A DNA stretch of 64,000 bases from Rhodopseudomonas palustris HaA2 (lineage in GTDB: Bacteria > Pseudomonadota > Alphaproteobacteria > Rhizobiales > Xanthobacteraceae): contig NC_007778.1 in NCBI RefSeq assembly GCF_000013365.1, positions 2,232,001-2,296,000 on the forward strand, written 5' to 3'. Positions 1 to 64,000 of this stretch are shown one piece after another. A model generated the notes under the pieces. It was not told the origin of the DNA, searched no databases, and saw nothing but the letters and a program-made list of their open reading frames with translations. Every line of letters begins with the position of its first letter. The stretch's first letter is position 1. Made by a program: the position numbers and the translations under genes.

Positions 1-631
1 CCGGCTTGACCTGCGCCGGCACGTTGATGCGCGCGCCGCCGATCGCGACATTGGAGTCGGACAGGATCACCTGTGCGGTGAGGTTCGGGTCGACGTGCCA
101 GTCCGGCAGCACTTTCGGACGGGCGGTGATCGCGATCATGCCCTTGATCTCGCCGCTGGCGTTGAACGACTTGATGTTGACGCCGACCTGCTTGGCGACC
201 TTGTCGCCGAACAATTTGCCGAGCGTATCACCGACCTGGTTCTGGGCGCTGCTCGAGAGCGAGCCCCGGGCGGAGAGGGTGCCGATCAGCGGGGCGGTGA
301 CGGTGACCTGCTCGGGTGCGCCCTTGGTCGCGACGGCGCCGCGCGCCACCGTCCAGCTGATATCGGCGTTCTGCACGAGCTGCGGCATCGGATTGTCGGC
401 CCTGCCGGAAAAATTGCGCGGCGCGCTCCGGTCGACCAGATCGCGGATCGCGGTCAGCGGCACGCTCACGGGCACGACGACCGAGGACTGTCGGATCGCC
501 GGCAGCGGCGGCAGGGCCTGCAGCGTCAGCGGGCTGACGGCGCGCGGCGACAGCCAGTCGAACGCCTTCAGCGTGACACCGAACGAGAGTGCTATGATCG
601 CCAATGCGATCAGGATGGTCTTGAAACGCAT
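1..631 (-). CDS. DUF4403 family protein, 3' end cut by the window edge
   Basis: Only the N-terminal ~210 residues are inside the window; the gene runs off base 1. It begins MRFKTILIALAIIALSFGV, a signal peptide or single N-terminal membrane anchor, after a GGGG-rich ribosome site. The mature part continues with VVPVSVPLTAIRDLVDRSAP and later NADISWTVARG and TVTAPLIGTLSARG, which is how DUF4403 proteins look: exported, beta-rich proteins of unknown function. It stands alone, reading away from the L,D-transpeptidase. Function unknown; the family assignment is from recall of its pattern, not a search. Confidence 0.7.
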   Translation of the reverse strand, partial: MRFKTILIALAIIALSFGVTLKAFDWLSPRAVSPLTLQALPPLPAIRQSSVVVPVSVPLTAIRDLVDRSAPRNFSGRADNPMPQLVQNADISWTVARGAVATKGAPEQVTVTAPLIGTLSARGSLSSSAQNQVGDTLGKLFGDKVAKQVGVNIKSFNASGEIKGMIAITARPKVLPDWHVDPNLTAQVILSDSNVAIGGARINVPAQVKP

Positions 632-852
632 CAAATCCCCGGGGGCAAACGAGCCGGACCATACAGGCCCGGGCCCGGCGGCGCCAGCAGGGGGCTGGGC
701 GCGAACCGGGCAAAGCCCCTGAAATCGCGGCAATGTCGCCGCGCCGCCGCCGCCGTTGTGTCACAACGGACACGCCGGCAACGATACGACACAAGAAAAC
801 GGCGCGGTCGCCCGCGCCATTCGTCCTCGAGTGCGTTGTCGGTCGTCGTTCG

Positions 853-1554
853 CTAACCGCGGCGGCCGCTTGAATTGTCGGCGCGGCGGTTGTCGGGCAG
901 CACGATCACCTTGGCGCCGACATTGACCCGGCCATACAGGTCGGTGACGTCGTCATTGGTGAGCCGGATGCAGCCGGACGAGACGTGGGTGCCGATCGTC
1001 GACGGCGCGTTGGTGCCGTGGATGCGATAGATCGTGCCGCCGAGATACATCGCGCGGGCGCCGAGCGGATTGCCGGGGCCGCCGGCCATGTGGCGCGGCA
1101 GATAGGGCTGGCGGGCGATCATCTCCGGCGGCGGGGTCCAGTCCGGCCACTCCGCCTTGCGGGTGATCGACTGCACGCCCGACCAGGTGAAGCCGTCGCG
1201 GCCGACGCCGATGCCGTAGCGGATCGCGCGGCCGCCGCCGAGCACGTAGTAGAGATAAGTGTTCGGAGTATCGATCACGATCGTGCCCGGCGCCTCGCGG
1301 GTGGCGTAGCTGACGATCTGGCGCTTCAGACGCGCCGGCATTTCGGCGGCGGACGCGTCGTCGTCCTCGTCCTGCGGCACGGCCTGGACCTGCGGCGCCA
1401 GCGCCGCCGGCTGCAGCGCGGCCGGCTGCGGCAGCAGCGGCAGGAACGGGAAGGGCAGCGGCTGGGCGGCCTGGGCCGCTCCGGTCAGGGCGACGGCCCC
1501 GATCGCGAATGCAGCGATCGCGGCAGTGCGGCGGATCAGCTGGAAATGGGTCAT
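853..1554 (-). CDS. L,D-transpeptidase (YkuD/ErfK family), exported
   Basis: A 233-residue protein with a signal peptide (hydrophobic stretch AAIAAFAIGAVALTGAAQA, probable cleavage near residue 29), an Ala/Pro-rich spacer, then a YkuD catalytic domain over about residues 90-220. The active-site signature is visible: the His of YRIHGTNAPSTIG followed by HVSSGCIRLTNDD, whose Cys is the nucleophile. The family makes 3-3 cross-links in peptidoglycan or attaches proteins to it in the periplasm. The start follows AGGGGACC. Which cross-link or substrate is used cannot be told from sequence. Confidence 0.9.
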   Translation of the reverse strand: MTHFQLIRRTAAIAAFAIGAVALTGAAQAAQPLPFPFLPLLPQPAALQPAALAPQVQAVPQDEDDDASAAEMPARLKRQIVSYATREAPGTIVIDTPNTYLYYVLGGGRAIRYGIGVGRDGFTWSGVQSITRKAEWPDWTPPPEMIARQPYLPRHMAGGPGNPLGARAMYLGGTIYRIHGTNAPSTIGTHVSSGCIRLTNDDVTDLYGRVNVGAKVIVLPDNRRADNSSGRRG

Positions 1555-1823
1555 GGTCGGTCCCCTGTTTGAACGCCCTGTTTGTTCGCCAGCGCCTGTT
1601 TCGGCGACTTGTTGGCGACATCAGTACCCGCCCAACCGTTTCAGGACGTTTTCGTGGAGCGCCGAATTTGGTTTCGTCGCGGTAGGGATTTGTTTCGCCT
1701 ACGGGCCCCCTGCACCGATTGTTAACGCTGCCGAGCGGCTGGATTGATCTGGCGCAATTGAGATTCCGGCGCTCCTCGATAAGCCCGAAGCCCTCGCGTG
1801 GTGCGGGTTGGGGAGTACGCGGT

Positions 1824-3272
1824 ATGGCGACGGTGAAGTTCTACGGCAACGAGACGGTGCCGCTCGAGATGCACAAGGTGCGGATCGTGCAGAAGCTCAG
1901 CCTGCCGCCGGTCGAACGCCGCCTCGAGAAGATCACCGAGGCCGGCAACAACACCTTCCTGCTGAAGAACGACGACGTCTTTCTCGACATGCTGACCGAC
2001 TCGGGCGTCAACGCCATGAGCGACCGCCAGCAGGCGGCGATGCTGGTCGCCGACGACAGCTACGCCGGCAGCGCCACCTACACCCGGCTCGAGGACAAGC
2101 TGCGCGACATCTTCGGCATGCACTACTTCCTGCCGACGCATCAGGGCCGCGCCTGCGAGCACATCCTCGCCAAGGTGTTCGTCTCGCCCGGCAAGGTGGT
2201 GCCGATGAACTATCACTTCACCACCACCAAGGCGCATATCACGCTGCAGGGCGGCTCGGTCGAGGAACTGGTGACGGACGCCGGCCTCGAAGTGGTCAGC
2301 GTCAATCCGTTCAAGGGCAACATGGACATCGCCAAGCTGCGCGCGGTGATCGGCCAGCACGGCGCTGGCAACATCGCGTTCGTGCGGATGGAGAGCGGCA
2401 CCAATCTGATCGGCGGCCAGCCGTTCTCGCTCGCCAACCTCGCCGAGGTCAGCAACGTCTGCAAGGAGCACGGCGTGCCGCTGGTGCTCGACGCCAGCCT
2501 GCTCGCGGACAATCTGTATTTCAACAAGACCCGCGAGGATCACTGCAAGGCGATGTCGATCCGCGAGATCACCCGCCGCACCGCCGACCTGTGCGACATC
2601 ATCTACTTCTCGGCGCGCAAACTCGGCTGCGCCCGCGGCGGCGGCATCTGCATCCGCGACCGCGCGCTGTTCGAGAAGATGCGGCCGCTGGTGCCGCTGT
2701 ACGAGGGCTTCCTCACTTACGGCGGCATGTCGGTACGTGAAATGGAAGCGCTCACCGTCGGTCTGGAAGAGACCATGGACGAGGAGATGATCAATCAGGG
2801 GCCGATGTTCATCGGCTACATGGTCGAACAATTGCAGGAGCGCGGCGTGCCGGTGATCACGCCGGCCGGTGGGCTCGGCTGCCACATCGACGCCAAGCGC
2901 TTCGTCGACCACATTCCGCAATCGCAATATCCGGCCGGGGCGCTGGCCTCGGCGCTGTACATCGCCTCGGGCATTCGCGGCATGGAGCGCGGCACGCTGT
3001 CGGAACAGCGCGAGCCCGACGGCAGCGAGATTTTCGCCAATATGGAGCTGGTGCGGCTGGCGCTGCCGCGCCGCGTATTCACGCTGTCGCAGGTCAAATA
3101 CGCGGTCGACCGCATCGCCTGGCTGTACGACAATCGCCACCTGATCGGCGGGCTCACCTTCGTCGAGGAGCCGGAGGTGCTGCGGTTCTTCTACGGCCTG
3201 CTCGAGCCGGTGTCGGACTGGCAGAACAAGCTCGTCGCCAAATTCCGCGAGGATTTCGGCGACAGCCTGTAA
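1824..3272 (+). CDS. tpl: Tyrosine phenol-lyase (beta-tyrosinase), PLP-dependent
   Basis: 482 residues of the tryptophanase/tyrosine phenol-lyase family, which cleave an aromatic amino acid into phenol or indole, pyruvate and ammonia in the cytoplasm. The PLP lysine is K266 in YFSARKLGCARGGG. Residues that separate the two enzymes favour tyrosine phenol-lyase: R389 in GIRGMERG sits where TPL has its substrate-binding Arg and TnaA has Ile, and F455 in VLRFF sits where TPL has Phe and TnaA has His. Start chosen at MATVKFYG after GGGGAG; an upstream in-frame start adds 35 low-quality residues. The N-terminus is about 20 residues longer than enterobacterial TPL. No transporter or regulator is adjacent. 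Confidence 0.82.
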   Translation: MATVKFYGNETVPLEMHKVRIVQKLSLPPVERRLEKITEAGNNTFLLKNDDVFLDMLTDSGVNAMSDRQQAAMLVADDSYAGSATYTRLEDKLRDIFGMHYFLPTHQGRACEHILAKVFVSPGKVVPMNYHFTTTKAHITLQGGSVEELVTDAGLEVVSVNPFKGNMDIAKLRAVIGQHGAGNIAFVRMESGTNLIGGQPFSLANLAEVSNVCKEHGVPLVLDASLLADNLYFNKTREDHCKAMSIREITRRTADLCDIIYFSARKLGCARGGGICIRDRALFEKMRPLVPLYEGFLTYGGMSVREMEALTVGLEETMDEEMINQGPMFIGYMVEQLQERGVPVITPAGGLGCHIDAKRFVDHIPQSQYPAGALASALYIASGIRGMERGTLSEQREPDGSEIFANMELVRLALPRRVFTLSQVKYAVDRIAWLYDNRHLIGGLTFVEEPEVLRFFYGLLEPVSDWQNKLVAKFREDFGDSL

Positions 3273-3276
3273 GCTT

Positions 3277-3396
3277 CGTCATTGCGAGCACAGCGAAGCA
3301 ATCCAGCCTCGCGCACGAGCTGGATTGCTTCGTCGCGGAGCCTGTGCCCGGACGGCGCGAAGCGCCGATCCGGGTGCTCCTCACAAAGACGGATGG
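3277..3396 (+). repeat. Intergenic palindromic element, family A (degenerate copy)
   Basis: Begins GTCATTGCGAG and contains facing arms AGCGAAGCAATCCAGC and GCTGGATTGCTTCG. A second hairpin, CCCGGA...TCCGGG, lies to its right. The same ends and inner arms occur at 18447-18530. It lies between tpl and the DUF3606 gene and could act as a 3' processing or termination structure for tpl; that role is inference. Confidence 0.7.
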
Positions 3397-3502
3397 CGGG
3401 ACGTTGCCTGTCACGCGGTGATTCGTTCCACGGTGCGGCACAATTTTCCGGAACCCGCGAATCCTCCATGCGTTGCCCCGTCGGCAACAACAGGAGGACA
3501 CG

Positions 3503-3703
3503 ATGGCTGCGAAGAAGACCACCACGACCAAGACGGCGCGCGGGCGGAAACAGGATCGGGCCAGAGTCGCCGGCGGCCAGAAGCACGAAGTGAGTTACGA
3601 GGCCAAGAAGACCGGCCGCTCCGCCACCGCAGTGAAGAAGGCGGTCAAGAAAGTCGGCAACGCCCGCAAGAAAGTGGAGAAGCGATTGGCGAAGAAGGGT
3701 TGA
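3503..3703 (+). CDS. Small basic DUF3606-like protein
   Basis: 66 residues, very rich in Lys, Arg, Ala and Thr. The N-terminal third (AAKKTTTTKTARGRKQDR) looks disordered and histone-tail-like; the rest (HEVSYEAKKTGRSATAVKKA, then VKKVGNARKKVEKRLAKKG) matches the DUF3606 pattern of small rhizobial proteins, many of them stress-linked. The start at 3503 is set by an excellent site, AGGAGG seven bases upstream, so the in-frame ATG ten codons earlier is not used. Nucleic-acid binding is plausible from charge but not shown. Confidence 0.75.
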   Translation: MAAKKTTTTKTARGRKQDRARVAGGQKHEVSYEAKKTGRSATAVKKAVKKVGNARKKVEKRLAKKG

Positions 3704-3796
3704 TCGCTCGTTGTGTCCGCGCCGGCCCCGTCGCGCGGCGAGGTCGTGGTGCGTGACTGGCGCGCCGGTCGCAAGATCGGCGCGCCGTCGCGATGA

Positions 3797-4627
3797 TCAC
3801 GAACTGGAACAGCAGCCGCCGGCAGTCGCCCCCGGCTTGGTGGCGCGGACGAAGCCGCTGAAGAATTTGCCGTCGATCTGCGGCGCGATCGCGTCGACGT
3901 CGAGGCCGCGGCCTTCGAGGAAGTCGCGGGCGTCGTCCACCTTGTAGATCCGGGTCGGCTCGATCGACACGTCGCGGAAGCCGACGGCCGCGAGCTTCGC
4001 GGTGTAGTCGGCCTCGTCCAGCGCGCCGGCGAGGCAGCCGACCCACAGCAGCACGTCGCTACGCAACTGTTCGGGAATCTCGCCGCGCGTCACCACGTCG
4101 GAGACGGCGAAACGGCCGCCGGGCTTGAGCACGCGGAAGGCTTCGCGCAGCACACGGTCCTTGTCGCCCGACAGGTTGATGACGCAGTTCGAGATGATGA
4201 CGTCGACCGAATTGTCCGGCAGCGGGATCGCCTCGATCTGGCCCTTGAGGAATTCGACGTTATCGGCGCCGGCCTTGCGCTGATTGTCGCGCGCCAGCGC
4301 CAGCATCTCGTCGGTCATGTCGAGGCCGTAGGCCTTGCCGGTGGGGCCGACCCGGCGCGCCGACAGCAGCACGTCGATGCCGCCGCCGGAGCCGAGATCG
4401 AGCACCGTCTCGCCGGGCTTCAGCTCGGCCAGCGCGGTCGGATTGCCGCAGCCGAGCGAGGCCAGCATGGCTTCGGCGGGCAGCCCCTCGGCCTGCGCGG
4501 CGTCGTAGAGATTGCTGGTGATCGGGCTGACATGGTCGAGGGCAGGGGCGCCGCAGCACGATCCGGCGCGGGTGGCGGCCGCGGCGTATTTCTCACGGAC
4601 GATTTCGGTGATCTCGGTGGTCGACAT
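3797..4627 (-). CDS. arsM: Arsenite S-adenosylmethionine methyltransferase
   Basis: 276 residues. ArsM methylates As(III) stepwise to methylated and volatile arsines using SAM and thiols, in the cytoplasm. The SAM motif is [20 protein letters not shown], followed by [18 protein letters not shown] and a post-I motif. Family cysteines are visible in SCCGAP, LGCGNP, SNCVINL and VGCLAGAL, and the C-terminus ends GGCCSSS, as in the characterised Rhodopseudomonas enzyme. A ribosome site GAGGAG precedes the start. It lies downstream of arsR1 on the same strand, 92 bases away, with a 26-base dyad between them. Confidence 0.95.
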
Positions 4628-4676
4628 GGCGGTTCTCCTCGTGGTTGTTCGGCAGAACGACGGACAGTTTCTGCTA

Positions 4677-4702
4677 ATTCGATCGAACTAGAATGATCGA
4701 AT
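4677..4702. promoter_or_regulatory. Dyad between arsR1 and arsM, candidate ArsR operator
   Basis: Perfect 8-base inverted repeat ATTCGATC / GATCGAAT with a 10-base spacer, centred about 60 bases upstream of arsM. It shares the TCGAT core with the dyad next to arsR2. A separate ArsR-controlled arsM promoter is the simplest reading; a terminator is unlikely because no T-run follows. Confidence 0.5.
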
Positions 4703-4719
4703 AAACGGGCCTGACGACG

Positions 4720-5037
4720 TCAGGCGGCGGACTTGGTATCCTTGGGCACGGTGGCGTCGGCGCAGCACTCGGCGACCATGAAGTCCAGCAGGCCGCGCAT
4801 GACGTCGTAATTGGCGTGGCAGTTCAGCGTGGTCGCGTCGCGGACCTGGCGGATCAGTCCGGCCGCGACCAGCGTCTTGAGATGATGCGACAGCGTCGAG
4901 GGCGCGATCTTCAGCCGCTCCTGCAGCCGGCCGACCGGCGTGCCGGCCTCGCCGGCGCGCACCAGCGCCCGGTAGATCTTGAGCCGGGTCGGATTGCCCA
5001 GCGCCTCGAATTTGGCGGCGACGTCGTCGATCTTCAT
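4720..5037 (-). CDS. arsR: ArsR-family arsenic-responsive repressor (upstream of arsM)
   Basis: 105 residues with an ArsR winged helix (ALGNPTRLKIYRALVRAGEA, then APSTLSHHLKTLVAAGLI). The classical ELCVCDLC metal site in the DNA-recognition helix is missing. Instead cysteines lie toward the C-terminus (LNCHANYD and AECCADA), the arrangement of the Cys-Cys-Cys type ArsR repressors that release DNA on binding As(III). The start MKIDDVAAKF lacks a Shine-Dalgarno sequence and sits just after a candidate -10 box. It reads away from arsR2 and is followed by arsM. Confidence 0.9.
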   Translation of the reverse strand: MKIDDVAAKFEALGNPTRLKIYRALVRAGEAGTPVGRLQERLKIAPSTLSHHLKTLVAAGLIRQVRDATTLNCHANYDVMRGLLDFMVAECCADATVPKDTKSAA

Positions 5038-5066
5038 GGCCGCAGGATGCGGTCGGGTGGTCCGTC

Positions 5067-5148
5067 TGTCAAACGATATTTCCAGCAGCATCGAAATAGT
5101 CGAGCTGCGGGCCTTGACTCGGCTCAGAATATCGATAAATCTCGATAT
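5067..5148. promoter_or_regulatory. Divergent ars control region with dyad over the arsR2 -10
   Basis: Rightward: TTGACT (5114-5119), 16 bases, TAAATC (5136-5141). The -10 lies exactly in the spacer of a perfect 7-base inverted repeat ATATCGA / TCGATAT (5129-5148) that touches the arsR2 start codon. Leftward: TTGACA (5072 to 5067), 17 bases, CATCCT, six bases, then the arsR1 ATG; a half-site ATATCG lies by its -35. Neither gene has a Shine-Dalgarno sequence. Promoter calls are by eye. Confidence 0.5.
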
Positions 5149-5532
5149 ATGGATTCCGAAAACGCAATTCTCGCCCTCGGGGCGCTGGCGCAAGCGACCC
5201 GGCTGGAGGCGTTCCGGCTGTTGGCCGCGCACGAGCCGGACGGCATGGCGGCCGGCGCGATCGCCGACGCGCTGGCGGTGCCGCAGAACACGATGTCGTC
5301 GCATCTGGCGATCCTGGCGCGCGCCGGGCTGATCAGCGCGCGCCGCCACAGCCGCTCCATCGTGTATCGCGCCGACCTCGCGCGGTTTCAGCAGATCGCG
5401 CTGTTCCTGATCAAGGATTGCTGCGGCGGCAGCCCCGAACTATGTGCGCCGCTGATCGCCGATTTGCAGCCGCGCTGTGCGCCGCCAGCGAAGACCGCCG
5501 CGCGCAGCCGCGCGCGCGCGGCATCGCGTTGA
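5149..5532 (+). CDS. arsR: Second ArsR-family repressor, heading arsC-acr3
   Basis: 127 residues. The winged-helix part runs from LGALAQATRLEAFRLLAAHE to VPQNTMSSHLAILARAGLI; the C-terminal helix holds KDCCGGSPELC, a cysteine cluster typical of alphaproteobacterial As(III)-sensing ArsR proteins. The tail is Ala/Arg rich. The start at 5149 is chosen because the ArsR domain begins ten residues in, although no ribosome site precedes it; the candidate promoter would put the transcript start at or near this ATG. arsC follows after 11 bases, so the pair is probably cotranscribed with acr3. Confidence 0.9.
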   Translation: MDSENAILALGALAQATRLEAFRLLAAHEPDGMAAGAIADALAVPQNTMSSHLAILARAGLISARRHSRSIVYRADLARFQQIALFLIKDCCGGSPELCAPLIADLQPRCAPPAKTAARSRARAASR

Positions 5533-5543
5533 GAGGCCCCAAG

Positions 5544-5969
5544 ATGGACGTCGTCATCTACCACAATCCCGCCTGCGGAACCTCGCGCAACACGCTCGGC
5601 CTGATCCGCAATACCGGGATCGAGCCGCATGTGATCGAGTATCTCAAATGCCCGCCGAGCCGGGCGATGCTCGAACAGCTGATGGTTCGCGCCGGGCTGA
5701 CGCTGCGGCAATTGATCCGCGAAAAAGGCACGCCGTATCACGAGCTGAAGCTCGACGACCCCGAGCTGAGCTATGACCAGCTGATGGATGCCGTGACGGC
5801 GCATCCGATCCTGATCAATCGCCCGCTGGTGGTGACGCCGAAAGGCGTGCGGCTGTGCCGGCCGTCCGAAACCGTGCTCGACCTGCTGCCGCCGCAACGC
5901 GGCGAATTCCGCAAAGAGAACGGCGAACTCGTCGTCACCGCCACCGGCCGCCGCATGGCGACGGTGTAA
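5544..5969 (+). CDS. arsC: Arsenate reductase, glutaredoxin-dependent
   Basis: 141 residues of the ArsC family that reduces arsenate to arsenite with glutathione and glutaredoxin, the step that feeds both ACR3 export and ArsM methylation. It begins MDVVIYHNPACGTSRNTL; Cys11 is the catalytic thiol. The oxyanion-binding arginines fall in LRQLIREKGTPY, ILINRPLVV and VRLCRPSETV, as in the family. Length is normal. The start follows GAGAGG and lies 11 bases after arsR2. Confidence 0.95.
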   Translation: MDVVIYHNPACGTSRNTLGLIRNTGIEPHVIEYLKCPPSRAMLEQLMVRAGLTLRQLIREKGTPYHELKLDDPELSYDQLMDAVTAHPILINRPLVVTPKGVRLCRPSETVLDLLPPQRGEFRKENGELVVTATGRRMATV

Positions 5970-6029
5970 CAAGCGCAGACCGGTGATGGCAGACCAACGA
6001 TGAAGGCAAGGCGAAGCAACGTTGCACGA

Positions 6030-6142
6030 CGTCATCGCCCGGCTTGAACGGGCGACCCAGTATTCCAGCGCGCTTGCGGCGAACGCTCCGCCAGAACGCG
6101 GGCGCTCCGGGAAAGTGGAGTCCCGCTTTCACGGGGATGACG
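6030..6142. repeat. Intergenic palindromic element, family C
   Basis: Begins CGTCATCGCCCG and ends CGGGGATGACG, with inner text GGGCGACCCAGTATTCCAG shared with the copy at 32588-32687. It occupies most of the space between arsC and acr3, so it would be transcribed within the ars operon and could form an RNA hairpin there. Confidence 0.75.
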
Positions 6143-6227
6143 GCGGTGGATTGGGTCGCTTCGTTTGCAAGACAAGACGCTTTTTCGAGCGGCGCGACGC
6201 GGCGCGAAGTGATCAAAGAGGTCCTCA

Positions 6228-7280
6228 ATGTCCACCTTCGAACGCTATCTGACGCTGTGGGTCGCGCTGTGCATCGCCGTCGGCATCGGGCTCGGCCATG
6301 TCGTGCCCGGCCTGTTCCAGGCGGTCGCCGCCGCCGAGATCGCCAAGGTCAATCTGCCGGTGGCGGTGCTGATCTGGCTGATGATCATTCCGATGCTGGT
6401 GAAGATCGATTTCGCCGCGCTGGCGCGGGTGCGCGAGCATTGGCGCGGCATCGGCGTGACGCTGTTCATTAACTGGGCGGTGAAGCCGTTCTCGATGGCG
6501 GCGCTGGCCTGGCTGTTCATCGGCTGGCTGTTCAGGGATCATCTGCCGGCCGATCAGATCAATTCCTACATCGCCGGGCTGATCATTCTGGCCGCGGCGC
6601 CGTGCACCGCGATGGTGTTCGTGTGGTCGAACCTGATCAAAGGCGAGCCGCATTTCACGCTGAGCCAGGTAGCGCTGAACGACACCATCATGGTGTTCGC
6701 CTTCGCGCCGATCGTCGGCCTGCTGCTCGGCCTGTCGGCGATCACCGTGCCGTGGGACACGCTGATGATCTCGGTGGCGCTGTACATCGTGGTGCCGGTG
6801 ATCATCGCGCAAATGCTGCGGCGGCGGGTGCTGGCGGCCGGCGGCGAGGCGGGATTGCAGCGCTTGCTCGGCGCGGTTCAGCCGCTGTCGCTGGTCGCCT
6901 TGCTGGCGACGCTGGTGCTGCTGTTCGGCTTCCAGGGCGAGCAGATCATCCGGCAGCCGCTGGTGATCGCGCTGCTCGCGGTGCCGATCCTGATCCAGGT
7001 GTATTTCAACGCCGGGCTCGCTTATCTGCTCAATCGCCTGAGCGGCGAGCAGCATTGCGTCGCGGGTCCCTCGGCGCTGATCGGCGCCAGCAACTTCTTC
7101 GAACTCGCGGTGGCCGCCGCGATCAGCCTGTTCGGCTTCGAATCCGGCGCGGCGCTGGCCACCGTGGTCGGCGTGCTGATCGAGGTGCCGGTGATGCTGA
7201 CGGTGGTGTGGATCGTCAACCGCTCCAAGGGCTGGTACGAGGGCGAGGCGCGCGCCGCCGTCACGACCCGGCCGGGTTAG
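6228..7280 (+). CDS. acr3: ACR3-family arsenite efflux permease
   Basis: 350 residues with about ten membrane helices. ACR3 proteins export As(III) across the inner membrane using the proton gradient. The conserved helix with the essential cysteine reads LAAAPCTAMVFVWSNLIKGE, and the later signature LIGASNFFELAVAAAIS is present. RBS AGAGG is well placed. It ends the arsR2-arsC-acr3 unit after a 258-base gap that holds a family C palindrome. Its stop overlaps the stop of the convergent HAD gene by four bases (TTAG serves both). Confidence 0.95.
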   Translation: MSTFERYLTLWVALCIAVGIGLGHVVPGLFQAVAAAEIAKVNLPVAVLIWLMIIPMLVKIDFAALARVREHWRGIGVTLFINWAVKPFSMAALAWLFIGWLFRDHLPADQINSYIAGLIILAAAPCTAMVFVWSNLIKGEPHFTLSQVALNDTIMVFAFAPIVGLLLGLSAITVPWDTLMISVALYIVVPVIIAQMLRRRVLAAGGEAGLQRLLGAVQPLSLVALLATLVLLFGFQGEQIIRQPLVIALLAVPILIQVYFNAGLAYLLNRLSGEQHCVAGPSALIGASNFFELAVAAAISLFGFESGAALATVVGVLIEVPVMLTVVWIVNRSKGWYEGEARAAVTTRPG

Positions 7281-7915
7281 CCGGCCCGCAGCGTCAGCCC
7301 GGTCGCGGCCTCGAGCTCGGCGATCGCCTGATCGGCGCTGACCACCTTGATCGTGGTCATCCCCAACTCGCGCGCCGGCTTCAGGTTGACGCCGAGGTCG
7401 TCGAGATAGACGCAGTTGGCCGGGTCGACGCCGAGCGTATCGGTCATCATCCGATAGATCTTCGGATCGGGCTTGCGCAGCCCGATCTTGGCGGATTCGA
7501 TGACGTGATCGAACAGCGCCATCACCTCGGCGACGTACAGCGTGCGGCCCGACGCCGAGCCGATCGCGTTGGCGGGCAGATTGTTGGTGATGCAGCCGGT
7601 CTTGCAGTTCGCCTTGATCCGGCGCAGCGCCTCGATCATCTCGGGCCGCAATTCGCCGGACAGCAGCGGGATCACGTCGCGGCCGCGAACCTCGGCGCCG
7701 AGCGCCAGCGATTCCGCCGCAAACAGCGCGTCGAAGGTGTCGAGATCGACTTCCGCGCGCTCGAACTTGGCCCAGGCGTTCTCGAAATGATTGGCCGCAT
7801 TGGTGCGGCGGATGATGTCGATCGGCAGCCCGCGCTCGGTCTCGAACCGCGCGAACGCCTCGAACGGCGAGGTCGTGAGCACCCCGCCGAAATCCCAGAT
7901 CACCGCCTCGACCAT
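7277..7915 (-). CDS. HAD-superfamily hydrolase (subfamily IA-like)
   Basis: 212 residues. Motif I is AVIWDFGGVLT: the nucleophilic Asp is present, but the second Asp of the usual DxD is Gly, as in the epoxide-hydrolase N-domain-like branch. Motif II is CITNN, motif III is the Lys of KIGLRKPDPKIY, and motif IV is CVYLDDLGVNLKPARE. The family hydrolyses phosphate esters or haloacids; the substrate is unknown. The start MVEAVIWD follows GGGGAGA, which lies in the arm of a hairpin. It is downstream of the LysR gene, 35 bases away. Confidence 0.85.
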   Translation of the reverse strand: MVEAVIWDFGGVLTTSPFEAFARFETERGLPIDIIRRTNAANHFENAWAKFERAEVDLDTFDALFAAESLALGAEVRGRDVIPLLSGELRPEMIEALRRIKANCKTGCITNNLPANAIGSASGRTLYVAEVMALFDHVIESAKIGLRKPDPKIYRMMTDTLGVDPANCVYLDDLGVNLKPARELGMTTIKVVSADQAIAELEAATGLTLRAG

Positions 7916-7925
7916 CGCGTTTCGT

Positions 7926-7948
7926 CTCCCCGCTGTTGTTGCGGGGAG
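7926..7948 (-). promoter_or_regulatory. Hairpin covering the HAD ribosome binding site
   Basis: Perfect 8-base arms CTCCCCGC / GCGGGGAG with a 7-base loop. On the minus strand the second arm is the GGGGAG Shine-Dalgarno of the HAD gene, so the hairpin could limit its translation when the message comes from lysR. There is no T-run, so it is a poor intrinsic terminator. Confidence 0.45.
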
Positions 7949-7950
7949 GG

Positions 7951-8904
7951 CTAGCACGCGGCTGCGGCCGGGACCAGCCCGGCCGGCGCGGGATCGGGCT
8001 GCATCGCCTTCACCATGGTGTCGCGCAGCCATTTGTGGCCGGGGTCGTCGGTGTTCTTCTCGTGCCAGATCATGTGATAGTCCTGCGGCGAGATCGGGAT
8101 CGGCGACTCGAAGATCTGCAGACCGAATTTCGGCGCCATCAGTTCGGCGAACCGGCGCGGCATCACGGTGACCAGGTCGGTGCTGCCGACGACGCCCGGC
8201 ATCGACCACACCTTGTTGACCATGTAGGCGATCCGCCGGTTGCCGCCGCGGGTGGTGATGTCGCGATCGATGTTGGTGTGGCCGCGCAGTTCCGGGATCA
8301 GCGCGACCTGAGCCAGTGACAGGAAGGTCTCGGCGTCCAGCGTGGCGCCGATCTTCGGGTGGCCGCGGCGCGCCACGATGACGTGGTCGCACGGGCAGAT
8401 GGTCTTGAACACCAGTCCCGGCGCGCTGACCGGAAAGGTGTAGCAGGCCAGATCCAGCGTGCCGGCGATGATAGCGTCGGCGACATTGGTGTTCCATGGC
8501 GGCCGGGATTCGATCGTCACCTGCGGCGCGTGCGCGCTGATCTCGCGCAGCATCGTCGGCATCAGCATGGCTTCCAGGGGATCGACGATGACGATCCGGA
8601 AGGTGCGCTTGTAGGAGCCGAGGTCGAGGCTGCGGTCGCCGTCGAATTGCTGGCGGATCAGCCGCAGCGCTTCGCGCACGGGTTCGATCATCTGCTGCGA
8701 GCGCAGCGTCGGCTTGACGCCGCGGCCGGCGCGCACGAACAGCGGATCGTCGAAATGCTCGCGCAACCGCGTCAGCGCGTTCGAGACCGCCGGCTGGCTC
8801 AGCGCCAGCTGCCGCGCGGCGTGGCTGATATTGCCGGTGGCATACACCGCGTCGAACACGATCAGCAGATTGAGATCGACATTACGCAGATTGATCGTCG
8901 CCAT
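7951..8904 (-). CDS. LysR-family transcriptional regulator
   Basis: 317 residues. The N-terminal helix-turn-helix reads VDLNLLIVFDAVYATGNISH, then LALSQPAVSNALTRLREHFD and DPLFVRAGRGVKPT, the usual LysR DNA-binding pattern. The effector domain spans about residues 95-300 and resembles the NodD/NahR-like branch (DHVIVARRGHPKIG). Start chosen at MATINLRNVDLN after a GGGGAC-rich site; an upstream start would add 16 residues. It is divergent from the autotransporter, separated by 341 bases that contain a dyad near its own start. Target and inducer unknown. Confidence 0.88.
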   Translation of the reverse strand: MATINLRNVDLNLLIVFDAVYATGNISHAARQLALSQPAVSNALTRLREHFDDPLFVRAGRGVKPTLRSQQMIEPVREALRLIRQQFDGDRSLDLGSYKRTFRIVIVDPLEAMLMPTMLREISAHAPQVTIESRPPWNTNVADAIIAGTLDLACYTFPVSAPGLVFKTICPCDHVIVARRGHPKIGATLDAETFLSLAQVALIPELRGHTNIDRDITTRGGNRRIAYMVNKVWSMPGVVGSTDLVTVMPRRFAELMAPKFGLQIFESPIPISPQDYHMIWHEKNTDDPGHKWLRDTMVKAMQPDPAPAGLVPAAAAC

Positions 8905-9245
8905 CGGCCCCGCCGTCCCCCTGTCGCCTTGATCTTGCAAGGCAAGCTTCAATCATTCGCGCGGCTGATAGATAGATCAGCGGCGGCCCGCCCACCATGA
9001 CGAATTGTCGCAGCCGGCCCCGATCATCAGCATGGGAGCGCGGCCCAAACCATTCACCGGCGCTATGGTCGGCATTCAAAGACACAATTTTTCATCCCGT
9101 TGCCGCGCTCCTAGTGTTCCCCCGGGGGCGCGGCGAACGCGCATGCGGCGGTGTCGCAAGCGGCCGAGCTACACGCATCGATGAAGACAAGACCCGGCCG
9201 GCGCGCCCGCGCGTCGGAACGGCAGCGCTTCGGGGAGACGCGACG
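8905..9245. other. Divergent intergenic region, lysR / autotransporter
   Basis: No gene is supported. The frame of the autotransporter is open upstream for 83 codons, but these lack a signal-peptide character and the better start lies at 9246. The region holds the dyad at 8964-8981. Promoters for both genes must lie here; I could not place them convincingly. Confidence 0.5.
8964..8981. promoter_or_regulatory. Interrupted dyad, candidate LysR binding site
   Basis: GCTGAT, six bases (AGATAG), ATCAGC, 60 bases upstream of the lysR start. The size and interrupted form suit a LysR-type autoregulatory site. This is inference from position and symmetry alone. Confidence 0.35.
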
Positions 9246-12200
9246 ATGGACGTGCCGACGGTGATGGGTGGCAGGATTGCGAACGGCAGGGTGCGGATCG
9301 CGTCCGTCGCCGCTGCACGGATCAAGCAATTGCTGCTGTCGACCGCGCTGGTCGGCATCGTGGTCTATCCGCAGGCGCTGCAGGCGCAATCCTGGAACGG
9401 CGCCGTCGACAGTGACTTCTCCAACGGCGCCAATTGGAGCACCGGCGTCGCACCGACCTCGACCGACGTCTCGACGATCGCATCCACGCCGACCACCCCG
9501 GTGGTGGCCGCGACCACGGCGAATGCCGGGCAGATCACGATGACCGGCGCCACCCTCGGCATCAATGCCGGCGCGACGCTGGTCTTGAACACCCTGACTG
9601 TCGGGAGCGGGTCCACCGTGACCGGGGCGGGCGCCATCGCGACGAATTCGTTGTTTCTCGACTCCGGCTCGGTCGCGCCCGATGTCGCGCTCGGGATCCT
9701 GGCGACCATGGGGGGCGGCACCATCAGCGGCGCGATCAGCGGCGCCGGCCAGATGTTCGTCTCTGGCGGCTTCAACTACCTCACCGGCGCCAACACCTAC
9801 AGCGGCGGCACCGAGATCAACACCAACGCGTTCCTGACGGTCGGCGACAGTGGCACCCTCGGCTCGATCACCGGCAACGTCCTGAACAACGGCACGCTGA
9901 CCTTCACCCGCTCCGACACGACGAGCTATGGCGGCGTGATTTCCGGCGCCGGCGTTGTCATCAAGAACGGCATCGGCACGCTGGTCCTGTCCGGCGCCAA
10001 CACCTACAGCGGCGCGACGACCATCCTCAATGGCACGCTGCAGACCGCCGTCGATTACGTGCTCAGCAGCGCCTCGGCGCTGACGATTGCCGCCGGTGCG
10101 ACGCTCGATCTCACCAATACACAACAGACCGTGGCGTCGCTGGCGGGCGCCGGCAATGTGAATCTTGGAGCTGGCCACACCTTCAGTTTCGGTGGCGACA
10201 ATGCGTCCACCAGCTTCACCGGAAATTTCATTGGCACGCTAAGCGCCATCAAGGAAGGCACCGGCACCTTCAGCTTCAGCGGTACCGGCCCGAGCGCTGG
10301 CGCCATCCAGATCAATGCGGGTACGCTGGCATTGACCGGCGCGGCCGACTTCAGCGGTGCAGGCGTCACCTTGCAGGCCAATACGACGCTGGACATTTCC
10401 GGGGCCAACGCCGGCATCTCGATCAAGAGCTTGCAGGGCCAGAACGGCACGGCGGTCCATCTCGGCAGCCGCACGCTGACGGTCCAGCGCACCGACTTTG
10501 TTTTCGGCTCCAACTTCAGCGGTGTCGTCGACGGCAGCGGTGGCCTGACCGTCGGGCAAAATTCGTCGCTCAGGTTGTTCGCCGCCAACACCTATAGCGG
10601 CCCGACCACGCTCAACTCGGCGTCGGCTACGCTGGACCTCCGACATGTCGGCGCCATCGCCACCTCCAGCGAGGTCAATCTTGCCGCCAGCGGCGCTACG
10701 CTGGATATCTCCAACGCCGGTGGAGACGCCACGATCCAGGCGTTGCGCGGCGTCGCTGGCAGCATTGTCACCCTGCGCAACAGCAATCTGGTGATCACCA
10801 ACGCGGCGTCGGAATTCGCCGGAATCATCAAGCCAGCGTTTGGAACGCCCACCGGCGGCGTCATCCTCAATGGCGGCCACCAGACCCTGTCCGGGATCAA
10901 CACCTATCTGGGCGCCACCACGGTCAATGCCGGGACGCTCTCGGTCAACGGCTCGATCGCAACCTCGTCGCTGACCACCGTGAATGCCGGCGGCACGCTC
11001 GGCGGCACCGGCACGGTGGGTACCACGCTGATCGACGGCGGCGCGCTGGCGCCGGGCAATTCGATCGGCACGCTGAATGTGAACGGCAACCTCGTCTTCA
11101 CCGCGGCCTCGAGCTACATGGTCGAGGTGTCGCCGACCGCCGCCGACCGCACCGACGTCACCGGCACCGCGACGCTCGGCGGCGCGACGGTCAACGCGAT
11201 CTTCGCCAGCGGCAGCTATGTCGAGAAGCAGTACACCATCCTCAATGCCGCCGGCGGCATCGTCGGCACCTTCGGTTCGGTGGTGAACAGCAATCTGCCG
11301 TCGGGCTTCAAGTCGAGTCTGGGCTACGATGCTAACAACGCCTATCTCAACCTGGTGCTGGACTTTACGCCGACACCGACTCCAACACCCACGCCGTCGC
11401 CGCTGCCGATCAACAGCGGCCTCAACGGCAACCAGACCGCGGTCGCCAACGCGCTGAGCGGGTACTTCGCGCGGACCGGCAGCATTCCGATCGTGTTCGG
11501 CGCGCTCGGGCCGGCCGGGCTGAGTGCTGCGGCGGGCGAGACGCCGACCGGCGTTCAGCAGACCACGTTCAACGCCATGAACATGTTCATGGGCGTGCTG
11601 ACCGATCCGTTCAGCAATGGCCGCGGGCGCGGGGCTCAGACGCCGGTCGCGATGTCCTACGCGGGCGGCGGCTCCGTGCGCGATGCCCACGCGATGATCA
11701 CCAAAGCGGTGGTGAAGCCGCCGTTCGAGTCGCGTTGGGTCAGTTGGGCGGCGGGCTTCGGCGGTTCGCAGACCACCGACGGCAACGCGACGCAGGGCAG
11801 CGCCACGTCGACCAGCCGGCTCTACGGCATCGCGGCCGGCGCGGACTACTGGCTGTCGCCGCAGACCGTCGCCGGCTTCGCGATGGCCGGCGGAGCGACC
11901 AGTTTCGGTCTGTCCGGCGGTCTGGGATCGGGACGCTCCGATCTGGTGCAGGTCGGCGGCTTCGTCCGCCATAGCGTCGGCGCCGGCTATCTCACTGCCG
12001 CGGCCGCTTATGGCTGGCAGGAGATCACCACCGAGCGGACCGTCGGCATCGGCGGGGTCAATCAGTATCGCGCGACCTTCAATGCCAATGCCTATTCGGC
12101 CCGTGTCGAAGCCGGTCACCGCTGGATCGCCCCGGCGCTCGGCGGCGTCGGGCTCACGCCCTATGCGGCGGCGCAGATCACTGCGTTCGATCTACCGGCT

Positions 12201-12581
12201 TATGCCGAGCAGACGGTGAGCGGCACCGGCGTGTTTGCGCTCGACTACGCGTCGAAGACCGCGACGGCGACGCGCAGTGAACTCGGCCTGCGCGGCGATC
12301 GGTCGTTCGCGCTCGATGGCGCGCTGCTGACGCTGCGCGGCCGGGCGGCCTGGGCGCACGACTTCGACACCGAGCGCTCGATCGCGGCGACGTTCCAGGC
12401 GCTGCCCGGGGCGAGTTTCGTCGTGAACGGCGCGCGGCCGGCGCGGGATGCGGCGCTGACCACGGTATCGGCCGAGGTGAACTGGCTGAACGGATTCTCG
12501 GTCGCGGCCAGCTTCGAGGGCGAATTCTCCGACGTCACCCGCAGCTACGCCGGCAAGGGCGTGGTGCGCTACGCCTGGTGA
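9246..12581 (+). CDS. Autotransporter with passenger-associated repeats
   Basis: 1111 residues. A long N-terminal signal region (about 48 residues, ending in ALQAQS) leads to a Gly/Ala/Thr/Asn-rich beta-helix passenger. Passenger repeats of the PATR type are seen near residues 180, 246, 445 and 548 (GANTYSGGTEI, SGANTYSGATTI, NTYSGPTTLN, INTYLGATTVNAGTL). A hinge TPTPTPTPTPSPLP lies near residue 708, and the outer-membrane beta-barrel domain starts near residue 825 (RWVSWAAGFGGSQ) and ends in YAW, a terminal aromatic residue as expected. It is a type V secretion protein, surface displayed; adhesin or enzyme role unknown. Start chosen after GGGGAG. Confidence 0.9.
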   Translation: MDVPTVMGGRIANGRVRIASVAAARIKQLLLSTALVGIVVYPQALQAQSWNGAVDSDFSNGANWSTGVAPTSTDVSTIASTPTTPVVAATTANAGQITMTGATLGINAGATLVLNTLTVGSGSTVTGAGAIATNSLFLDSGSVAPDVALGILATMGGGTISGAISGAGQMFVSGGFNYLTGANTYSGGTEINTNAFLTVGDSGTLGSITGNVLNNGTLTFTRSDTTSYGGVISGAGVVIKNGIGTLVLSGANTYSGATTILNGTLQTAVDYVLSSASALTIAAGATLDLTNTQQTVASLAGAGNVNLGAGHTFSFGGDNASTSFTGNFIGTLSAIKEGTGTFSFSGTGPSAGAIQINAGTLALTGAADFSGAGVTLQANTTLDISGANAGISIKSLQGQNGTAVHLGSRTLTVQRTDFVFGSNFSGVVDGSGGLTVGQNSSLRLFAANTYSGPTTLNSASATLDLRHVGAIATSSEVNLAASGATLDISNAGGDATIQALRGVAGSIVTLRNSNLVITNAASEFAGIIKPAFGTPTGGVILNGGHQTLSGINTYLGATTVNAGTLSVNGSIATSSLTTVNAGGTLGGTGTVGTTLIDGGALAPGNSIGTLNVNGNLVFTAASSYMVEVSPTAADRTDVTGTATLGGATVNAIFASGSYVEKQYTILNAAGGIVGTFGSVVNSNLPSGFKSSLGYDANNAYLNLVLDFTPTPTPTPTPSPLPINSGLNGNQTAVANALSGYFARTGSIPIVFGALGPAGLSAAAGETPTGVQQTTFNAMNMFMGVLTDPFSNGRGRGAQTPVAMSYAGGGSVRDAHAMITKAVVKPPFESRWVSWAAGFGGSQTTDGNATQGSATSTSRLYGIAAGADYWLSPQTVAGFAMAGGATSFGLSGGLGSGRSDLVQVGGFVRHSVGAGYLTAAAAYGWQEITTERTVGIGGVNQYRATFNANAYSARVEAGHRWIAPALGGVGLTPYAAAQITAFDLPAYAEQTVSGTGVFALDYASKTATATRSELGLRGDRSFALDGALLTLRGRAAWAHDFDTERSIAATFQALPGASFVVNGARPARDAALTTVSAEVNWLNGFSVAASFEGEFSDVTRSYAGKGVVRYAW

Positions 12582-12636
12582 TCTTCAAAGCGCCGATCGC
12601 TGCGCCGCCCGGCGGCGGCGCCGATCCCGCACCTCG

Positions 12637-12873
12637 TCAATGCATGGTCTTGCTGCTCTTGAGGAACGGACGGCGGGCGGATTCGTGCTTCTCGTAGAGT
12701 TCGAGCCAGCGCCGGTCCTCGGGCCGGTACCATTCCTCATTGCCGCCCGGTGGCGGTCCGCTCTTGGCGATGATCTCGTCCAGCCGGAAGAACTCGGCGG
12801 TTTCTTCCGACGAGAGACCGATCAGCACCCGGTTTCCCGAGGAATCCAGTTCGTAGTCGTCGTCCTTGATCAT
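12637..12873 (-). CDS. Conserved-looking small hypothetical protein
   Basis: 78 residues, acidic and soluble, beginning MIKDDDYELDSSGNRVLIGL and continuing LSSEETAEFFRLDEIIAKSG. No signal peptide, membrane helix or recognisable motif. Codon usage looks coding and it lies alone between the autotransporter and the chemotaxis receptor. I do not recognise the family. Confidence 0.6.
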   Translation of the reverse strand: MIKDDDYELDSSGNRVLIGLSSEETAEFFRLDEIIAKSGPPPGGNEEWYRPEDRRWLELYEKHESARRPFLKSSKTMH

Positions 12874-12987
12874 GCCGCCAATTGACCATCGGCGCCGGCG
12901 CGGTCAACGCAATTGCGCGCTTAACCTAACTGATCAACCTTACCCGGCGTCCCTGTGTCGGGTTTGATGAATAGCTGTACGGAATAC

Positions 12988-12999
12988 TTAACTCGTTAA
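12988..12999. promoter_or_regulatory. Short AT-rich palindrome upstream of the chemoreceptor gene
   Basis: TTAAC, TC, GTTAA: a 5-base perfect dyad about 85 bases before the chemoreceptor start, in the only AT-rich stretch nearby. It could be a regulator site. It is not a full CtrA motif (TTAA-N7-TTAA). Confidence 0.3.
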
Positions 13000-13082
13000 T
13001 ACAATGTTTTACCTCTCGAATTACAGAATGCTGGCGTATCGGCCGGCGCGGCGGCGTTCGGTGCCGGGTAGGGGGACTTTCA

Positions 13083-15038
13083 ATGATGAGATCGATTTCG
13101 GCGCGGATGATCGTCGCCATTACGCTGGTGGCGATCGGATCGTGCGCCATGCTGGCAGGCTTCAGCTTCTGGCGGCAGCAAGCGACCATCGACGTCGCGC
13201 TGGAGCGCGAACTTCGCTCGGACTACGCCAATCTGTCCGGCGCGATCGAGGCCGAAACCCGCACCACGCTGGCCCTCAGCGAAACCCTCGCAGCGATGCA
13301 ATCGATCAAGGACTCGATTCGCTCCGGCGATCGCGACGCCACGATCGCGCTGATGAAAGAGGCTCACGGCAAGCTCGCCCCGCGCGGCCTCAACCTGATC
13401 ACCATCCAGGTTCCGCCGTCCACGACATTCGCCCGCGTCCACAAGCCGGATGCGTTCGGTGACAACGTCGCCAACCGTCGCAAGATGGTGGTGGATGCGC
13501 TGGCCAATTCGCGCTCCGAAGGCGGCATCGAGCCCGGCCGCGACAACCTCACCGTTTTCGGCACGGCGCCGATCGTCGACAGCAAGGGCCTGGTCGGCAC
13601 GATGGATATCGGCGCGCCGTTCGGCAAGAATTTCGTGGAGCGGATGAAGTCGCGGTTCGGGGTGGACGTCGCGATCCTGCAGCCGGCGGGCGACAAGACC
13701 AATGTCGTTGCCTCGTCGATCTCCGGGCTGACACCCGACGCCGATGCGGTGCGCCGTGCGATGACCGGCGAATTGGTGATCCGCAAGGGTGAGGACGGCG
13801 GCAAGGCAACCGGCGTGAGCTTCGGGCAGATCAAGAATTTCTCCGGCAATCCGGTGGCGGTGCTGCAGATCGTGCGCGACGCCAGCGCCTATGAGGCGTT
13901 GACGGCGAGCGCGATGCAGTGGCTCGGGCTGGCGACGCTCGGCGCGGCGCTGGCCGCGATGGCGATCGCGTTCTGGCTCGGCCGCGGCATGGCCAAGCCG
14001 ATCCAGGCGCTGGAAGGCGCGATGCGCGAGATCAGCCAGGGCAATCATGCGATCGAAGTGCCCGGCTGCGGTCGGCGCGACGAGGTCGGCTCGATGGCCC
14101 GCACCGTCGAAGTCTTCAAGGAAAGCCTGATCGAGACCGAACGGCTGCGCGCGTCGCAGGACCAGCAGCGTATCGCCAACGAGAGCGAGCGGCGGCAGGC
14201 GATGCTGGAACTCGCGGCGCGGTTCGAGTCGAATGTCGGCAGCGTGGTCGAACTGGTGAGTTCGGCGGCCACCGAACTGCGGGGCACCGCGGATTCGATG
14301 GCGGGGACGGCCAAGGAATCCGAACAGCGCATCGTGGCGGCCACTGCCGCCTCGTCGCAGGCGACCTCGAATGCGCAAGCGGTCGCGGCGGCGGTCGAGG
14401 AACTCGACGCCTCGATCAACGAAATCGGCAAGCACGTCGATCAGTCGGCGCAGGTCGCCAGCGAGGCGGCCAGCCAGGCCGGGCGCACCAATGAAGAAGT
14501 GAAGGGGCTGGCGGAAGCGGCGCAGAAGATCGGCGAAGTGGTGACGCTGATCAGCGACATCGCCGCGCAGACCAACCTGCTGGCGCTCAACGCCACCATC
14601 GAGGCGGCGCGCGCCGGCGACGCCGGCCGCGGCTTCGCGGTGGTCGCGGCCGAGGTCAAGGCGCTCGCCGAACAGACCTCCAAGGCGACCGACGAGATCT
14701 CCTCCCAGGTCGGATCGATCCAGACCGCCACGCAGAGTTCGGTGACGGCGATCGAGGGCATCACCACGATCATCGGCCGCGTCAACGAGATCGCCACGGC
14801 GATCGCCAGCGCGGTGCGGGAACAAAGCTCGGCGACACGCGAGATCGCCCACAATGTCGCCGAGGCTGCGCGCTCGACCACCGAAGTCTCGAACAATATC
14901 GGTGGCGTGCACGATGCGGCGCGCGAAACCGGCATGGCCGCCGGTCATGTGGTCGATTCCGCGACGGAACTGTCGCGGACCGGCGAGACCCTCAAGTCTC
15001 AGGTCGATACCTTCCTGCGCGAAGTCCGCGCCGCCTGA
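13083..15038 (+). CDS. Methyl-accepting chemotaxis protein with periplasmic Cache-like sensor
   Basis: 651 residues. A transmembrane helix at about residues 8-28 and a second at about 278-300 enclose a periplasmic sensor of ~250 residues of the double-Cache (dCache_3-like) kind (FARVHKPDAFGDN, VFGTAPIVDSKGLVGTMDIG). A HAMP domain follows (about 300-352), then the signalling domain with the invariant hairpin IAAQTNLLALNATIEAARAG. It relays ligand binding to CheA/CheW. The start follows GGTAGGGGGAC; the second ATG one codon on is equally possible. It has no che genes beside it. The C-terminus lacks a CheR-docking pentapeptide. Confidence 0.93.
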   Translation: MMRSISARMIVAITLVAIGSCAMLAGFSFWRQQATIDVALERELRSDYANLSGAIEAETRTTLALSETLAAMQSIKDSIRSGDRDATIALMKEAHGKLAPRGLNLITIQVPPSTTFARVHKPDAFGDNVANRRKMVVDALANSRSEGGIEPGRDNLTVFGTAPIVDSKGLVGTMDIGAPFGKNFVERMKSRFGVDVAILQPAGDKTNVVASSISGLTPDADAVRRAMTGELVIRKGEDGGKATGVSFGQIKNFSGNPVAVLQIVRDASAYEALTASAMQWLGLATLGAALAAMAIAFWLGRGMAKPIQALEGAMREISQGNHAIEVPGCGRRDEVGSMARTVEVFKESLIETERLRASQDQQRIANESERRQAMLELAARFESNVGSVVELVSSAATELRGTADSMAGTAKESEQRIVAATAASSQATSNAQAVAAAVEELDASINEIGKHVDQSAQVASEAASQAGRTNEEVKGLAEAAQKIGEVVTLISDIAAQTNLLALNATIEAARAGDAGRGFAVVAAEVKALAEQTSKATDEISSQVGSIQTATQSSVTAIEGITTIIGRVNEIATAIASAVREQSSATREIAHNVAEAARSTTEVSNNIGGVHDAARETGMAAGHVVDSATELSRTGETLKSQVDTFLREVRAA

Positions 15039-15071
15039 TCGGCTGATCGCAGATCGTTGACGAGCGGCAAT

Positions 15072-15091
15072 GCGGGGGCTTCGGCCCCCGC
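15072..15091 (+). terminator. Terminator of the chemoreceptor gene
   Basis: Perfect 8-base stem GCGGGGGC / GCCCCCGC closed by a TTCG tetraloop and followed by TTT, 33 bases after the stop codon. Good intrinsic-terminator form with a short U-tract. Confidence 0.7.
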
Positions 15092-15163
15092 TTTCGCATG
15101 GTTAGGCGAAGCTGAATCGATACCGTTCAATTCTCTTTAATCAGATTGGGCGACTGTGCGCGG

Positions 15164-16372
15164 ATGACGCGCGGAGTTCGTTTGTATCTCGTCGGCTCCT
15201 TCGTCCTCGTGTCGCTTGCCGGTTGCGGACGCGGTTTGTTTCAAACCGCCGAGCGTGAACCGTGGCGGACCGAGGCCGAGGTCGCTTGTCTGAAATCGGG
15301 CGCCGTCAAGGAAGGCCCCGAACTGGTCCGGGTCGATCCGATCTCGGGCCCCGGCGTCTGCGGCGCCGAGTTTCCCCTCAAAGTGGCTGCGCTCGGCGAG
15401 AGTGGCGCGATCGGCTTTGCCGACGATTTGCGTCCGCCAGCGGCGATCGGAGGTCGCGCCAGCCAGCCGCGCTGGCCGGGGGCGCAGCCGTCTTATGCGG
15501 CGCCGGCGCGCGGCTATCCGCAACAGCAAACCGGCTACGGCGCTTCGAATCCTCCCTACGGCAGCAACAATGCTCCGGTGTCGCTGACCGCGCCCGGCGT
15601 CGGCCCCGCGGGCCGGGACATCGATCTGCCGGACGAGGGCGCGCTGCCGCCTGCGGATCGTCCGCCGGCCGAGCACGTCACCGGCTATTCGCGCGATCCG
15701 AGCTACGCACCGGCGCCCGCCGGTCGTGCGCCGGACGACGCGCGGCGCCCATTGCCGCGGCTCGGTCCGGCGCAGCAGGGCAACATCACCGGCTCGGTCG
15801 GGCCGGTCGCGATCAAGCCGGTGGCGACGCTGGCGTGTCCGATCGTCTCCGCGCTGGACCGCTGGCTGGTGGAATCGGTGCAGCCGTCGGCGATGCGCTG
15901 GTTCGGTGTCCCCGTCGTCGAAATCAAGCAGATCTCGGCCTATTCGTGCCGCGGCATGAACGGCAATCCGAACGCGCACATCTCCGAACACGCCTTCGGC
16001 AACGCGCTCGACATCTCCGCCTTCGTGCTGGCCGACGGCCGGCGCGTGACGGTGAAGGGCGGCTGGAAGGGATTGCCGGAAGAGCAGGCGTTCCTGCACG
16101 ACGTGCAGAACTCGGCGTGCCAAATGTTCAACACCGTGCTGGCGCCGGGCTCGAACATCTATCACTACGATCACATCCACGTCGACCTGATGCGCCGCAA
16201 GAGCCAGCGCAGCATCTGCAAGCCCGCCGCGGTGCCGGGCGAAGTGATCGCGCAGCGGCTGCAGGGGCGCAATCCCTATGCGTCGGGCAATTGGAACGGC
16301 GTCACCGGCTCGATCGGCAAAGTCCCGGCGCGTGCGAAGGCGGTGGATCGCGACGAAGCCGAAGACGATTAG
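15164..16372 (+). CDS. Extensin-like lipoprotein (DUF/Extensin-like C family)
   Basis: 402 residues. Starts MTRGVRLYLVGSFVLVSLAG followed by Cys, a lipoprotein signal with lipobox LAGC. A Pro/Gly/Tyr-rich linker fills about residues 90-200. The C-terminal domain (about 210-360) carries the Extensin-like signature CRGMNGNPNAHISEHAFG and NALDISAF, then HYDHIHVDLM. The spaced His-Asp and His-x-His residues match zinc ligands of LAS-type (VanY/MepA-like) peptidases, so a cell-wall peptidase is plausible. Six extra residues are possible upstream. Its stop overlaps the stop of the convergent tetR by four bases. Confidence 0.85.
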   Translation: MTRGVRLYLVGSFVLVSLAGCGRGLFQTAEREPWRTEAEVACLKSGAVKEGPELVRVDPISGPGVCGAEFPLKVAALGESGAIGFADDLRPPAAIGGRASQPRWPGAQPSYAAPARGYPQQQTGYGASNPPYGSNNAPVSLTAPGVGPAGRDIDLPDEGALPPADRPPAEHVTGYSRDPSYAPAPAGRAPDDARRPLPRLGPAQQGNITGSVGPVAIKPVATLACPIVSALDRWLVESVQPSAMRWFGVPVVEIKQISAYSCRGMNGNPNAHISEHAFGNALDISAFVLADGRRVTVKGGWKGLPEEQAFLHDVQNSACQMFNTVLAPGSNIYHYDHIHVDLMRRKSQRSICKPAAVPGEVIAQRLQGRNPYASGNWNGVTGSIGKVPARAKAVDRDEAEDD

Positions 16373-17019
16373 TCAGCGGCGTCCGGCTTCGCCCGATAGG
16401 CGGCGAGGAACATGCGCGTCGCGCTGTCCACCACCTCGGCGATCCGCGCCGGCGAGGGCGTCTCGGTCATCTGGAAGATGAACGGCAGAAACAGGGTCGC
16501 CTGGCACAGTTTGGTGAATTGCGCGGCGGCGAGTTGGCAGTTGCCGATCTCCAACTCGCCGGACTGAACGTGGAGTTCGAGATAGCGCGCGAACCGCCCG
16601 AGCGAATTGGCGATCACCCGCTCGTAGTAGCGCTGTCCGATTTCCGGCATGCGTTCGGCGATCGCCATCACCGTCCGGATCGCCGACGCCCCGCGCGGAT
16701 TGCACAGCGCCTGGATATAGGCGGTGCCGAAGGCCTTGAGGGTGGCTTCGACCTCCCGCTCCGGGGTGAAGTCGAACGCCAGCATCCCCTGGGCGAGGCT
16801 TTCCTGCTCCATGATCTCGCAGAACAGCGAATTCTTGTCGGCGAAATAGACGTACAGCGTCCCCTTCGAGACGCCGGCGGCGCGGGCGATCTCGCCCATA
16901 CTGGCGCCGTCGAAGCCCTGTTCCAGAAACACCGCGCGCGCGCCCTTGACGATCTGACGGCGCTTGACGCTGTCGTCGTCGGCATGAGGCGCCTGGGCGG
17001 TGGTAGCCGGTGCAACCAT
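16369..17019 (-). CDS. TetR-family repressor of the adjacent efflux genes
   Basis: 216 residues. The helix-turn-helix is typical: IVKGARAVFLEQGFDGASMG then EIARAAGVSKGTLYVYFADK. The C-terminal ligand domain (about 80-210) resembles the AcrR/TetR_C type found with efflux pumps. Start chosen at MVAPATTAQAP; an upstream Met adds 13 residues. It is divergent from the EmrA/EmrB-type genes, and a perfect 9-base dyad lies in between, so autoregulation and efflux repression are the natural reading. Confidence 0.9.
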   Translation of the reverse strand: MVAPATTAQAPHADDDSVKRRQIVKGARAVFLEQGFDGASMGEIARAAGVSKGTLYVYFADKNSLFCEIMEQESLAQGMLAFDFTPEREVEATLKAFGTAYIQALCNPRGASAIRTVMAIAERMPEIGQRYYERVIANSLGRFARYLELHVQSGELEIGNCQLAAAQFTKLCQATLFLPFIFQMTETPSPARIAEVVDSATRMFLAAYRAKPDAAD

Positions 17020-17100
17020 TGGTTCAGCGTGTCCATAAATTCCGGCGGTCGCTATCACAAAGATGGGACCGCGCTGCTAAGCTTCGCATAGAAATCTATC

Positions 17101-17128
17101 TTGACCGAACCGTTCGGTCAATTTATTT
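17101..17128 (+). promoter_or_regulatory. TetR operator overlapping the efflux promoter
   Basis: TTGACCGAA, CCG, TTCGGTCAA (17101-17121): a perfect 9-base inverted repeat with 3-base spacer. TTGACC doubles as a -35 box, with TTATTT (17123-17128) as -10 at 16 bases. A repressor bound here would block the promoter of the efflux pair about 70 bases before its start codon. Confidence 0.75.
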
Positions 17129-17197
17129 GAGAATGGCTGTCAGGACGGGTGGTCCGGACAAGCGCTCATCCTTGTGAGCCAGTCAGGAGAAAGCCCG

Positions 17198-18433
17198 ATG
17201 TCCGGTCGCGACCAAGCTGCACGCGTTCTGAGGTCCGAGCCCGCCCAAGAGGCGGACCCGCGTGCCGCCGTGCCGCCGCAAGCCGCGCGCCCGTTGCCGG
17301 ACGATCCATCGACGCTGAAGCGCGCCGAGCCGGTGCAGCCCGACACCAAGTCCGAGCCGGTCGCCCCGGCGACGGAGCCCGCGGCGGCGGCGAAGAAGCC
17401 GGGCCGGAAGCGGCTGGCGCTGATCGCGGTCGGCCTCGCGGCGCTGGCGGCAGGCGCTTATTTCGGCACCGACTACATGCTGGTCGGCCGCTTCATGGTG
17501 TCGACCGACGACGCTTATGTGCGCGCCAACAACACCACGCTCGGCGCCCGCGTCGCCGGCCATATCGCCGCGATCGTCCCGCGCGACAACACGCTGGTGA
17601 AGGCCGGCGACGTGGTGTTCCGGATCGACGACGGCGACTATCGGATCGCGGTCGATACCGCGCGCGCCAAGATCGCCACGCAGCAGGCGACCATCGAACG
17701 GATCGGCCGCCAGGTCACCGCGCAGGAAAGCGCGGTGGAGCAGGCGCAGGCGCAGCGCGAATCCGCCGAAGCCTCGGCCAGGCGCGCCACGCTCGATTTC
17801 GACCGCCAGCAGGCGCTGAGCACCAAGGGCTTCGCCTCCCGCGCGGTGTTCGAGACCTCGCAGGCGAGCCGCGACCAGGGCACCGCCTCGGTCGCCGCCG
17901 CCAAGGCGGCCTATGACGCCGCGCGCGACAATGTCGAGGTCACCAAGGCGCAGCAGAACGAGGCCCGCGCCCAACTCGTCGAACTGCAGAGCTCGCTCGC
18001 CAAGGCCGAGCGCGATCTCGACTTCACCAATGTCCGCGCGCCGGTCGACGGCGTGTTCTCCAACCGCATGGTCAATACCGGCGATTACATCAACGCCGGC
18101 CAGCGCCTCGGCAACATCGTGCCGCTCAGCGGCGTGTACATCGACGCCAATTTCAAGGAAACCCAGCTCGCCCGCCTGAAGCCCGGCCAGACCGTCGACA
18201 TCTCGGTCGACGCTTACTCCGGCCGCAAGATCGAGGGCACGGTGGACAGCCTGTCGCCCGCGGCGGGGCAGGTGTTCACGCTGCTGCCGCCCGACAACGC
18301 CACCGGCAATTTCACCAAGGTCGTGCAGCGCGTGCCGGTCCGCATCCGCGTGCCCGCCGAGGTGGCACGCGAGGGCCTGCTGCGCGCCGGCATGTCGGTC
18401 TATATCCGGGTCGACACAAGGACCGGGAAGTAA
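17198..18433 (+). CDS. EmrA/HlyD-type membrane fusion protein
   Basis: 411 residues. A disordered Pro/Ala-rich N-terminal tail of about 75 residues precedes one membrane helix (LALIAVGLAALAAGAYFGTD), then the family signature STDDAYVRANNTTLGARVAG. A biotinyl-lipoyl-like half domain, a long coiled coil (about 160-280), the second half domain and a beta-barrel follow. It bridges the inner-membrane pump to an outer-membrane channel. The start follows CAGGAGA. Partner of the DHA2 transporter next door; the cognate TolC-like protein is not in this window. Confidence 0.92.
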   Translation: MSGRDQAARVLRSEPAQEADPRAAVPPQAARPLPDDPSTLKRAEPVQPDTKSEPVAPATEPAAAAKKPGRKRLALIAVGLAALAAGAYFGTDYMLVGRFMVSTDDAYVRANNTTLGARVAGHIAAIVPRDNTLVKAGDVVFRIDDGDYRIAVDTARAKIATQQATIERIGRQVTAQESAVEQAQAQRESAEASARRATLDFDRQQALSTKGFASRAVFETSQASRDQGTASVAAAKAAYDAARDNVEVTKAQQNEARAQLVELQSSLAKAERDLDFTNVRAPVDGVFSNRMVNTGDYINAGQRLGNIVPLSGVYIDANFKETQLARLKPGQTVDISVDAYSGRKIEGTVDSLSPAAGQVFTLLPPDNATGNFTKVVQRVPVRIRVPAEVAREGLLRAGMSVYIRVDTRTGK

Positions 18434-18446
18434 GCGAAACCAATCA

Positions 18447-18530
18447 CCGTCATTGCGAGGAGCGAAGCGACGAAGCAATCCAGCTCAGCGCACCGAGCCC
18501 TGGTTTGCTTCGCTTCGCTCGCAATGACGG
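18447..18530. repeat. Intergenic palindromic element, family A
   Basis: Perfect outer arms CCGTCATTGCGAG / CTCGCAATGACGG with inner AGCGAAGC and GCTTCGCT. It lies inside the two-gene efflux operon, between the fusion protein and the transporter, and would form an RNA hairpin in the shared message. Confidence 0.85.
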
Positions 18531-18566
18531 ATAGAACATTGCAGGTTGGCCTCTAAGGAACTGCCG

Positions 18567-20153
18567 ATGTCGGCATCCACCACAGCGACCGCCGGAGCGG
18601 TGCCGCAGGCGCCGTCCGAACACGTGCCGGCCAGCCGGCTGATCGCGTTCCTGATCATGGTGTTCGGGATGTTCATGTCGATCCTGGACATCCAGATCGT
18701 CTCGGCATCGCTGTCCGAAATCCAGGCCGGCCTGTCGGCGTCATCGTCCGAAGTCTCCTGGGTGCAGACCTCGTATCTGATCGCCGAAGTGATCGCGATC
18801 CCGCTGTCCGGCTTCCTGTCGCGCGCGCTCGGCACGCGCAATCTGTTCGCGATCTCGGCGGCCGGCTTCACCTTCGCCAGCCTGATGTGCGGTCTCACCT
18901 CGTCGATCACCGAGATGATCGTGTGGCGGGCGATCCAGGGCTTCCTCGGCGCCGGCATGATCCCGACCGTGTTCGCCTCGGCCTACACGGTGTTTCCGCG
19001 CAGCAAATTCAACCTGGTCGGGCCGATCATCGGCCTGGTGGCGACGCTGGCGCCGACCATCGGCCCGACGGTCGGCGGCTACATCACCGACCTGATGTCG
19101 TGGCACTGGCTGTTCTTCATCAACGTCGTCCCCGGCATCGGCATCACCATCGGCGTGCTGATGCTGGTCGATTTCGACGAGCCGCATTACGAACTGCTCG
19201 ACCATTTCGACTGGTGGGGGCTGCTGTTCATGGCGGGCTTCCTCGGCTCGCTCGAATACGTGCTCGAGGAAGGCCATCGCAACGACTGGTTCAGCGACGA
19301 GTCGATCTTCATCTTCGCGATCGTCTGTGCGGTCTGCGCCGTGGGGTTCTTCTGGCGGGTGCTGACCGCGCGCGAGCCGATCGTCGACATCCGTGCCTTC
19401 ACCAACCGCAATTTCGCGTTCGGTTGCCTGTTCTCGTTCTGCGTCGGTATCGGCCTGTACGGCCTGACCTACATCTATCCGCGCTACCTCGCCGAAGTCC
19501 GCGGCTACAGCGCGCTGATGATCGGCGAGACGATGTTCGTCTCCGGCATCGCGATGTTTCTGTCCGCGCCGCTGGTCGGCCGGCTGATGACGCTGGTCGA
19601 CATGCGCATCCTGATCGCGATCGGCCTTTTGCTGTTCGCCGCCGGCACCTGGCTGATGACCGGGATCACCCGCGACTATGATTTCTACGAGCTGCTGTGG
19701 CCGCAGATCTTCCGCGGCGTCGGCATGATGATGGCGATGGTGCCGGTCAACAACATCGCGCTCGGCACGCTGCCGCCGGAGCGCGTCAAGAACGCCTCCG
19801 GCCTGTTCAACCTGACGCGCAATCTCGGCGGCGCGCTCGGGCTGGCGCTGATCAACACCATCCTCGACGGCCGCACCGATTTCCACATCTCGCGGCTGCA
19901 CGACAAGGTGAATTGGGGCAACGCCCAGGCGGTCGACTTCCTCAACATGCTGACGCAGAAATTCCAGGGCATGGGCGACGCCTCGCTGATGGCGCTGAAG
20001 CAGTTCAACCAAATCGTCCACCGCCAGGCCGTCACCATGAGCTTCGGCGACGCGTTCTTCCTGCTGACGATCTTCTACGTTGGGCTCAGCACGCTGGTGG
20101 TGCTGGTGGCGAAACCGGCGAACCCGGCGGCAGCGGGGGGCGGGGGGCATTAG
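18567..20153 (+). CDS. EmrB/QacA-type DHA2 multidrug transporter (14 TM MFS)
   Basis: 528 residues, about 14 membrane helices. The DHA2 motif near helix 1 reads FMSILDIQIVSASLSEIQ, motif A region LSGFLSRALGTRNLF, and motif C region LVATLAPTIGPTVGGYI. It exports hydrophobic drugs with protons through the EmrA-type partner. The C-terminal periplasmic loop before the last helix (SRLHDKVNWGNAQAVDFLN) is the one typical of EmrB-like pumps. Start chosen at MSASTTATAG after AAGGA; a TTG seven codons earlier is possible. Substrate unknown. Confidence 0.93.
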   Translation: MSASTTATAGAVPQAPSEHVPASRLIAFLIMVFGMFMSILDIQIVSASLSEIQAGLSASSSEVSWVQTSYLIAEVIAIPLSGFLSRALGTRNLFAISAAGFTFASLMCGLTSSITEMIVWRAIQGFLGAGMIPTVFASAYTVFPRSKFNLVGPIIGLVATLAPTIGPTVGGYITDLMSWHWLFFINVVPGIGITIGVLMLVDFDEPHYELLDHFDWWGLLFMAGFLGSLEYVLEEGHRNDWFSDESIFIFAIVCAVCAVGFFWRVLTAREPIVDIRAFTNRNFAFGCLFSFCVGIGLYGLTYIYPRYLAEVRGYSALMIGETMFVSGIAMFLSAPLVGRLMTLVDMRILIAIGLLLFAAGTWLMTGITRDYDFYELLWPQIFRGVGMMMAMVPVNNIALGTLPPERVKNASGLFNLTRNLGGALGLALINTILDGRTDFHISRLHDKVNWGNAQAVDFLNMLTQKFQGMGDASLMALKQFNQIVHRQAVTMSFGDAFFLLTIFYVGLSTLVVLVAKPANPAAAGGGGH

Positions 20154-20206
20154 AGGCCCGTGCGAACTGCGGTGACGACGAACGGGCGCCGTGATAGACT
20201 GCAGTT

Positions 20207-20407
20207 ATGGCATCAGACGATCACGATCAGAAGCCGCCGGCAGAGCAGGGATTTGTGCTCGGCGCGGAGCACTTCGAAAAGATCAGCGCCGTGGAGGGCA
20301 TTGAGCTCTCAGACGCGATGCATCGGCGTGCGAAAGAATCGGAACGTCTGGGCCACTCCGCGGAAGAGCGGATCGCTCACATCAAGCGAGCTTACCGCAA
20401 GGGCTAG
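20207..20407 (+). CDS. Fic antitoxin-like small protein (VbhA-like)
   Basis: 66 residues ending one base before the fic gene, a layout typical of class I Fic modules. The sequence FEKISAVEGIELSDAMHRRA then GHSAEERIAHIKRAYRK resembles small Fic antitoxins, in which a helix carrying S/T-x-x-x-E-G/N inserts into the ATP site. Here SAVEG has the Glu-Gly but the Ser is one position closer than the canonical motif. Coding base use is less GC-rich than neighbours, as in the toxin gene. Confidence 0.7.
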   Translation: MASDDHDQKPPAEQGFVLGAEHFEKISAVEGIELSDAMHRRAKESERLGHSAEERIAHIKRAYRKG

Positions 20408-20408
20408 C

Positions 20409-20978
20409 ATGTATGATGCGGTTGCCGATCCGTATTGCTATCCCGGCACCGCCGTTCTGAAGAACCTACTCGATATTCGGGATCAGGCTACGCTCGATCA
20501 GTACGAAGCTGAAGTGACGGCAGCCAGGGCCGAACAACCATTTCCTTCTGGGAAGCTCGATACGGTGCACTATTGCCGTTTTCACCACCATTTGTTTCAG
20601 GATGTGTTTGAGTGGGCTGGACGATATCGCACTGTCCGGATTGCTAAAGGCGAGAATTACTTCTGCTATCCCGAGTACATTGCCGTGCAGATGAATCGTC
20701 TGTTTTCCGATCTGCGCCGCAGCAATTTCTTCCAGGGCCAGTCCGCTACAAAGTTCGCCGATACTGGAGGACACTTTCTAGCAGAGCTCAATTCGATCCA
20801 TCCTTTTCGCGAAGGCAACGGACGCGCGCAACTCGCGTTCTTCGCCCATCTTGCAGATCACGCGGGTCGCCCCCTGCAGTTGAAGCGGTTAGACCCGGAT
20901 GTCTTTATGACGGCGATGATTGCGAGCTTCCTCGGTGATGAGGCCCCTCTAACGGAAGTGATCGCAGACCTTCTGTAG
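20409..20978 (+). CDS. Fic/DOC-family protein with altered Fic motif
   Basis: 189 residues. Fic enzymes transfer AMP (or another nucleotide part) from ATP to target proteins. The N-terminal part resembles the Fic_N/flap region (RTVRIAKGENYFCYPEYIAV) and the core motif is HPFREGNGRAQL at H131-L142. The catalytic His, Glu, Asn and first Arg are present, but the last Arg of HxFx(D/E)GNGRxxR is Leu142. That Arg normally contacts the ATP gamma-phosphate and the inhibitory Glu. The gene and its antitoxin partner are less GC-rich than the surroundings, suggesting later acquisition. Confidence 0.88.
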   Translation: MYDAVADPYCYPGTAVLKNLLDIRDQATLDQYEAEVTAARAEQPFPSGKLDTVHYCRFHHHLFQDVFEWAGRYRTVRIAKGENYFCYPEYIAVQMNRLFSDLRRSNFFQGQSATKFADTGGHFLAELNSIHPFREGNGRAQLAFFAHLADHAGRPLQLKRLDPDVFMTAMIASFLGDEAPLTEVIADLL

Positions 20979-20988
20979 GGAGAATGGC

Positions 20989-21019
20989 GAAGGGCCCGGC
21001 GCATCACGCCGAGCCCTTC
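20989..21019. terminator. Hairpin between fic and rnpB, probable shared terminator
   Basis: GAAGGGCCCGGCG and CGCCGAGCCCTTC face each other across a short loop, with a single mismatch. It lies just past the 3' end of rnpB (minus strand) and 11 bases past the fic stop, so it can end both transcripts. The U-tract is weak on either strand. Confidence 0.6.
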
Positions 21020-21028
21020 ATTCAACAA

Positions 21029-21466
21029 GTATCAGTCGGCCTGTAAGCCGGGTTCTGGAGGGCACCGCTCGCCGTGAGGCGGAGCGATACGCGACGGCCA
21101 TTCCTCTGGGACGCTGTTTGCACAGCGCCTCGAGCAACCTACCCGGACGGCGGGTTTGACATCACCCTGCGGAGTTATCGCCCGAGAGCGAACTGTCCGC
21201 GATGCCGTCCCTATTCGGTTTTGCTCCCGGTGGGGTTTACCATGCCGTCTCCGTTGCCGGAGACGCGGTGCGCTCTTACCGCACCTTTTCACCCTTACCC
21301 CGCTTCGCCTTGCGGCTTCGCGGGGCGGTTCGGTCTCTGTGGCACTTTCCCTGGGGTCGCCCCCGCCGGACGTTATCCGGCACCGTATGTCGATGGAGCC
21401 CGGACTTTCCTCCCCCGCAGCCTTTCGGCCGGTGCGGGAGCGGCCGTCCGGCCGACTGACGGGCAA
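21029..21466 (-). ncRNA. rnpB: RNase P RNA (bacterial type A)
   Basis: Minus-strand RNA of about 438 nt, the catalytic subunit that trims tRNA 5' leaders. The conserved core GAGGAAAGTCCGGGCTCCA lies at 21412-21394, and GGTAGGTTGCTCGAG, AGAGGAATGG and GGGTGAAAAGGTGCGG(T) also match the family. The ends pair to form P1: TCAGTCGGCC near the 5' end (21459-21450) with GGCCGACTGA near the 3' end (21041-21032). Ends are estimated to within a few bases. Reading frames crossing it are shadows. Confidence 0.95.
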
Positions 21467-21698
21467 GCCATGCGGGCTGCGCGCGGCGGCGTCAAGCTGC
21501 GCCGGGGCTGGCGCTCCGCCTCCACACGACGAAATCGTGACAAGATGACGCAGACGGCCGGTTGGGAAACAATTGCAACGGTACGGCGCCGCTCCTAACG
21601 CTTGCGGGTTCCATTGTTCCCGAACGGCTCCGCCCTTCTTTTTTCTCCCCGCTCGCGGCGGTGCTTCCGATCTGATTCCTTCGAGAAAGGACGTTTCG

Positions 21699-22280
21699 AT
21701 GACCGCTTCGCGAATTGCAGCGCGGCTGACCCTGCTGATCGCTGTTGTTGCCGTGGTTCTGCCGACCCAGGTCGGCGCGCAGTCGATGTTCGGTGCGCGG
21801 CCGATCGCCGGGCCCAGTGACGTTGTCCAGGTGCGCGACGGCTGCGGCCCGGGGATGCGCTTCAGCGAGCGCCGCCAAGCCTGCGTCGAGGATTTCGACC
21901 GCGCCCCGCCGCCGCGTTACTACGAGGAGCGCCGCTACGTGCCGCCGCCGCCTCCGCCGCGCCGCTATGTCGATTGCGGCCCCGGCAAGCGGTTCAGCGA
22001 ACGCCGTCAGGCCTGCGTCTGGATCGATGGCGCACGCCAATCGGACGACGGCGCGGCGGCTGCCGCCATCGCCGGCGGATTGCTCGGCGCGGCGATCGGC
22101 GCGGCCGCGGCATCGGGCAATCGCGGCGGCGATCGCGACGTGCGACGTGGACCGCCGCCGCGCGGAGCCGGGCCCGCCCCGCAGGCGGTGCGGACGGCTC
22201 CCGCCGCCAGGCCGGCGCAAAAGGCGGCTCCCGCCGCTACACGGCCGGCCGCTCCCGCGGTCGGACGGATCGGTGGCTGA
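21699..22280 (+). CDS. Secreted protein with two CGPG...C repeats
   Basis: 193 residues with a signal peptide (LTLLIAVVAVVLPTQVGAQS). Two copies of a Cys motif follow, GCGPGMRFSERRQACVEDF and DCGPGKRFSERRQACVWID, separated by a Pro/Arg/Tyr linker. After them come a Gly/Ala membrane-like stretch (AAIAGGLLGAAIGAAAASG) and a Pro/Ala/Arg tail. The repeats resemble the C-terminal half of chitin-binding type-2 (peritrophin-like) modules, but the similarity is short. It stands alone between rnpB and the amidase. The start follows GAAAGGA. Function unknown. Confidence 0.75.
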   Translation: MTASRIAARLTLLIAVVAVVLPTQVGAQSMFGARPIAGPSDVVQVRDGCGPGMRFSERRQACVEDFDRAPPPRYYEERRYVPPPPPPRRYVDCGPGKRFSERRQACVWIDGARQSDDGAAAAAIAGGLLGAAIGAAAASGNRGGDRDVRRGPPPRGAGPAPQAVRTAPAARPAQKAAPAATRPAAPAVGRIGG

Positions 22281-22366
22281 CAAGCCATAACGCCATCGCC
22301 CTGCGGGCTCTGATCGCGTCAGAGCCGGCAGGGCGATGATCTGGCTGGTTGTTGGGCCTGCGTCGC

Positions 22367-23152
22367 TCAGCCCAGCGCAGCGGCGGTGCGGACCTCGACC
22401 GGCAGACCGCCGAGCAGCGCGTGCAGCGTTGCCAGCGTCGAGCCGTCGGCGATGCCGTCGACCTTCTCGGGCCGGAAATGGCGCTGGAAGGCGGTGACGA
22501 CCTCGAAGGTCGCGTGGTCGAACTTGCCGTTGATCGCGATGCCGTAGCCGTAATCGGCCAGCGCGCGCTGCAGCACCTGGACCGGTTCGCCCTCGGCGCC
22601 ATGGCGCAGCACCGCGCCGGCATCGATCGGCGCCGGCTCGACCCAATGCCCGACGCCGGAGGAGGCCAGCGCCCGCCACGGAAATTTCTCGCCGGGGTCC
22701 TTCTTGCGCGCGGGGGCCACGTCGGAATGGCCGAGCACGCGATGCGGCTGAACGTTGCGGCGGATGATGATTCCGCGGCACAGCGCGATCACCGCGGCGA
22801 TCTGGCGAAGCGGATAGTCCGGATAGCCCCAATCATGGCCGCGATTGATGATCTCGATGCCGATCGAGCAGGAATTGATATCGTCCTCGCCGGCCCAATG
22901 CGCCACGCCGGCGTGCCAGGCGCGCTTCGATTCCGGCACGCATTGCAGGATCCGGCCGTCCTCGAGCACGACGTAATGCGCCGACACTTCGGTGCCGGCC
23001 TTGCACAGCCGGGTCAGGGCGCCCTCGACGTCGGGCATGCCGGTGTAGTGCAGCACGATCATGTCGGGCTGGCGCGCCTTGTTGCGCTCGCCGAAATTCG
23101 GCGACGGGATCACGTCGGAAACGACGGATGAATCGGGTGTAAAAGTCTGCAT
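22367..23152 (-). CDS. AmpD-like N-acetylmuramoyl-L-alanine amidase with peptidoglycan-binding domain
   Basis: 261 residues. The Amidase_2 domain (about 15-170) shows zinc ligands in MIVLHYTGM and in RVLGHSDVAPARKKDPGEKF, with the Glu of SIGIEIINRG. A C-terminal PG_binding_1 domain (about 185-250) reads EPVQVLQRALADYGYGIAIN. It cuts the bond between MurNAc (or anhydro-MurNAc) and the stem peptide in wall recycling. No clear signal peptide, which fits a cytoplasmic AmpD role, though the binding domain suggests contact with polymer. It is divergent from the dcw cluster. Confidence 0.9.
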   Translation of the reverse strand: MQTFTPDSSVVSDVIPSPNFGERNKARQPDMIVLHYTGMPDVEGALTRLCKAGTEVSAHYVVLEDGRILQCVPESKRAWHAGVAHWAGEDDINSCSIGIEIINRGHDWGYPDYPLRQIAAVIALCRGIIIRRNVQPHRVLGHSDVAPARKKDPGEKFPWRALASSGVGHWVEPAPIDAGAVLRHGAEGEPVQVLQRALADYGYGIAINGKFDHATFEVVTAFQRHFRPEKVDGIADGSTLATLHALLGGLPVEVRTAAALG

Positions 23153-23735
23153 GGCCACGATGCCCTTGGGCAGTGGGACGGCACGTCGACGCTTCGACTC
23201 TGAGCCTGCAGACGCGAACGAACCTGACAACATCAGACGATCCAAACCCGGCAGGAGAACGGCGGAGGCGCGAATGCAGCCAGCCGCAGCGCCTGCCCAC
23301 TATCCGTGTGATGACCGTCGGTCGCAACTCGGCTGTTTCACGATTTTGCCATTTTCTGTGGACTGTGGGTGATCCGCATCATTCCAATACCGCCCCGCCA
23401 GCCGCCTGAAATCGCGGCTGTTCCGTCGGTCTGCGCGGACTCCGTCAACGTTTTCTTAAGGCTAAGGGACGTTACTGAGGGGTGAAGAGCCGAACCGCCG
23501 GGACCGGCCGGAACCACCTCTGCAAACCCTCAAGCCGATGGAAATCCAGCCGATTTCAGCCGGACCGTCGGGGGCGCGGGGAGCGGTCGCCGACGCGCCG
23601 GTTGGACCCGCCGTGGAACCGGGAGTTTCGAACGACGATGCGCCCGTTGCCGCCGACATCGCAGCCGAACTGTGCCGAAGCCGGTCCCCGCACGCCGCGG
23701 ACCGGTCGGACAGCCGCGCCGTCAGGGCAGGGCGC
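23153..23735. other. Long leader region upstream of the dcw cluster; no mraZ
   Basis: 583 bases between the divergent amidase gene and rsmH. Neither strand holds an MraZ-like reading frame, the gene that usually precedes rsmH. From 23538 the rsmH frame is open with an ATG and 66 codons of Ala/Pro/Arg/Asp-rich sequence without recognisable character. The promoter for the cluster must lie here; the stretch near 23445-23475 is the most AT-rich candidate. Confidence 0.6.
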
Positions 23736-24749
23736 ATGAGCGAAGCGCGCCCGCGCCATATTCCCGTGCTGGGCCCCGAAGCGGTGACGCTGCTGGCGCC
23801 GCGCGATGGCGGAATCTATCTCGACGGCACCTTCGGCGCCGGCGGCTATAGCCGGCTGATCCTGGAGGCGGCCGCGACGCGGGTGATCGCGATCGATCGC
23901 GACCGCAGCGCCATCGCCGGCGGCTTCGACCTGGTCCAAGGCGCCGGCGGGCGGCTGACGCTGGTCGAGGATCGGTTCTCCAATCTGGCCGAGGTCTGCG
24001 CGGCGCAGGGTGCGCCCGCCGTCGACGGCGTGGTGATGGATATCGGCGTGTCGTCGATGCAGGTCGATCAGGCCGACCGCGGCTTCTCGTTCCGGCAGGA
24101 CGGCCCGCTCGATATGCGGATGGGCACCGACGGGCCGACTGCGGCCGACGTCGTCGCGCGCGCGTCCGAAACCGACCTCGCCAACATCATCTACATCTTC
24201 GGCGAGGAGAAATTCTCGCGCCACGTCGCCCGCGCCGTCATCGCCGCCCGCAAGGAGGCGCCGATCACGACCACCAAGGCGCTGGCCGACATCGTCGCCT
24301 CGGTGGTGCGCGCCAAGCCGGGACAGATCCACCCAGCGACGCGCACGTTCCAGGCGCTGCGGATCTTCGTCAACGAAGAGCTCGACGAATTGTATCAGGC
24401 GCTGGCGGCGGCGGAGCGGGTGCTGAAACCGGGCGGGCGGCTCGCGGTGGTGACGTTCCACTCGCTGGAAGACCGCATCGTCAAGACCTTCCTCGCCGAG
24501 CGCAGCCGCGTCGGCGGCGGCTCGCGGCATCTGCCCGAATTGGCGCAGGCAGCTCCGAGCTTCACCGTGCTGACCAAGCGGCCGACGACCGCCGGCGACG
24601 CCGAGGTCGCCGCCAATCCGCGCGCGCGCTCGGCCAAGCTGCGCGGCGGCGAACGCACTGCGGCGCCGGCGCACCGGCCCGACGATCTGCCGGGATGGCC
24701 GACGCTCGCCGGTGTGATGAAGGCGGGCGTGACGAGGGCCGGCCGATGA
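23736..24749 (+). CDS. rsmH: 16S rRNA (cytosine(1402)-N(4))-methyltransferase
   Basis: 337 residues from [17 protein letters not shown], matching the family length. It methylates C1402 in the ribosomal P site with SAM. Motifs: [16 protein letters not shown] (SAM binding), [38 protein letters not shown] and [17 protein letters not shown]. An in-frame ATG at 23538 would add 66 residues of no family character; the 23736 start has AGGGCAGGG just upstream. It opens the dcw cluster and overlaps ftsL by ATGA. Confidence 0.95.
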
Positions 24750-25129
24750 TGCGCCTCATTCATGTCGTGGTGATCGGAATGCTGGTGTTCGCCGCGGCCT
24801 ATGTCTACCGGATCAAGATGGAGTCGACCGCGCGCACCGAGAAGGTGCTGCAGCTCCACGCCGAAGTGCGCAAGGAGCGCGAGGCGATCGCGCAGCTCCG
24901 TGCCGAATGGGCCAAGCTCGACGCGCCCGGCCGGCTGCAGGGCATCGCCGAGCGGCACCTCAAACTGAAGCCGATCACGGCGCGCCAGTTCGACCAGTTG
25001 AAGAACCTGCCGGCGCGGCCGCCGAGCATCGTCAACCCGAACGATCCCGACCCGATCGCCTCGATGATCGAGAAGATCGATCCCGACATCGTCACCGGCG
25101 CGCTGCCGGCCAGGGAGGCCGCGCAATGA
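24746..25129 (+). CDS. ftsL: FtsL-like cell division protein
   Basis: 127 residues: one N-terminal membrane helix ([20 protein letters not shown]) and a periplasmic coiled coil ([20 protein letters not shown]), the FtsL plan. FtsL pairs with FtsB and FtsQ and helps activate FtsW-FtsI at the septum. Identified mostly by position between rsmH and ftsI, since the family is poorly conserved, plus the motif [22 protein letters not shown] overlaps couple it to genes on both sides. Confidence 0.88.
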
Positions 25130-26880
25130 CCGAACCGTCGGTGCCGCTCGTCGGCCATCACGTCAATTGGCGCCAGCGGCTGGTGCGCAGCCTGATCTAC
25201 GGCCGCGACGTCGATCGCGACGCCAAGGCGCGCGCCCGCGTCGGTCTGGCGATGCTGGCCTTCGCCGCGGTCTATGGCGTGATCGCGTTCAAGCTGACCT
25301 TCATCGCGGTGGTCGGCGACAGCCACGGCACGCGGCGCACCGCGTCGCAGGACGCGATCGCCACCGCGCGGCCCGACATCGTCGACCGCAACGGCACCAT
25401 CCTGGCCACCGACGTCAAATCGCCGTCGCTGTTCGGCGAGCCGCGCCGCATCATCGATCAGGATGAAGCGGTCGAATTGCTCACCGCGACGCTGCCGGAC
25501 CTCGAGACCCCGGAGGTCCGCGAGCGGCTGGCCTCGAAGAAGGGCTTCGTCTGGCTGAAGCGAGAGATCACGCCGCGGCAGCAGGCCGACATCAAGAAGC
25601 TCGGTATTCCCGGCATCGGCTTCCTGCGCGAGAACAGGCGCATCTACCCCACCGGCACCGAGGTCTCGCACCTCATCGGCCTCGTCAATATCGACAACCA
25701 GGGCATCGCCGGCATCGAGAAGTGGCTCGACCACAACGGACTCGCCGATCTGCATCGCGCCGGCTTCGCCTCCGACCGGCTGCAGAAGCCGGTGGAGCTC
25801 GCGGTCGACATCCGCGTCCAGCACGCGCTGCGCGATGAATTGCTGAAGGCGAAGGACAAGTACAAGGCCAAGGCGGCGTCCGGTCTCGTCTCCAACGTCA
25901 ACACCGGCGAGATCGTCGCGATGGTGTCGCTGCCGGATTTCGATCCGAACAATCCGCGCGAGGCCAACGACCCGGACCGCATCAACCGGCTCACCACCGG
26001 CGTCTACGAGATGGGCTCGACCTTCAAGACGCTGACGCTGGCGATGGCGCTCGACTCGGGCAAGGCGACGCTGAATTCGATGTACGACGCCCGCGGCGCG
26101 TTGCGCTACGGCAAGTTCGCGATCCACGACACCCATCCGCTCGGCCGCGCGATCTCGCTGTCGGAAGTGTTCACCTTCTCGTCCAACGTCGGCGCTGCAC
26201 GGATCGCGCTGTCGATGGGCGTCGACGCGCACAAGGCGTTCCTCAAGAAGGTCGGCCAGCTCGACCGGCTGCGCACCGAACTGCCCGAGAGTGCCTCGCC
26301 GATCGTGCCGAAGCGCTGGGGCGAACTCAACACCATCACCATCTCGTTCGGCCACGGCGTCGCGGTGGCGCCGCTGCAGGCGGTGATGGGCATCAACGCG
26401 ATGGTCAATGGCGGCTATCTGATCCCACCGACCTTCCACCGGCGCAGCGAAGACGAAGCGCAGAAGATGGCCAAGCGCGTGGTCAAGAAGGAGACCAGCG
26501 ACAAGATCCGCTATCTGATGCGCCTGAACGCCGAAATCGGCACCGCCAGGACGGCGGATCAGATCGCCAAGGGCTACTACATCGGTGGCAAGACCGGAAC
26601 CTCGGAAAAGGTGATCAACGGCCGCTACGCCAAGAAGCAGGTGTTGAACTCGTTCACCGCCGTGCTGCCGGCCGACCATCCGCAATTCCAGGTGCTGATC
26701 ATGCTCGACGAGCCCAAGCCGCTGCCGGAAACCCACGGCTTCATCACCTCGGGCTGGAACGCGGTGCCCACCGGTGGCAAGGTGATCGAGCGAATCGCGC
26801 CGCTGCTGGGGATCGAGCCGCGGTTCGATCTGCCGCCGCCCGACCGCCTCATTCTTGCGTCATCGAGGGCGGCCCAGTAG
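25126..26880 (+). CDS. ftsI: Septal peptidoglycan transpeptidase PBP3
   Basis: 584 residues. One membrane helix at about 40-60, a pedestal domain starting at [16 protein letters not shown], and the transpeptidase domain. Active-site motifs: [20 protein letters not shown] (STFK, nucleophilic Ser), FSSN in [13 protein letters not shown], and GGKTGTSEK. It forms 4-3 cross-links at the division septum with FtsW and is the target of several beta-lactams. The start overlaps the ftsL stop (ATGA). murE follows after 116 bases. Confidence 0.96.
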
Positions 26881-26996
26881 GTCGCGGGCCACGCGGGGCG
26901 GCAATGCGTCAGTCGTGTTGCACCGGGGCGCGCTTGCGCTAAAAGCCCGGTCTGCGTGCGAACTCCCTTCGGACCGACCGACCGGACTCGAGGACC

Positions 26997-28454
26997 ATGA
27001 AGCTCCGCGACCTCTTCAGCGACGACACGGCGATCACGGTGCAGGCGGCCGCTCTCGATGTCGGCGGCCTCGCGGTCGACAGCCGAGCGGTGAAGCCGGG
27101 CGATGTGTTCTTTGCGCTGGCCGGGGCGAAGACCGACGGGGCGCGCTTCGTCGCCGCTGCGATCGAGGCAGGCGCCGTCGCGGTGGCTGGCGATCATCCG
27201 CCCGCGGGCGACCTCGCCGTGCCCTTCGTTCGCCTGACCAATCCGCGCCGCGCGCTGGCGCTCGCCGCCGCGCGGATGTTTCCGCAGCAGCCGCAGACCA
27301 TCGCGGCGGTCACCGGCACCAGCGGCAAGACTTCGGTGGCAGCGTTTACGAGGCAGATCTGGCAGCGGCTGGGTCATGCTTCGGCCAGCATCGGCACCAT
27401 CGGTCTCGTGACGCCGACGCGCAGCGTCTACGGCTCGCTGACCACGCCGGATCCGATCGCGCTGCATCGCTCGCTCGACGCCATTGCGCGCGAGGGCGTC
27501 ACCCATCTGGCGCTGGAAGCTTCGTCGCACGGGCTCGACCAGTTCCGCCTCGACGGCGTCCGCGTCGCGGCGGGGGGATTCACCAATCTGTCGCGCGACC
27601 ATATGGACTATCATCCCGACGTTGCGCACTACCTGAACGCCAAGCTGCGGCTGTTCCGCGATCTCGTGGTCGACGGCGGCGCCGCGGTGATCTCGGCCGA
27701 TCACGACTGTTCGGCGGAAGTGATCGATGCGGCTCGGGCGCGCGGGTTGCGGCTGATCAGCGTCGGCCGCAACGGCGACGCCGGCGCGGGCATCCGGCTG
27801 ATCGCGGCCGCGGTCGACGGCTTCGCGCAGCGGCTCACGCTCGACCATGCCGGGCGTAACTATCAAGTCCACCTGCCGCTGGTCGGCGAATTCCAGATCG
27901 AGAATGCGCTGGTCGCGGCCGGGCTGGTGATCGGCACCGGCGGCGATCCGGCGGCGGTGTTTGCCGCGCTCGATCATCTCGAGGGCGCGCCCGGCCGGCT
28001 GGAGCTGGTCGGCGAACGCAACGGCGCGCCGGTGTTCGTCGACTATGCGCACAAGCCAGATGCTCTGGCCAAGTCGCTGCAGGCGCTGCGGCCTTATGCC
28101 AAGCGCAAGCTCGTTGTGGTGTTCGGCGCCGGCGGCGATCGCGACGCCGGCAAGCGGCCGCTGATGGGCGCGATCGCGGCCGAGAGCGCCGACGCCGTGA
28201 TCGTCACCGACGACAATCCGCGCCGCGAAGACCCCGCCACGATCCGCGCCGCGATTCTCGCAGCAGCGCCGGGCGCGCGCGAGATCGGCGACCGGGCCGA
28301 GGCGATCCGAACAGCGATCGGCGAATTGCAGCCGGGCGACGCGCTGGTGATCGCCGGCAAGGGCCATGAAACCGGGCAGATCGTGGGCGACACGGTGCTG
28401 CCTTTCAGTGACCACGAAGCCGCCGCGGCGGCGTTGTCAGCGAGCGCCGCATGA
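26997..28454 (+). CDS. murE: UDP-MurNAc-tripeptide synthetase (meso-diaminopimelate adding)
   Basis: 485 residues of the Mur ligase family; adds meso-DAP to UDP-MurNAc-L-Ala-D-Glu with ATP in the cytoplasm. The P-loop is [20 protein letters not shown] (Ser where many have Asn). DDNPRREDP near the C-terminus is the DNPR motif that marks meso-DAP rather than lysine use. The carbamylated-Lys region lies in [12 protein letters not shown]. Overlaps murF by ATGA. Confidence 0.96.
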
Positions 28455-29890
28455 GCAAACAACCGCTATGGACGTCCGATGCGATCATCGCGGCGATGGG
28501 CGCGGCGGTGCAGGGCACGCCGGCCCGCGACGTGTTCGGCATCTCGATCGACAGCCGCACGCTGGCGCCGGGCGACGCTTACTTCGCGATCAGGGGCGAC
28601 GTTCACGACGGCCATGATTTCGTCGAGGCGGCGCTGAAGGCCGGCGCCGCCCTGGCGGTGGTCGAGACCGCGCAGCGCGGCAAATTCGCCCCCGATGCGC
28701 CGCTGCTGCTGGTCGACGACGTGCTCGACGGCCTGCGCGACTTGGGACGCGCGGCGCGGGCGCGGCTCGACGCGAAGGTGATCGCGGTGACCGGCTCGGT
28801 CGGCAAGACCTCGACCAAGGAGGCGCTGCGCGGCGTGCTCGGCGCGCAGGGCGAGACCCACGCTTCGGTGGCGTCGTTCAACAATCATTGGGGCGTGCCG
28901 TTGACGCTGGCGCGCTGCCCGGCGAGCGTGCGCTATGCGGTGTTCGAGATCGGGATGAACCACGCCGGCGAAATTGAACCGCTGGTCAAGATGGTGCGAC
29001 CACATCTGGCGATCATCACCACGGTGGAGCCGGTGCATCTCGAATTCTTCTCCGGCATCGAGGCGATCGCCGACGCCAAGGCGGAAATCTTCTCAGGGCT
29101 GGAGCCCGGCGGCATTGCCGTGCTGAACCGCGACAATCCGATGTTCAAACGGCTCACCGCGAGCGCCCGCAAAGCCGGAGTCGAACGCATCGTCTCGTTC
29201 GGCGTCCACGCCAAGGCCGATGCGCGGCTGCGCGACATTGCGCTGCATGCGGATTGCTCAGCGGTGGATGCGAGCATCCTCGGGCACGACGTCACCTACA
29301 AGCTCAACATCCCCGGCCGCCACATCGCGATGAACTCGCTCGCCGTGCTGGCCGCGGCGGACCTGGTCGGCGCCGACCTGGCGCTGGCCGCGCTGGCACT
29401 GGCGCAGGTCGAGCCCGCGGCCGGGCGCGGCGTTCGCCGCACCCTCGAACTCGGGCAGGGCGCGGCGACGCTGATCGACGAGAGCTACAACGCCAATCCG
29501 GCGTCGATGGCGGCGGCGCTGGGCGTGCTCGGCAGCGCCGAGATCAGCGGGCAGGGGCGGCGAATCGCGGTGCTCGGCGACATGCTGGAACTCGGTCCGG
29601 CCGGGCCTGAGCTGCATCGCGGCCTCGCCGGAACGGTGCAGAGCAACGCGGTCGATCTGGTGTTCTGCTGCGGCCCCCTGATGCACAATCTGTGGGATGC
29701 CCTTTCCTCGGGCAAACGAGGCGGCTATGCAGAGACTGCGGCCGCGCTCGAATCGCAGGTGGTTGCGGCAGTCCGGTCCGGCGACGTGCTGATGATCAAA
29801 GGCTCGCTCGGCTCGCGCATGAAAACGATTGTCACCGCGCTCGAGAAGCGCTTTCCCGGCAAGGCCGCGCTCGACGACGCTGCGGTGTGA
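28451..29890 (+). CDS. murF: UDP-MurNAc-tripeptide--D-Ala-D-Ala ligase
   Basis: 479 residues. MurF attaches the D-Ala-D-Ala made by Ddl to complete the UDP-MurNAc-pentapeptide. P-loop [20 protein letters not shown], then [13 protein letters not shown] and [14 protein letters not shown], the MurF signature, and [15 protein letters not shown] in the C-terminal domain. The start codon overlaps the murE stop, so translation is probably coupled. mraY follows after 10 bases. Confidence 0.96.
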
Positions 29891-29900
29891 GGCGGCTTCA

Positions 29901-30986
29901 ATGCTCTATTGGCTGATCGATTTTTCCAGCTCGTTTCCTGCTTTCAACGTCTTCCGTTACATCACCTTCCGCACCGGCGGCGCGGTGGTGACCGGCGCGT
30001 TGTTCGTGTTTCTGTGCGGGCCGTGGATCATCGACAATCTGCGACTGCGCCAGGGCAAGGGGCAACCGATCCGCGCCGACGGTCCGCAATCGCATCTGGT
30101 GACCAAGCGCGGCACGCCGACGATGGGCGGCCTGATGATCCTGTCGGGCCTGACGGTCGGCACCGTGCTGTGGGCCAATCCGCTCAATCCCTATGTGTGG
30201 ATCGTGCTGGCGGTGACGCTCGGCTTCGGCTTCGTCGGCTTCTACGACGACTACATGAAAGTCACCAAGCAGACCCACGCCGGCATCTCCGGCCGCACCC
30301 GGCTGCTGATCGAATTCGCGATCGCGGGCGCGGCGTGTTTCGCGCTGGTGTGGCTCGGCCGCGGCTCGCTGTCGAGTTCGCTGGTGATCCCGTTCTTCAA
30401 GGAAGTGGTGCTCAATCTGGGCTGGTACTTCGTGATCTTCGGCGCCTTCGTGATCGTCGGCGCCGGCAATGCGGTGAACCTCACCGACGGCCTCGACGGC
30501 CTCGCCATCGTGCCGGTGATGATCGCGGCCGCGAGCTTCGGCATGATCTCCTATCTGGTCGGCAACGCGGTGTTCGCCGAATATCTGCAAATCAACTACG
30601 TCGCCGGCACCGGCGAACTGGCGGTGCTGTGCGGCGCGCTGCTCGGCGCCGGCCTCGGTTTTCTGTGGTTCAACGCGCCGCCGGCCTCGATCTTCATGGG
30701 CGACACCGGCTCGCTGGCGCTCGGCGGGATGCTCGGCTCGATCGCGGTGGCGGTGAAGCACGAGATCGTGCTGGCGGTGATCGGCGGGCTGTTCGTGCTC
30801 GAGGCGGTGTCGGTGATCGTGCAGGTGGCGTCGTTCAAGCTGACCGGCAAGCGCGTGTTCCGGATGGCGCCGATCCATCACCATTTCGAGCAGAAGGGCT
30901 GGACCGAGCCGCAGATCGTGATCCGGTTTTGGATCATCGCCGTGATCCTGGCGCTCGCCGGCCTGTCGACGCTGAAGCTGCGGTGA
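29901..30986 (+). CDS. mraY: Phospho-MurNAc-pentapeptide translocase
   Basis: 361 residues, about ten membrane helices. MraY transfers phospho-MurNAc-pentapeptide to undecaprenyl phosphate to make lipid I. Family signatures: [51 protein letters not shown] and [13 protein letters not shown]. The start [10 protein letters not shown] is the usual MraY N-terminus. A family B palindrome separates it from murD. Confidence 0.97.
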
Positions 30987-31026
30987 AGTTGGATATGTGC
31001 GCCGTCAGCCTTCACGCCGATTGCAG

Positions 31027-31130
31027 CGTCATCCTGAGGTGCGAGCCCTTGCGAGCCTCGAAGGATGGCCACGGGCACGCGCGGCCATCCTTCGAGGCTC
31101 GCCGAAGGCGGCGAGCACCTCAGGATGACG
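31027..31130. repeat. Intergenic palindromic element, family B
   Basis: Perfect 16-base outer arms CGTCATCCTGAGGTGC / GCACCTCAGGATGACG and inner arms GCCTCGAAGGATGGCC / GGCCATCCTTCGAGGC. It lies between mraY and murD inside the dcw cluster. A second copy is at 53703-53812. Confidence 0.9.
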
Positions 31131-31173
31131 CCGTGTCGGTTGTGCGCGAGGTCCTTGTGGCCGGAGCAATGCA

Positions 31174-32574
31174 ATGATCCCCGTCACCTCTTTCGCCGGG
31201 CAATCCGTCGCGGTGTTCGGGCTCGGCGGCTCGGGGCTGGCGAGCTGCCACGCGCTGCGCGCCGGCGGCGCCGAAGTGATCGCCTGCGACGACAATCTCG
31301 ACCGCATGGTCGAAGCGGCGCAGGCCAATTTCATCACCGCCGATCTGCGCAATCTGCCGTGGATGAATTTTGCCGCGCTGGTGCTCACGCCGGGCGTGCC
31401 GCTGACGCATCCGACGCCGCATTGGAGCGTGCTCAAGGCGCGCGAGGCGGGCGTCGAGGTGATCGGTGACGTCGAGCTGTTCTGCCGCGAGCGGCGGCTG
31501 CACGCGCCGAACGCGCCGTTCGTCGCCATCACCGGCACCAACGGCAAGTCCACCACCACGGCGCTGATCGCGCATCTGATGCGGCAGGCCGGCTACGACA
31601 CCCAGATGGGCGGCAATATCGGCACCGCGATCCTGTCGCTGGAGCCGCCGCGCGCCGGCCGCGTCCACGTGATCGAGATGTCGTCCTACCAGATCGATCT
31701 GACACCGTCGCTCGATCCGAGCGTCGGCATCCTGCTCAATGTCACCGAGGACCACATCGATCGCCACGGCACCATCGAGCACTATGCCGCGGTGAAGGAG
31801 CGGCTGGTTGCCGGCGTGCAGGACGGCGGCACCGCGATCATCGGCGTCGACGACGGCTTCGGCCGCGACGCCGCCGACCGGCTGGAGCGCGCCGGCAAGC
31901 GCGTGGTGCGGATTTCGGTGAAGCAGCCGCTCGCCTCGGGCATCACCGCGGATCGCGAGACGATCGTGCAAGCCGACGGCGGCGCATCGCATGAAGTCGC
32001 GAAGCTCGACGGCATCGGTTCGCTGCGCGGTTTGCACAACGCGCAGAACGCCGCGGCGGCCGCCGCCGCAGCGCTGGCGCTCGGCGTCGGCCCGGACGTG
32101 CTGCAGAACGGCCTGCGCAGCTTCCCGGGCCTCGCGCACCGGATGGAGCAGGTCGGACGCCAAGGCACGACGCTGTTCGTCAACGACTCCAAGGGCACCA
32201 ATGCCGACGCGACCGCGAAAGCGCTGTCGTCGTTCGGCGAGATCTTCTGGATCGCCGGCGGCAAGCCGAAGACCGGCGGCATCGACAGCCTCGCCGAATA
32301 CTTCCCGCGCATCCGCAAGGCCTATCTGATCGGCGAGGCGGCGCAGGAATTCGCCGCGACGCTGGAAGGGCGTGTGCCCTACGAGATCAGCGTGACGCTG
32401 GACAACGCGGTGCCGGCCGCCGCACGCGACGCCGCATCGTCGGGGCTGCCGGAGCCGGTCGTGCTGCTGTCGCCGGCCTGCGCCTCGTTCGACCAGTTCA
32501 GGAATTTCGAAATCCGCGGGACGAAGTTCCGCGATCTGGTGACGGCGCTGGATGGGGTGAAGCCGGTGGCCTAG
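31174..32574 (+). CDS. murD: UDP-MurNAc-L-alanine--D-glutamate ligase
   Basis: 466 residues. MurD adds D-glutamate to UDP-MurNAc-L-Ala. The N-terminal Rossmann-like domain begins [18 protein letters not shown], the P-loop is [20 protein letters not shown], and [18 protein letters not shown] lies near the C-terminus, all as in the family. It is flanked on both sides by palindromic elements (families B and C), so its message may be processed away from mraY and ftsW. Starts about 190 bases after mraY. Confidence 0.96.
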
Positions 32575-32587
32575 CCACGGCCAACCA

Positions 32588-32687
32588 CGTCATCGCCCGC
32601 GCAGGCGGGCGACCCAGTAGTCCGGAGCGCAGGTGCTCAGCCACGAACGCTCTGGGATACTGGATCCCCGCCTTCGCGGGGATGACG
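32588..32687. repeat. Intergenic palindromic element, family C
   Basis: CGTCATCGCCCGCGCAGG at the left end and CCCCGCCTTCGCGGGGATGA at the right, with GGCGACCCAGTA inside, as in the copy at 6030-6142. It lies 13 bases after murD and before ftsW. Confidence 0.85.
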
Positions 32688-32801
32688 GCTTGGCAGGGCT
32701 TGGCAGGTCGGCGTTCACAACCTCAACTCTTCCCCTTTCCATTAACTTTCTGGCAACCACGACGGCGCACCAATAAGCCGACCTCTGGCCCAGGATCGCC
32801 G

Positions 32802-33947
32802 ATGATTTCCCGTGAGCAACGCACCCCGTTCAGCGAATGGTGGTGGACCATCGACCGCGTGCTGCTGGTGGCGCTGATCGCGCTGATGCTGGCGGGCGTC
32901 ATCCTGTCGCTGGCGGCGTCGCCGCCGGTCGCGACGCGGATCGGGCTCGACCCGTTCCATTTCTTCAACCGCCATGTGCTGTTCCTGGCGCCGTCGCTGA
33001 TCGTGCTGATCGGGGTGTCGTTCCTGTCGCCGCGGCAGATCCGGCGTGCCGCGCTGATCGTGTTCGCGCTCAGCATCGTGCTGATCGTCGCGACCCTGTT
33101 GTTCGGCCCGGAGGTGAAGGGCTCCCGGCGCTGGATCACGCTGCTCGGCCTCAATATTCAGGCCTCCGAAATCGCCAAACCGTCCTTCGTGGTGCTGGCG
33201 GCGTGGCTGTTCTCGGAAGCGGCGCGGCGGCCGGAAATGCCGGCGACCTCGATGTCGCTGGCGCTGCTGCTGACGCTGGTGTCGCTGCTGGTGATGGAGC
33301 CGGATTTCGGCCAGACCATGCTGGTGCTGATGGTGTGGGGCGCGCTGTTCTTCATCGCGGGGATGCGGATCGTCTGGGTGTTCGGGCTGGCCGGCGTCGC
33401 CGCAGGCGGCCTGTTCGCCGCCTATCTGTTCGTCCCGCACGTCGCCGGCCGGATCAAGCGGTTCATGAACCCGGCATCGGGCGATACTTTCCAGGTCGAC
33501 ATGGCGAGCGAGGCGTTCAGCAACGGCGGCTGGTTCGGTCTCGGGCCCGGCGAGGGCATCGCCAAGCGCAGCCTGCCGGACAGTCACACCGACTTCGTGT
33601 TTGCCGTGGCCGGCGAGGAATTCGGCATCATCCTGTGCCTGGCGCTGCTGGCGCTGTTCACCTTCATCGTGATGCGCACGCTGTCGCGCGCCTACAAGTC
33701 GGACGATCTGTTCGCGCGCTTCGCCGCGTCCGGGCTGGCCATCCTGTTCGGCATCCAGGCCGCGATCAACATGTCGGTCAATCTGCAACTGATCCCGGCC
33801 AAGGGCATGACGCTGCCGTTCATCTCCTATGGCGGCTCGTCGATGGTGTCACTTGCCTATGGCGTCGGCATGATGCTGGCGTTGACCCGGCTGCGGCCGA
33901 AGACCGAGGTCAATGCCATGGGTGCCGCGGCTGCGGGCTACGCGTGA
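32802..33947 (+). CDS. ftsW: Septal peptidoglycan polymerase FtsW (SEDS family)
   Basis: 381 residues, about ten membrane helices. FtsW polymerises glycan strands from lipid II at the septum together with FtsI. Typical stretches: GPEVKGSRRWITLLGLNIQA, ASEIAKPSFVVLAAWL, PDFGQTMLVLMVWGALFFIAG (shown in part) and GMTLPFISYGGSSMVSLAYG. Start chosen at MISREQRTPFSEWWW; 40 in-frame codons before it look non-coding. murG begins four bases after its stop. Confidence 0.95.
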   Translation: MISREQRTPFSEWWWTIDRVLLVALIALMLAGVILSLAASPPVATRIGLDPFHFFNRHVLFLAPSLIVLIGVSFLSPRQIRRAALIVFALSIVLIVATLLFGPEVKGSRRWITLLGLNIQASEIAKPSFVVLAAWLFSEAARRPEMPATSMSLALLLTLVSLLVMEPDFGQTMLVLMVWGALFFIAGMRIVWVFGLAGVAAGGLFAAYLFVPHVAGRIKRFMNPASGDTFQVDMASEAFSNGGWFGLGPGEGIAKRSLPDSHTDFVFAVAGEEFGIILCLALLALFTFIVMRTLSRAYKSDDLFARFAASGLAILFGIQAAINMSVNLQLIPAKGMTLPFISYGGSSMVSLAYGVGMMLALTRLRPKTEVNAMGAAAAGYA

Positions 33948-33951
33948 CGCC

Positions 33952-35052
33952 ATGAGCGACGCGCCCCTCATCCTTCTCGCGGCGGGCGGCACCGGCGGGC
34001 ATCTGTTCCCCGCCGAGGCGCTCGGCGTGGTGCTGATGAAGCGCGGCCTGCGCGTGCGCCTCGTCACCGACAGCCGCGCGATGCGCTACAGCGGGTTGTT
34101 CTCCGCCGACATGATCGACGTGGTGCCGAGCGAGACGGTGCGCGGCAGGACGCCGTGGGCGCTGGCCCGGACCGGGCTGATGCTCGGTGCCGGAACCGCG
34201 AAGGCGCTCGCGCTGATGCTGCGGCTGAAGCCCGCCGCAGTGGTCGGCTTCGGCGGCTATCCGACGCTGCCGCCCTTGTTCGCGGCGCGGGCGTTGCGGA
34301 TTCCGACGCTGATTCACGATTCCAATGCGGTGATGGGCCGCGCCAACCGGCTGCTGTCGAAGGGTGTCACGGCGATCGCGACCTCATTGCCCGGCGTGCT
34401 CGACCGCGATCCGACGCTTTCCGCCAAGACCACCACCACCGGCACGCCGATGCGCCCGGCAATCCTCGCGGCCGCCGCGGTGCCGTTCGCGCCGCTCGCC
34501 GCGGAGGGGCCGCTGCGGCTGCTGGTGGTCGGCGGCAGCCAGGGCGCGCGGGTGATGGCCGACATCGTGCCCGGCGCGATCGAGCAGCTCGATCCGGCGC
34601 TGCAGCCGCGGCTGGTGCTGACCCAGCAGGTCCGCGAGGAGGACATGGCGCGGGTCCGCGCCGTCTACGACCGGCTGAAGATCACCTGCGAGCTCGCTCC
34701 GTTCTTCAACGATCTGCCGGCGCGGCTGGCCGCCAGCCAATTGGTGGTATCACGTTCCGGTGCTGGCACCGTCGCCGAACTCGCCGCGATCGGCCGGCCG
34801 TCGATCCTGGTGCCGCTGCCCGGTGCGCTGGATCAGGACCAGTTCGCCAATGCCGGCGTGCTCGCCGACGCCGGCGGCGCGATCCGGATCGTGCAGGCCG
34901 ACTTCACCCCCGAGCGGCTCGCCGACGAGATCGCCGCGCTGGCCGCCGATCCGCAGAAACTCACCGCGATGGTCACCGCCGCCCGCACCGTCGGCCGGCT
35001 CGATGCCGCGGACCGGCTGGCGGATCTGGTCGTCAAGGTGGCGAACATCTGA
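33952..35052 (+). CDS. murG: Lipid II synthase (UDP-GlcNAc transferase)
   Basis: 366 residues, GT28 family; adds GlcNAc to lipid I at the inner face of the membrane to give lipid II. Glycine loops ILLAAGGTGGHLFPAEALG and LLVVGGSQGARVMADI are clear, as is the acceptor-sugar region VSRSGAGTVAELAAIGRPS and PGALDQDQFANA. Start MSDAPLILLAA is four bases after ftsW; 13 more in-frame residues are possible. The next gene is an unexpected methyltransferase. Confidence 0.96.
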   Translation: MSDAPLILLAAGGTGGHLFPAEALGVVLMKRGLRVRLVTDSRAMRYSGLFSADMIDVVPSETVRGRTPWALARTGLMLGAGTAKALALMLRLKPAAVVGFGGYPTLPPLFAARALRIPTLIHDSNAVMGRANRLLSKGVTAIATSLPGVLDRDPTLSAKTTTTGTPMRPAILAAAAVPFAPLAAEGPLRLLVVGGSQGARVMADIVPGAIEQLDPALQPRLVLTQQVREEDMARVRAVYDRLKITCELAPFFNDLPARLAASQLVVSRSGAGTVAELAAIGRPSILVPLPGALDQDQFANAGVLADAGGAIRIVQADFTPERLADEIAALAADPQKLTAMVTAARTVGRLDAADRLADLVVKVANI

Positions 35053-35064
35053 GATGGTTGTGCG

Positions 35065-35886
35065 ATGCCCGATCTGCTGATCCATTCGGTTGCTGAATTT
35101 TCCGACCTGATCCTCGAGGCCCTGACCCTGGCCGAAGCCCGCACCATCGCGGAGATCGGCAGCGAGGCGGGCGGCATGTCGGCGCTGCTCGCAGATTACA
35201 GCCGCGCGCGTGACGGCGCGTTGACCTGCATCGACCCGTCGCCGCAGCCGGCGTTCACCCAATGGCTGGCGCGCCATCCCGAGGTGTGCCACCTCGCGGT
35301 GGCGAGCCTCGACGCGCTGGCGACGATGGCGGCGCACGATGCCTGGATCGTCGACGGCGATCACAACTGGTACACGGTGTATCACGAGTTGCAGTCCATC
35401 AAGGCGGCCTGCCGCCGCGACGGCAAGCCGGTGCTCGCCTTCCTGCACGACGTCGGCTGGCCGTGCGCGCGCCGCGATCAGTACTACGCGCCCGAGCGGA
35501 TCCCCGCGGCCTATCGTCTGCCCTGCAGCTTCGAGGGCGGCGTCGTGCCGGGCGATCCTTCGATCGTCGAGGGCCGCGGTTTTCGCGGAAACGGCCAGTT
35601 CGCTTTGGCGCAGGTCGAAGGCGGTCCGCGCAACGGCGTGATGACGGCGATCGACGATTTTCTGCGCGAGGAGCTCGCGGAAGGCCGGGCCTACGGCTTC
35701 GCCGAGATCCCGGCGGTGTTCGGCCTCGGCGTGCTGTTCGACACCGACGCGCCGTGGAGCGAGGCGCTCGCCGATCTGCTGCTGCCGTATCATCAGAACA
35801 AATTGATCCGAACATTGGAGCACAATCGCCTGCGCAACTATCTGCGCGTGATCGAACTGCAGGACCAGGCCGCGCGCGCAGGATAG
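35065..35886 (+). CDS. SAM-dependent methyltransferase-like protein inside the dcw cluster
   Basis: 273 residues. RTIAEIGSEAGGMSALLADY resembles SAM motif I, and AWIVDGDHNWYTVYHELQSI matches the VDGDH pattern of the Methyltransf_24 group. Later parts (PVLAFLHDVGWPCARRD, FAEIPAVFGLGVLFD) carry no motif I know. No membrane helix. It starts 12 bases after murG in the same direction, so it is probably cotranscribed; murC follows after 179 bases. It is not a standard dcw gene, and its substrate is unknown; a surface sugar or wall precursor is only a guess from position. Confidence 0.7.
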   Translation: MPDLLIHSVAEFSDLILEALTLAEARTIAEIGSEAGGMSALLADYSRARDGALTCIDPSPQPAFTQWLARHPEVCHLAVASLDALATMAAHDAWIVDGDHNWYTVYHELQSIKAACRRDGKPVLAFLHDVGWPCARRDQYYAPERIPAAYRLPCSFEGGVVPGDPSIVEGRGFRGNGQFALAQVEGGPRNGVMTAIDDFLREELAEGRAYGFAEIPAVFGLGVLFDTDAPWSEALADLLLPYHQNKLIRTLEHNRLRNYLRVIELQDQAARAG

Positions 35887-36065
35887 CGCCGGCGGCGGCG
35901 TAAGCCTGTCAAGTGCGATCCGCGTGACGGCGCAATGCGCCATAAGAACGCGCAAAATGGCCTTGTCAGGGTGCGACAGGCGGGGCATCCAAGGGGAGGC
36001 AGGCCGCCCGGGCCGCCTGCGCCGTTCTGCCGTCCGTTCCGGACGATGATTTCAAGGACCATGCC

Positions 36066-37472
36066 ATGAGACTGCCGCGCGAGATCGGACCCATTCACTT
36101 CGTCGGGATCGGCGGCATCGGCATGAGCGGCATCGCCGAGGTGCTGTGCAATCTCGGCTATACGGTGCAGGGCTCCGACGCGTCCGAGAGCGCCAACGTC
36201 AGTCGTTTGCGCGAAAAGGGCATCCAGATCCACGTCGGCCACAAGGCCGACAACGTCGCCGGCGCCGACGTGCTGGTGGTGTCGACGGCGATCAAGCGCG
36301 ACAATCCGGAACTCTTGGCGGCGCGGGCGCAACGCATTCCGGTGGTCCGCCGCGCCGAGATGCTGGCCGAACTGATGCGGCTGAAGAGCTGCGTCGCAAT
36401 CGCCGGCACCCATGGCAAGACCACGACGACCTCGATGGTCGCCGCCTTGCTCGACGCCGGCGATTTCGATCCGACCGTGATCAATGGCGGCATCATCAAC
36501 GCCTACGGCACCAATGCGCGGCTCGGCGCCGGCGACTGGATGGTGGTCGAAGCCGACGAAAGCGACGGCACCTTCCTGAAGCTGCCGGCCGACGTCGCCA
36601 TCGTCACCAATGTCGATCCCGAGCACCTCGATCACTTCAAGACTTTCGACGCCGTGCAGGACGCGTTCCGCAACTTCGTCGAGAACGTGCCGTTCTACGG
36701 CTTCGCGGTGATGTGCATCGATCATCCGGTGGTGCAGGCGCTGGTCGGCAAGATCGAAGACCGCCGCATTATTACTTACGGCGAGAACCCGCAGGCCGAT
36801 GCGCGCCTGCTCGAGCTGAAGCCGTCCGGCAGCGGTTCGACCTTCAAGGTCGCGTTCCGCGACCGCAAGGCCGGCACCGCGCACGAGATCGCCGAGCTGA
36901 TGCTGCCGATGCCGGGCCGGCACAATGCGCTGAACGCAACGGCAGCCATTGCGGTCGCGCATGAACTCGGCCTGTCCGACGACACCATCCGCAAGGCGCT
37001 GGCGGCATTCGGCGGCGTGCGGCGGCGCTTCACCAAGACCGGCGACTGGAACGGCGTCACCATCATCGACGATTACGGCCATCATCCGGTCGAGATCGCC
37101 GCGGTGCTGAAGGCGGCGCGGCAGTCGACCGACGGCCGGGTGATCGCCGTGGTGCAGCCGCATCGCTTCACCCGGCTGCAGTCGCTGTTCGAGGAATTCT
37201 GCACCTGCTTCAACGACGCCGACAGCGTGATCGTCGCCGACGTCTATCCGGCCGGCGAGGCGCCGATCCAGGGGATCGATCGCGATCACTTCGTGCTCGG
37301 CCTGCGCGCCCACGGCCATCGCAACGTGATCCCGCTGCAGGATTCCGCATCGCTGGCGGGAGTCGTCGCGGGCGTCGCCAAGAGCGGCGACTACGTCGTC
37401 TGCCTCGGCGCCGGCAACATCACCCAATGGGCCTACGCACTGCCGGGCGAATTGAAGGCGCTGGGCGGCTGA
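36066..37472 (+). CDS. murC: UDP-MurNAc--L-alanine ligase
   Basis: 468 residues; adds L-Ala to UDP-MurNAc, the first stem-peptide step. N-terminal [19 protein letters not shown]-loop [20 protein letters not shown], and C-terminal [20 protein letters not shown] with [15 protein letters not shown] are the MurC signatures. An out-of-frame ATG lies five bases upstream; the in-frame [12 protein letters not shown] start is the family start. Confidence 0.97.
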
Positions 37473-37489
37473 AGCGAGAGGAGGCGCCG

Positions 37490-37969
37490 ATGGCTGTCCT
37501 GAGCGACGAGACCTGGAAGCGGCACGCCAATCCGTGGAGCGTGTGGACGCGCTACGCGGCATTTCCGGTGCTGATCGCGGCGATCTGGAGCCGGGCGTGG
37601 CTCGGCTGGTGGGCGCTGGCGCCGATCGGCCTCACGATCGCGTGGCTGGCCTATAATCCGCGGGCGTTTCCGCCGCCGGCCTCGACCGACAATTGGGCGT
37701 CGAAAGCCGTGCTCGGCGAACGGATCTGGGTCGCTCTGCAGCGCGACGAGGTGCCGGCCCGGCATCGCATCGTGCCCGGAGTCGCCGCCGGCATTTCGAT
37801 GGCGGGCCTGCCGTTTCTGGCGTGGGGACTGATCGCGTTCGATCTCGCCATCACCGCGTTGGGCGCAGTGGTGGTGATGCTCGCGAAGACGTGGTTCGTC
37901 GATCGCATGGTGTGGCTGTTCGAGGACATGAAGGATCAACGGCCGGAGTATCGCTCTTGGCTGTACTGA
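37490..37969 (+). CDS. Small membrane protein between murC and murB (DUF6653-like)
   Basis: 159 residues with about four membrane helices and a conserved-looking start, [20 protein letters not shown], then [20 protein letters not shown] and [17 protein letters not shown]. The HANPWSxWTR and NPxxFPPP phrases resemble DUF6653 proteins as I recall them. It has a perfect AGGAGG site and its stop overlaps the murB start (TGATG), so it is tightly tied to the wall genes. Function unknown. Confidence 0.7.
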
Positions 37970-38898
37970 TGTTTCCCGATCTCGCCGCCGACCTCAAAGC
38001 CGCGATGCCTGATTTGCGCGGCCGGCTGCTCGGCAACGAGCCGCTGGCGCCGCTGACCTGGTTTCGTGTCGGCGGCCCGGCGCAGGTGCTGTTCACGCCG
38101 GCCGACGAGGATGATCTCGGTTACTTCCTGTCGCTGCTGCCGGCGGAGGTGCCGGTGCTGTGCATCGGCGTCGGCTCCAATCTGATCGTGCGCGACGGCG
38201 GTTTGCCGGGCGTGGTGATCAGGCTGGCGCCGCGCGGCTTCGGCGAAGCGCGCAGCGACGGCGAGACCGTCCATGCCGGTGCGGCCGCGCTCGACAAGCG
38301 CGTCGCCGAGACCGCGGCGGCGGCGCAACTCGGCGGACTCGAGTTCTATTTCGGGATTCCCGGAACGATCGGCGGCGCGCTGCGGATGAACGCCGGCGCC
38401 AATGGCCGCGAGACCAGGGACGTGCTGATCGACGCCACCGCGGTCGATCGCGCCGGCCGCCGCCACGTCATCGATCTTGCGGGGATGCAGTTCAGCTATC
38501 GCAGCTCCGGCGCGGACCCGTCGCTGATCTTCACCTCGGCCCGGTTCCGCGGCACGCCGGCATCGCCGGACGCGATCCGCGCCAAGATGAACGAGGTGCA
38601 GGCGCACCGTGAACTGGCGCAGCCGATCCGCGAGAAGACCGGCGGCTCGACGTTCAAGAATCCGCCGGGCCACAGCGCCTGGAAGCTGATCGACGCGGCG
38701 GGCTGCCGGGGGCTGCGGATCGGCGGCGCGCAGGTGTCGGAGATGCACTGCAACTTCCTGATCAACATCGGCGACGCCACCGCGGCCGACATCGAGACCC
38801 TCGGCGAAACCGTGCGCGAACGCGTCAAGGCGCAGTCCGGCATCGAGTTGCAGTGGGAGATCAAGCGGATCGGCGTCACCGCCGGGATTGCCGGCTGA
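37969..38898 (+). CDS. murB: UDP-N-acetylenolpyruvoylglucosamine reductase
   Basis: 309 residues, FAD-dependent; reduces UDP-GlcNAc-enolpyruvate to UDP-MurNAc with NADPH. FAD-binding stretch [20 protein letters not shown], then [20 protein letters not shown], and the C-terminal [20 protein letters not shown]. It is the type I form by length. Start overlaps the preceding stop. A minus-strand gene begins its 3' end four bases after murB, so the wall operon is interrupted here. Confidence 0.96.
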
Positions 38899-38902
38899 GC
38901 TG

Positions 38903-39742
38903 TTACTTCGGCGCGGCGGACGGCGGAGCCGTCGCAGGCGCCGGGGCGGGCGCGACCGGCGGCGCCACCGTGTCGGATAGCGACAGCAGCCGCTCGATCG
39001 GCGTCGACGACACCCGAAATACGCCGCCGAACGGATCTTCCTGCAGCGCGATCATCCCGAGCGCGACGATCGCGCCGGTGGCGAACACCGTCAGCGCCGC
39101 GAGCATCGCGCGCGGCTTGTCGAGATGCACCAAGGTCAACGCCACCTGCGTGATCACGCCGAGCAGCAGCACCGAAATCCATTTCAGGTCGCTGGTGCGA
39201 TCGGTCGACAGGCTGAGCCTTGCGTTGCGCGCGGTGCCGACCCGCACCGCTGCGCTGAGCATCGCCACGTGGACCGCGGCGCTGGCGTCGCGACTGATCG
39301 CGGGATCGCTGAGTTCGCCGAGCAGGGTGTCATAGGCCGCATTGGTCCGCGGCGCGCTCTCGCCATGCGCGGCCGGCCATTCGTCGTGCAGCACGGACGC
39401 GGCATAGCCCTTCAGCGCGATGCGGATATCGCGCATGTCGGTGACGGAGGCGACGCTGAGCGTATACAGATTCTGCAGTTCGCCGGCCTCGGCCTGCACC
39501 GCCCGGGACGCCTGGCGATTGCGCTCGGTGACGTCGTAGCCGAGGAAGCCGGTGAGCAATCCGAACAGCACCGCAACCGAGGAGAAGAACGGCGCGACGA
39601 CCCCGTTCAGCTTCGAGACCGGCCCACGCAGCGGCGAGGCGCAGGTCAGGACGACCAGCGTCAGCGCCACGCCGTAGTACAACAGCGCCAGCGTGACGAA
39701 GGTGCCGTAAGTGGGAAGGTCGAGCCACGCCCTGATCATCAT
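38903..39742 (-). CDS. DUF4239 membrane protein, reversed within the dcw cluster
   Basis: 279 residues with four probable membrane helices in two pairs, near residues 15-35, 48-68, 190-210 and 218-240, and a helical periplasmic or cytoplasmic middle (VTERNRQASRAVQAEAGEL). The pattern is that of DUF4239 (bestrophin-like) proteins, function unknown. The C-terminus is Pro/Ala-rich (VAPPVAPAPAPATAPPSAAP). It is the only minus-strand gene between rsmH and ligA and lies divergently from the GT87-like gene, with 278 bases between them. Confidence 0.75.
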   Translation of the reverse strand: MMIRAWLDLPTYGTFVTLALLYYGVALTLVVLTCASPLRGPVSKLNGVVAPFFSSVAVLFGLLTGFLGYDVTERNRQASRAVQAEAGELQNLYTLSVASVTDMRDIRIALKGYAASVLHDEWPAAHGESAPRTNAAYDTLLGELSDPAISRDASAAVHVAMLSAAVRVGTARNARLSLSTDRTSDLKWISVLLLGVITQVALTLVHLDKPRAMLAALTVFATGAIVALGMIALQEDPFGGVFRVSSTPIERLLSLSDTVAPPVAPAPAPATAPPSAAPK

Positions 39743-40020
39743 TGTTCCCGCAGTATCGATCGCTGTGTCCCCGGCGCCACGGTCGCAGCCGAATCGGCGA
39801 GAGGAGTGGGCCTTGTGCGGCGGACCTTGACCCGTTCTGTCGTGTCCGTCCACCGAGCCGGGGGCCGACCGCCGCACGGCTCTGGCCTCTTTACAAGCGT
39901 CGCGAAGGCTGGCCTGCTGCGGGCTCTCTCGTCCCCGACGTACACGGCCAGCAACACACTCGCCATGGTTCCGCCCCGCAGGGGTGCAAATCACGCCCAG
40001 GATTCGACCGGAGCGTCTCG

Positions 40021-41340
40021 TTGCAACGACAATTCGCGCCGCGATTGCGGCAATTGCACTGGTACGAGATCGCGCTGATCGCCGCCGTCGCGCTGGCGCT
40101 CTGCATCTATCTGCCGATCGTGGTGAAGCGCTCGGCGGTGCACGGGTTCGGCGACGTCCAGGTGTTCTTCCGCGCCGGCTGGGCGGTGTGGACAGGCTAT
40201 CCCCTGTATGAAGTCGCCGATCATCACGGCTGGACCTATCACTACCCGCCGTTCTTCGCGTTGCTGATGGGGCCGTTCGCCTATCCGCTCGACGGCTATC
40301 CCAAACCGGCCTGGGCGCTGCCGCTGCCGATGTCGGTCGCGGTGTGGTACGCGCTCAGCGCCGCCGCCGTGCTGATCGCGATCGACTGGTGGGCGAGGGC
40401 GCTCGAACGCGGCGCTCCGCCTCTGCTCCAGGAGGCCGGCTGGAACGGGTGGTGGATGCTGCGGATCGGGCCGCTGGCGACGCTGCTGCCGTTCATCGGC
40501 GACGGTTTCGGCCGCGGGCAGCCGAGCGCGCTGGTGCTGCTGACGATGGTGGCGTTCCTCGTGCTTTACGTGCAGGGCCGGATCTATGCGGCGGCGTGCG
40601 CGCTGGCGATCGGCTTCACCATCAAGCTGTTTCCGATCGCGCTGCTGCTGTTTCCGATACTGCGGCGGGACGTGAAAACGGTGCTGGCCACCGCCGGCTT
40701 CAGTCTCGTCTTCCTGTTCGTCGTGCCGACGCTGTGCCTCGGGCCGGCCGAAGTGATCAAACTCTACACCGCGATGTGGACCGAGCATCTCAACGGCATC
40801 CTCACCGGCGTGCCGAACGCCAAGATTGCCGCCGAAATCACCTTCACCTCGTACGACATGCTGAGCATCGCCGCGATGCTGGCGCGGATCGGCGCTGGCG
40901 GCCTGCCCGCGGCCGACACGCTGCCGGGATTCGCCACCGCGGGACAGATGGCCTTCAACGCCGCGTTCGCGGCCGCGCTTCTGTGGATCGGCCACGGCCG
41001 GTTCTGGCGCCTGACCGGGCCGCAACCGCCGCCGTCCGAAGCGCTGCTGATCGGCGGCGCCATCCTGTGCGCCGCGCTGCCGGTGATGCTGTCGGTGTCG
41101 CAGCCGAACTACGTGGCGTTCGTCGCGCCGTTGGTCGCAGTGGTGCAGGTCGACGCGTGGCGACGCAGCGGCGAGGTCAGGGTGGTGCCGCTGCTGATCG
41201 CCTGGGCCGGCGTGATGTGGCTCGGCATGGTCGCGACCGAAGGCGGGGTCTGGCAGCCGCTGCGCGTGATCGGGCTGGCGACGCCGGCGATCGTGGCGCT
41301 GCTCGGCTGGGGCCTCGTCTGCCTGCGGCGGGCGCGATAG
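40021..41340 (+). CDS. GT87 (DUF2029) family polyprenol-sugar glycosyltransferase-like membrane protein
   Basis: About 439 residues with roughly ten membrane helices. Features of the DUF2029/GT87 group: FFRAGWAVWTGYPLYEVADH, GWTYHYPPFFALLMGPFAYP (Asp/His and YxYPP motifs in the first periplasmic loops) and GRGQPSALVLLTMVAFL. Such enzymes use polyprenyl-phosphate sugars, often mannose, outside the inner membrane. The frame has no convincing ATG; I chose TTG at 40021 just before the first helix, after GGAGCG. A start further upstream at 39742 would add 93 poor residues. Start uncertain. Confidence 0.78.
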   Translation: MQRQFAPRLRQLHWYEIALIAAVALALCIYLPIVVKRSAVHGFGDVQVFFRAGWAVWTGYPLYEVADHHGWTYHYPPFFALLMGPFAYPLDGYPKPAWALPLPMSVAVWYALSAAAVLIAIDWWARALERGAPPLLQEAGWNGWWMLRIGPLATLLPFIGDGFGRGQPSALVLLTMVAFLVLYVQGRIYAAACALAIGFTIKLFPIALLLFPILRRDVKTVLATAGFSLVFLFVVPTLCLGPAEVIKLYTAMWTEHLNGILTGVPNAKIAAEITFTSYDMLSIAAMLARIGAGGLPAADTLPGFATAGQMAFNAAFAAALLWIGHGRFWRLTGPQPPPSEALLIGGAILCAALPVMLSVSQPNYVAFVAPLVAVVQVDAWRRSGEVRVVPLLIAWAGVMWLGMVATEGGVWQPLRVIGLATPAIVALLGWGLVCLRRAR

Positions 41341-41446
41341 CGGCGGCTTCTCCGAATCAGCCAAATCGGGGAGATTGCGCCCGCGCCGGCCCGCGCGTTT
41401 CACGGACCATTCGATCGAGCAGGGACCCGCGCGGCGGACCGAATTC

Positions 41447-42436
41447 ATGCGACAGACAATTCTCTTCGGCGGCACCAGCAAGGAGCGCCTGGTTTCGGTC
41501 GCCTCGGCGCAGGCGCTGCACGCCGCGCTGCCCGATGCCGAATTGTGGTTCTGGAACGACGACGACAGCGTCCACGCGGTGACCGCGGAGGCGCTGCTGG
41601 CGCATGCGCGGCCGTTCGAGGAGGCGTTTCGGCCGGCTGGCGAAAACATCGGTCCGCTGGAGCGCGCGCTCGATCGCGCGGCGATCGAACAGCGGCTGCT
41701 GGTGCTGGGTCTGCACGGCGGTGTCGCCGAGAACGGCGAGTTGCAGGCGATGTGCGAGATGCGCGGCGTGCCGTTCACCGGGTCGGGCGCGGCGGCGTCG
41801 CATCTCGCCTTCGACAAGGTGGCCGCCAAGCGGTTCGCCGCGATCGCCGGCGTGCGCGCGCCGGCCGGCATCGCGCTGGCGGAGGCCGAGGCGGCGCTGG
41901 CCGCCCACGGCCGGCTGATCGCCAAGCCGGCCCGCGACGGGTCGAGCTACGGCCTGTTCTTCATCAATGCGAAGCAGGACCTGGTCGCGGTGCGCGACGC
42001 GGCGAGGTCCGAGGACTATCTGATCGAGCCGTTCGTCTCCGGCATCGAAGCGACCTGCGGCGTGCTGGAGCAGGCCGACGGCTCGCTGCTGGCGCTGCCG
42101 CCGATCGAGATCGTGCCGGCCGACGGCGGCTTCGACTACACCGCGAAATATCTCGCCAAATCGACCCAGGAGATCTGCCCCGGCCGGTTCGCGCCGCAGA
42201 TCTCGGCGAGGATCATGGAGGATGCCGTGAAGGCGCATCGGGTGATGGGCTGCCGCGGCTATTCGCGCTCCGACTTCATCGTCGTCGCCGACGGTCCGAT
42301 CTTTCTCGAGACCAATACGCTGCCCGGACTGACCAAGGCCTCGCTCTATCCCAAGGCGCTGCAGGCGCAGGGGATCGCCTTCGTCGATTTCCTCCACGGC
42401 CAGATCGCGCTCGCCGAACGCGGCGCCCGGCGTTAA
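41447..42436 (+). CDS. ddl: D-alanine--D-alanine ligase, somewhat divergent
   Basis: 329 residues, ATP-grasp fold; joins two D-Ala for MurF. It begins TILFGGTSKERLVSVASAQA (catalytic Glu of the xERxVS motif kept). The usual HGxxGEDG reads HGGVAENG. PARDGSSYGL, FDYTAKYLAKSTQEICPGRF (active Tyr and Lys), GYSRSDFIV and IFLETNTLPGLTKASLYP keep the metal and phosphate ligands, so activity is likely. Start MRQTILFGG is the family start; its ribosome site is weak. Located at the normal ddl place before ftsQ. Confidence 0.9.
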   Translation: MRQTILFGGTSKERLVSVASAQALHAALPDAELWFWNDDDSVHAVTAEALLAHARPFEEAFRPAGENIGPLERALDRAAIEQRLLVLGLHGGVAENGELQAMCEMRGVPFTGSGAAASHLAFDKVAAKRFAAIAGVRAPAGIALAEAEAALAAHGRLIAKPARDGSSYGLFFINAKQDLVAVRDAARSEDYLIEPFVSGIEATCGVLEQADGSLLALPPIEIVPADGGFDYTAKYLAKSTQEICPGRFAPQISARIMEDAVKAHRVMGCRGYSRSDFIVVADGPIFLETNTLPGLTKASLYPKALQAQGIAFVDFLHGQIALAERGARR

Positions 42437-42708
42437 CGACTTTGGTCGAGTTCCCGGTTTCGGCGCTGCAAAAATGCCGCTGGCGGCCGCAAATCTTTCA
42501 GGAAACGTAACAATTCCGGGGCCGAACCGAGCGCCTTTACTTTTTGTTTACCAGGAGAGCCGAAGGTTAACGCTGGCCGCGCATTCTGACGCTCGGCTGA
42601 CGCGGCGTGACCGGGCGGATTCTCCGCGGCGCGATCCCGTGCAGCATCGAGCCGTCACTTGCGCCTGAGCCCGGTTGGTTGCGGGCACAACGAGTATGAG
42701 CGCAAGCA

Positions 42709-43707
42709 ATGCATGGTGGAGGGCGCCTCGCCAAGTCGTCGCGACTGTCGGGGATTCAGTCTGATCTGAAAGCGGTCGCCGTCGCGGCCGTCGCGCTGCT
42801 GCGCCATCGGATGGCCCGCCGCAACCGGCCGCAGCCGCGCCCGACCAAGCGGCTGGCCCGGCCCGAGCCGCAGCACGGCGTCATCGCGGTGCTGGAGAAG
42901 TACACGCCGCGCCGGATCGGCGTTTTCGCCACCGCGCTGATCCTGCTCGGCAGCGCCGGTCTCGGCATCGTCAAGGGCGGCCATGTCGACGAGTTCGTGC
43001 AGGGGGTGGACGACGCCCGCAACGCGGTCGCCAACATCGCCGGCTTCCGCATCGAACGGGTCGCGCTCAGCGGCCGCAAGCAGTTGACGCAGGACGAGAT
43101 TCTGGCGATCGGCGGGGTCACCGGGCGGTCGTCGCTGCTGTTCCTCGATGCCGCAGCGGTGCGTGACAAGTTGAAGGCGAACCCGTGGATCGCCGACGCC
43201 ACGGTTCTGAAGTTCTATCCCAGCGAGTTGCAGATCGACATCGTCGAGCGCACCGCCTTCGCGCGCTGGCAACTCGACGGCCGCACCTCGGTGATCGCCG
43301 AGGACGGCGCCGTGCTGGAGCCTTATGTGGCGCGCCGCTTCCTGTCGCTGCCGCTGGTGGTGGGCAGCGGAGCGGGCAGTCGCGCCAAGGATTTTCTCGC
43401 GCTGCTCGGGCGCTATCCGCAGATCCAGTCGCAGACCCGCGCGGTCGCGCTGGTCGGGGAGCGGCGGTGGAACGTCTGGCTGACCAATGGGCTGGTGATC
43501 CGGCTGCCGGAGCACGAGGTCGGCAATTCGCTGGCGATGCTGAGCAAGCTCGATCAGGACGACAAACTGTTTTCGCGCGACATCACCGCGATCGACATGC
43601 GGCTGCCCGATCGCCTGACCGTGCGGCTGTCGGACAACGCCGCCAAGGCGCGCGAAGAGCAGTTCAGCAAGGACAAGAAGTCCAAAAAGAAGGCTGGTGA
43701 CGCGTGA
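42709..43707 (+). CDS. ftsQ: Cell division protein FtsQ
   Basis: 332 residues. A basic cytoplasmic N-terminus of about 75 residues, one membrane helix (GVFATALILLGSAGLGIV), a POTRA domain (IERVALSGRKQLTQDEILAI) and the FtsQ beta domain (RTAFARWQLDGRTSVIAEDG). The C-terminus is Lys-rich. FtsQ links FtsL/FtsB to the divisome in the periplasm. Start ATGCATGGTGGA has only a weak ribosome site; 272 bases without a gene precede it and may hold a promoter. Overlaps ftsA. Confidence 0.94.
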   Translation: MHGGGRLAKSSRLSGIQSDLKAVAVAAVALLRHRMARRNRPQPRPTKRLARPEPQHGVIAVLEKYTPRRIGVFATALILLGSAGLGIVKGGHVDEFVQGVDDARNAVANIAGFRIERVALSGRKQLTQDEILAIGGVTGRSSLLFLDAAAVRDKLKANPWIADATVLKFYPSELQIDIVERTAFARWQLDGRTSVIAEDGAVLEPYVARRFLSLPLVVGSGAGSRAKDFLALLGRYPQIQSQTRAVALVGERRWNVWLTNGLVIRLPEHEVGNSLAMLSKLDQDDKLFSRDITAIDMRLPDRLTVRLSDNAAKAREEQFSKDKKSKKKAGDA

Positions 43708-45029
43708 CCGGCTTCGACCGCACCCAGACGCCGAAGACACGCCCGATGCCGCCGCATCGCACCGCGATGGTGGCGTCGCTGGACATTGGCACCAGCAAGA
43801 TCGCCTGCATGATCGCGCGGCTCAAGCCGTGCCCGCCGAAGGACGCGCTGCGCGGCCGCAGCCACGCCGTCGAACTGGTCGGTTACAGCCAGATCCAGTC
43901 GCGCGGCGTCAAGGCCGGGGCCGTGGTGGATATGGTCGAGTGCGAGAAGGCGATCCGCCACGCCGTGGCGCTCGCCGAGCGGATGGCCAAGGTGCGGGTC
44001 GAATCCGTGCTGCTGTCGGTGTCGGCCGGCCGGCTGCAGGGACAACTGATCGAGGCCGCCGCCGATATCAAGGGCGGCGCGGTCACCGCCGACGATGTCA
44101 GTCGCGTCACCTCGACCGGCATGCATCACGCCACCGCGCCCGGCCGCGCCGTGCTGCACGCGCTGCCGGTCGGCTACACGCTCGACGGCGTCAAGGGTAT
44201 CCGCGATCCACGCGGCATGGTCGCGCGTCAGTTCGGCGTCGACATGAACGTGGTCACCGCCGACGCCACCGTCGCCAAGAACCTGATGCTCGCGGTCGAG
44301 CGCTGTCATCTCGAGGTCGAGGCGATGGCGGCGAGTCCTTATGTCGCAGGCCTGTCGGTGCTGACCGACGACGAAGCCGATATCGGCGCCGCGCTGATCG
44401 AGATGGGGGCGGGGACGACCACGATGGCGGTCTACTCGGCCGGCCGCTTCGTCCACGCCGGCGGATTTGCGCTCGGCGGGCATCACATCACGATGGATCT
44501 CGCGCGTGGATTAGGTGCCTGCATTGCGGATGCCGAGCGAATCAAGACGTTATATGGCACGGTGCTAACTGGCGGTTCTGATGCGCGCGAGCTGATGTCG
44601 ATCCCTGCCGCCGGGGACAATGAGCGGGATGCTCCGCAAGTGATCTCCCGCGCGACGATCGCGAACATCATCCGGCATCGCGCCGAGGAGATTTTTGAGA
44701 TGGTCCGGGACCGGCTGGCGGATTCGCCGTTTGCTGCAGAGCCGCGCGCGCGCGTGGTGCTGAGCGGCGGCGCGTCGCAGCTCACCGGCATTCCCGAACT
44801 GGCGACGCGGATTCTCGGCCGTCCGGTGCGGGTCGGCCGTCCGCTCGGTTTCGGCCGGCTTCCCACCGAGGCCAAGAGCGCATCCTTCGCCGTTCCCACC
44901 GGCCTGCTGGTGTATCCGCAATACGCTCATCTCGAACACATCGAGCCCCGACACGCCCGGCAGGTCCGGAGTGCCGATCACGCCGGCTACTTCGGCAAGG
45001 TCGGCCGCTGGCTGCGCGAGGGTTTCTGA
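43704..45029 (+). CDS. ftsA: Cell division protein FtsA
   Basis: 441 residues, actin-like ATPase that tethers FtsZ to the membrane. Phosphate-1 motif VASLDIGTSKIACMI; the SHS2 region and later IEMGAGTTTMAVYSAGRF and VVLSGGASQLTGIPEL are typical. The C-terminus GKVGRWLREGF can form the membrane-binding amphipathic helix. The GTG start overlaps the ftsQ stop; an ATG at 43746 nearer the domain is an alternative. Confidence 0.95.
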   Translation: MTGFDRTQTPKTRPMPPHRTAMVASLDIGTSKIACMIARLKPCPPKDALRGRSHAVELVGYSQIQSRGVKAGAVVDMVECEKAIRHAVALAERMAKVRVESVLLSVSAGRLQGQLIEAAADIKGGAVTADDVSRVTSTGMHHATAPGRAVLHALPVGYTLDGVKGIRDPRGMVARQFGVDMNVVTADATVAKNLMLAVERCHLEVEAMAASPYVAGLSVLTDDEADIGAALIEMGAGTTTMAVYSAGRFVHAGGFALGGHHITMDLARGLGACIADAERIKTLYGTVLTGGSDARELMSIPAAGDNERDAPQVISRATIANIIRHRAEEIFEMVRDRLADSPFAAEPRARVVLSGGASQLTGIPELATRILGRPVRVGRPLGFGRLPTEAKSASFAVPTGLLVYPQYAHLEHIEPRHARQVRSADHAGYFGKVGRWLREGF

Positions 45030-45122
45030 TGACTCTATTCCGCCCCCTTCCGCTTTCACAGATCGCCCAGGCCCATCGCCCGGGACTTCACGAACCAACG
45101 CTCGCGTAATCGAGAGGCAACC

Positions 45123-46916
45123 ATGACGATCAATCTCAACGTTCCCGACATTCGCGAGCTGCGGCCCCGGATCACCGTGTTCGGAGTCGGCGGCGCCGGC
45201 GGCAATGCGGTCAACAACATGATCACCGCCGGGCTGGATGGCGTCGACTTCGTCGTCGCCAACACCGACGCGCAGGCGCTGACGATGTCGAAGGCGCAGC
45301 GGCTGATCCAGATGGGCACCCAGGTGACCCAGGGTCTCGGCGCCGGCTCGCAGCCCGATGTCGGCTCCGCCGCGGCGCAGGAAGTCATCGACGAGATTCG
45401 CGATCACCTCACCGGCGCCAACATGGTGTTCGTCACCGCCGGCATGGGCGGCGGCACCGGCACCGGCGCGGCGCCGGTGATCGCCAAGGCCGCCCGCGAG
45501 ATGGGTATCCTCACCGTCGGCGTGGTCACCAAGCCGTTCCACTTCGAGGGCGCCCGCCGGATGCGGACCGCCGAGTCCGGCATCACCGAACTGCACAAGG
45601 TGGTCGACACTCTCCTGATCATCCCGAACCAGAACCTGTTCCGCGTCGCCAACGAGAAGACCACCTTCGCCGACGCCTTCGCGATGGCCGACCAGGTGCT
45701 GTATTCGGGCGTCGCCTGCATCACCGACCTGATGGTGAAAGAAGGCCTGATCAACCTCGACTTCGCCGACGTCCGCGCGGTGATGCGCGAGATGGGCAAG
45801 GCGATGATGGGCACCGGCGAAGCCTCCGGCGAGAAGCGCGCGTTGACCGCCGCCGAAGCCGCGATCGCCAATCCGCTGATCGACGACTCGTCGATGAAGG
45901 GTGCGCGCGGCCTGCTGATCTCGATCACCGGCGGCAAGGACCTGACGCTGTTCGAAGTCGACGAAGCCGCCACCCGCATCCGCGAGGAGGTCGATCAGGA
46001 CGCCAATATCATCGTCGGCGCCACCTTCGACGAGAGCCTCGACGGCATCATTCGCGTCTCGGTCGTGGCCACCGGCATCGAGCAGGCGCAGTTGTCGCGG
46101 AACGCAGCCGCGGCCGGCGCGGCTGCCAATGCTGCGCCGGCTGACAGCCGTCTGGCTGAACTGACCGCCAAGCTGCGCGCCGACAATCTGCGCATCGCGG
46201 AAGCCGCCGCCGCCCGCGCGGCGCAGGCTGCCGCTGCGCCGGCTCCGGCCGCCGCTGCCCCGGTGGCCCGCGCCGCCAATGTCGAGCGTGCGGCGCTCGC
46301 CGCGATCGCTGCCGCCGTCAGTAACGAGCAGATGCCGGCTCAGGACGTCGCTCAGGCGCCGGTGCAGTCCGCGTCCTATGGCGACGTCACCGTCCGTCCG
46401 ATCCCGCAGAAGCCGTCGCTGTTCCCCGACGTCGAGCCGACGCGCGCGACGCACGAGGAGCCCGAGACTCCGGACGCCTTCATTCCGCAGCAGCCCGACC
46501 GGGCCGCTCTGCGCGCGCCGCGGATGCCGCGGTTCGACGAATTGCCGGTGCCCGCCCAGAACGAGATCCGTCAGGCCGCCCGCAGCGAGTTCGACGACGA
46601 GCCGCAGAAGACCCGGCTGTCGCTGCTGCAGCGTCTCGCCAACGGCCTCAGCCGTCGCGAAGACGAAGCCGAGCCCGCGGCTCCGGCGCGCGGCGTCGCC
46701 GCGCCCGCAATGCCGCAGATGCCGCCCCTGCCGGAACGCCGCCCGCAGCGCAGCGTCGCCGAGCAAATGGGCGGCCCGGACCCGGTGTCGGAATACGCCA
46801 AACGCCCGGCGCCGCAGGGCCTCGACATCCATGGGCGGCCCGCACCTGTTGCGCCCCTGCCACAGGGGGACGACCATCTGGATATCCCCGCCTTCCTGCG
46901 GCGGCAGGCGAACTGA
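45123..46916 (+). CDS. ftsZ: Cell division GTPase FtsZ with long C-terminal linker
   Basis: 597 residues. GTP-binding features: [20 protein letters not shown] and the tubulin signature [13 protein letters not shown]. The GTPase and C-terminal domains end near residue 320; an unusually long Ala/Pro/Arg-rich, disordered linker of about 260 residues (normal for this bacterial group) leads to the conserved tail [12 protein letters not shown], which binds FtsA and other partners. It forms the Z-ring. A 93-base gap from ftsA could hold a separate promoter; a strong terminator follows. Confidence 0.97.
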
Positions 46917-46942
46917 TCCGATGCCTCATTTCTGACGATGAC

Positions 46943-46972
46943 AAGACCCCGGAAGCTAGCTTCCGGGGTCTT
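46943..46972 (+). terminator. Rho-independent terminator after ftsZ
   Basis: Perfect 14-base stem AAGACCCCGGAAGC / GCTTCCGGGGTCTT with a two-base TA spacer (an effective CTAG loop), followed by TGTTT, 27 bases after the ftsZ stop. Marks the end of the dcw transcript. Confidence 0.9.
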
Positions 46973-47262
46973 TGTTTGACACGCTGCGGAGCTCGTAGAT
47001 ATCCAGTAAGTCTATGTTTCCATTTGCTAAATGGGTTTTCTGCAGAAGCGGGAACGATTGCGATGGCGCCACGATTGAGTCCGAATTCGAGGAGCCGGCG
47101 GCGGTAATGCGGCGGAGTTGGGGTAACAATTCGTAAAAAAGCGTGAGTTGGCGCTCTTTGAGGCAGTGCTATGGTTTCTTGGACTTGGGGACACACGGTC
47201 GAGTCGCCTGGACGTTATGTCCGGGAAACGACGGACTGGTGGTCATTGGTGGGCACTAGCGC
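46973..47262. other. ftsZ-lpxC intergenic region
   Basis: Together with the terminator, 346 bases separate the genes. No reading frame is supported. The stretch is relatively AT-rich between about 46995 and 47160 (for example TTTGCTAAATGGGTTTT and GTAACAATTCGTAAAAAAGC), so the lpxC promoter probably lies here. I found no convincing structured RNA. Confidence 0.5.
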
Positions 47263-48225
47263 ATGAAATTCAGCCGGCAGACAACGCTGCGATCGCAAGC
47301 CACGGTCACTGGCGTCGGTGTCCACTCCGGTCGTCCGGCCACGCTCTCCATCGGACCCGCCTCCATCGACGCGGGTTATATTTTTGTCCGCAGCGGTCTC
47401 GACGGCGGTGACCGCGAAATCCAGGCCAATGCCAAATCGGTGGTCGCCACCGAACTCGCCACCGTGCTGGGCGATAGCGACGGCCCGCTGGTTTCGACGG
47501 CCGAGCACGTCCTTGCCGCGCTGCGCGGCATGGGCATCGACAATGCCACCATCGAAGTCGACGGCCCCGAAGTGCCGATCATGGACGGCAGCGCCGCGCC
47601 TTTCGTTGCCGCGATCGACCAGGCCGGCATCCGCGAGCAATCGGCGCCGCGCCGCTTCATCCAGGTTCTCAAGCCGGTCCGCGTGTCGCACGGCGACTCG
47701 TTCGGCGAGCTTCGCCCCTATACCGGTGGTTTCCGCGTCGAGGTCGACATCGACTTCGCCAATCCGGTCATCGGTCAGCAGAATTACAGCCTCGGCGTCG
47801 AGCCGGAAGCCTTCCGCCGCGAAATCGCCCGCGCCCGCACCTTCGGCTGCATGAGCGACGTCGCCCGGCTGTGGGAAATGGGCTACGCGCTCGGCGCGTC
47901 GTTCGAGAATTCGGTGGTGTTCGACGACGAGCGGCTGCTCAACGCCGAAGGCCTGCGCTATGCCGACGAATGCGCCCGCCACAAGCTGCTCGACGCGATC
48001 GGCGATCTGGCGCTGGCGGGTCTGCCGATTCTGGGCGCCTATCGCTCGATGCGGGGTGGCCACAAGCTCAACCATTCGGTGCTGACCGCGCTTCTGGCCG
48101 ATCGCACCAACTTCCGAGTGATCGAAGCCGAGCCGGCGCGCCGCGCGGTGCGGGGCCACGCCGAAGCCGTCACCCGCCTGGCCGGCGGCATGGTCGCCCC
48201 GGCCTACGGTCCGGATATGTCCTGA
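47263..48225 (+). CDS. lpxC: UDP-3-O-acyl-N-acetylglucosamine deacetylase
   Basis: 320 residues; the zinc enzyme that commits to lipid A synthesis. It starts MKFSRQTTLRSQATVTGVGV. Zinc ligands fall in STAEHVLAALRG and CARHKLLDAIGDLAL; the catalytic His is in GGHKLNHSVLTAL. Transcribed alone by appearance: a terminator before it and 270 bases after it. The order ftsZ-lpxC is common in Gram-negative dcw regions. Confidence 0.97.
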   Translation: MKFSRQTTLRSQATVTGVGVHSGRPATLSIGPASIDAGYIFVRSGLDGGDREIQANAKSVVATELATVLGDSDGPLVSTAEHVLAALRGMGIDNATIEVDGPEVPIMDGSAAPFVAAIDQAGIREQSAPRRFIQVLKPVRVSHGDSFGELRPYTGGFRVEVDIDFANPVIGQQNYSLGVEPEAFRREIARARTFGCMSDVARLWEMGYALGASFENSVVFDDERLLNAEGLRYADECARHKLLDAIGDLALAGLPILGAYRSMRGGHKLNHSVLTALLADRTNFRVIEAEPARRAVRGHAEAVTRLAGGMVAPAYGPDMS

Positions 48226-48495
48226 TCCGACGGGGCACGACATCGACCGCCTTCGCGACCACGACTGGCGGCCCGTCATCTCCATATCCCGCCGCTTTTC
48301 CCCGTCTGCCAGCCGCCGCCGCCCGATCGCCTTATTCCCGGCGAAATGCCTGCGTACCCGGTTGGTCCAGTAACCTTTTTCGGCTACACAGCCGGAGGTC
48401 GACTCCATGCTTCGGGGGCAGGTCGGTGGCTTTCGCCATGGCGGCCTGATCGGATGCCGGGGCGCACCGTTCTCCAGTATGTCAGGTTGGAATTG

Positions 48496-49401
48496 ATGTC
48501 GGCACAGCGGCTCGGACTGCGAAACAGGCTGATCTTGCGCGGAAGCGATCGGTTTTGGCGCAGCCTTCCTTTGGTCGCCAGCCTGATGCTGCTGGCGCTG
48601 CCGCTCGGCGGCTGCGGCACCGGCGCGATCTGGGACAAGTTCCTGGCCAAGGACGAAGACAAGTTCAACGACGAGCCGGCTGACAAGCTCTACAATGAGG
48701 GCTTGTACCTGATGAACAAGGAAAAGGACCTCAAGGGCGCGTCGAAGAAATTCGAGGAAGTCGACCGGCAGCATCCTTATTCCGACTGGGCGCGCAAATC
48801 GCTGCTGATGTCGGCCTATTCGTTCTATCAGGCCGGCGACTACGACAGCTGCATCGGCTCCGCCACCCGCTACGTGACGCTGCACCCCGGCAGCCCGGAT
48901 GCGGCCTATGCGCAATATCTGATCGCCGCGTCGCATTACGACCAGATCCCGGACATCTCTCGCGACCAGGGCCGCACCGAGAAGGCGATCGCCGCGCTCG
49001 AGGAAGTCATCCGCAAATATCCGACCTCCGAATACGCCAACCAGGCCAAGCAGAAGCTGGAAGGCGCCCGCGACCAGCTCGCCGGCAAGGAGATGGACGT
49101 CGGCCGCTTCTACATGGAGAAGCGCGATTACGCCGCGGCGATCAACCGCTTCAAGACCGTGGTGACGCGCTATCAGACCACCCGCCACGTCGAGGAAGCG
49201 CTGGCGCGTCTGACCGAGGCCTATATGGCGATCGGCATCGTCGGCGAGGCGCAGACCGCCGCCGCCGTGCTTGGCCACAACTTTCCTGACAGCCGCTGGT
49301 ACAAAGACGCCTATACTCTTGTAAAGTCCGGTGGACTCGAACCCACCGAGAACAAGGGCTCCTGGATCAGCAAGTCCTTCAAAAAGCTCGGTCTCGGATA
49401 G
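48496..49401 (+). CDS. bamD: Outer membrane assembly lipoprotein BamD (ComL)
   Basis: 301 residues. Lipoprotein signal with lipobox LPLGGC near residue 40, preceded by a long basic N-terminal segment. TPR-like helices follow (EGLYLMNKEKDLKGASKKFE, AYSFYQAGDYDSCIGSATRY, FYMEKRDYAAAINRFKTVVT). BamD is the essential partner of BamA in folding outer membrane proteins. Start MSAQRLGLRN is chosen for the signal; the frame is open 50 codons further up, without character. recN follows after 12 bases. Confidence 0.93.
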   Translation: MSAQRLGLRNRLILRGSDRFWRSLPLVASLMLLALPLGGCGTGAIWDKFLAKDEDKFNDEPADKLYNEGLYLMNKEKDLKGASKKFEEVDRQHPYSDWARKSLLMSAYSFYQAGDYDSCIGSATRYVTLHPGSPDAAYAQYLIAASHYDQIPDISRDQGRTEKAIAALEEVIRKYPTSEYANQAKQKLEGARDQLAGKEMDVGRFYMEKRDYAAAINRFKTVVTRYQTTRHVEEALARLTEAYMAIGIVGEAQTAAAVLGHNFPDSRWYKDAYTLVKSGGLEPTENKGSWISKSFKKLGLG

Positions 49402-49413
49402 GACCATTTCCTC

Positions 49414-51099
49414 ATGCTTTCGCGCCTGTCGATCCGCGATATCGTGTTGATCGAGCGGCTCGATATCGAGTTCTCCCGTGGCCTCGCCGTGCTCACCGGC
49501 GAGACCGGGGCGGGCAAATCGATCCTGCTCGATGCGTTTGCGCTGGCGCTCGGCGGCCGCGGCGATGCCGCGCTGGTCCGCCACGGCGCCGAACACGGCC
49601 AGGTCACCGCGACCTTCGACCTCGCCAAAGGCCATCCCGCCTTCGGCATTCTGTCCGCCAACGGGCTCGACGACCGTGAGATCGAGGATTCCGGTGAGCT
49701 GATCCTGCGCCGGATCCAGCTCGCCGACGGCCGCACCCGCGCGTTCATCAACGACCAGTCGGTCAGCGTGCAGACCCTGAAATCGGTCGGCGCCACGCTG
49801 GTCGAGATCCACGGCCAGCACGACGAGCGCGCGCTGGTCGACGCCGCCACCCATCGGCGGCTGCTCGATGCCTTCGCCGGGCTGGAGAAGGACGTCGCCG
49901 CGCTGGAGACGCTGTGGGAGGGTCGCCGCAGCGCCCGCGCCGCGCTCGACGCCCACCGCGCCGGGATGGAGCGGGCCGCGCGCGAGGCGGATTATCTGCG
50001 CCACGCCTCCGACGAATTGAAGAAGCTGGCGCCGCAGGACGGCGAGGAGACCGTGCTGGCCGAGCGCCGCTCCGTGATGATGCAGGGCGAGAAGATCGCC
50101 TCCGATCTGCGCGAGGCGCAGGACGCGGTCGGCGGCCATCATTCGCCGGTGGCGGCGCTGGCCGCCGCGGTGCGCCGGCTGGAGCGTCGCGCCGGCTCCG
50201 CGCCGCAACTGGTCGAGCCCGCGGTGCGGGCGATCGACGCCGCCATCAATGCGCTGGAGGAAGCCGACCAGCATCTCAACGCCGCACTCGCCGCCGCCGA
50301 TTTCGACCCGCTCGAACTGGAGCGGATCGAGGAGCGGCTGTTTGCTTTACGCGCGGCAGCGCGGAAGTATTCGACGCCGGTCGATGGGCTCGCCGCACTC
50401 GCTACGCAATACGCCGCCGACGTGGCGCTGATCGACGCCGGCGCCGACCGGCTGAAGGCGCTGGAGAAGGCCGCCGGCGACGCCGATGCGCGCTACGGCG
50501 CCGCCGCGGCGAAGCTCTCCGCATCGCGCAGCAAGGCCGCCGACAAGCTCAACAAGGCGGTCAATGGCGAACTCGCGCCGCTCAAGCTCGAGCGCGCCAA
50601 ATTCATGACCCAGGTCGAGGCCGATCCGGCGACGCCGGGGCCGCAGGGCATCGACCGCGTCGAATTCTGGGTGCAGACCAACCCCGGCACGCGGCCCGGC
50701 CCGATGATGAAGGTCGCCTCCGGCGGCGAGCTGTCACGCTTCCTGCTGGCGCTGAAAGTGGTGCTGTCGGACAAGGGCTCGGCGCCGACGCTGGTGTTCG
50801 ACGAGATCGACACCGGGGTCGGCGGCGCGGTCGCCGATGCGATCGGCGGGCGCTTGGCGCGGCTCGCCACCAAGGTGCAGGTGATGGCCGTGACCCACGC
50901 CCCGCAAGTCGCCGCCCGCGCCGACCAGCATCTGCTGATTTCCAAAGCCGCGCTCGACAAGGGCAAACGCGTCGCCACCCGCGTCGCCGCCCTGGAACAG
51001 GACCACCGCCGCGAAGAAATCGCGAGGATGCTGGCGGGCGCCGAGATCACCGCCGAGGCAAGGGCGGCGGCGGACCGGCTGATCAAGGCGGCGGGGTGA
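49414..51099 (+). CDS. recN: DNA repair protein RecN (SMC-like)
   Basis: 561 residues. Walker A in LTGETGAGKSILLDAFALAL at the N-terminus, two coiled-coil arms (about 150-370), and the ABC signature MKVASGGELSRFLLALKVVL with Walker B LVFDEIDTGVGG near the C-terminus. RecN acts at double-strand breaks with RecA. It begins MLSRLSIRDIVLIERLDIEF, the family start. Adjacent to bamD as in many proteobacteria; no LexA-type box was evident to me upstream. Confidence 0.96.
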   Translation: MLSRLSIRDIVLIERLDIEFSRGLAVLTGETGAGKSILLDAFALALGGRGDAALVRHGAEHGQVTATFDLAKGHPAFGILSANGLDDREIEDSGELILRRIQLADGRTRAFINDQSVSVQTLKSVGATLVEIHGQHDERALVDAATHRRLLDAFAGLEKDVAALETLWEGRRSARAALDAHRAGMERAAREADYLRHASDELKKLAPQDGEETVLAERRSVMMQGEKIASDLREAQDAVGGHHSPVAALAAAVRRLERRAGSAPQLVEPAVRAIDAAINALEEADQHLNAALAAADFDPLELERIEERLFALRAAARKYSTPVDGLAALATQYAADVALIDAGADRLKALEKAAGDADARYGAAAAKLSASRSKAADKLNKAVNGELAPLKLERAKFMTQVEADPATPGPQGIDRVEFWVQTNPGTRPGPMMKVASGGELSRFLLALKVVLSDKGSAPTLVFDEIDTGVGGAVADAIGGRLARLATKVQVMAVTHAPQVAARADQHLLISKAALDKGKRVATRVAALEQDHRREEIARMLAGAEITAEARAAADRLIKAAG

Positions 51100-53568
<2,469 letters not shown>

Positions 53569-53570
53569 CG

Positions 53571-53672
53571 CGTCATTCCGGGGCGCGAGCGCAGCTCGAG
53601 AACCCGGAATTCCGAGGTGCTCTGCCGATCGAGATTCCGGGTTCGCTCACTTCGTGAGCGCCCCGGAATGAC
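53571..53672. repeat. Intergenic palindromic element, family D
   Basis: GTCATTCCGGGGCGC at the left faces GCGCCCCGGAATGAC at the right, with inner CCCGGAATTCC and ATTCCGGGTTC. It begins right after the ligA stop. A related copy is at 55312-55412. Confidence 0.85.
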
Positions 53673-53702
53673 CCGGGGAGGGGCGTGCCTGGCCAGTCCG
53701 GA

Positions 53703-53812
53703 CGTCATCCTGAGGCGCCGCCGCGGAGCGGCGGCCTCGAAGGATGGGCCGCTTGCGCGCGTCGCCGCATCCTTCGAGGCGCGCCGAGGAGGGCGCGCAC
53801 CTCAGGATGACG
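53703..53812. repeat. Intergenic palindromic element, family B
   Basis: CGTCATCCTGAGG at the left and CCTCAGGATGACG at the right, with inner GCCTCGAAGGATG and CATCCTTCGAGGC. It lies between ligA and the convergent MFS gene, 30 bases from a family D element. Confidence 0.88.
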
Positions 53813-53846
53813 ATGCTGTGCGTGAAACGGCGCAGGCAGGCCGCCC

Positions 53847-55136
53847 TCACATCACCGGCGGCTCTTCGCCTTCTGCCTTCTCGATCAGCTCTTCGCTCGC
53901 GATGAGGTTGCTGCGTGGCACCAGGAAGATCATCGAGGCGGCGCAGGCCAGCGCGAGGGCGGCGACGGCGATGTTGAGCGGCAGCGGCGTGGCGAAATGG
54001 CCGCCGAGATACGCGCCGAACTGCGAGCACAGCGCGCCGATCCCGAATTGGGTGAAGCCCATCAGCCCGGAAGCGGTGCCGGCCACCTGCGGCCTTATGC
54101 TGATCGCGCCGGCGGTTGCATTGGCCATCACGAAGGCGTTGCCGAACATGATGATCATGTGGGTGGCGAACAGCCAGCTCGGCACCTGATTCCAGCCGAG
54201 CACGCCCCACGCCAGATTCAGCGCCGCGCCGCCGATCTGCATCGCCAGTCCGAACCAGATCAGTTTGTCGAGCGAATAGCGCGGCGCGAACCGCACGCAG
54301 AACAGATTGCCGAGCAGATAGGCGAAGCCGGAGCTGGCGAACCAGGCGCCGTATTCGGCCGAACTGCGGCCCATCTGCGTCACCACGACGTACGGCCCGC
54401 CGCCGGCGAAGGTGAAGATGATCGCCGAGGCCAGCACCTGGCAAAGCACATAGCCGATGAAGGCGCGGCTCCTGAACAGGCCGCCGACATCGCCGCGGAA
54501 GCCGCCCGGTGCGGCGGGACCGAGGCGGCGGCGCGTCTCGGGCAGCGCCAGCGCGATCGTCGCCGTGACGGCGATCGCGCCCGCCGTGACGACGTAGAAG
54601 ATCGCGCGCCAGCCGAGCGCGGTTTCGATCACGCCGCCGAACAGCGGGCTCAGCATCTGCGCGATCATCATCACGGCGATGACGAGACTGAGCATGCCGC
54701 CGACGCGGTCGCGGCTGTACAGATCGCGGATGATGGCGCGGCTGATCACCATGCCGGAAGCGCCGCCGAGCGCCTGCAGGAACCGCGCGGCGATCAGTTG
54801 CGGCAGGGTCTCGGCGAAGATGCAGCCGACGCTGGCGGCGACCATCAGCGTCAAGCCGCCGAGCAGCACCGGGCGGCGGCCAAACCGGTCCGACAGCGGG
54901 CCCATGATCAGTTGCGAGCACGCCAGCCCGACCATGTAGAGCGACACCGTCATCTGCGCGACCGAGATGTCGCCGCCGAGATCGCTGGCGAGCACCGGCA
55001 GCGCCGGCACGAAGATGTACAGCGCGATCGGCGCCGCGCCGTTCATCAGCACCAGCAGGAGCAGCAGCAGTTTCGACGGCGGCCGGTCGATCCGGCCGGG
55101 GTCGATCGCGAAGGTTCTACCGGTCTTGCCGTGCAT
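53847..55136 (-). CDS. Bcr/CflA-type multidrug MFS transporter
   Basis: 429 residues, 12 membrane helices. Typical of the DHA1 Bcr/CflA branch: ALYIFVPALPVLASDLGGDI in helix 1, motif A MGPLSDRFGRRPVLLGGLTL, and LQALGGASGMVISRAIIRDL. It exports drugs or sulfonated and amino-acid-like compounds with protons. Start chosen at MHGKTGRTFAID; an upstream Met adds 34 residues. It is convergent with ligA across two palindromic elements. Substrate unknown. Confidence 0.9.
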   Translation of the reverse strand: MHGKTGRTFAIDPGRIDRPPSKLLLLLLVLMNGAAPIALYIFVPALPVLASDLGGDISVAQMTVSLYMVGLACSQLIMGPLSDRFGRRPVLLGGLTLMVAASVGCIFAETLPQLIAARFLQALGGASGMVISRAIIRDLYSRDRVGGMLSLVIAVMMIAQMLSPLFGGVIETALGWRAIFYVVTAGAIAVTATIALALPETRRRLGPAAPGGFRGDVGGLFRSRAFIGYVLCQVLASAIIFTFAGGGPYVVVTQMGRSSAEYGAWFASSGFAYLLGNLFCVRFAPRYSLDKLIWFGLAMQIGGAALNLAWGVLGWNQVPSWLFATHMIIMFGNAFVMANATAGAISIRPQVAGTASGLMGFTQFGIGALCSQFGAYLGGHFATPLPLNIAVAALALACAASMIFLVPRSNLIASEELIEKAEGEEPPVM

Positions 55137-55311
55137 GCGGGGGCGGTTCCGACCGGTCAGCAAATGACGATGTGCGGTGTGCACTCGACTGTAACGTGCC
55201 GCGGGATCACTAACAGGCCGTTTTCGGCATAAGGCCATGCGGGGAGCGGGAGGGGTGCGAGACTTCTGGCACAGGCAGTCATTCCGGGGCGCGCGCCACC
55301 GTCCTCTCGTT

Positions 55312-55412
55312 CGTCATTCCGGGGCGCGCGAAGCGCGAACCCGGAATCTCTCTTCGCAACAACCTCTGGATTCCGGGTCTGCGCGCCGGCCGGCGCGCAT
55401 CCCGGAATGACG
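55312..55412. repeat. Intergenic palindromic element, family D, with an extra left arm
   Basis: CGTCATTCCGGGGCGCGCG faces CGCGCATCCCGGAATGACG. A solitary left-arm copy, GTCATTCCGGGGCGCGCG, lies just before at 55279-55296, so a second element was probably partly deleted or a new insertion landed beside an old one. Confidence 0.82.
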
Positions 55413-55427
55413 GTGACATTACGGCGA

Positions 55428-57257
55428 TCAGCGCTCCAGCGGCGCGGTCGCGGAGTCGAGCCAGGCTTGGGTCGGGCCGTCGAGATGCGGCCTCACTTCG
55501 GCGCGGACGCGGGCGTGGTAGGCGTTCAGCCAGGCCAGTTCCTTCCGGCTCAGCATGTCCGTGTCGATCAACCGGCGATCGATCGGCGCCAGCGTCAGCG
55601 TCTCGAATCCGTTCATCGGCTTCTCGGCGCCTTCAACCAACTTCTCAACAACCAGTTCGAGATTCTCGATCCGGATGCCGAAGCCGTCGGCCTTGTAGTA
55701 GCCGGGCTCGTTGGACAGGATCATGCCGCGCTTCAAGGGCGTTGTGCCGAGCTTGGAGATCCGCGCCGGGCCTTCGTGCACCGACAAATAGCTGCCGACG
55801 CCGTGGCCGGTGCCGTGCTCGAAATCGATCCCGGCCTGCCACAGGAACTGCCGCGCCAGTGTGTCGAGCTGTGCGCCGGTGGTGCCGTCGGGAAATACCG
55901 CGCGGGCGATGGCGATATGGCCGCGCAGCACCCGGGTGAAGCGGTCGCACATCTCGGCGGTCGGCTCGCCGATCGCGATGGTGCGGGTGACGTCGGTAGT
56001 GCCGTCCTGATATTGCGCGCCGGAATCGATCAGCAGCAGGTCGCCGGGCTGGATGCGGCGGTTGCTCTTGCGGGTGACGCGATAATGCACGATCGCGCCG
56101 TTCGGGCCGGTGCCGGAGATGGTGGGGAAGGAGACGTCCTTGAGCGCGCCCGTGTCGCGGCGGAAGCTCTCCAGCGCCTCGACGGCGTCGATCTCGGTCA
56201 GCGATCCGTTCGGCGCCTCGCGATCGATGAAGGCGAGGAAGCGCGCCAGCGCCACGGCGTCGCGGCGATGCGCGGTCTTGGTGCCTTCGATCTCGGTGGC
56301 GTTCTTGACGGCCTTCAGTAGCGCGACCGGATCGGCGCCGCGCAGCGGCTTGCCGCCGGCATCCCTGACCAGCCGGGTCAGCGCATCGGCGGCGGTGGCG
56401 CTGTCGAGCGCGATCGACGCGCCCGAGCCGGCCAGCGCCTGCAGCGTGGGCGCCAGCTCCGCGGGCTCGGCGACCTGGGCAGTCTGTTCGAGATGGTCGC
56501 GCGCCGCGTTCGACAGCTTGCGGCCGTCGATGAAGATGGTCGGGCGGCCGTCCTTCGGCACAACCGCGTAGGACAGCGGCAGCGGCGTATGCGACACGTC
56601 GGCGCCGCGGATGTTGAAGGTCCAGGCCACCGCGTGCGAGTCCGACAGCACCAGCGCGTCGGCCTTCAGCCGTGTCAGCTCGCCCCGGATGCGCTCGAGC
56701 TTGGCCGCCTCGCTCTCGCCGGAGAATTCGAGCCCGTGGATGCTGACCTGGCCCAGCGGCGGCGCGGGTCGTTCGGTCCACACCCCATCCACCGGATTGC
56801 TCTCGACCGCGACCAGCTCCGCGCTGGCCTTGGCGCAGGCCGCCTGCATCCGTTCGACTGCCGAAGAAGTGTGCAGCCACGGATCAAATCCGAGGCGGTC
56901 GCCGTCTTTCAGATGCGCTTCCAGCCAGCGCTCCGGCGGCGGTTCCACCAGCGACTCGATCGTCCAGGCCTTGCCGTCGACCTGCTGGGCGGCCTGCAGC
57001 GTGTAGCGGCCATCGACGAACAATGCGGCCCGATGCACCAGCACCACGGCCATGCCGGCCGAGCCGGTGAAGCCGGTGAGCCAGGCCAGCCGCTCGTCGC
57101 AGGCCGGCACGTATTCGTTTTGCTGCTGATCGGCGCGTGGAATCACAAAGCCGGTGAGCTGGCGCCGGACCATCTCCTCGCGAAACGCCGCGAGCCGCGC
57201 AGTGAGGGCAACGCCGCTTTCCGGCTCCTCGAACGTCTGGAAATGCGCTTCGAACAT
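55428..57257 (-). CDS. Xaa-Pro aminopeptidase (aminopeptidase P, M24B)
   Basis: 609 residues, the three-domain long form. Two creatinase-like N-terminal domains (about 1-310) and a pita-bread metallopeptidase domain. Metal ligands are in LLIDSGAQYQDGTTDVTRTI (two Asp), DFEHGTGHGVGSYL (His), LSNEPGYY (Glu) and GIRIENLELV (Glu). It removes the first residue before proline in cytoplasmic peptides. Start MFEAHFQTFEEPESG is the family-like N-terminus. Monocistronic by appearance, with a family D palindrome at its 3' side. Confidence 0.95.
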   Translation of the reverse strand: MFEAHFQTFEEPESGVALTARLAAFREEMVRRQLTGFVIPRADQQQNEYVPACDERLAWLTGFTGSAGMAVVLVHRAALFVDGRYTLQAAQQVDGKAWTIESLVEPPPERWLEAHLKDGDRLGFDPWLHTSSAVERMQAACAKASAELVAVESNPVDGVWTERPAPPLGQVSIHGLEFSGESEAAKLERIRGELTRLKADALVLSDSHAVAWTFNIRGADVSHTPLPLSYAVVPKDGRPTIFIDGRKLSNAARDHLEQTAQVAEPAELAPTLQALAGSGASIALDSATAADALTRLVRDAGGKPLRGADPVALLKAVKNATEIEGTKTAHRRDAVALARFLAFIDREAPNGSLTEIDAVEALESFRRDTGALKDVSFPTISGTGPNGAIVHYRVTRKSNRRIQPGDLLLIDSGAQYQDGTTDVTRTIAIGEPTAEMCDRFTRVLRGHIAIARAVFPDGTTGAQLDTLARQFLWQAGIDFEHGTGHGVGSYLSVHEGPARISKLGTTPLKRGMILSNEPGYYKADGFGIRIENLELVVEKLVEGAEKPMNGFETLTLAPIDRRLIDTDMLSRKELAWLNAYHARVRAEVRPHLDGPTQAWLDSATAPLER

Positions 57258-57433
57258 CGCTGCTGGTCCTCATGGTCCGCGAACGCGCCGGCCGCCCGCG
57301 AAAAGCTTTGCTTATGGCACGAGTTATGCTTGATTTATCAGGCCTGCAAGCGACAGGCGAGGGTGCGTCGGCATTCTGATAACGCGTCCGGGAGAACCCG
57401 GGAGTGTCTCAACTCAACGATGAGGGGATACAC

Positions 57434-57637
57434 ATGGCTGCTTTTTCCTTCGAGAAGATTTCTCCGCCTGCTCGTCCGAATCCACATCCGAACCCATCGG
57501 CGACCGGCGATCCCTCCGAAAAGAAGCAGCGCGGCGTCATCACTCAAATGCTGGATCGGCTGGCCGAGGCGCGCGGCAAGCGCGCGGTGCCGAAGGACGG
57601 CGTCTATGTCCGCTTCCCCAAGCCGCCCGGGAAGTAG
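57434..57637 (+). CDS. Small conserved-looking hypothetical protein
   Basis: 67 residues, soluble and basic: MAAFSFEKISPPARPNPHPN, then KKQRGVITQMLDRLAEARGK and ending PKDGVYVRFPKPPGK. The start has GAGGGGA at a good distance; a GTG ten codons earlier is possible. It is convergent with prmA and divergent from the aminopeptidase. No family recognised. Confidence 0.6.
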   Translation: MAAFSFEKISPPARPNPHPNPSATGDPSEKKQRGVITQMLDRLAEARGKRAVPKDGVYVRFPKPPGK

Positions 57638-57640
57638 TCC

Positions 57641-57674
57641 TCAGAACGTCTTCGCCATCAGAACGTCTTGGCCA
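57641..57674. repeat. 17-base tandem duplication at the 3' end of prmA
   Basis: TCAGAACGTCTTCGCCA is followed at once by TCAGAACGTCTTGGCCA (one mismatch). The second copy encodes the prmA C-terminus AKTF and stop; the first is an out-of-frame remnant of it just past the stop. Confidence 0.8.
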
Positions 57675-58548
57675 GCAGCAGGCTGCTCCAGCCCTCGATC
57701 ACGATCTGCCGGAGCAGCACGCAGCCGCGCGCGCGATAGGCCGCGATCACGCTCTGCGCCTGCGGCTGCAGCAGGCCGGACAGGATCACCAGCGCCGACG
57801 GCGCCAGATGCTCGGACATCGGCTGCGCCAGCGCGCGCAGCGGGTTGGCCAGAATATTCGCCAGCACCAGGTCGAACGGCGCATGGGCGGCGAAGGCCGG
57901 CGAGGCGAAGCCGGTGGCCCATTCGGCGTGCACCAGATTGCCGACGCCGTTGAGTCGCGCGTTCTCCCTGGCGACGGCGACCGACTGCCGGTCGATGTCG
58001 GTCGCCAGCACCGGCTGGCGCAGCGCCTTGGCGGCAGCGATCGCCAGCACGCCGGTGCCGGTGCCGAGGTCGAGCACGCTGCGCGGCGGGCCGGCGCGCA
58101 GCACCAGATCGAGCAGCGTCAGGCAGCCGCGGGTGGTGCCGTGATGGCCGGTGCCGAAGGCCAGCGCCGCCTCGATCTCGATACCGAGCTTGTTCGGCGG
58201 GATGCGGGCGCGGTCATGGCTGCCATGGACGATGAAGCGGCCGGCCGGGACGGGGACCAGCCCTTCGAGGCTGGCCGCCACCCAGTCCTTGGCCGCGATG
58301 GTCTCGACCGTCATGGCGGCCGAAGCGGCGTCGCCTGCCACCTGCGCGACCAGCGCGCGGATGCCGTCGAGATCCGGCCCCTCGCCGAAATGCAGGCTGA
58401 CCTCCCAGGCGCGATCCGGGCGCTCGAACGCCGCGATCGCCAGTTCGCCCTCGCCCAGTCTCTCGCCGAGCAGATCGGTCATCCGGCGCGCGGTGGCCTC
58501 GTCGCCGATCACGAAGCTGGCGCGGGTGGTGGGGGCGGGATCAGGCAT
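57658..58548 (-). CDS. prmA: Ribosomal protein L11 methyltransferase
   Basis: 296 residues, normal length. PrmA trimethylates several amino groups of ribosomal protein L11. SAM motif VLDLGTGTGVLAIAAAKALR, then ATDIDRQSVAVARENARLNG and the NxLANPL-type site in LVLANILANPLRALAQP; the upstream signature AFGTGHHGTTRGCL is also clear. Start at MPDPAPTTRASFV. Adjacent small genes are not related. Ends in the second unit of a tandem duplication. Confidence 0.94.
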   Translation of the reverse strand: MPDPAPTTRASFVIGDEATARRMTDLLGERLGEGELAIAAFERPDRAWEVSLHFGEGPDLDGIRALVAQVAGDAASAAMTVETIAAKDWVAASLEGLVPVPAGRFIVHGSHDRARIPPNKLGIEIEAALAFGTGHHGTTRGCLTLLDLVLRAGPPRSVLDLGTGTGVLAIAAAKALRQPVLATDIDRQSVAVARENARLNGVGNLVHAEWATGFASPAFAAHAPFDLVLANILANPLRALAQPMSEHLAPSALVILSGLLQPQAQSVIAAYRARGCVLLRQIVIEGWSSLLLAKTF

Positions 58549-58912
58549 GGCAGGTCCGATGGTTGGCAGGGGAGCGTCGTTGATGTGATGGACAACCCAA
58601 TGTCCCCAGTTTCTGCGCCCGAAAGGCAGGGTTTGTCCACGACTTACCCACAGGGTTGAAGATGCCGCTTGCGGTAGCTTGGGAGTGGTCACCGAGGATT
58701 TGGCCGTTAAATTGAGATACGGCTGGTAACCAAAAAGCCATATTTGTGTCCCAAGGGACACAGAGTGGGGATCGGCCTGACGATTCCTGCTTTAAGAACC
58801 CCCGGAGGAGTGGTGCGGACTGGGCCAATGACGTGCCCGTGTCCATGACTGCTGGATTGAGCATCGGCGCCCCCTCCGCGCTCGGCAAGAGCGCAACCCA
58901 ACGTGAGGGCGA
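58549..58912. other. Intergenic region prmA / small secreted protein
   Basis: 364 bases without a supported gene. It contains two DnaA-box-like motifs (58633-58652) and a short dyad TGTCCC-AAG-GGGACA at about 58746-58760. The start region of the following gene lies at its right end after GAGGGCGA. Confidence 0.5.
58633..58652. promoter_or_regulatory. Pair of DnaA-box-like motifs
   Basis: TTGTCCACG at 58633 and TTACCCACA at 58644, same orientation, 11 bases apart. Each differs from TTATCCACA at one or two places. They lie on the other side of the small secreted-protein gene from the larger array. Confidence 0.4.
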
Positions 58913-59224
58913 ATGATCAATACCGGCGAAGTAGTTTCATTTTCGAAGTCGACCCGCAGCGGCGGCATCTACGCGGTCGTTGCGGTGTGCCTAGCCGGCT
59001 CCTTTGCCGGTACGGTCGAAGCGGTCGCGGAACAGCAACCGTCGTACCAGCCGCTGTCCTTGCAGCAGCAGCAGTCCTTTGCACCGCCCGCGACCACCGT
59101 CGATTGCGCCACCGTCCGCTACAATGTCGCCGAACACGGCAAAGCCAAGTCGATCGCCTGGGCGGTCAAGAACGGCTATTCCTGGGCCCAGATCAACCAG
59201 GCGCGGCGGTGTCTGAAGGGTTGA
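58913..59224 (+). CDS. Small exported hypothetical protein
   Basis: 103 residues. A hydrophobic segment GGIYAVVAVCLAGSFAG acts as a signal peptide or anchor after a short N-terminal tail, followed by a Gln/Pro-rich linker (QQPSYQPLSLQQQQSFAPPA) and a small domain with two cysteines (VDCATVRYNVAEHGKAKSIA, WAQINQARRCLKG) that could form a disulfide. GAGGGCGA precedes the start. No family recognised. It is flanked by DnaA-box-like motifs on both sides. Confidence 0.65.
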   Translation: MINTGEVVSFSKSTRSGGIYAVVAVCLAGSFAGTVEAVAEQQPSYQPLSLQQQQSFAPPATTVDCATVRYNVAEHGKAKSIAWAVKNGYSWAQINQARRCLKG

Positions 59225-59334
59225 GGGCGCGAACTGCCCGTTCCCGAGCCGCGGATTGAGGCCCTCGTTCGCGGCAGCCATCCACAGCTTGTCCCCGCGA
59301 TTGAAACTGCGCTTCAACAGATTCGCGCACAGCT

Positions 59335-59389
59335 TTAACCACGACTTTTCCACAGCCTATCCACAGGCTTACGCACAGCTTTATCCACG
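59335..59389. promoter_or_regulatory. Array of five regularly spaced DnaA-box-like motifs
   Basis: Same-strand nonamers TTAACCACG (59335), TTTTCCACA (59346), CTATCCACA (59357), TTACGCACA (59369) and TTATCCACG (59381), spaced 11, 11, 12 and 12 bases. TTTTCCACA fits TTWTNCACA fully; the others have one or two differences. A weaker CCATCCACA lies at 59278 and TGTGAACAG (reverse) at 59393. The array lies at the 3' end of the oxidoreductase gene; the last box contains its stop codon. Confidence 0.55.
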
Positions 59390-60991
59390 CTTTGTGAACA
59401 GGCTGCGGTGATCGTTGAGGATCGCGGCTGCGGCGTTGTGGCCGGGGGCGCCGGTGACCCCGCCGCCGGGATGGGCGCCGCTACCGCAGTGGTAGAGGCC
59501 CTTCAGCGGCCCGCGGTAGTCGGCATGGCCGAGCATCGGCCGGGCCGAGAACAGCTGGTTCAGGCTCAGCGCGCCGTGAAAAATGTCGCCGCCGAGCAGG
59601 CCGAAATCGCGCTCGAGATCGAGCGGCGACAGGATCTGGCGGCCGAGCACGCTGGCGGCGAAGCCGGGGGCGTAGCGGTCGACGGTGGCGATCATTAGAT
59701 CGGCGACCTCGTCGCGGCGGTCGTCCCAGGACACGCCACCGGGCAGTTGCGGCGCGACGTGCTGGCAGAACAGGCTGGCGACGTGCCGGCCGGGCGGGGC
59801 CAGGGATTCGTCCAGCGTCGATGGGATCAGCATCTCGACCACCGGCTCGCGGCTCCAGCCGTGCGCGCGTGCGTCGCTCCAGGCGCGGTCCATGTAATCG
59901 AGGCCGGGGGCGATGATGATGCCGGCGGTGAGATGGTCGCCGGTGCCGGGCAGCGCCGTGAACGAGGGCAGGCCGGCCAACGCGACATTCATGCGGAAGG
60001 TGCCGGAGCCGTTCTTCCACGCGGTCATGCGGCGGTGGACATCCCCCGGCAGCGCATCCTTCGGTAGCAGCCTGGTGTAGAGCAGCTTCGGATTGACGTT
60101 GGCGGCGACGTATTTCGCCCGCAGGCCGCGGCCGTCGTCGAGCGTGACGCCGACCACCCGGTCCTTCTCGACCAGCACCTCGCGGACGCCGGCCGAGGTT
60201 TCGATCTCGGCACCGGCGGCGCGGGCTGCGGCGGCCATGGCTTGCGAAATCGCCCCCATCCCGCCGACCGCATGGCCCCAGACGCCCTTCCTGCCGTTCA
60301 CCTCGCCGAAGGCGTGGTGCAGCATGACGTAGGCGGAGCCGGCGGCGTAGGGGCTGGCGTAATTGCCGACGATGGCGTCGAAGCCGAACAGCGCCTTGAC
60401 CAGATCGTGCTCGAACCGCGCGTCGAGCATCTCACCGGCCGAGCAGGTGAACAGATCGAGCAGCAGCCGCTGCTGCTCCAGCGTCAGCGCGCGCAGCCGG
60501 TTGGCGGCGCCGAGCGCGGCGAGGCCCTCGCGAACGGCGCCGACGCCGAAGCGCTCGACCAGATTGGGCGGCGCCCGCAGCACGAAATGCCGCAGCACGT
60601 CGGCGATGGTCTCCAACTCGGCGGTGAAACCGTCGATCTTGCCGGCGTCGGGCTTGCTGAGATGCGCCACCGATCTGGCAGTGTATTTGGCCCCGGTCAG
60701 CAGATATTTGCCGTTCGGGTCGGGCAGGAAGTTCTGCGCCCGGCGCTCGACGATGCGCAGCCCGTGCTCGGCGAGCTTCAGGTCGGCGATCACCTTGGGG
60801 TTGAGCAGGCTGACGGTGTAGGCCGCGACCGAATTGCGGAAGCCGGGATGAAATTCCTGAGTCACCGCGGCGCCGCCGACCACGCTGCGGCGCTCGACGA
60901 CCTTCACCGTCAGCCCGGCCTGCGCCAGATAGGCGGCGCAGGTGAGGCCGTTGTGACCGGCGCCGATGATCAGCACGTCGGAATCGGACAT
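59381..60991 (-). CDS. FAD-dependent oxidoreductase, CrtI/PYROXD2-like
   Basis: 536 residues. The dinucleotide-binding motif is at the extreme N-terminus, SDVLIIGAGHNGLTCAAYLA, then VKVVERRSVVGGAAVTQEFH. The C-terminal FAD signature YHCGSGAHPGGGVTGAPGHN matches phytoene-desaturase-like and PYROXD2 proteins. The group is widespread in alphaproteobacteria and mostly uncharacterised; there is no carotenoid gene nearby, so a desaturase role is not implied. Start MSDSDVLIIGAG is clear; the longer open frame upstream is a shadow of the tandem-repeat region. Confidence 0.9.
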   Translation of the reverse strand: MSDSDVLIIGAGHNGLTCAAYLAQAGLTVKVVERRSVVGGAAVTQEFHPGFRNSVAAYTVSLLNPKVIADLKLAEHGLRIVERRAQNFLPDPNGKYLLTGAKYTARSVAHLSKPDAGKIDGFTAELETIADVLRHFVLRAPPNLVERFGVGAVREGLAALGAANRLRALTLEQQRLLLDLFTCSAGEMLDARFEHDLVKALFGFDAIVGNYASPYAAGSAYVMLHHAFGEVNGRKGVWGHAVGGMGAISQAMAAAARAAGAEIETSAGVREVLVEKDRVVGVTLDDGRGLRAKYVAANVNPKLLYTRLLPKDALPGDVHRRMTAWKNGSGTFRMNVALAGLPSFTALPGTGDHLTAGIIIAPGLDYMDRAWSDARAHGWSREPVVEMLIPSTLDESLAPPGRHVASLFCQHVAPQLPGGVSWDDRRDEVADLMIATVDRYAPGFAASVLGRQILSPLDLERDFGLLGGDIFHGALSLNQLFSARPMLGHADYRGPLKGLYHCGSGAHPGGGVTGAPGHNAAAAILNDHRSLFTKRG

Positions 60992-61351
60992 GGCTGTTCC
61001 AGGAGGGGCGGGCGGCGGCTCCTGCGCCGCGGCGGCCACACGGAGTCCACACTCCGTCATCAGGGATGGAATATCAAAGACCGGCCGATCGGCACAAGGG
61101 CCGCGCCCAGCCATGGTCCACGGGCCGCTCAGCAGCCATGGTCCACGGGCTGCTCCGCAGCCATGGCACCATGGTCTGCTCCGCAGCCACGGCACAACGT
61201 CGCGGTGGCGTGATCCGAGTGGATGGCGGCCTCCGGTTCTGCGATGGTCGGCGGCGGCGTCGCATCGGGCCCGCTTGCCGGGGGCGTTCGCGTCGCCGTG
61301 ACGTCCAATGTTCTGCGCCGGCATCGCCGGATCATCCAGGCTGGAGACCGT
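60992..61351. other. Divergent intergenic region with tandem repeats
   Basis: 360 bases between the oxidoreductase and the spermidine-synthase-like gene. It holds the 25-base tandem repeats and otherwise GC-rich sequence with no supported gene. Promoters for both genes must lie here; none is convincing by eye. Confidence 0.5.
61108..61195. repeat. 25-base direct tandem repeat, about 3.5 copies
   Basis: Units start CAGCCATGGTCCACGGGC at 61108 and 61133, a variant with CAGCCATGGCACCATGG at 61158 (26 bases) and a partial CAGCCACGGCAC at 61184. The first two units differ at three positions or fewer. Each unit contains an NcoI-like palindrome CCATGG. Confidence 0.8.
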
Positions 61352-63634
61352 ATGACCGAGTCGATGCCGCCCGTTGCGGCTCACAATTCCGAAGCGCGCA
61401 ATCGGGTGATCCTGATCGTCTACACCGCCGCGATCTTCACCAGCGCGCTGCTGCTGTTCTCGGTCCAGCCACTGTTCACCAAGATGGTGCTGCCGCGGCT
61501 CGGCGGCTCGCCGGCGGTGTGGTCGGTGGCGATGGTGTTCTTCCAGTCGCTGCTGCTGGGCGGCTACGCCTATGCGCATTACATCAGCCGCTTCGGCCAT
61601 CGCGCCGTTCCGGTCGCGATCCATCTGGTGCTGCTGGTCGCGGCCCTGCTGACGCTGCCGCTGTCGATCGCGGCCGGGTGGGGCGATCCGCCGGCGAGCG
61701 GCTATGCGTTCTGGCTGCTCGGGCTGTTCGCGGTGTCGATCGGCCTGCCGTTCTTCGCGCTCGCGGCCAATAATCCGCTGCTGCAGGCGTGGTTCGTGCG
61801 CACCGGCCATCCCAACGGGCCGGACCCGTATTTCCTCTACGCCTCGTCGAATATCGGCAGCTTCCTCGCACTGTTGTCATATCCGGTGCTGCTCGAGCCG
61901 GCGCTGACGCTGCGCGCGCAGAACATCGTCTGGACCGGCGGATACGGCCTCCTGATCCTGTTGATCGCCGGCTGCGGCTATCTGCTGCTGCGCTCGCCGC
62001 AGATGGACATCAACGCCAGCACCGGCGCGGACGATGCGGGCGCGGTCGCGCCGTCGTGGATGATGCGGGCACGCTGGGTGTTCCTCGCCGCGGTGCCGTC
62101 CGGCCTGCTGATCGCCGTGACCGCCCACATCTCGACCGATGTCGCGGCGGCGCCGTTGTTGTGGGTACTGCCGCTGTCGCTGTATCTGCTGACCTGGGTG
62201 CTGGTGTTCCAGTCGCGGCCATTGCTGCCGCACAAATGGATGCTGGCGGCGCAACCGCTGGCGATCGCGGTGATCGCGGTGCTGCTCGCCTACACCGGCA
62301 CGCCCAATCTCTTGGTCGTGCTCGGCGGCCATCTGCTGTCGTTCTTCATCATCGCAATGGCCTGCCATGGCGAACTGGCGCGGACGCGGCCGGATGCGCG
62401 CCATCTCACCGGCTTCTATGTCGCGCTGTCGTTCGGCGGCATGGTCGGCGGCCTGTTCGCGGGGCTGGTGGCGCCCTACAGTTTTTCCTGGATCGCCGAA
62501 TATCCGATCCTGCTGGCGCTGGCGGTGCTGTGCCGGCCGCAGGCCTCCGAGCGCGTTCCGGCCTGGACGCGGTGGTACTGGGCGTTTCTCGCCGCGCTCG
62601 CGGTGGTGCTGATCGCGCCGGCGTTCAGCTCCGGCCGCGTGTTCGAATGGCTCAGCATCAACCGCGTGCTGCTGGTCGGCGATGTGGCGGCGGTGGCGGT
62701 GTTGGCGGCGCTGGCGCTGCGCGCCAACCGCTGGAAGGTGTTCGCCACCGTGGTGCTGGCGTTGACGCTGACGCGGCTGTATCCGGCGGACGACGGCCGG
62801 GTCGAGACGGTGCGCAGCTTCTTCGGCGTCCACAAGATCCAGGTGACGCCGAACGGCCAGTATCACGTGCTGCTGCACGGCACGACGATCCACGGCGCCG
62901 AGAAGATGCTGAACGACGACGGCACGCCGGTCACTGGCCGGCCCGAGCCGATCACCTATTACGACAAGGACGGCGGTATCGGTCGCGGGATCGCCGCGAT
63001 GCGCGCCCGCAAAGCCGGGCCGCTCCGGGTCGCCGTGATCGGGCTCGGGGCGGGATCGCTCACCTGCGCTGCGCAGCCCGGCGAAAGCTGGCGCTTCTTC
63101 GAGATCGACCAGTCGATGGTCGATACCGCGCGCGACCCGAAATATTTCACCTATGTCAGCAAATGCGCCCCAGACCTCGATCCGGTGATGGGCGATGCAC
63201 GCCTGACCTTCGCCGGCGAGCCCGCCGGCGGCTACGATCTGATCATCGTCGATGCCTATTCATCAGATGCGATCCCGATCCATCTCGCCACCCGGGAGGC
63301 GATGGCGATCTACAAATCGAAGCTGGCGCCGCAGGGCGCGGTCTTGATGCACGTCTCCAACCGGCATCTCGAACTCTCGAGCGTCGTGGTCGGCATCGCC
63401 GCCGCCAACGGCCTGAAGAGCTGGACCTATGGCGACGATCCGGAGCGCGATGCCGAGTACATCTTCGCCACCTCGGTGGTGATCTCGGCGCGCGAACCTG
63501 AAGATGTCGGTGTGATCGCGTCCTCGCCGGACTGGAAACTGACGACGCCGCGCCCGCATCAGCGGGTGTGGACCGACGACTATTCCAACGTCCTCGGCGC
63601 CGTGTGGCGCCGGCTGCGGGAAGGCGACGAGTAG
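61352..63634 (+). CDS. Membrane protein with C-terminal spermidine-synthase-like domain
   Basis: 760 residues. The N-terminal 520 residues hold about 12-14 membrane helices (FTSALLLFSVQPLFTKMVLP, LYASSNIGSFLALLSYPVLL), and a soluble SpeE-like domain follows at about 540-740 with VAVIGLGAGSLTCAAQPGES (SAM-type glycine loop), RFFEIDQSMVDTARDPKYF and YDLIIVDAYSSDAIPIHLAT. The fused MFS/spermidine synthase group is common in bacteria and largely uncharacterised; true aminopropyl transfer is unproven. The start MTESMPPVAAHN follows TGGAG; an upstream frame adds 43 residues from the repeat region. Confidence 0.88.
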   Translation: MTESMPPVAAHNSEARNRVILIVYTAAIFTSALLLFSVQPLFTKMVLPRLGGSPAVWSVAMVFFQSLLLGGYAYAHYISRFGHRAVPVAIHLVLLVAALLTLPLSIAAGWGDPPASGYAFWLLGLFAVSIGLPFFALAANNPLLQAWFVRTGHPNGPDPYFLYASSNIGSFLALLSYPVLLEPALTLRAQNIVWTGGYGLLILLIAGCGYLLLRSPQMDINASTGADDAGAVAPSWMMRARWVFLAAVPSGLLIAVTAHISTDVAAAPLLWVLPLSLYLLTWVLVFQSRPLLPHKWMLAAQPLAIAVIAVLLAYTGTPNLLVVLGGHLLSFFIIAMACHGELARTRPDARHLTGFYVALSFGGMVGGLFAGLVAPYSFSWIAEYPILLALAVLCRPQASERVPAWTRWYWAFLAALAVVLIAPAFSSGRVFEWLSINRVLLVGDVAAVAVLAALALRANRWKVFATVVLALTLTRLYPADDGRVETVRSFFGVHKIQVTPNGQYHVLLHGTTIHGAEKMLNDDGTPVTGRPEPITYYDKDGGIGRGIAAMRARKAGPLRVAVIGLGAGSLTCAAQPGESWRFFEIDQSMVDTARDPKYFTYVSKCAPDLDPVMGDARLTFAGEPAGGYDLIIVDAYSSDAIPIHLATREAMAIYKSKLAPQGAVLMHVSNRHLELSSVVVGIAAANGLKSWTYGDDPERDAEYIFATSVVISAREPEDVGVIASSPDWKLTTPRPHQRVWTDDYSNVLGAVWRRLREGDE

Positions 63635-63671
63635 ACGAGGAGCTGACCGACACAGCGCGCGTCACATCGGC

Positions 63672-64000
63672 TCAATACGCCGAGTAGCCGCCGTAATAGC
63701 CGCGCGGCTGGTAGTAGCGCTGCGGTTGATAGACCTGGGCCGCGTAGGCGTCTTCATCCGAGTGCTGATACTGCGGCTGGGCGTAGCCGCGGCGATAGCC
63801 GGGAGGAGCCGGGTAGCGGCGGCTGTCGCTGCCGTCGGCCGGATAGATGTAGCCGTCGTCCACGACCTGCGGCGCGACCACACGTGGCTGCGCGCGCGGC
63901 GCCAGTTCGACCGGCTCGCCGGCGCTGTCATAGACCGGCGCCGGAGCGCGGCGCGCCGCCGCGGTGGCCGTCCGGTTGGCCGGCTGCCGCGCCAGCGCCA
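63672..64000 (-). CDS. 3' part of a Tyr/Gln/Arg-rich hypothetical protein
   Basis: The last 109 codons of a minus-strand gene that enters from the right edge; no start is inside the window. It reads VYDSAGEPVELAPRAQPRVV and ends in a Tyr-, Gln- and Gly-rich low-complexity tail (QPQYQHSDEDAYAAQVYQPQ, then RGYYGGYSAY). Such tails occur on exported or envelope proteins in this group, but no domain is visible here. Convergent with the spermidine-synthase-like gene. Confidence 0.6.
   Translation of the reverse strand, partial: ALARQPANRTATAAARRAPAPVYDSAGEPVELAPRAQPRVVAPQVVDDGYIYPADGSDSRRYPAPPGYRRGYAQPQYQHSDEDAYAAQVYQPQRYYQPRGYYGGYSAY

Follow-up and report, generated by a model that had tools for sequence, protein, structure and literature searches.

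A long one-way array of phased DnaA-box units outside the replication origin of Rhodopseudomonas palustris HaA2, a candidate DnaA control site

What is a regular row of DnaA-box-like nonamers doing far from dnaA and hemE? The question was raised by an earlier note on 64,000 nucleotides of the Rhodopseudomonas palustris HaA2 genome (the window, positions 2,232,001-2,296,000 of a single contig of 5,331,656 bp), which pointed out five such boxes in one orientation, one fitting TTWTNCACA exactly and the others missing by one or two bases. All five are found on the plus strand at the positions given in Table 1, and the exact fit, in box 2, is the only one among the array boxes of the window. As an extent, however, five boxes describe only the best half of the structure, which is an array of 11 units in one orientation, spaced at 11-12 bases over 125 bases. 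The array, its phasing, its orientation, its conservation, its near-uniqueness in the genome and its position outside the origin are matters of observation, and we read the interval as a single-locus, non-origin DnaA control site, with a probability of about 0.6.

Table 1. The array, its parts and the neighbouring genes, in window coordinates
Feature	Position	Strand	Remarks
Main array	59278..59402	+	11 degenerate DnaA-box units, consensus approximately TTWTCCACAG; score 82.5, E 1.6e-12
Five-box core	59335..59389	+	Best part of the 11-unit array; spacings 11, 11, 12, 12
Box 1	59335	+	TTAACCACG, 2 mismatches to TTWTNCACA
Box 2	59346	+	TTTTCCACA, 0 mismatches to TTWTNCACA
Box 3	59357	+	CTATCCACA, 1 mismatch to TTWTNCACA
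Box 4	59369	+	TTACGCACA, 1 mismatch to TTWTNCACA
Box 5	59381	+	TTATCCACG, 1 mismatch to TTWTNCACA
Second, weaker array piece	58600..58654	+	5 units; score 23.6, E 0.047
FAD-dependent oxidoreductase gene (anchor gene)	59381..60985	-	Amino_oxidase; CrtO/CrtI-like, below NCBIfam cut-offs
prmA (ribosomal protein L11 methyltransferase)	57658..58548	-	ATG start at 58548 chosen by eye; longest ORF begins at 58761
Small ORF	58913..59224	+	103 aa; no Pfam or NCBIfam match; separates the two array pieces

The earlier note had called the flank not strongly AT-rich, which holds for both sides of the main array (33% and 25% AT; window 33%), with the correction that the array itself is 48% AT. No AT-rich element borders it, the longest AT-only run within 200 bp being 6. 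The array is a non-coding cluster of DnaA boxes outside oriC, except that its last units enter the reading frame of the FAD-dependent oxidoreductase gene (FAD gene), whose stop codon lies inside the fifth box and whose last codons overlap the last units.

Past the small ORF follow prmA (-), an M24 aminopeptidase gene (-) and ligA (+). Of the 80 relatives, 7 have a homologue of the small ORF, each of them titled Rhodopseudomonas, and the C-terminal part of the ORF is conserved, by eye, around VDCATVRYxVxEHGxAKSIAWAxKNGYSWAQI. The piece at 58600-58654 is probably the other half of a longer ancestral array, since every one of the 7 relatives that carry the small ORF (L007-L013) shows at least two pieces and the array of Tardiphaga is unbroken (in L028, L034 and L039, a single 17-unit array that extends to the prmA match). 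In Bradyrhizobium loci, a small Flp/Fap pilin-like gene is often found on the far side of the array (for example in L020 and L024). A plasmid search returned a sole match, to the end of the FAD gene in Shinella. Elsewhere in the window, a bacterial class A RNase P RNA gene (Rfam RF00010) was seen at 21028-21459 on the minus strand.

Single boxes are unremarkable in the window, with 13 matches at no more than one mismatch versus 15.5 expected. Loose box pairs show no genome-wide excess either (YCCACAN{4,8}YCCACA at 3 places, versus 5 for the reversed control), so the signal is the array locus and not the motif. The triple lattice CACA-N7/8-CACA-N7/8-CACA occurs once in 5.33 Mb, at the array, and its reversed control pattern twice. 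We scored arrays with an 11-base unit matrix, chaining units at 11 or 12 bases (rarely 10 or 13). The top scores in 12 dinucleotide shuffles of the window were 12.1-19.4, far from the value for the main array, and the next-best score beyond the two array pieces was 18.5 in the 794 kb sampled from the same genome, window included. A profile model built from 40 of 55 eligible equal-spacing stretches of relatives, with the window left out, ranked the main array first and the 58600-58654 piece second; it gave no other place at E≤1 in the 5.33 Mb, where 150 of 553 first-look candidates were scored. Scores at array loci are partly circular, because both the scorer and the profile model were trained on such loci. 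The loose paired pattern, the box strand counts, the CACA triple lattice and the 11.35-bp lattice test are independent of both.

In order to look at conservation, we retrieved 80 loci by the FAD protein alone, disregarding boxes; they are the best 80 of 480 relatives and are titled Rhodopseudomonas, Bradyrhizobium, Tardiphaga, Afipia, some less-named MAGs and one Frankia. The nearest named relatives belong to Rhodopseudomonas, with FAD-gene proteins up to 92% identical. One locus (L072) was dropped because its sequence ends at the gene, leaving 79 for scoring. The earlier note had proposed checking for loss of the boxes and their spacing in close relatives; the array is retained in 79 of 79 testable relatives, always on the same strand and no more than 1.7 kb from the end of the FAD gene. 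The best array per relative scores 36-108 and has 4 to 23 units (15-18 units in 54 of the 79), and only one opposite-strand stretch in these loci reached the threshold of 20 (L084, 21.0). Counting boxes with at most one mismatch in the 373 bp at the FAD-gene 3' end of all 81 loci (the window and the 80), we found 177 on the plus strand versus 2 on the other. The shuffled control gave 26 +/- 5 on the window's plus strand.

The spacing is as regular as the orientation. Among box pairs 10-115 bp apart, 182 of 199 deviate by no more than 1.5 bp from a multiple of 11.355, where 28% would be expected, a period scan peaks at 11.35, and the mean pitch across the 79 loci is 11.35 bp. Pairs closer than 20 bp (boxes with at most one mismatch) are separated by 11 or 12 bp in 31 of 32 cases. 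Chain spacings were 11 (693 times), 12 (401), 10 (18) and 13 (7), with 10 and 13 penalised by the scorer. The earlier note had placed the boxes on one face of the helix. This is approximately true of neighbouring boxes, but with a pitch of 11.35 rather than 10.5 bp the row as a whole turns gradually about the helix axis.

A tandem repeat or minisatellite was also considered and is disfavoured: the spacing is a mixture of 11 and 12, and identity is 46.0% between adjacent units versus 46.4% between units of different loci. With neighbours resembling one another no more closely than units taken from separate loci, the array is not a recent repeat expansion. In 24 related pairs, positions of the box core (by our choice, unit positions 2 and 4-10) differ in 13.3% of cases and the other unit positions in 20.4%, with the lowest divergence at T4, C6 and A7 (8-10%). 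Counting against a DnaA site, the first two T positions vary like spacer (20.0% and 19.3%) and the optional 12th base differs little (11.5%, n = 87). Judged from these comparisons, it is the lattice and the middle of the box that appear to be under selection. Unit quality is uneven along the array: in the 36 loci with arrays reaching the FAD end, units 6-8 counted from there are poor, and the mean unit score drops to about 0 at index 7. As for other sites, GANTC is not enriched (27 versus 29.1 expected), TTAA was seen 9 times versus 5.2 expected, full CtrA sites numbered 0, and the strict IHF consensus WATCAANNNNTTR, searched in that strict form only, occurs once in the 79 arrays with 20 bp on either side.

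The densest DnaA-box array found in a genome could be expected at the origin. A main or second oriC at the array is nevertheless extremely improbable. The array, at 2.291 Mb, is 1.86 Mb away from parS (sites at 0.434 and 0.437 Mb), and dnaA (0.0007 Mb) and hemE (4.58 Mb) map elsewhere too, in agreement with the earlier statement that neither dnaA nor hemE is nearby. No AT-rich unwinding element accompanies the array. No array comparable to it was seen in the sampled dnaA, hemE and parS regions. In this genome hemE is itself far from parS.

Strand bias of GGGNAGGG, sampled over 794 kb in all, was used together with parS to place origin and terminus because GC skew was too weak. Outside the window, the samples from 1.40-3.06 Mb hold 27 forward and 0 reverse copies, the two stretches that flank the window contributing 10 to 0 (2.10-2.23 Mb) and 8 to 0 (2.30-2.51 Mb); inside the window the count is 11 to 2. 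The bias is thus unbroken across the array. It changes to 2 to 2 in 3.06-3.3 Mb and, in samples from the rest of the contig beyond 3.3 Mb, to 2 to 15, which fixes the terminus side at about 3.06-3.3 Mb. The samples from 0-1.4 Mb are mixed (16 to 17), so that the bias does not fix the origin side, a point in favour of an origin at the array. The origin is presumably near parS and the terminus near 3.1 Mb, so measured, the array is about 70% down one chromosome arm. A search with a dif-like pattern gave poor candidates only. For Oligotropha, PMC3091675 gives an Ori-Finder origin. As far as sequence can decide, the conserved phasing, the spacing and the unbroken bias give good support to the earlier preference for an accessory locus of DnaA binding over a full oriC.

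Another possibility is transcriptional control, in which DnaA or some other protein on the array would regulate prmA or the FAD gene in step with replication. Proximity speaks for it: the weaker piece is directly upstream of prmA in the window, and in 20 of 75 loci with prmA (for example in Tardiphaga) fewer than 200 bp and no ORF separate array and prmA, by a crude ORF choice. The main array, on the other hand, sits between converging 3' ends in the window, and converging ORFs were also found in a good part of the relatives. prmA is present at 75 of the 80 loci, and its match stands anywhere from -52 to 1655 bp away from the best array (median gap 416 bp, 10th-90th percentile 27-872). In 20 of these 75 loci the ORF picked between prmA and array was a plus-strand Flp-pilin-like gene (SDESGATAIEYGLIAAGIA...) that ends before the array, and 15 more picks were, by eye, antisense readings of the same kind of gene, again with the crude ORF choice. 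No sigma-70-like promoter was seen in 58500-59600, which is weak evidence with 0.1 expected. In other families, arrays lie beside unrelated genes. The variable gap and the differing neighbours make a promoter role for one fixed neighbour unlikely; the DnaA-controlled promoter that the earlier note had listed is disfavoured, and transcriptional control in general is decidedly unlikely.

The convergent position might instead suggest a role in RNA, as a terminator, a Rho-loading site or another structured part of the FAD-gene transcript at its 3' end. Rho-loading sites are pyrimidine-rich with a period of 11-13 nt, and the plus strand of the array has YC dinucleotides every 11-12 nt. The window array also folds somewhat better than its shuffles (z -2.3 and -2.5). 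Over 79 arrays, however, the mean folding z was -0.39 (plus strand) and -0.83 (minus strand) versus -0.60 for the control, and the locus has neither a terminator-like site nor an Rfam hit. Rho sites should be many, but one locus per genome was found, and what is conserved is a 9-mer that equals the DnaA box, not a loose C-richness. We regard an RNA role as very improbable.

A DnaA control site is suggested by the grammar of the array. The genome's DnaA carries the domain IV signature RDHTTVLHAVRKI, which we take to be the DnaA DNA-binding signature. Adjacent boxes of the array have the same orientation and are 2 or 3 bp apart. According to PMC11317965, E. coli DnaA binds box pairs with a 2- or 3-bp spacer in vivo, and a spacer shortened by one base is tolerated while one lengthened by one base causes a large drop in binding; the array would draw such a double box, with its spacing rule, out into a long row. 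In E. coli oriC, the arrays R5M-tau2-I1-I2 and C3-C2-I3-C1 likewise consist of same-direction, low-affinity boxes, there exactly 2 bp apart, which are filled cooperatively and successively from a strong box (PMC4451416). They differ from the present locus in forming two opposed arrays of four with an unwinding element and IHF/Fis sites, whereas the present row is single, has 11 units (relatives: up to 23) and lies off the origin with no AT-rich element. Direct repeats favour head-to-tail ATP-DnaA oligomers, as stated in PMC10316083. Since the array has the same grammar (gaps of 2-3 bp, one direction, few strong and many weak boxes), we read it as a place of DnaA assembly. Applied to 8-kb pieces of the E. 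coli genome (n = 3) around oriC, datA and DARS2, our scorer gave 23.0 at oriC, 24.4 and 22.2 at datA, and 32.1 and 24.0 at DARS2, versus 82.5 for the main array, with nothing else at or above 22; these hits include the double boxes from Table 1 of PMC11317965.

DnaA binding, oligomer formation and an effect on initiation are what we infer from this likeness. The 11 units (up to 23 in relatives), mostly low-affinity boxes in one direction 2-3 bp apart, would be anchored by one or a few boxes close to the consensus, from which DnaA, most likely ATP-DnaA, could load cooperatively on the double-stranded DNA as one head-to-tail oligomer. Such an oligomer would not open the DNA, because no unwinding element lies beside the array. 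It would store many DnaA molecules and probably alter their activity, by titration and/or DnaA-stimulated ATP hydrolysis as at datA or, alternatively, by nucleotide exchange as at DARS. As the array is located at about the middle of the origin-to-terminus distance or beyond it, passage of the fork would double its copy number, and DnaA availability would thereby be coupled to fork progress. We keep occupancy by DnaA conditional because the window has a single exact box and because of the weak units 6-8 described above.

Which of the known non-origin sites the array resembles bears on the direction of its effect. IHF is part of E. coli datA and DARS2, and the DARS core consists of three boxes in mixed orientation that need IHF/Fis. 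A mixed-orientation core of this kind is absent from the array, whose boxes are nearly all one-way (the 177 versus 2 above), and an IHF site within the cluster, a feature of datA, is in its strict form absent from nearly all arrays, occurring in 1 of 79. In Bacillus subtilis, several DnaA boxes outside oriC (DBCs) are thought to reduce free DnaA; multiple DnaA boxes outside oriC are also what is found here, but there the genome has multiple DBCs with dispersed boxes, and here one locus with a strict 11-12 bp lattice. The likeness to datA, the DnaA-ATP hydrolysis and titration locus of E. coli, lies in a non-origin DnaA-box cluster that the same scorer detects, although phasing at datA is much weaker by that scorer. 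DARS2 is detected as well and contains paired boxes (Table 1 of PMC11317965).

Position points in the other direction. Map positions in PMC4585315 put datA at about 0.20 of the arm, DARS2 at about 0.42 and DARS1 at about 0.64. Expressed relative to half the chromosome, the parS-to-array distance amounts to 0.52 in G042, 0.48 in G201, 0.56 in G223, 0.44 in L075 and 0.99 in L073, the values for L073 and L075 assuming that the parS contig is that of the locus record, which fits only 2 of 7 genomes in that set; in another set of 8 genomes, 3 had no parS match. Together with the window's genome, 5 of 6 measurable family genomes fall at 0.44-0.70, and L073 is near the terminus. Outside the family the fraction is 0.57 in G051, and 0.31 and 0.58 in G070. 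The array is thus well down the arm, as DARS1 and DARS2 are, and nearer to both than to datA. Counting against a control site altogether, its position is unlike that of datA and unlike that of the titration boxes of E. coli, which are enriched near oriC (PMC12371093). A DARS-like site, at which a DnaA oligomer would promote the exchange of ADP for ATP and stimulate initiation instead of damping it, appears unlikely on this anatomy, and a datA-like sink is favoured, the anatomy leaning towards datA and the mid-arm position towards DARS.

The same observations could be read without DnaA, if the array were an architectural or replication-fork element that merely shares CCACAG with the DnaA box (a site for another protein, for fork pausing or for a chromosome domain). 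The array is directional and, within the family, syntenic, and its boxes follow the fork direction in all five family genomes where the arm is unambiguous, though these share synteny and are not independent. In G051 and G070, from other families, however, the boxes face against the fork. Furthermore, TTWTCCACA with gaps of 2-3 bp is the known preference of E. coli DnaA, and the same lattice is built of TTATGCACA or TTATCAACA boxes in other lineages. An element independent of DnaA is in our view quite unlikely, and we return to the DnaA control site.

Arrays of this kind are also found outside the family. Searched over the order, the profile model matched in 40 of 249 genomes at E≤1e-3 (the own genome, 8 of the same family and 31 others), and over the class in 19 of 337 at E≤1e-4, the own genome included. 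The 209 and 318 genomes without a match to this family-trained model mean little, as filters were stricter and few candidates were scored per genome; own-family genomes without a match, if there are any, would be among 189 of the 249. At each of the 20 non-family places inspected, out of 35 from the order, homologues of the FAD gene, prmA, the aminopeptidase, ligA and the small ORF were all absent within about 4 kb on either side, and dnaA, hemE or parB family matches numbered 0 among 40 array-neighbour proteins scanned. Array neighbours there include ROK/DUF3830 (17 units), guaA with a NosD-like gene (14), ORFs with tetrapyrrole-methylase domains (11) and dnaB (5). With such unrelated neighbours, the lattice occurs at unrelated loci.

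Several of these arrays deserve separate description, with the proviso that unit counts in AT-richer genomes are inflated, the scorer having been calibrated for 67% GC. The 5-unit array of G162 (L167, 4011-4065) is directly beyond the 3' end of dnaB, the gene of the replicative helicase. In G303 (L186, 2643-3157) a same-strand array of 47 units adjoins an M23 peptidase gene, and in G522 (L185, 4751-5037) one of 26 units lies between an M23 peptidase gene and thyX; the two genomes represent one genus of another alphaproteobacterial family. A near-perfect 11-bp tandem of TTATGCACAGG occupies contig ends of G386, an alphaproteobacterial genome of 0.8 Mb (L175, 5-150, and L193, 4985-5157), and has the appearance of a newly expanded DnaA-box array at which the assembly breaks off. 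Two small, AT-richer genomes, G357 (L192, 1026-1352) and G487 (L191, 4955-5259), have adjoining or overlapping phased arrays on both strands, an arrangement closer to the half-arrays of E. coli oriC, and these may be origins. The array of L154, within a long ORF of a genome with 73% GC, may be false.

We suggest, tentatively and at somewhat less than even odds, that Alphaproteobacteria possess an undescribed class of element: long, one-way arrays of DnaA boxes phased at 11.35 bp (about 5 to 47 units by one scorer), syntenic within a family and at unrelated loci between families, on whose double-stranded DNA a DnaA filament could act as a replication timer or as a DnaA store that replaces datA and DARS. 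No published account of a comparable array in Alphaproteobacteria, Bradyrhizobium and Rhodopseudomonas among them, came up in our literature search, most subscription journals being outside its reach. DnaA sites away from the origin have been described before (datA, DARS and the DBCs of B. subtilis), but a one-way array this long and regular, with a lattice conserved across several genera, is new as far as we have searched.

To our knowledge, little is established about DnaA control without Dam and SeqA in slow-growing rhizobia and purple bacteria. The conserved lattice, in which the letters drift, shows which box spacings evolution tolerates, namely 11 and 12 bp and rarely 10 or 13. As a natural substrate longer than the arrays of E. 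coli oriC, the array could serve for testing DnaA filaments on double-stranded DNA, their pitch and their ATP turnover. If our reading is true, it would be a datA/DARS-type site for rhizobia and purple bacteria, conserved, deletable and built for DnaA polymerisation away from the origin.
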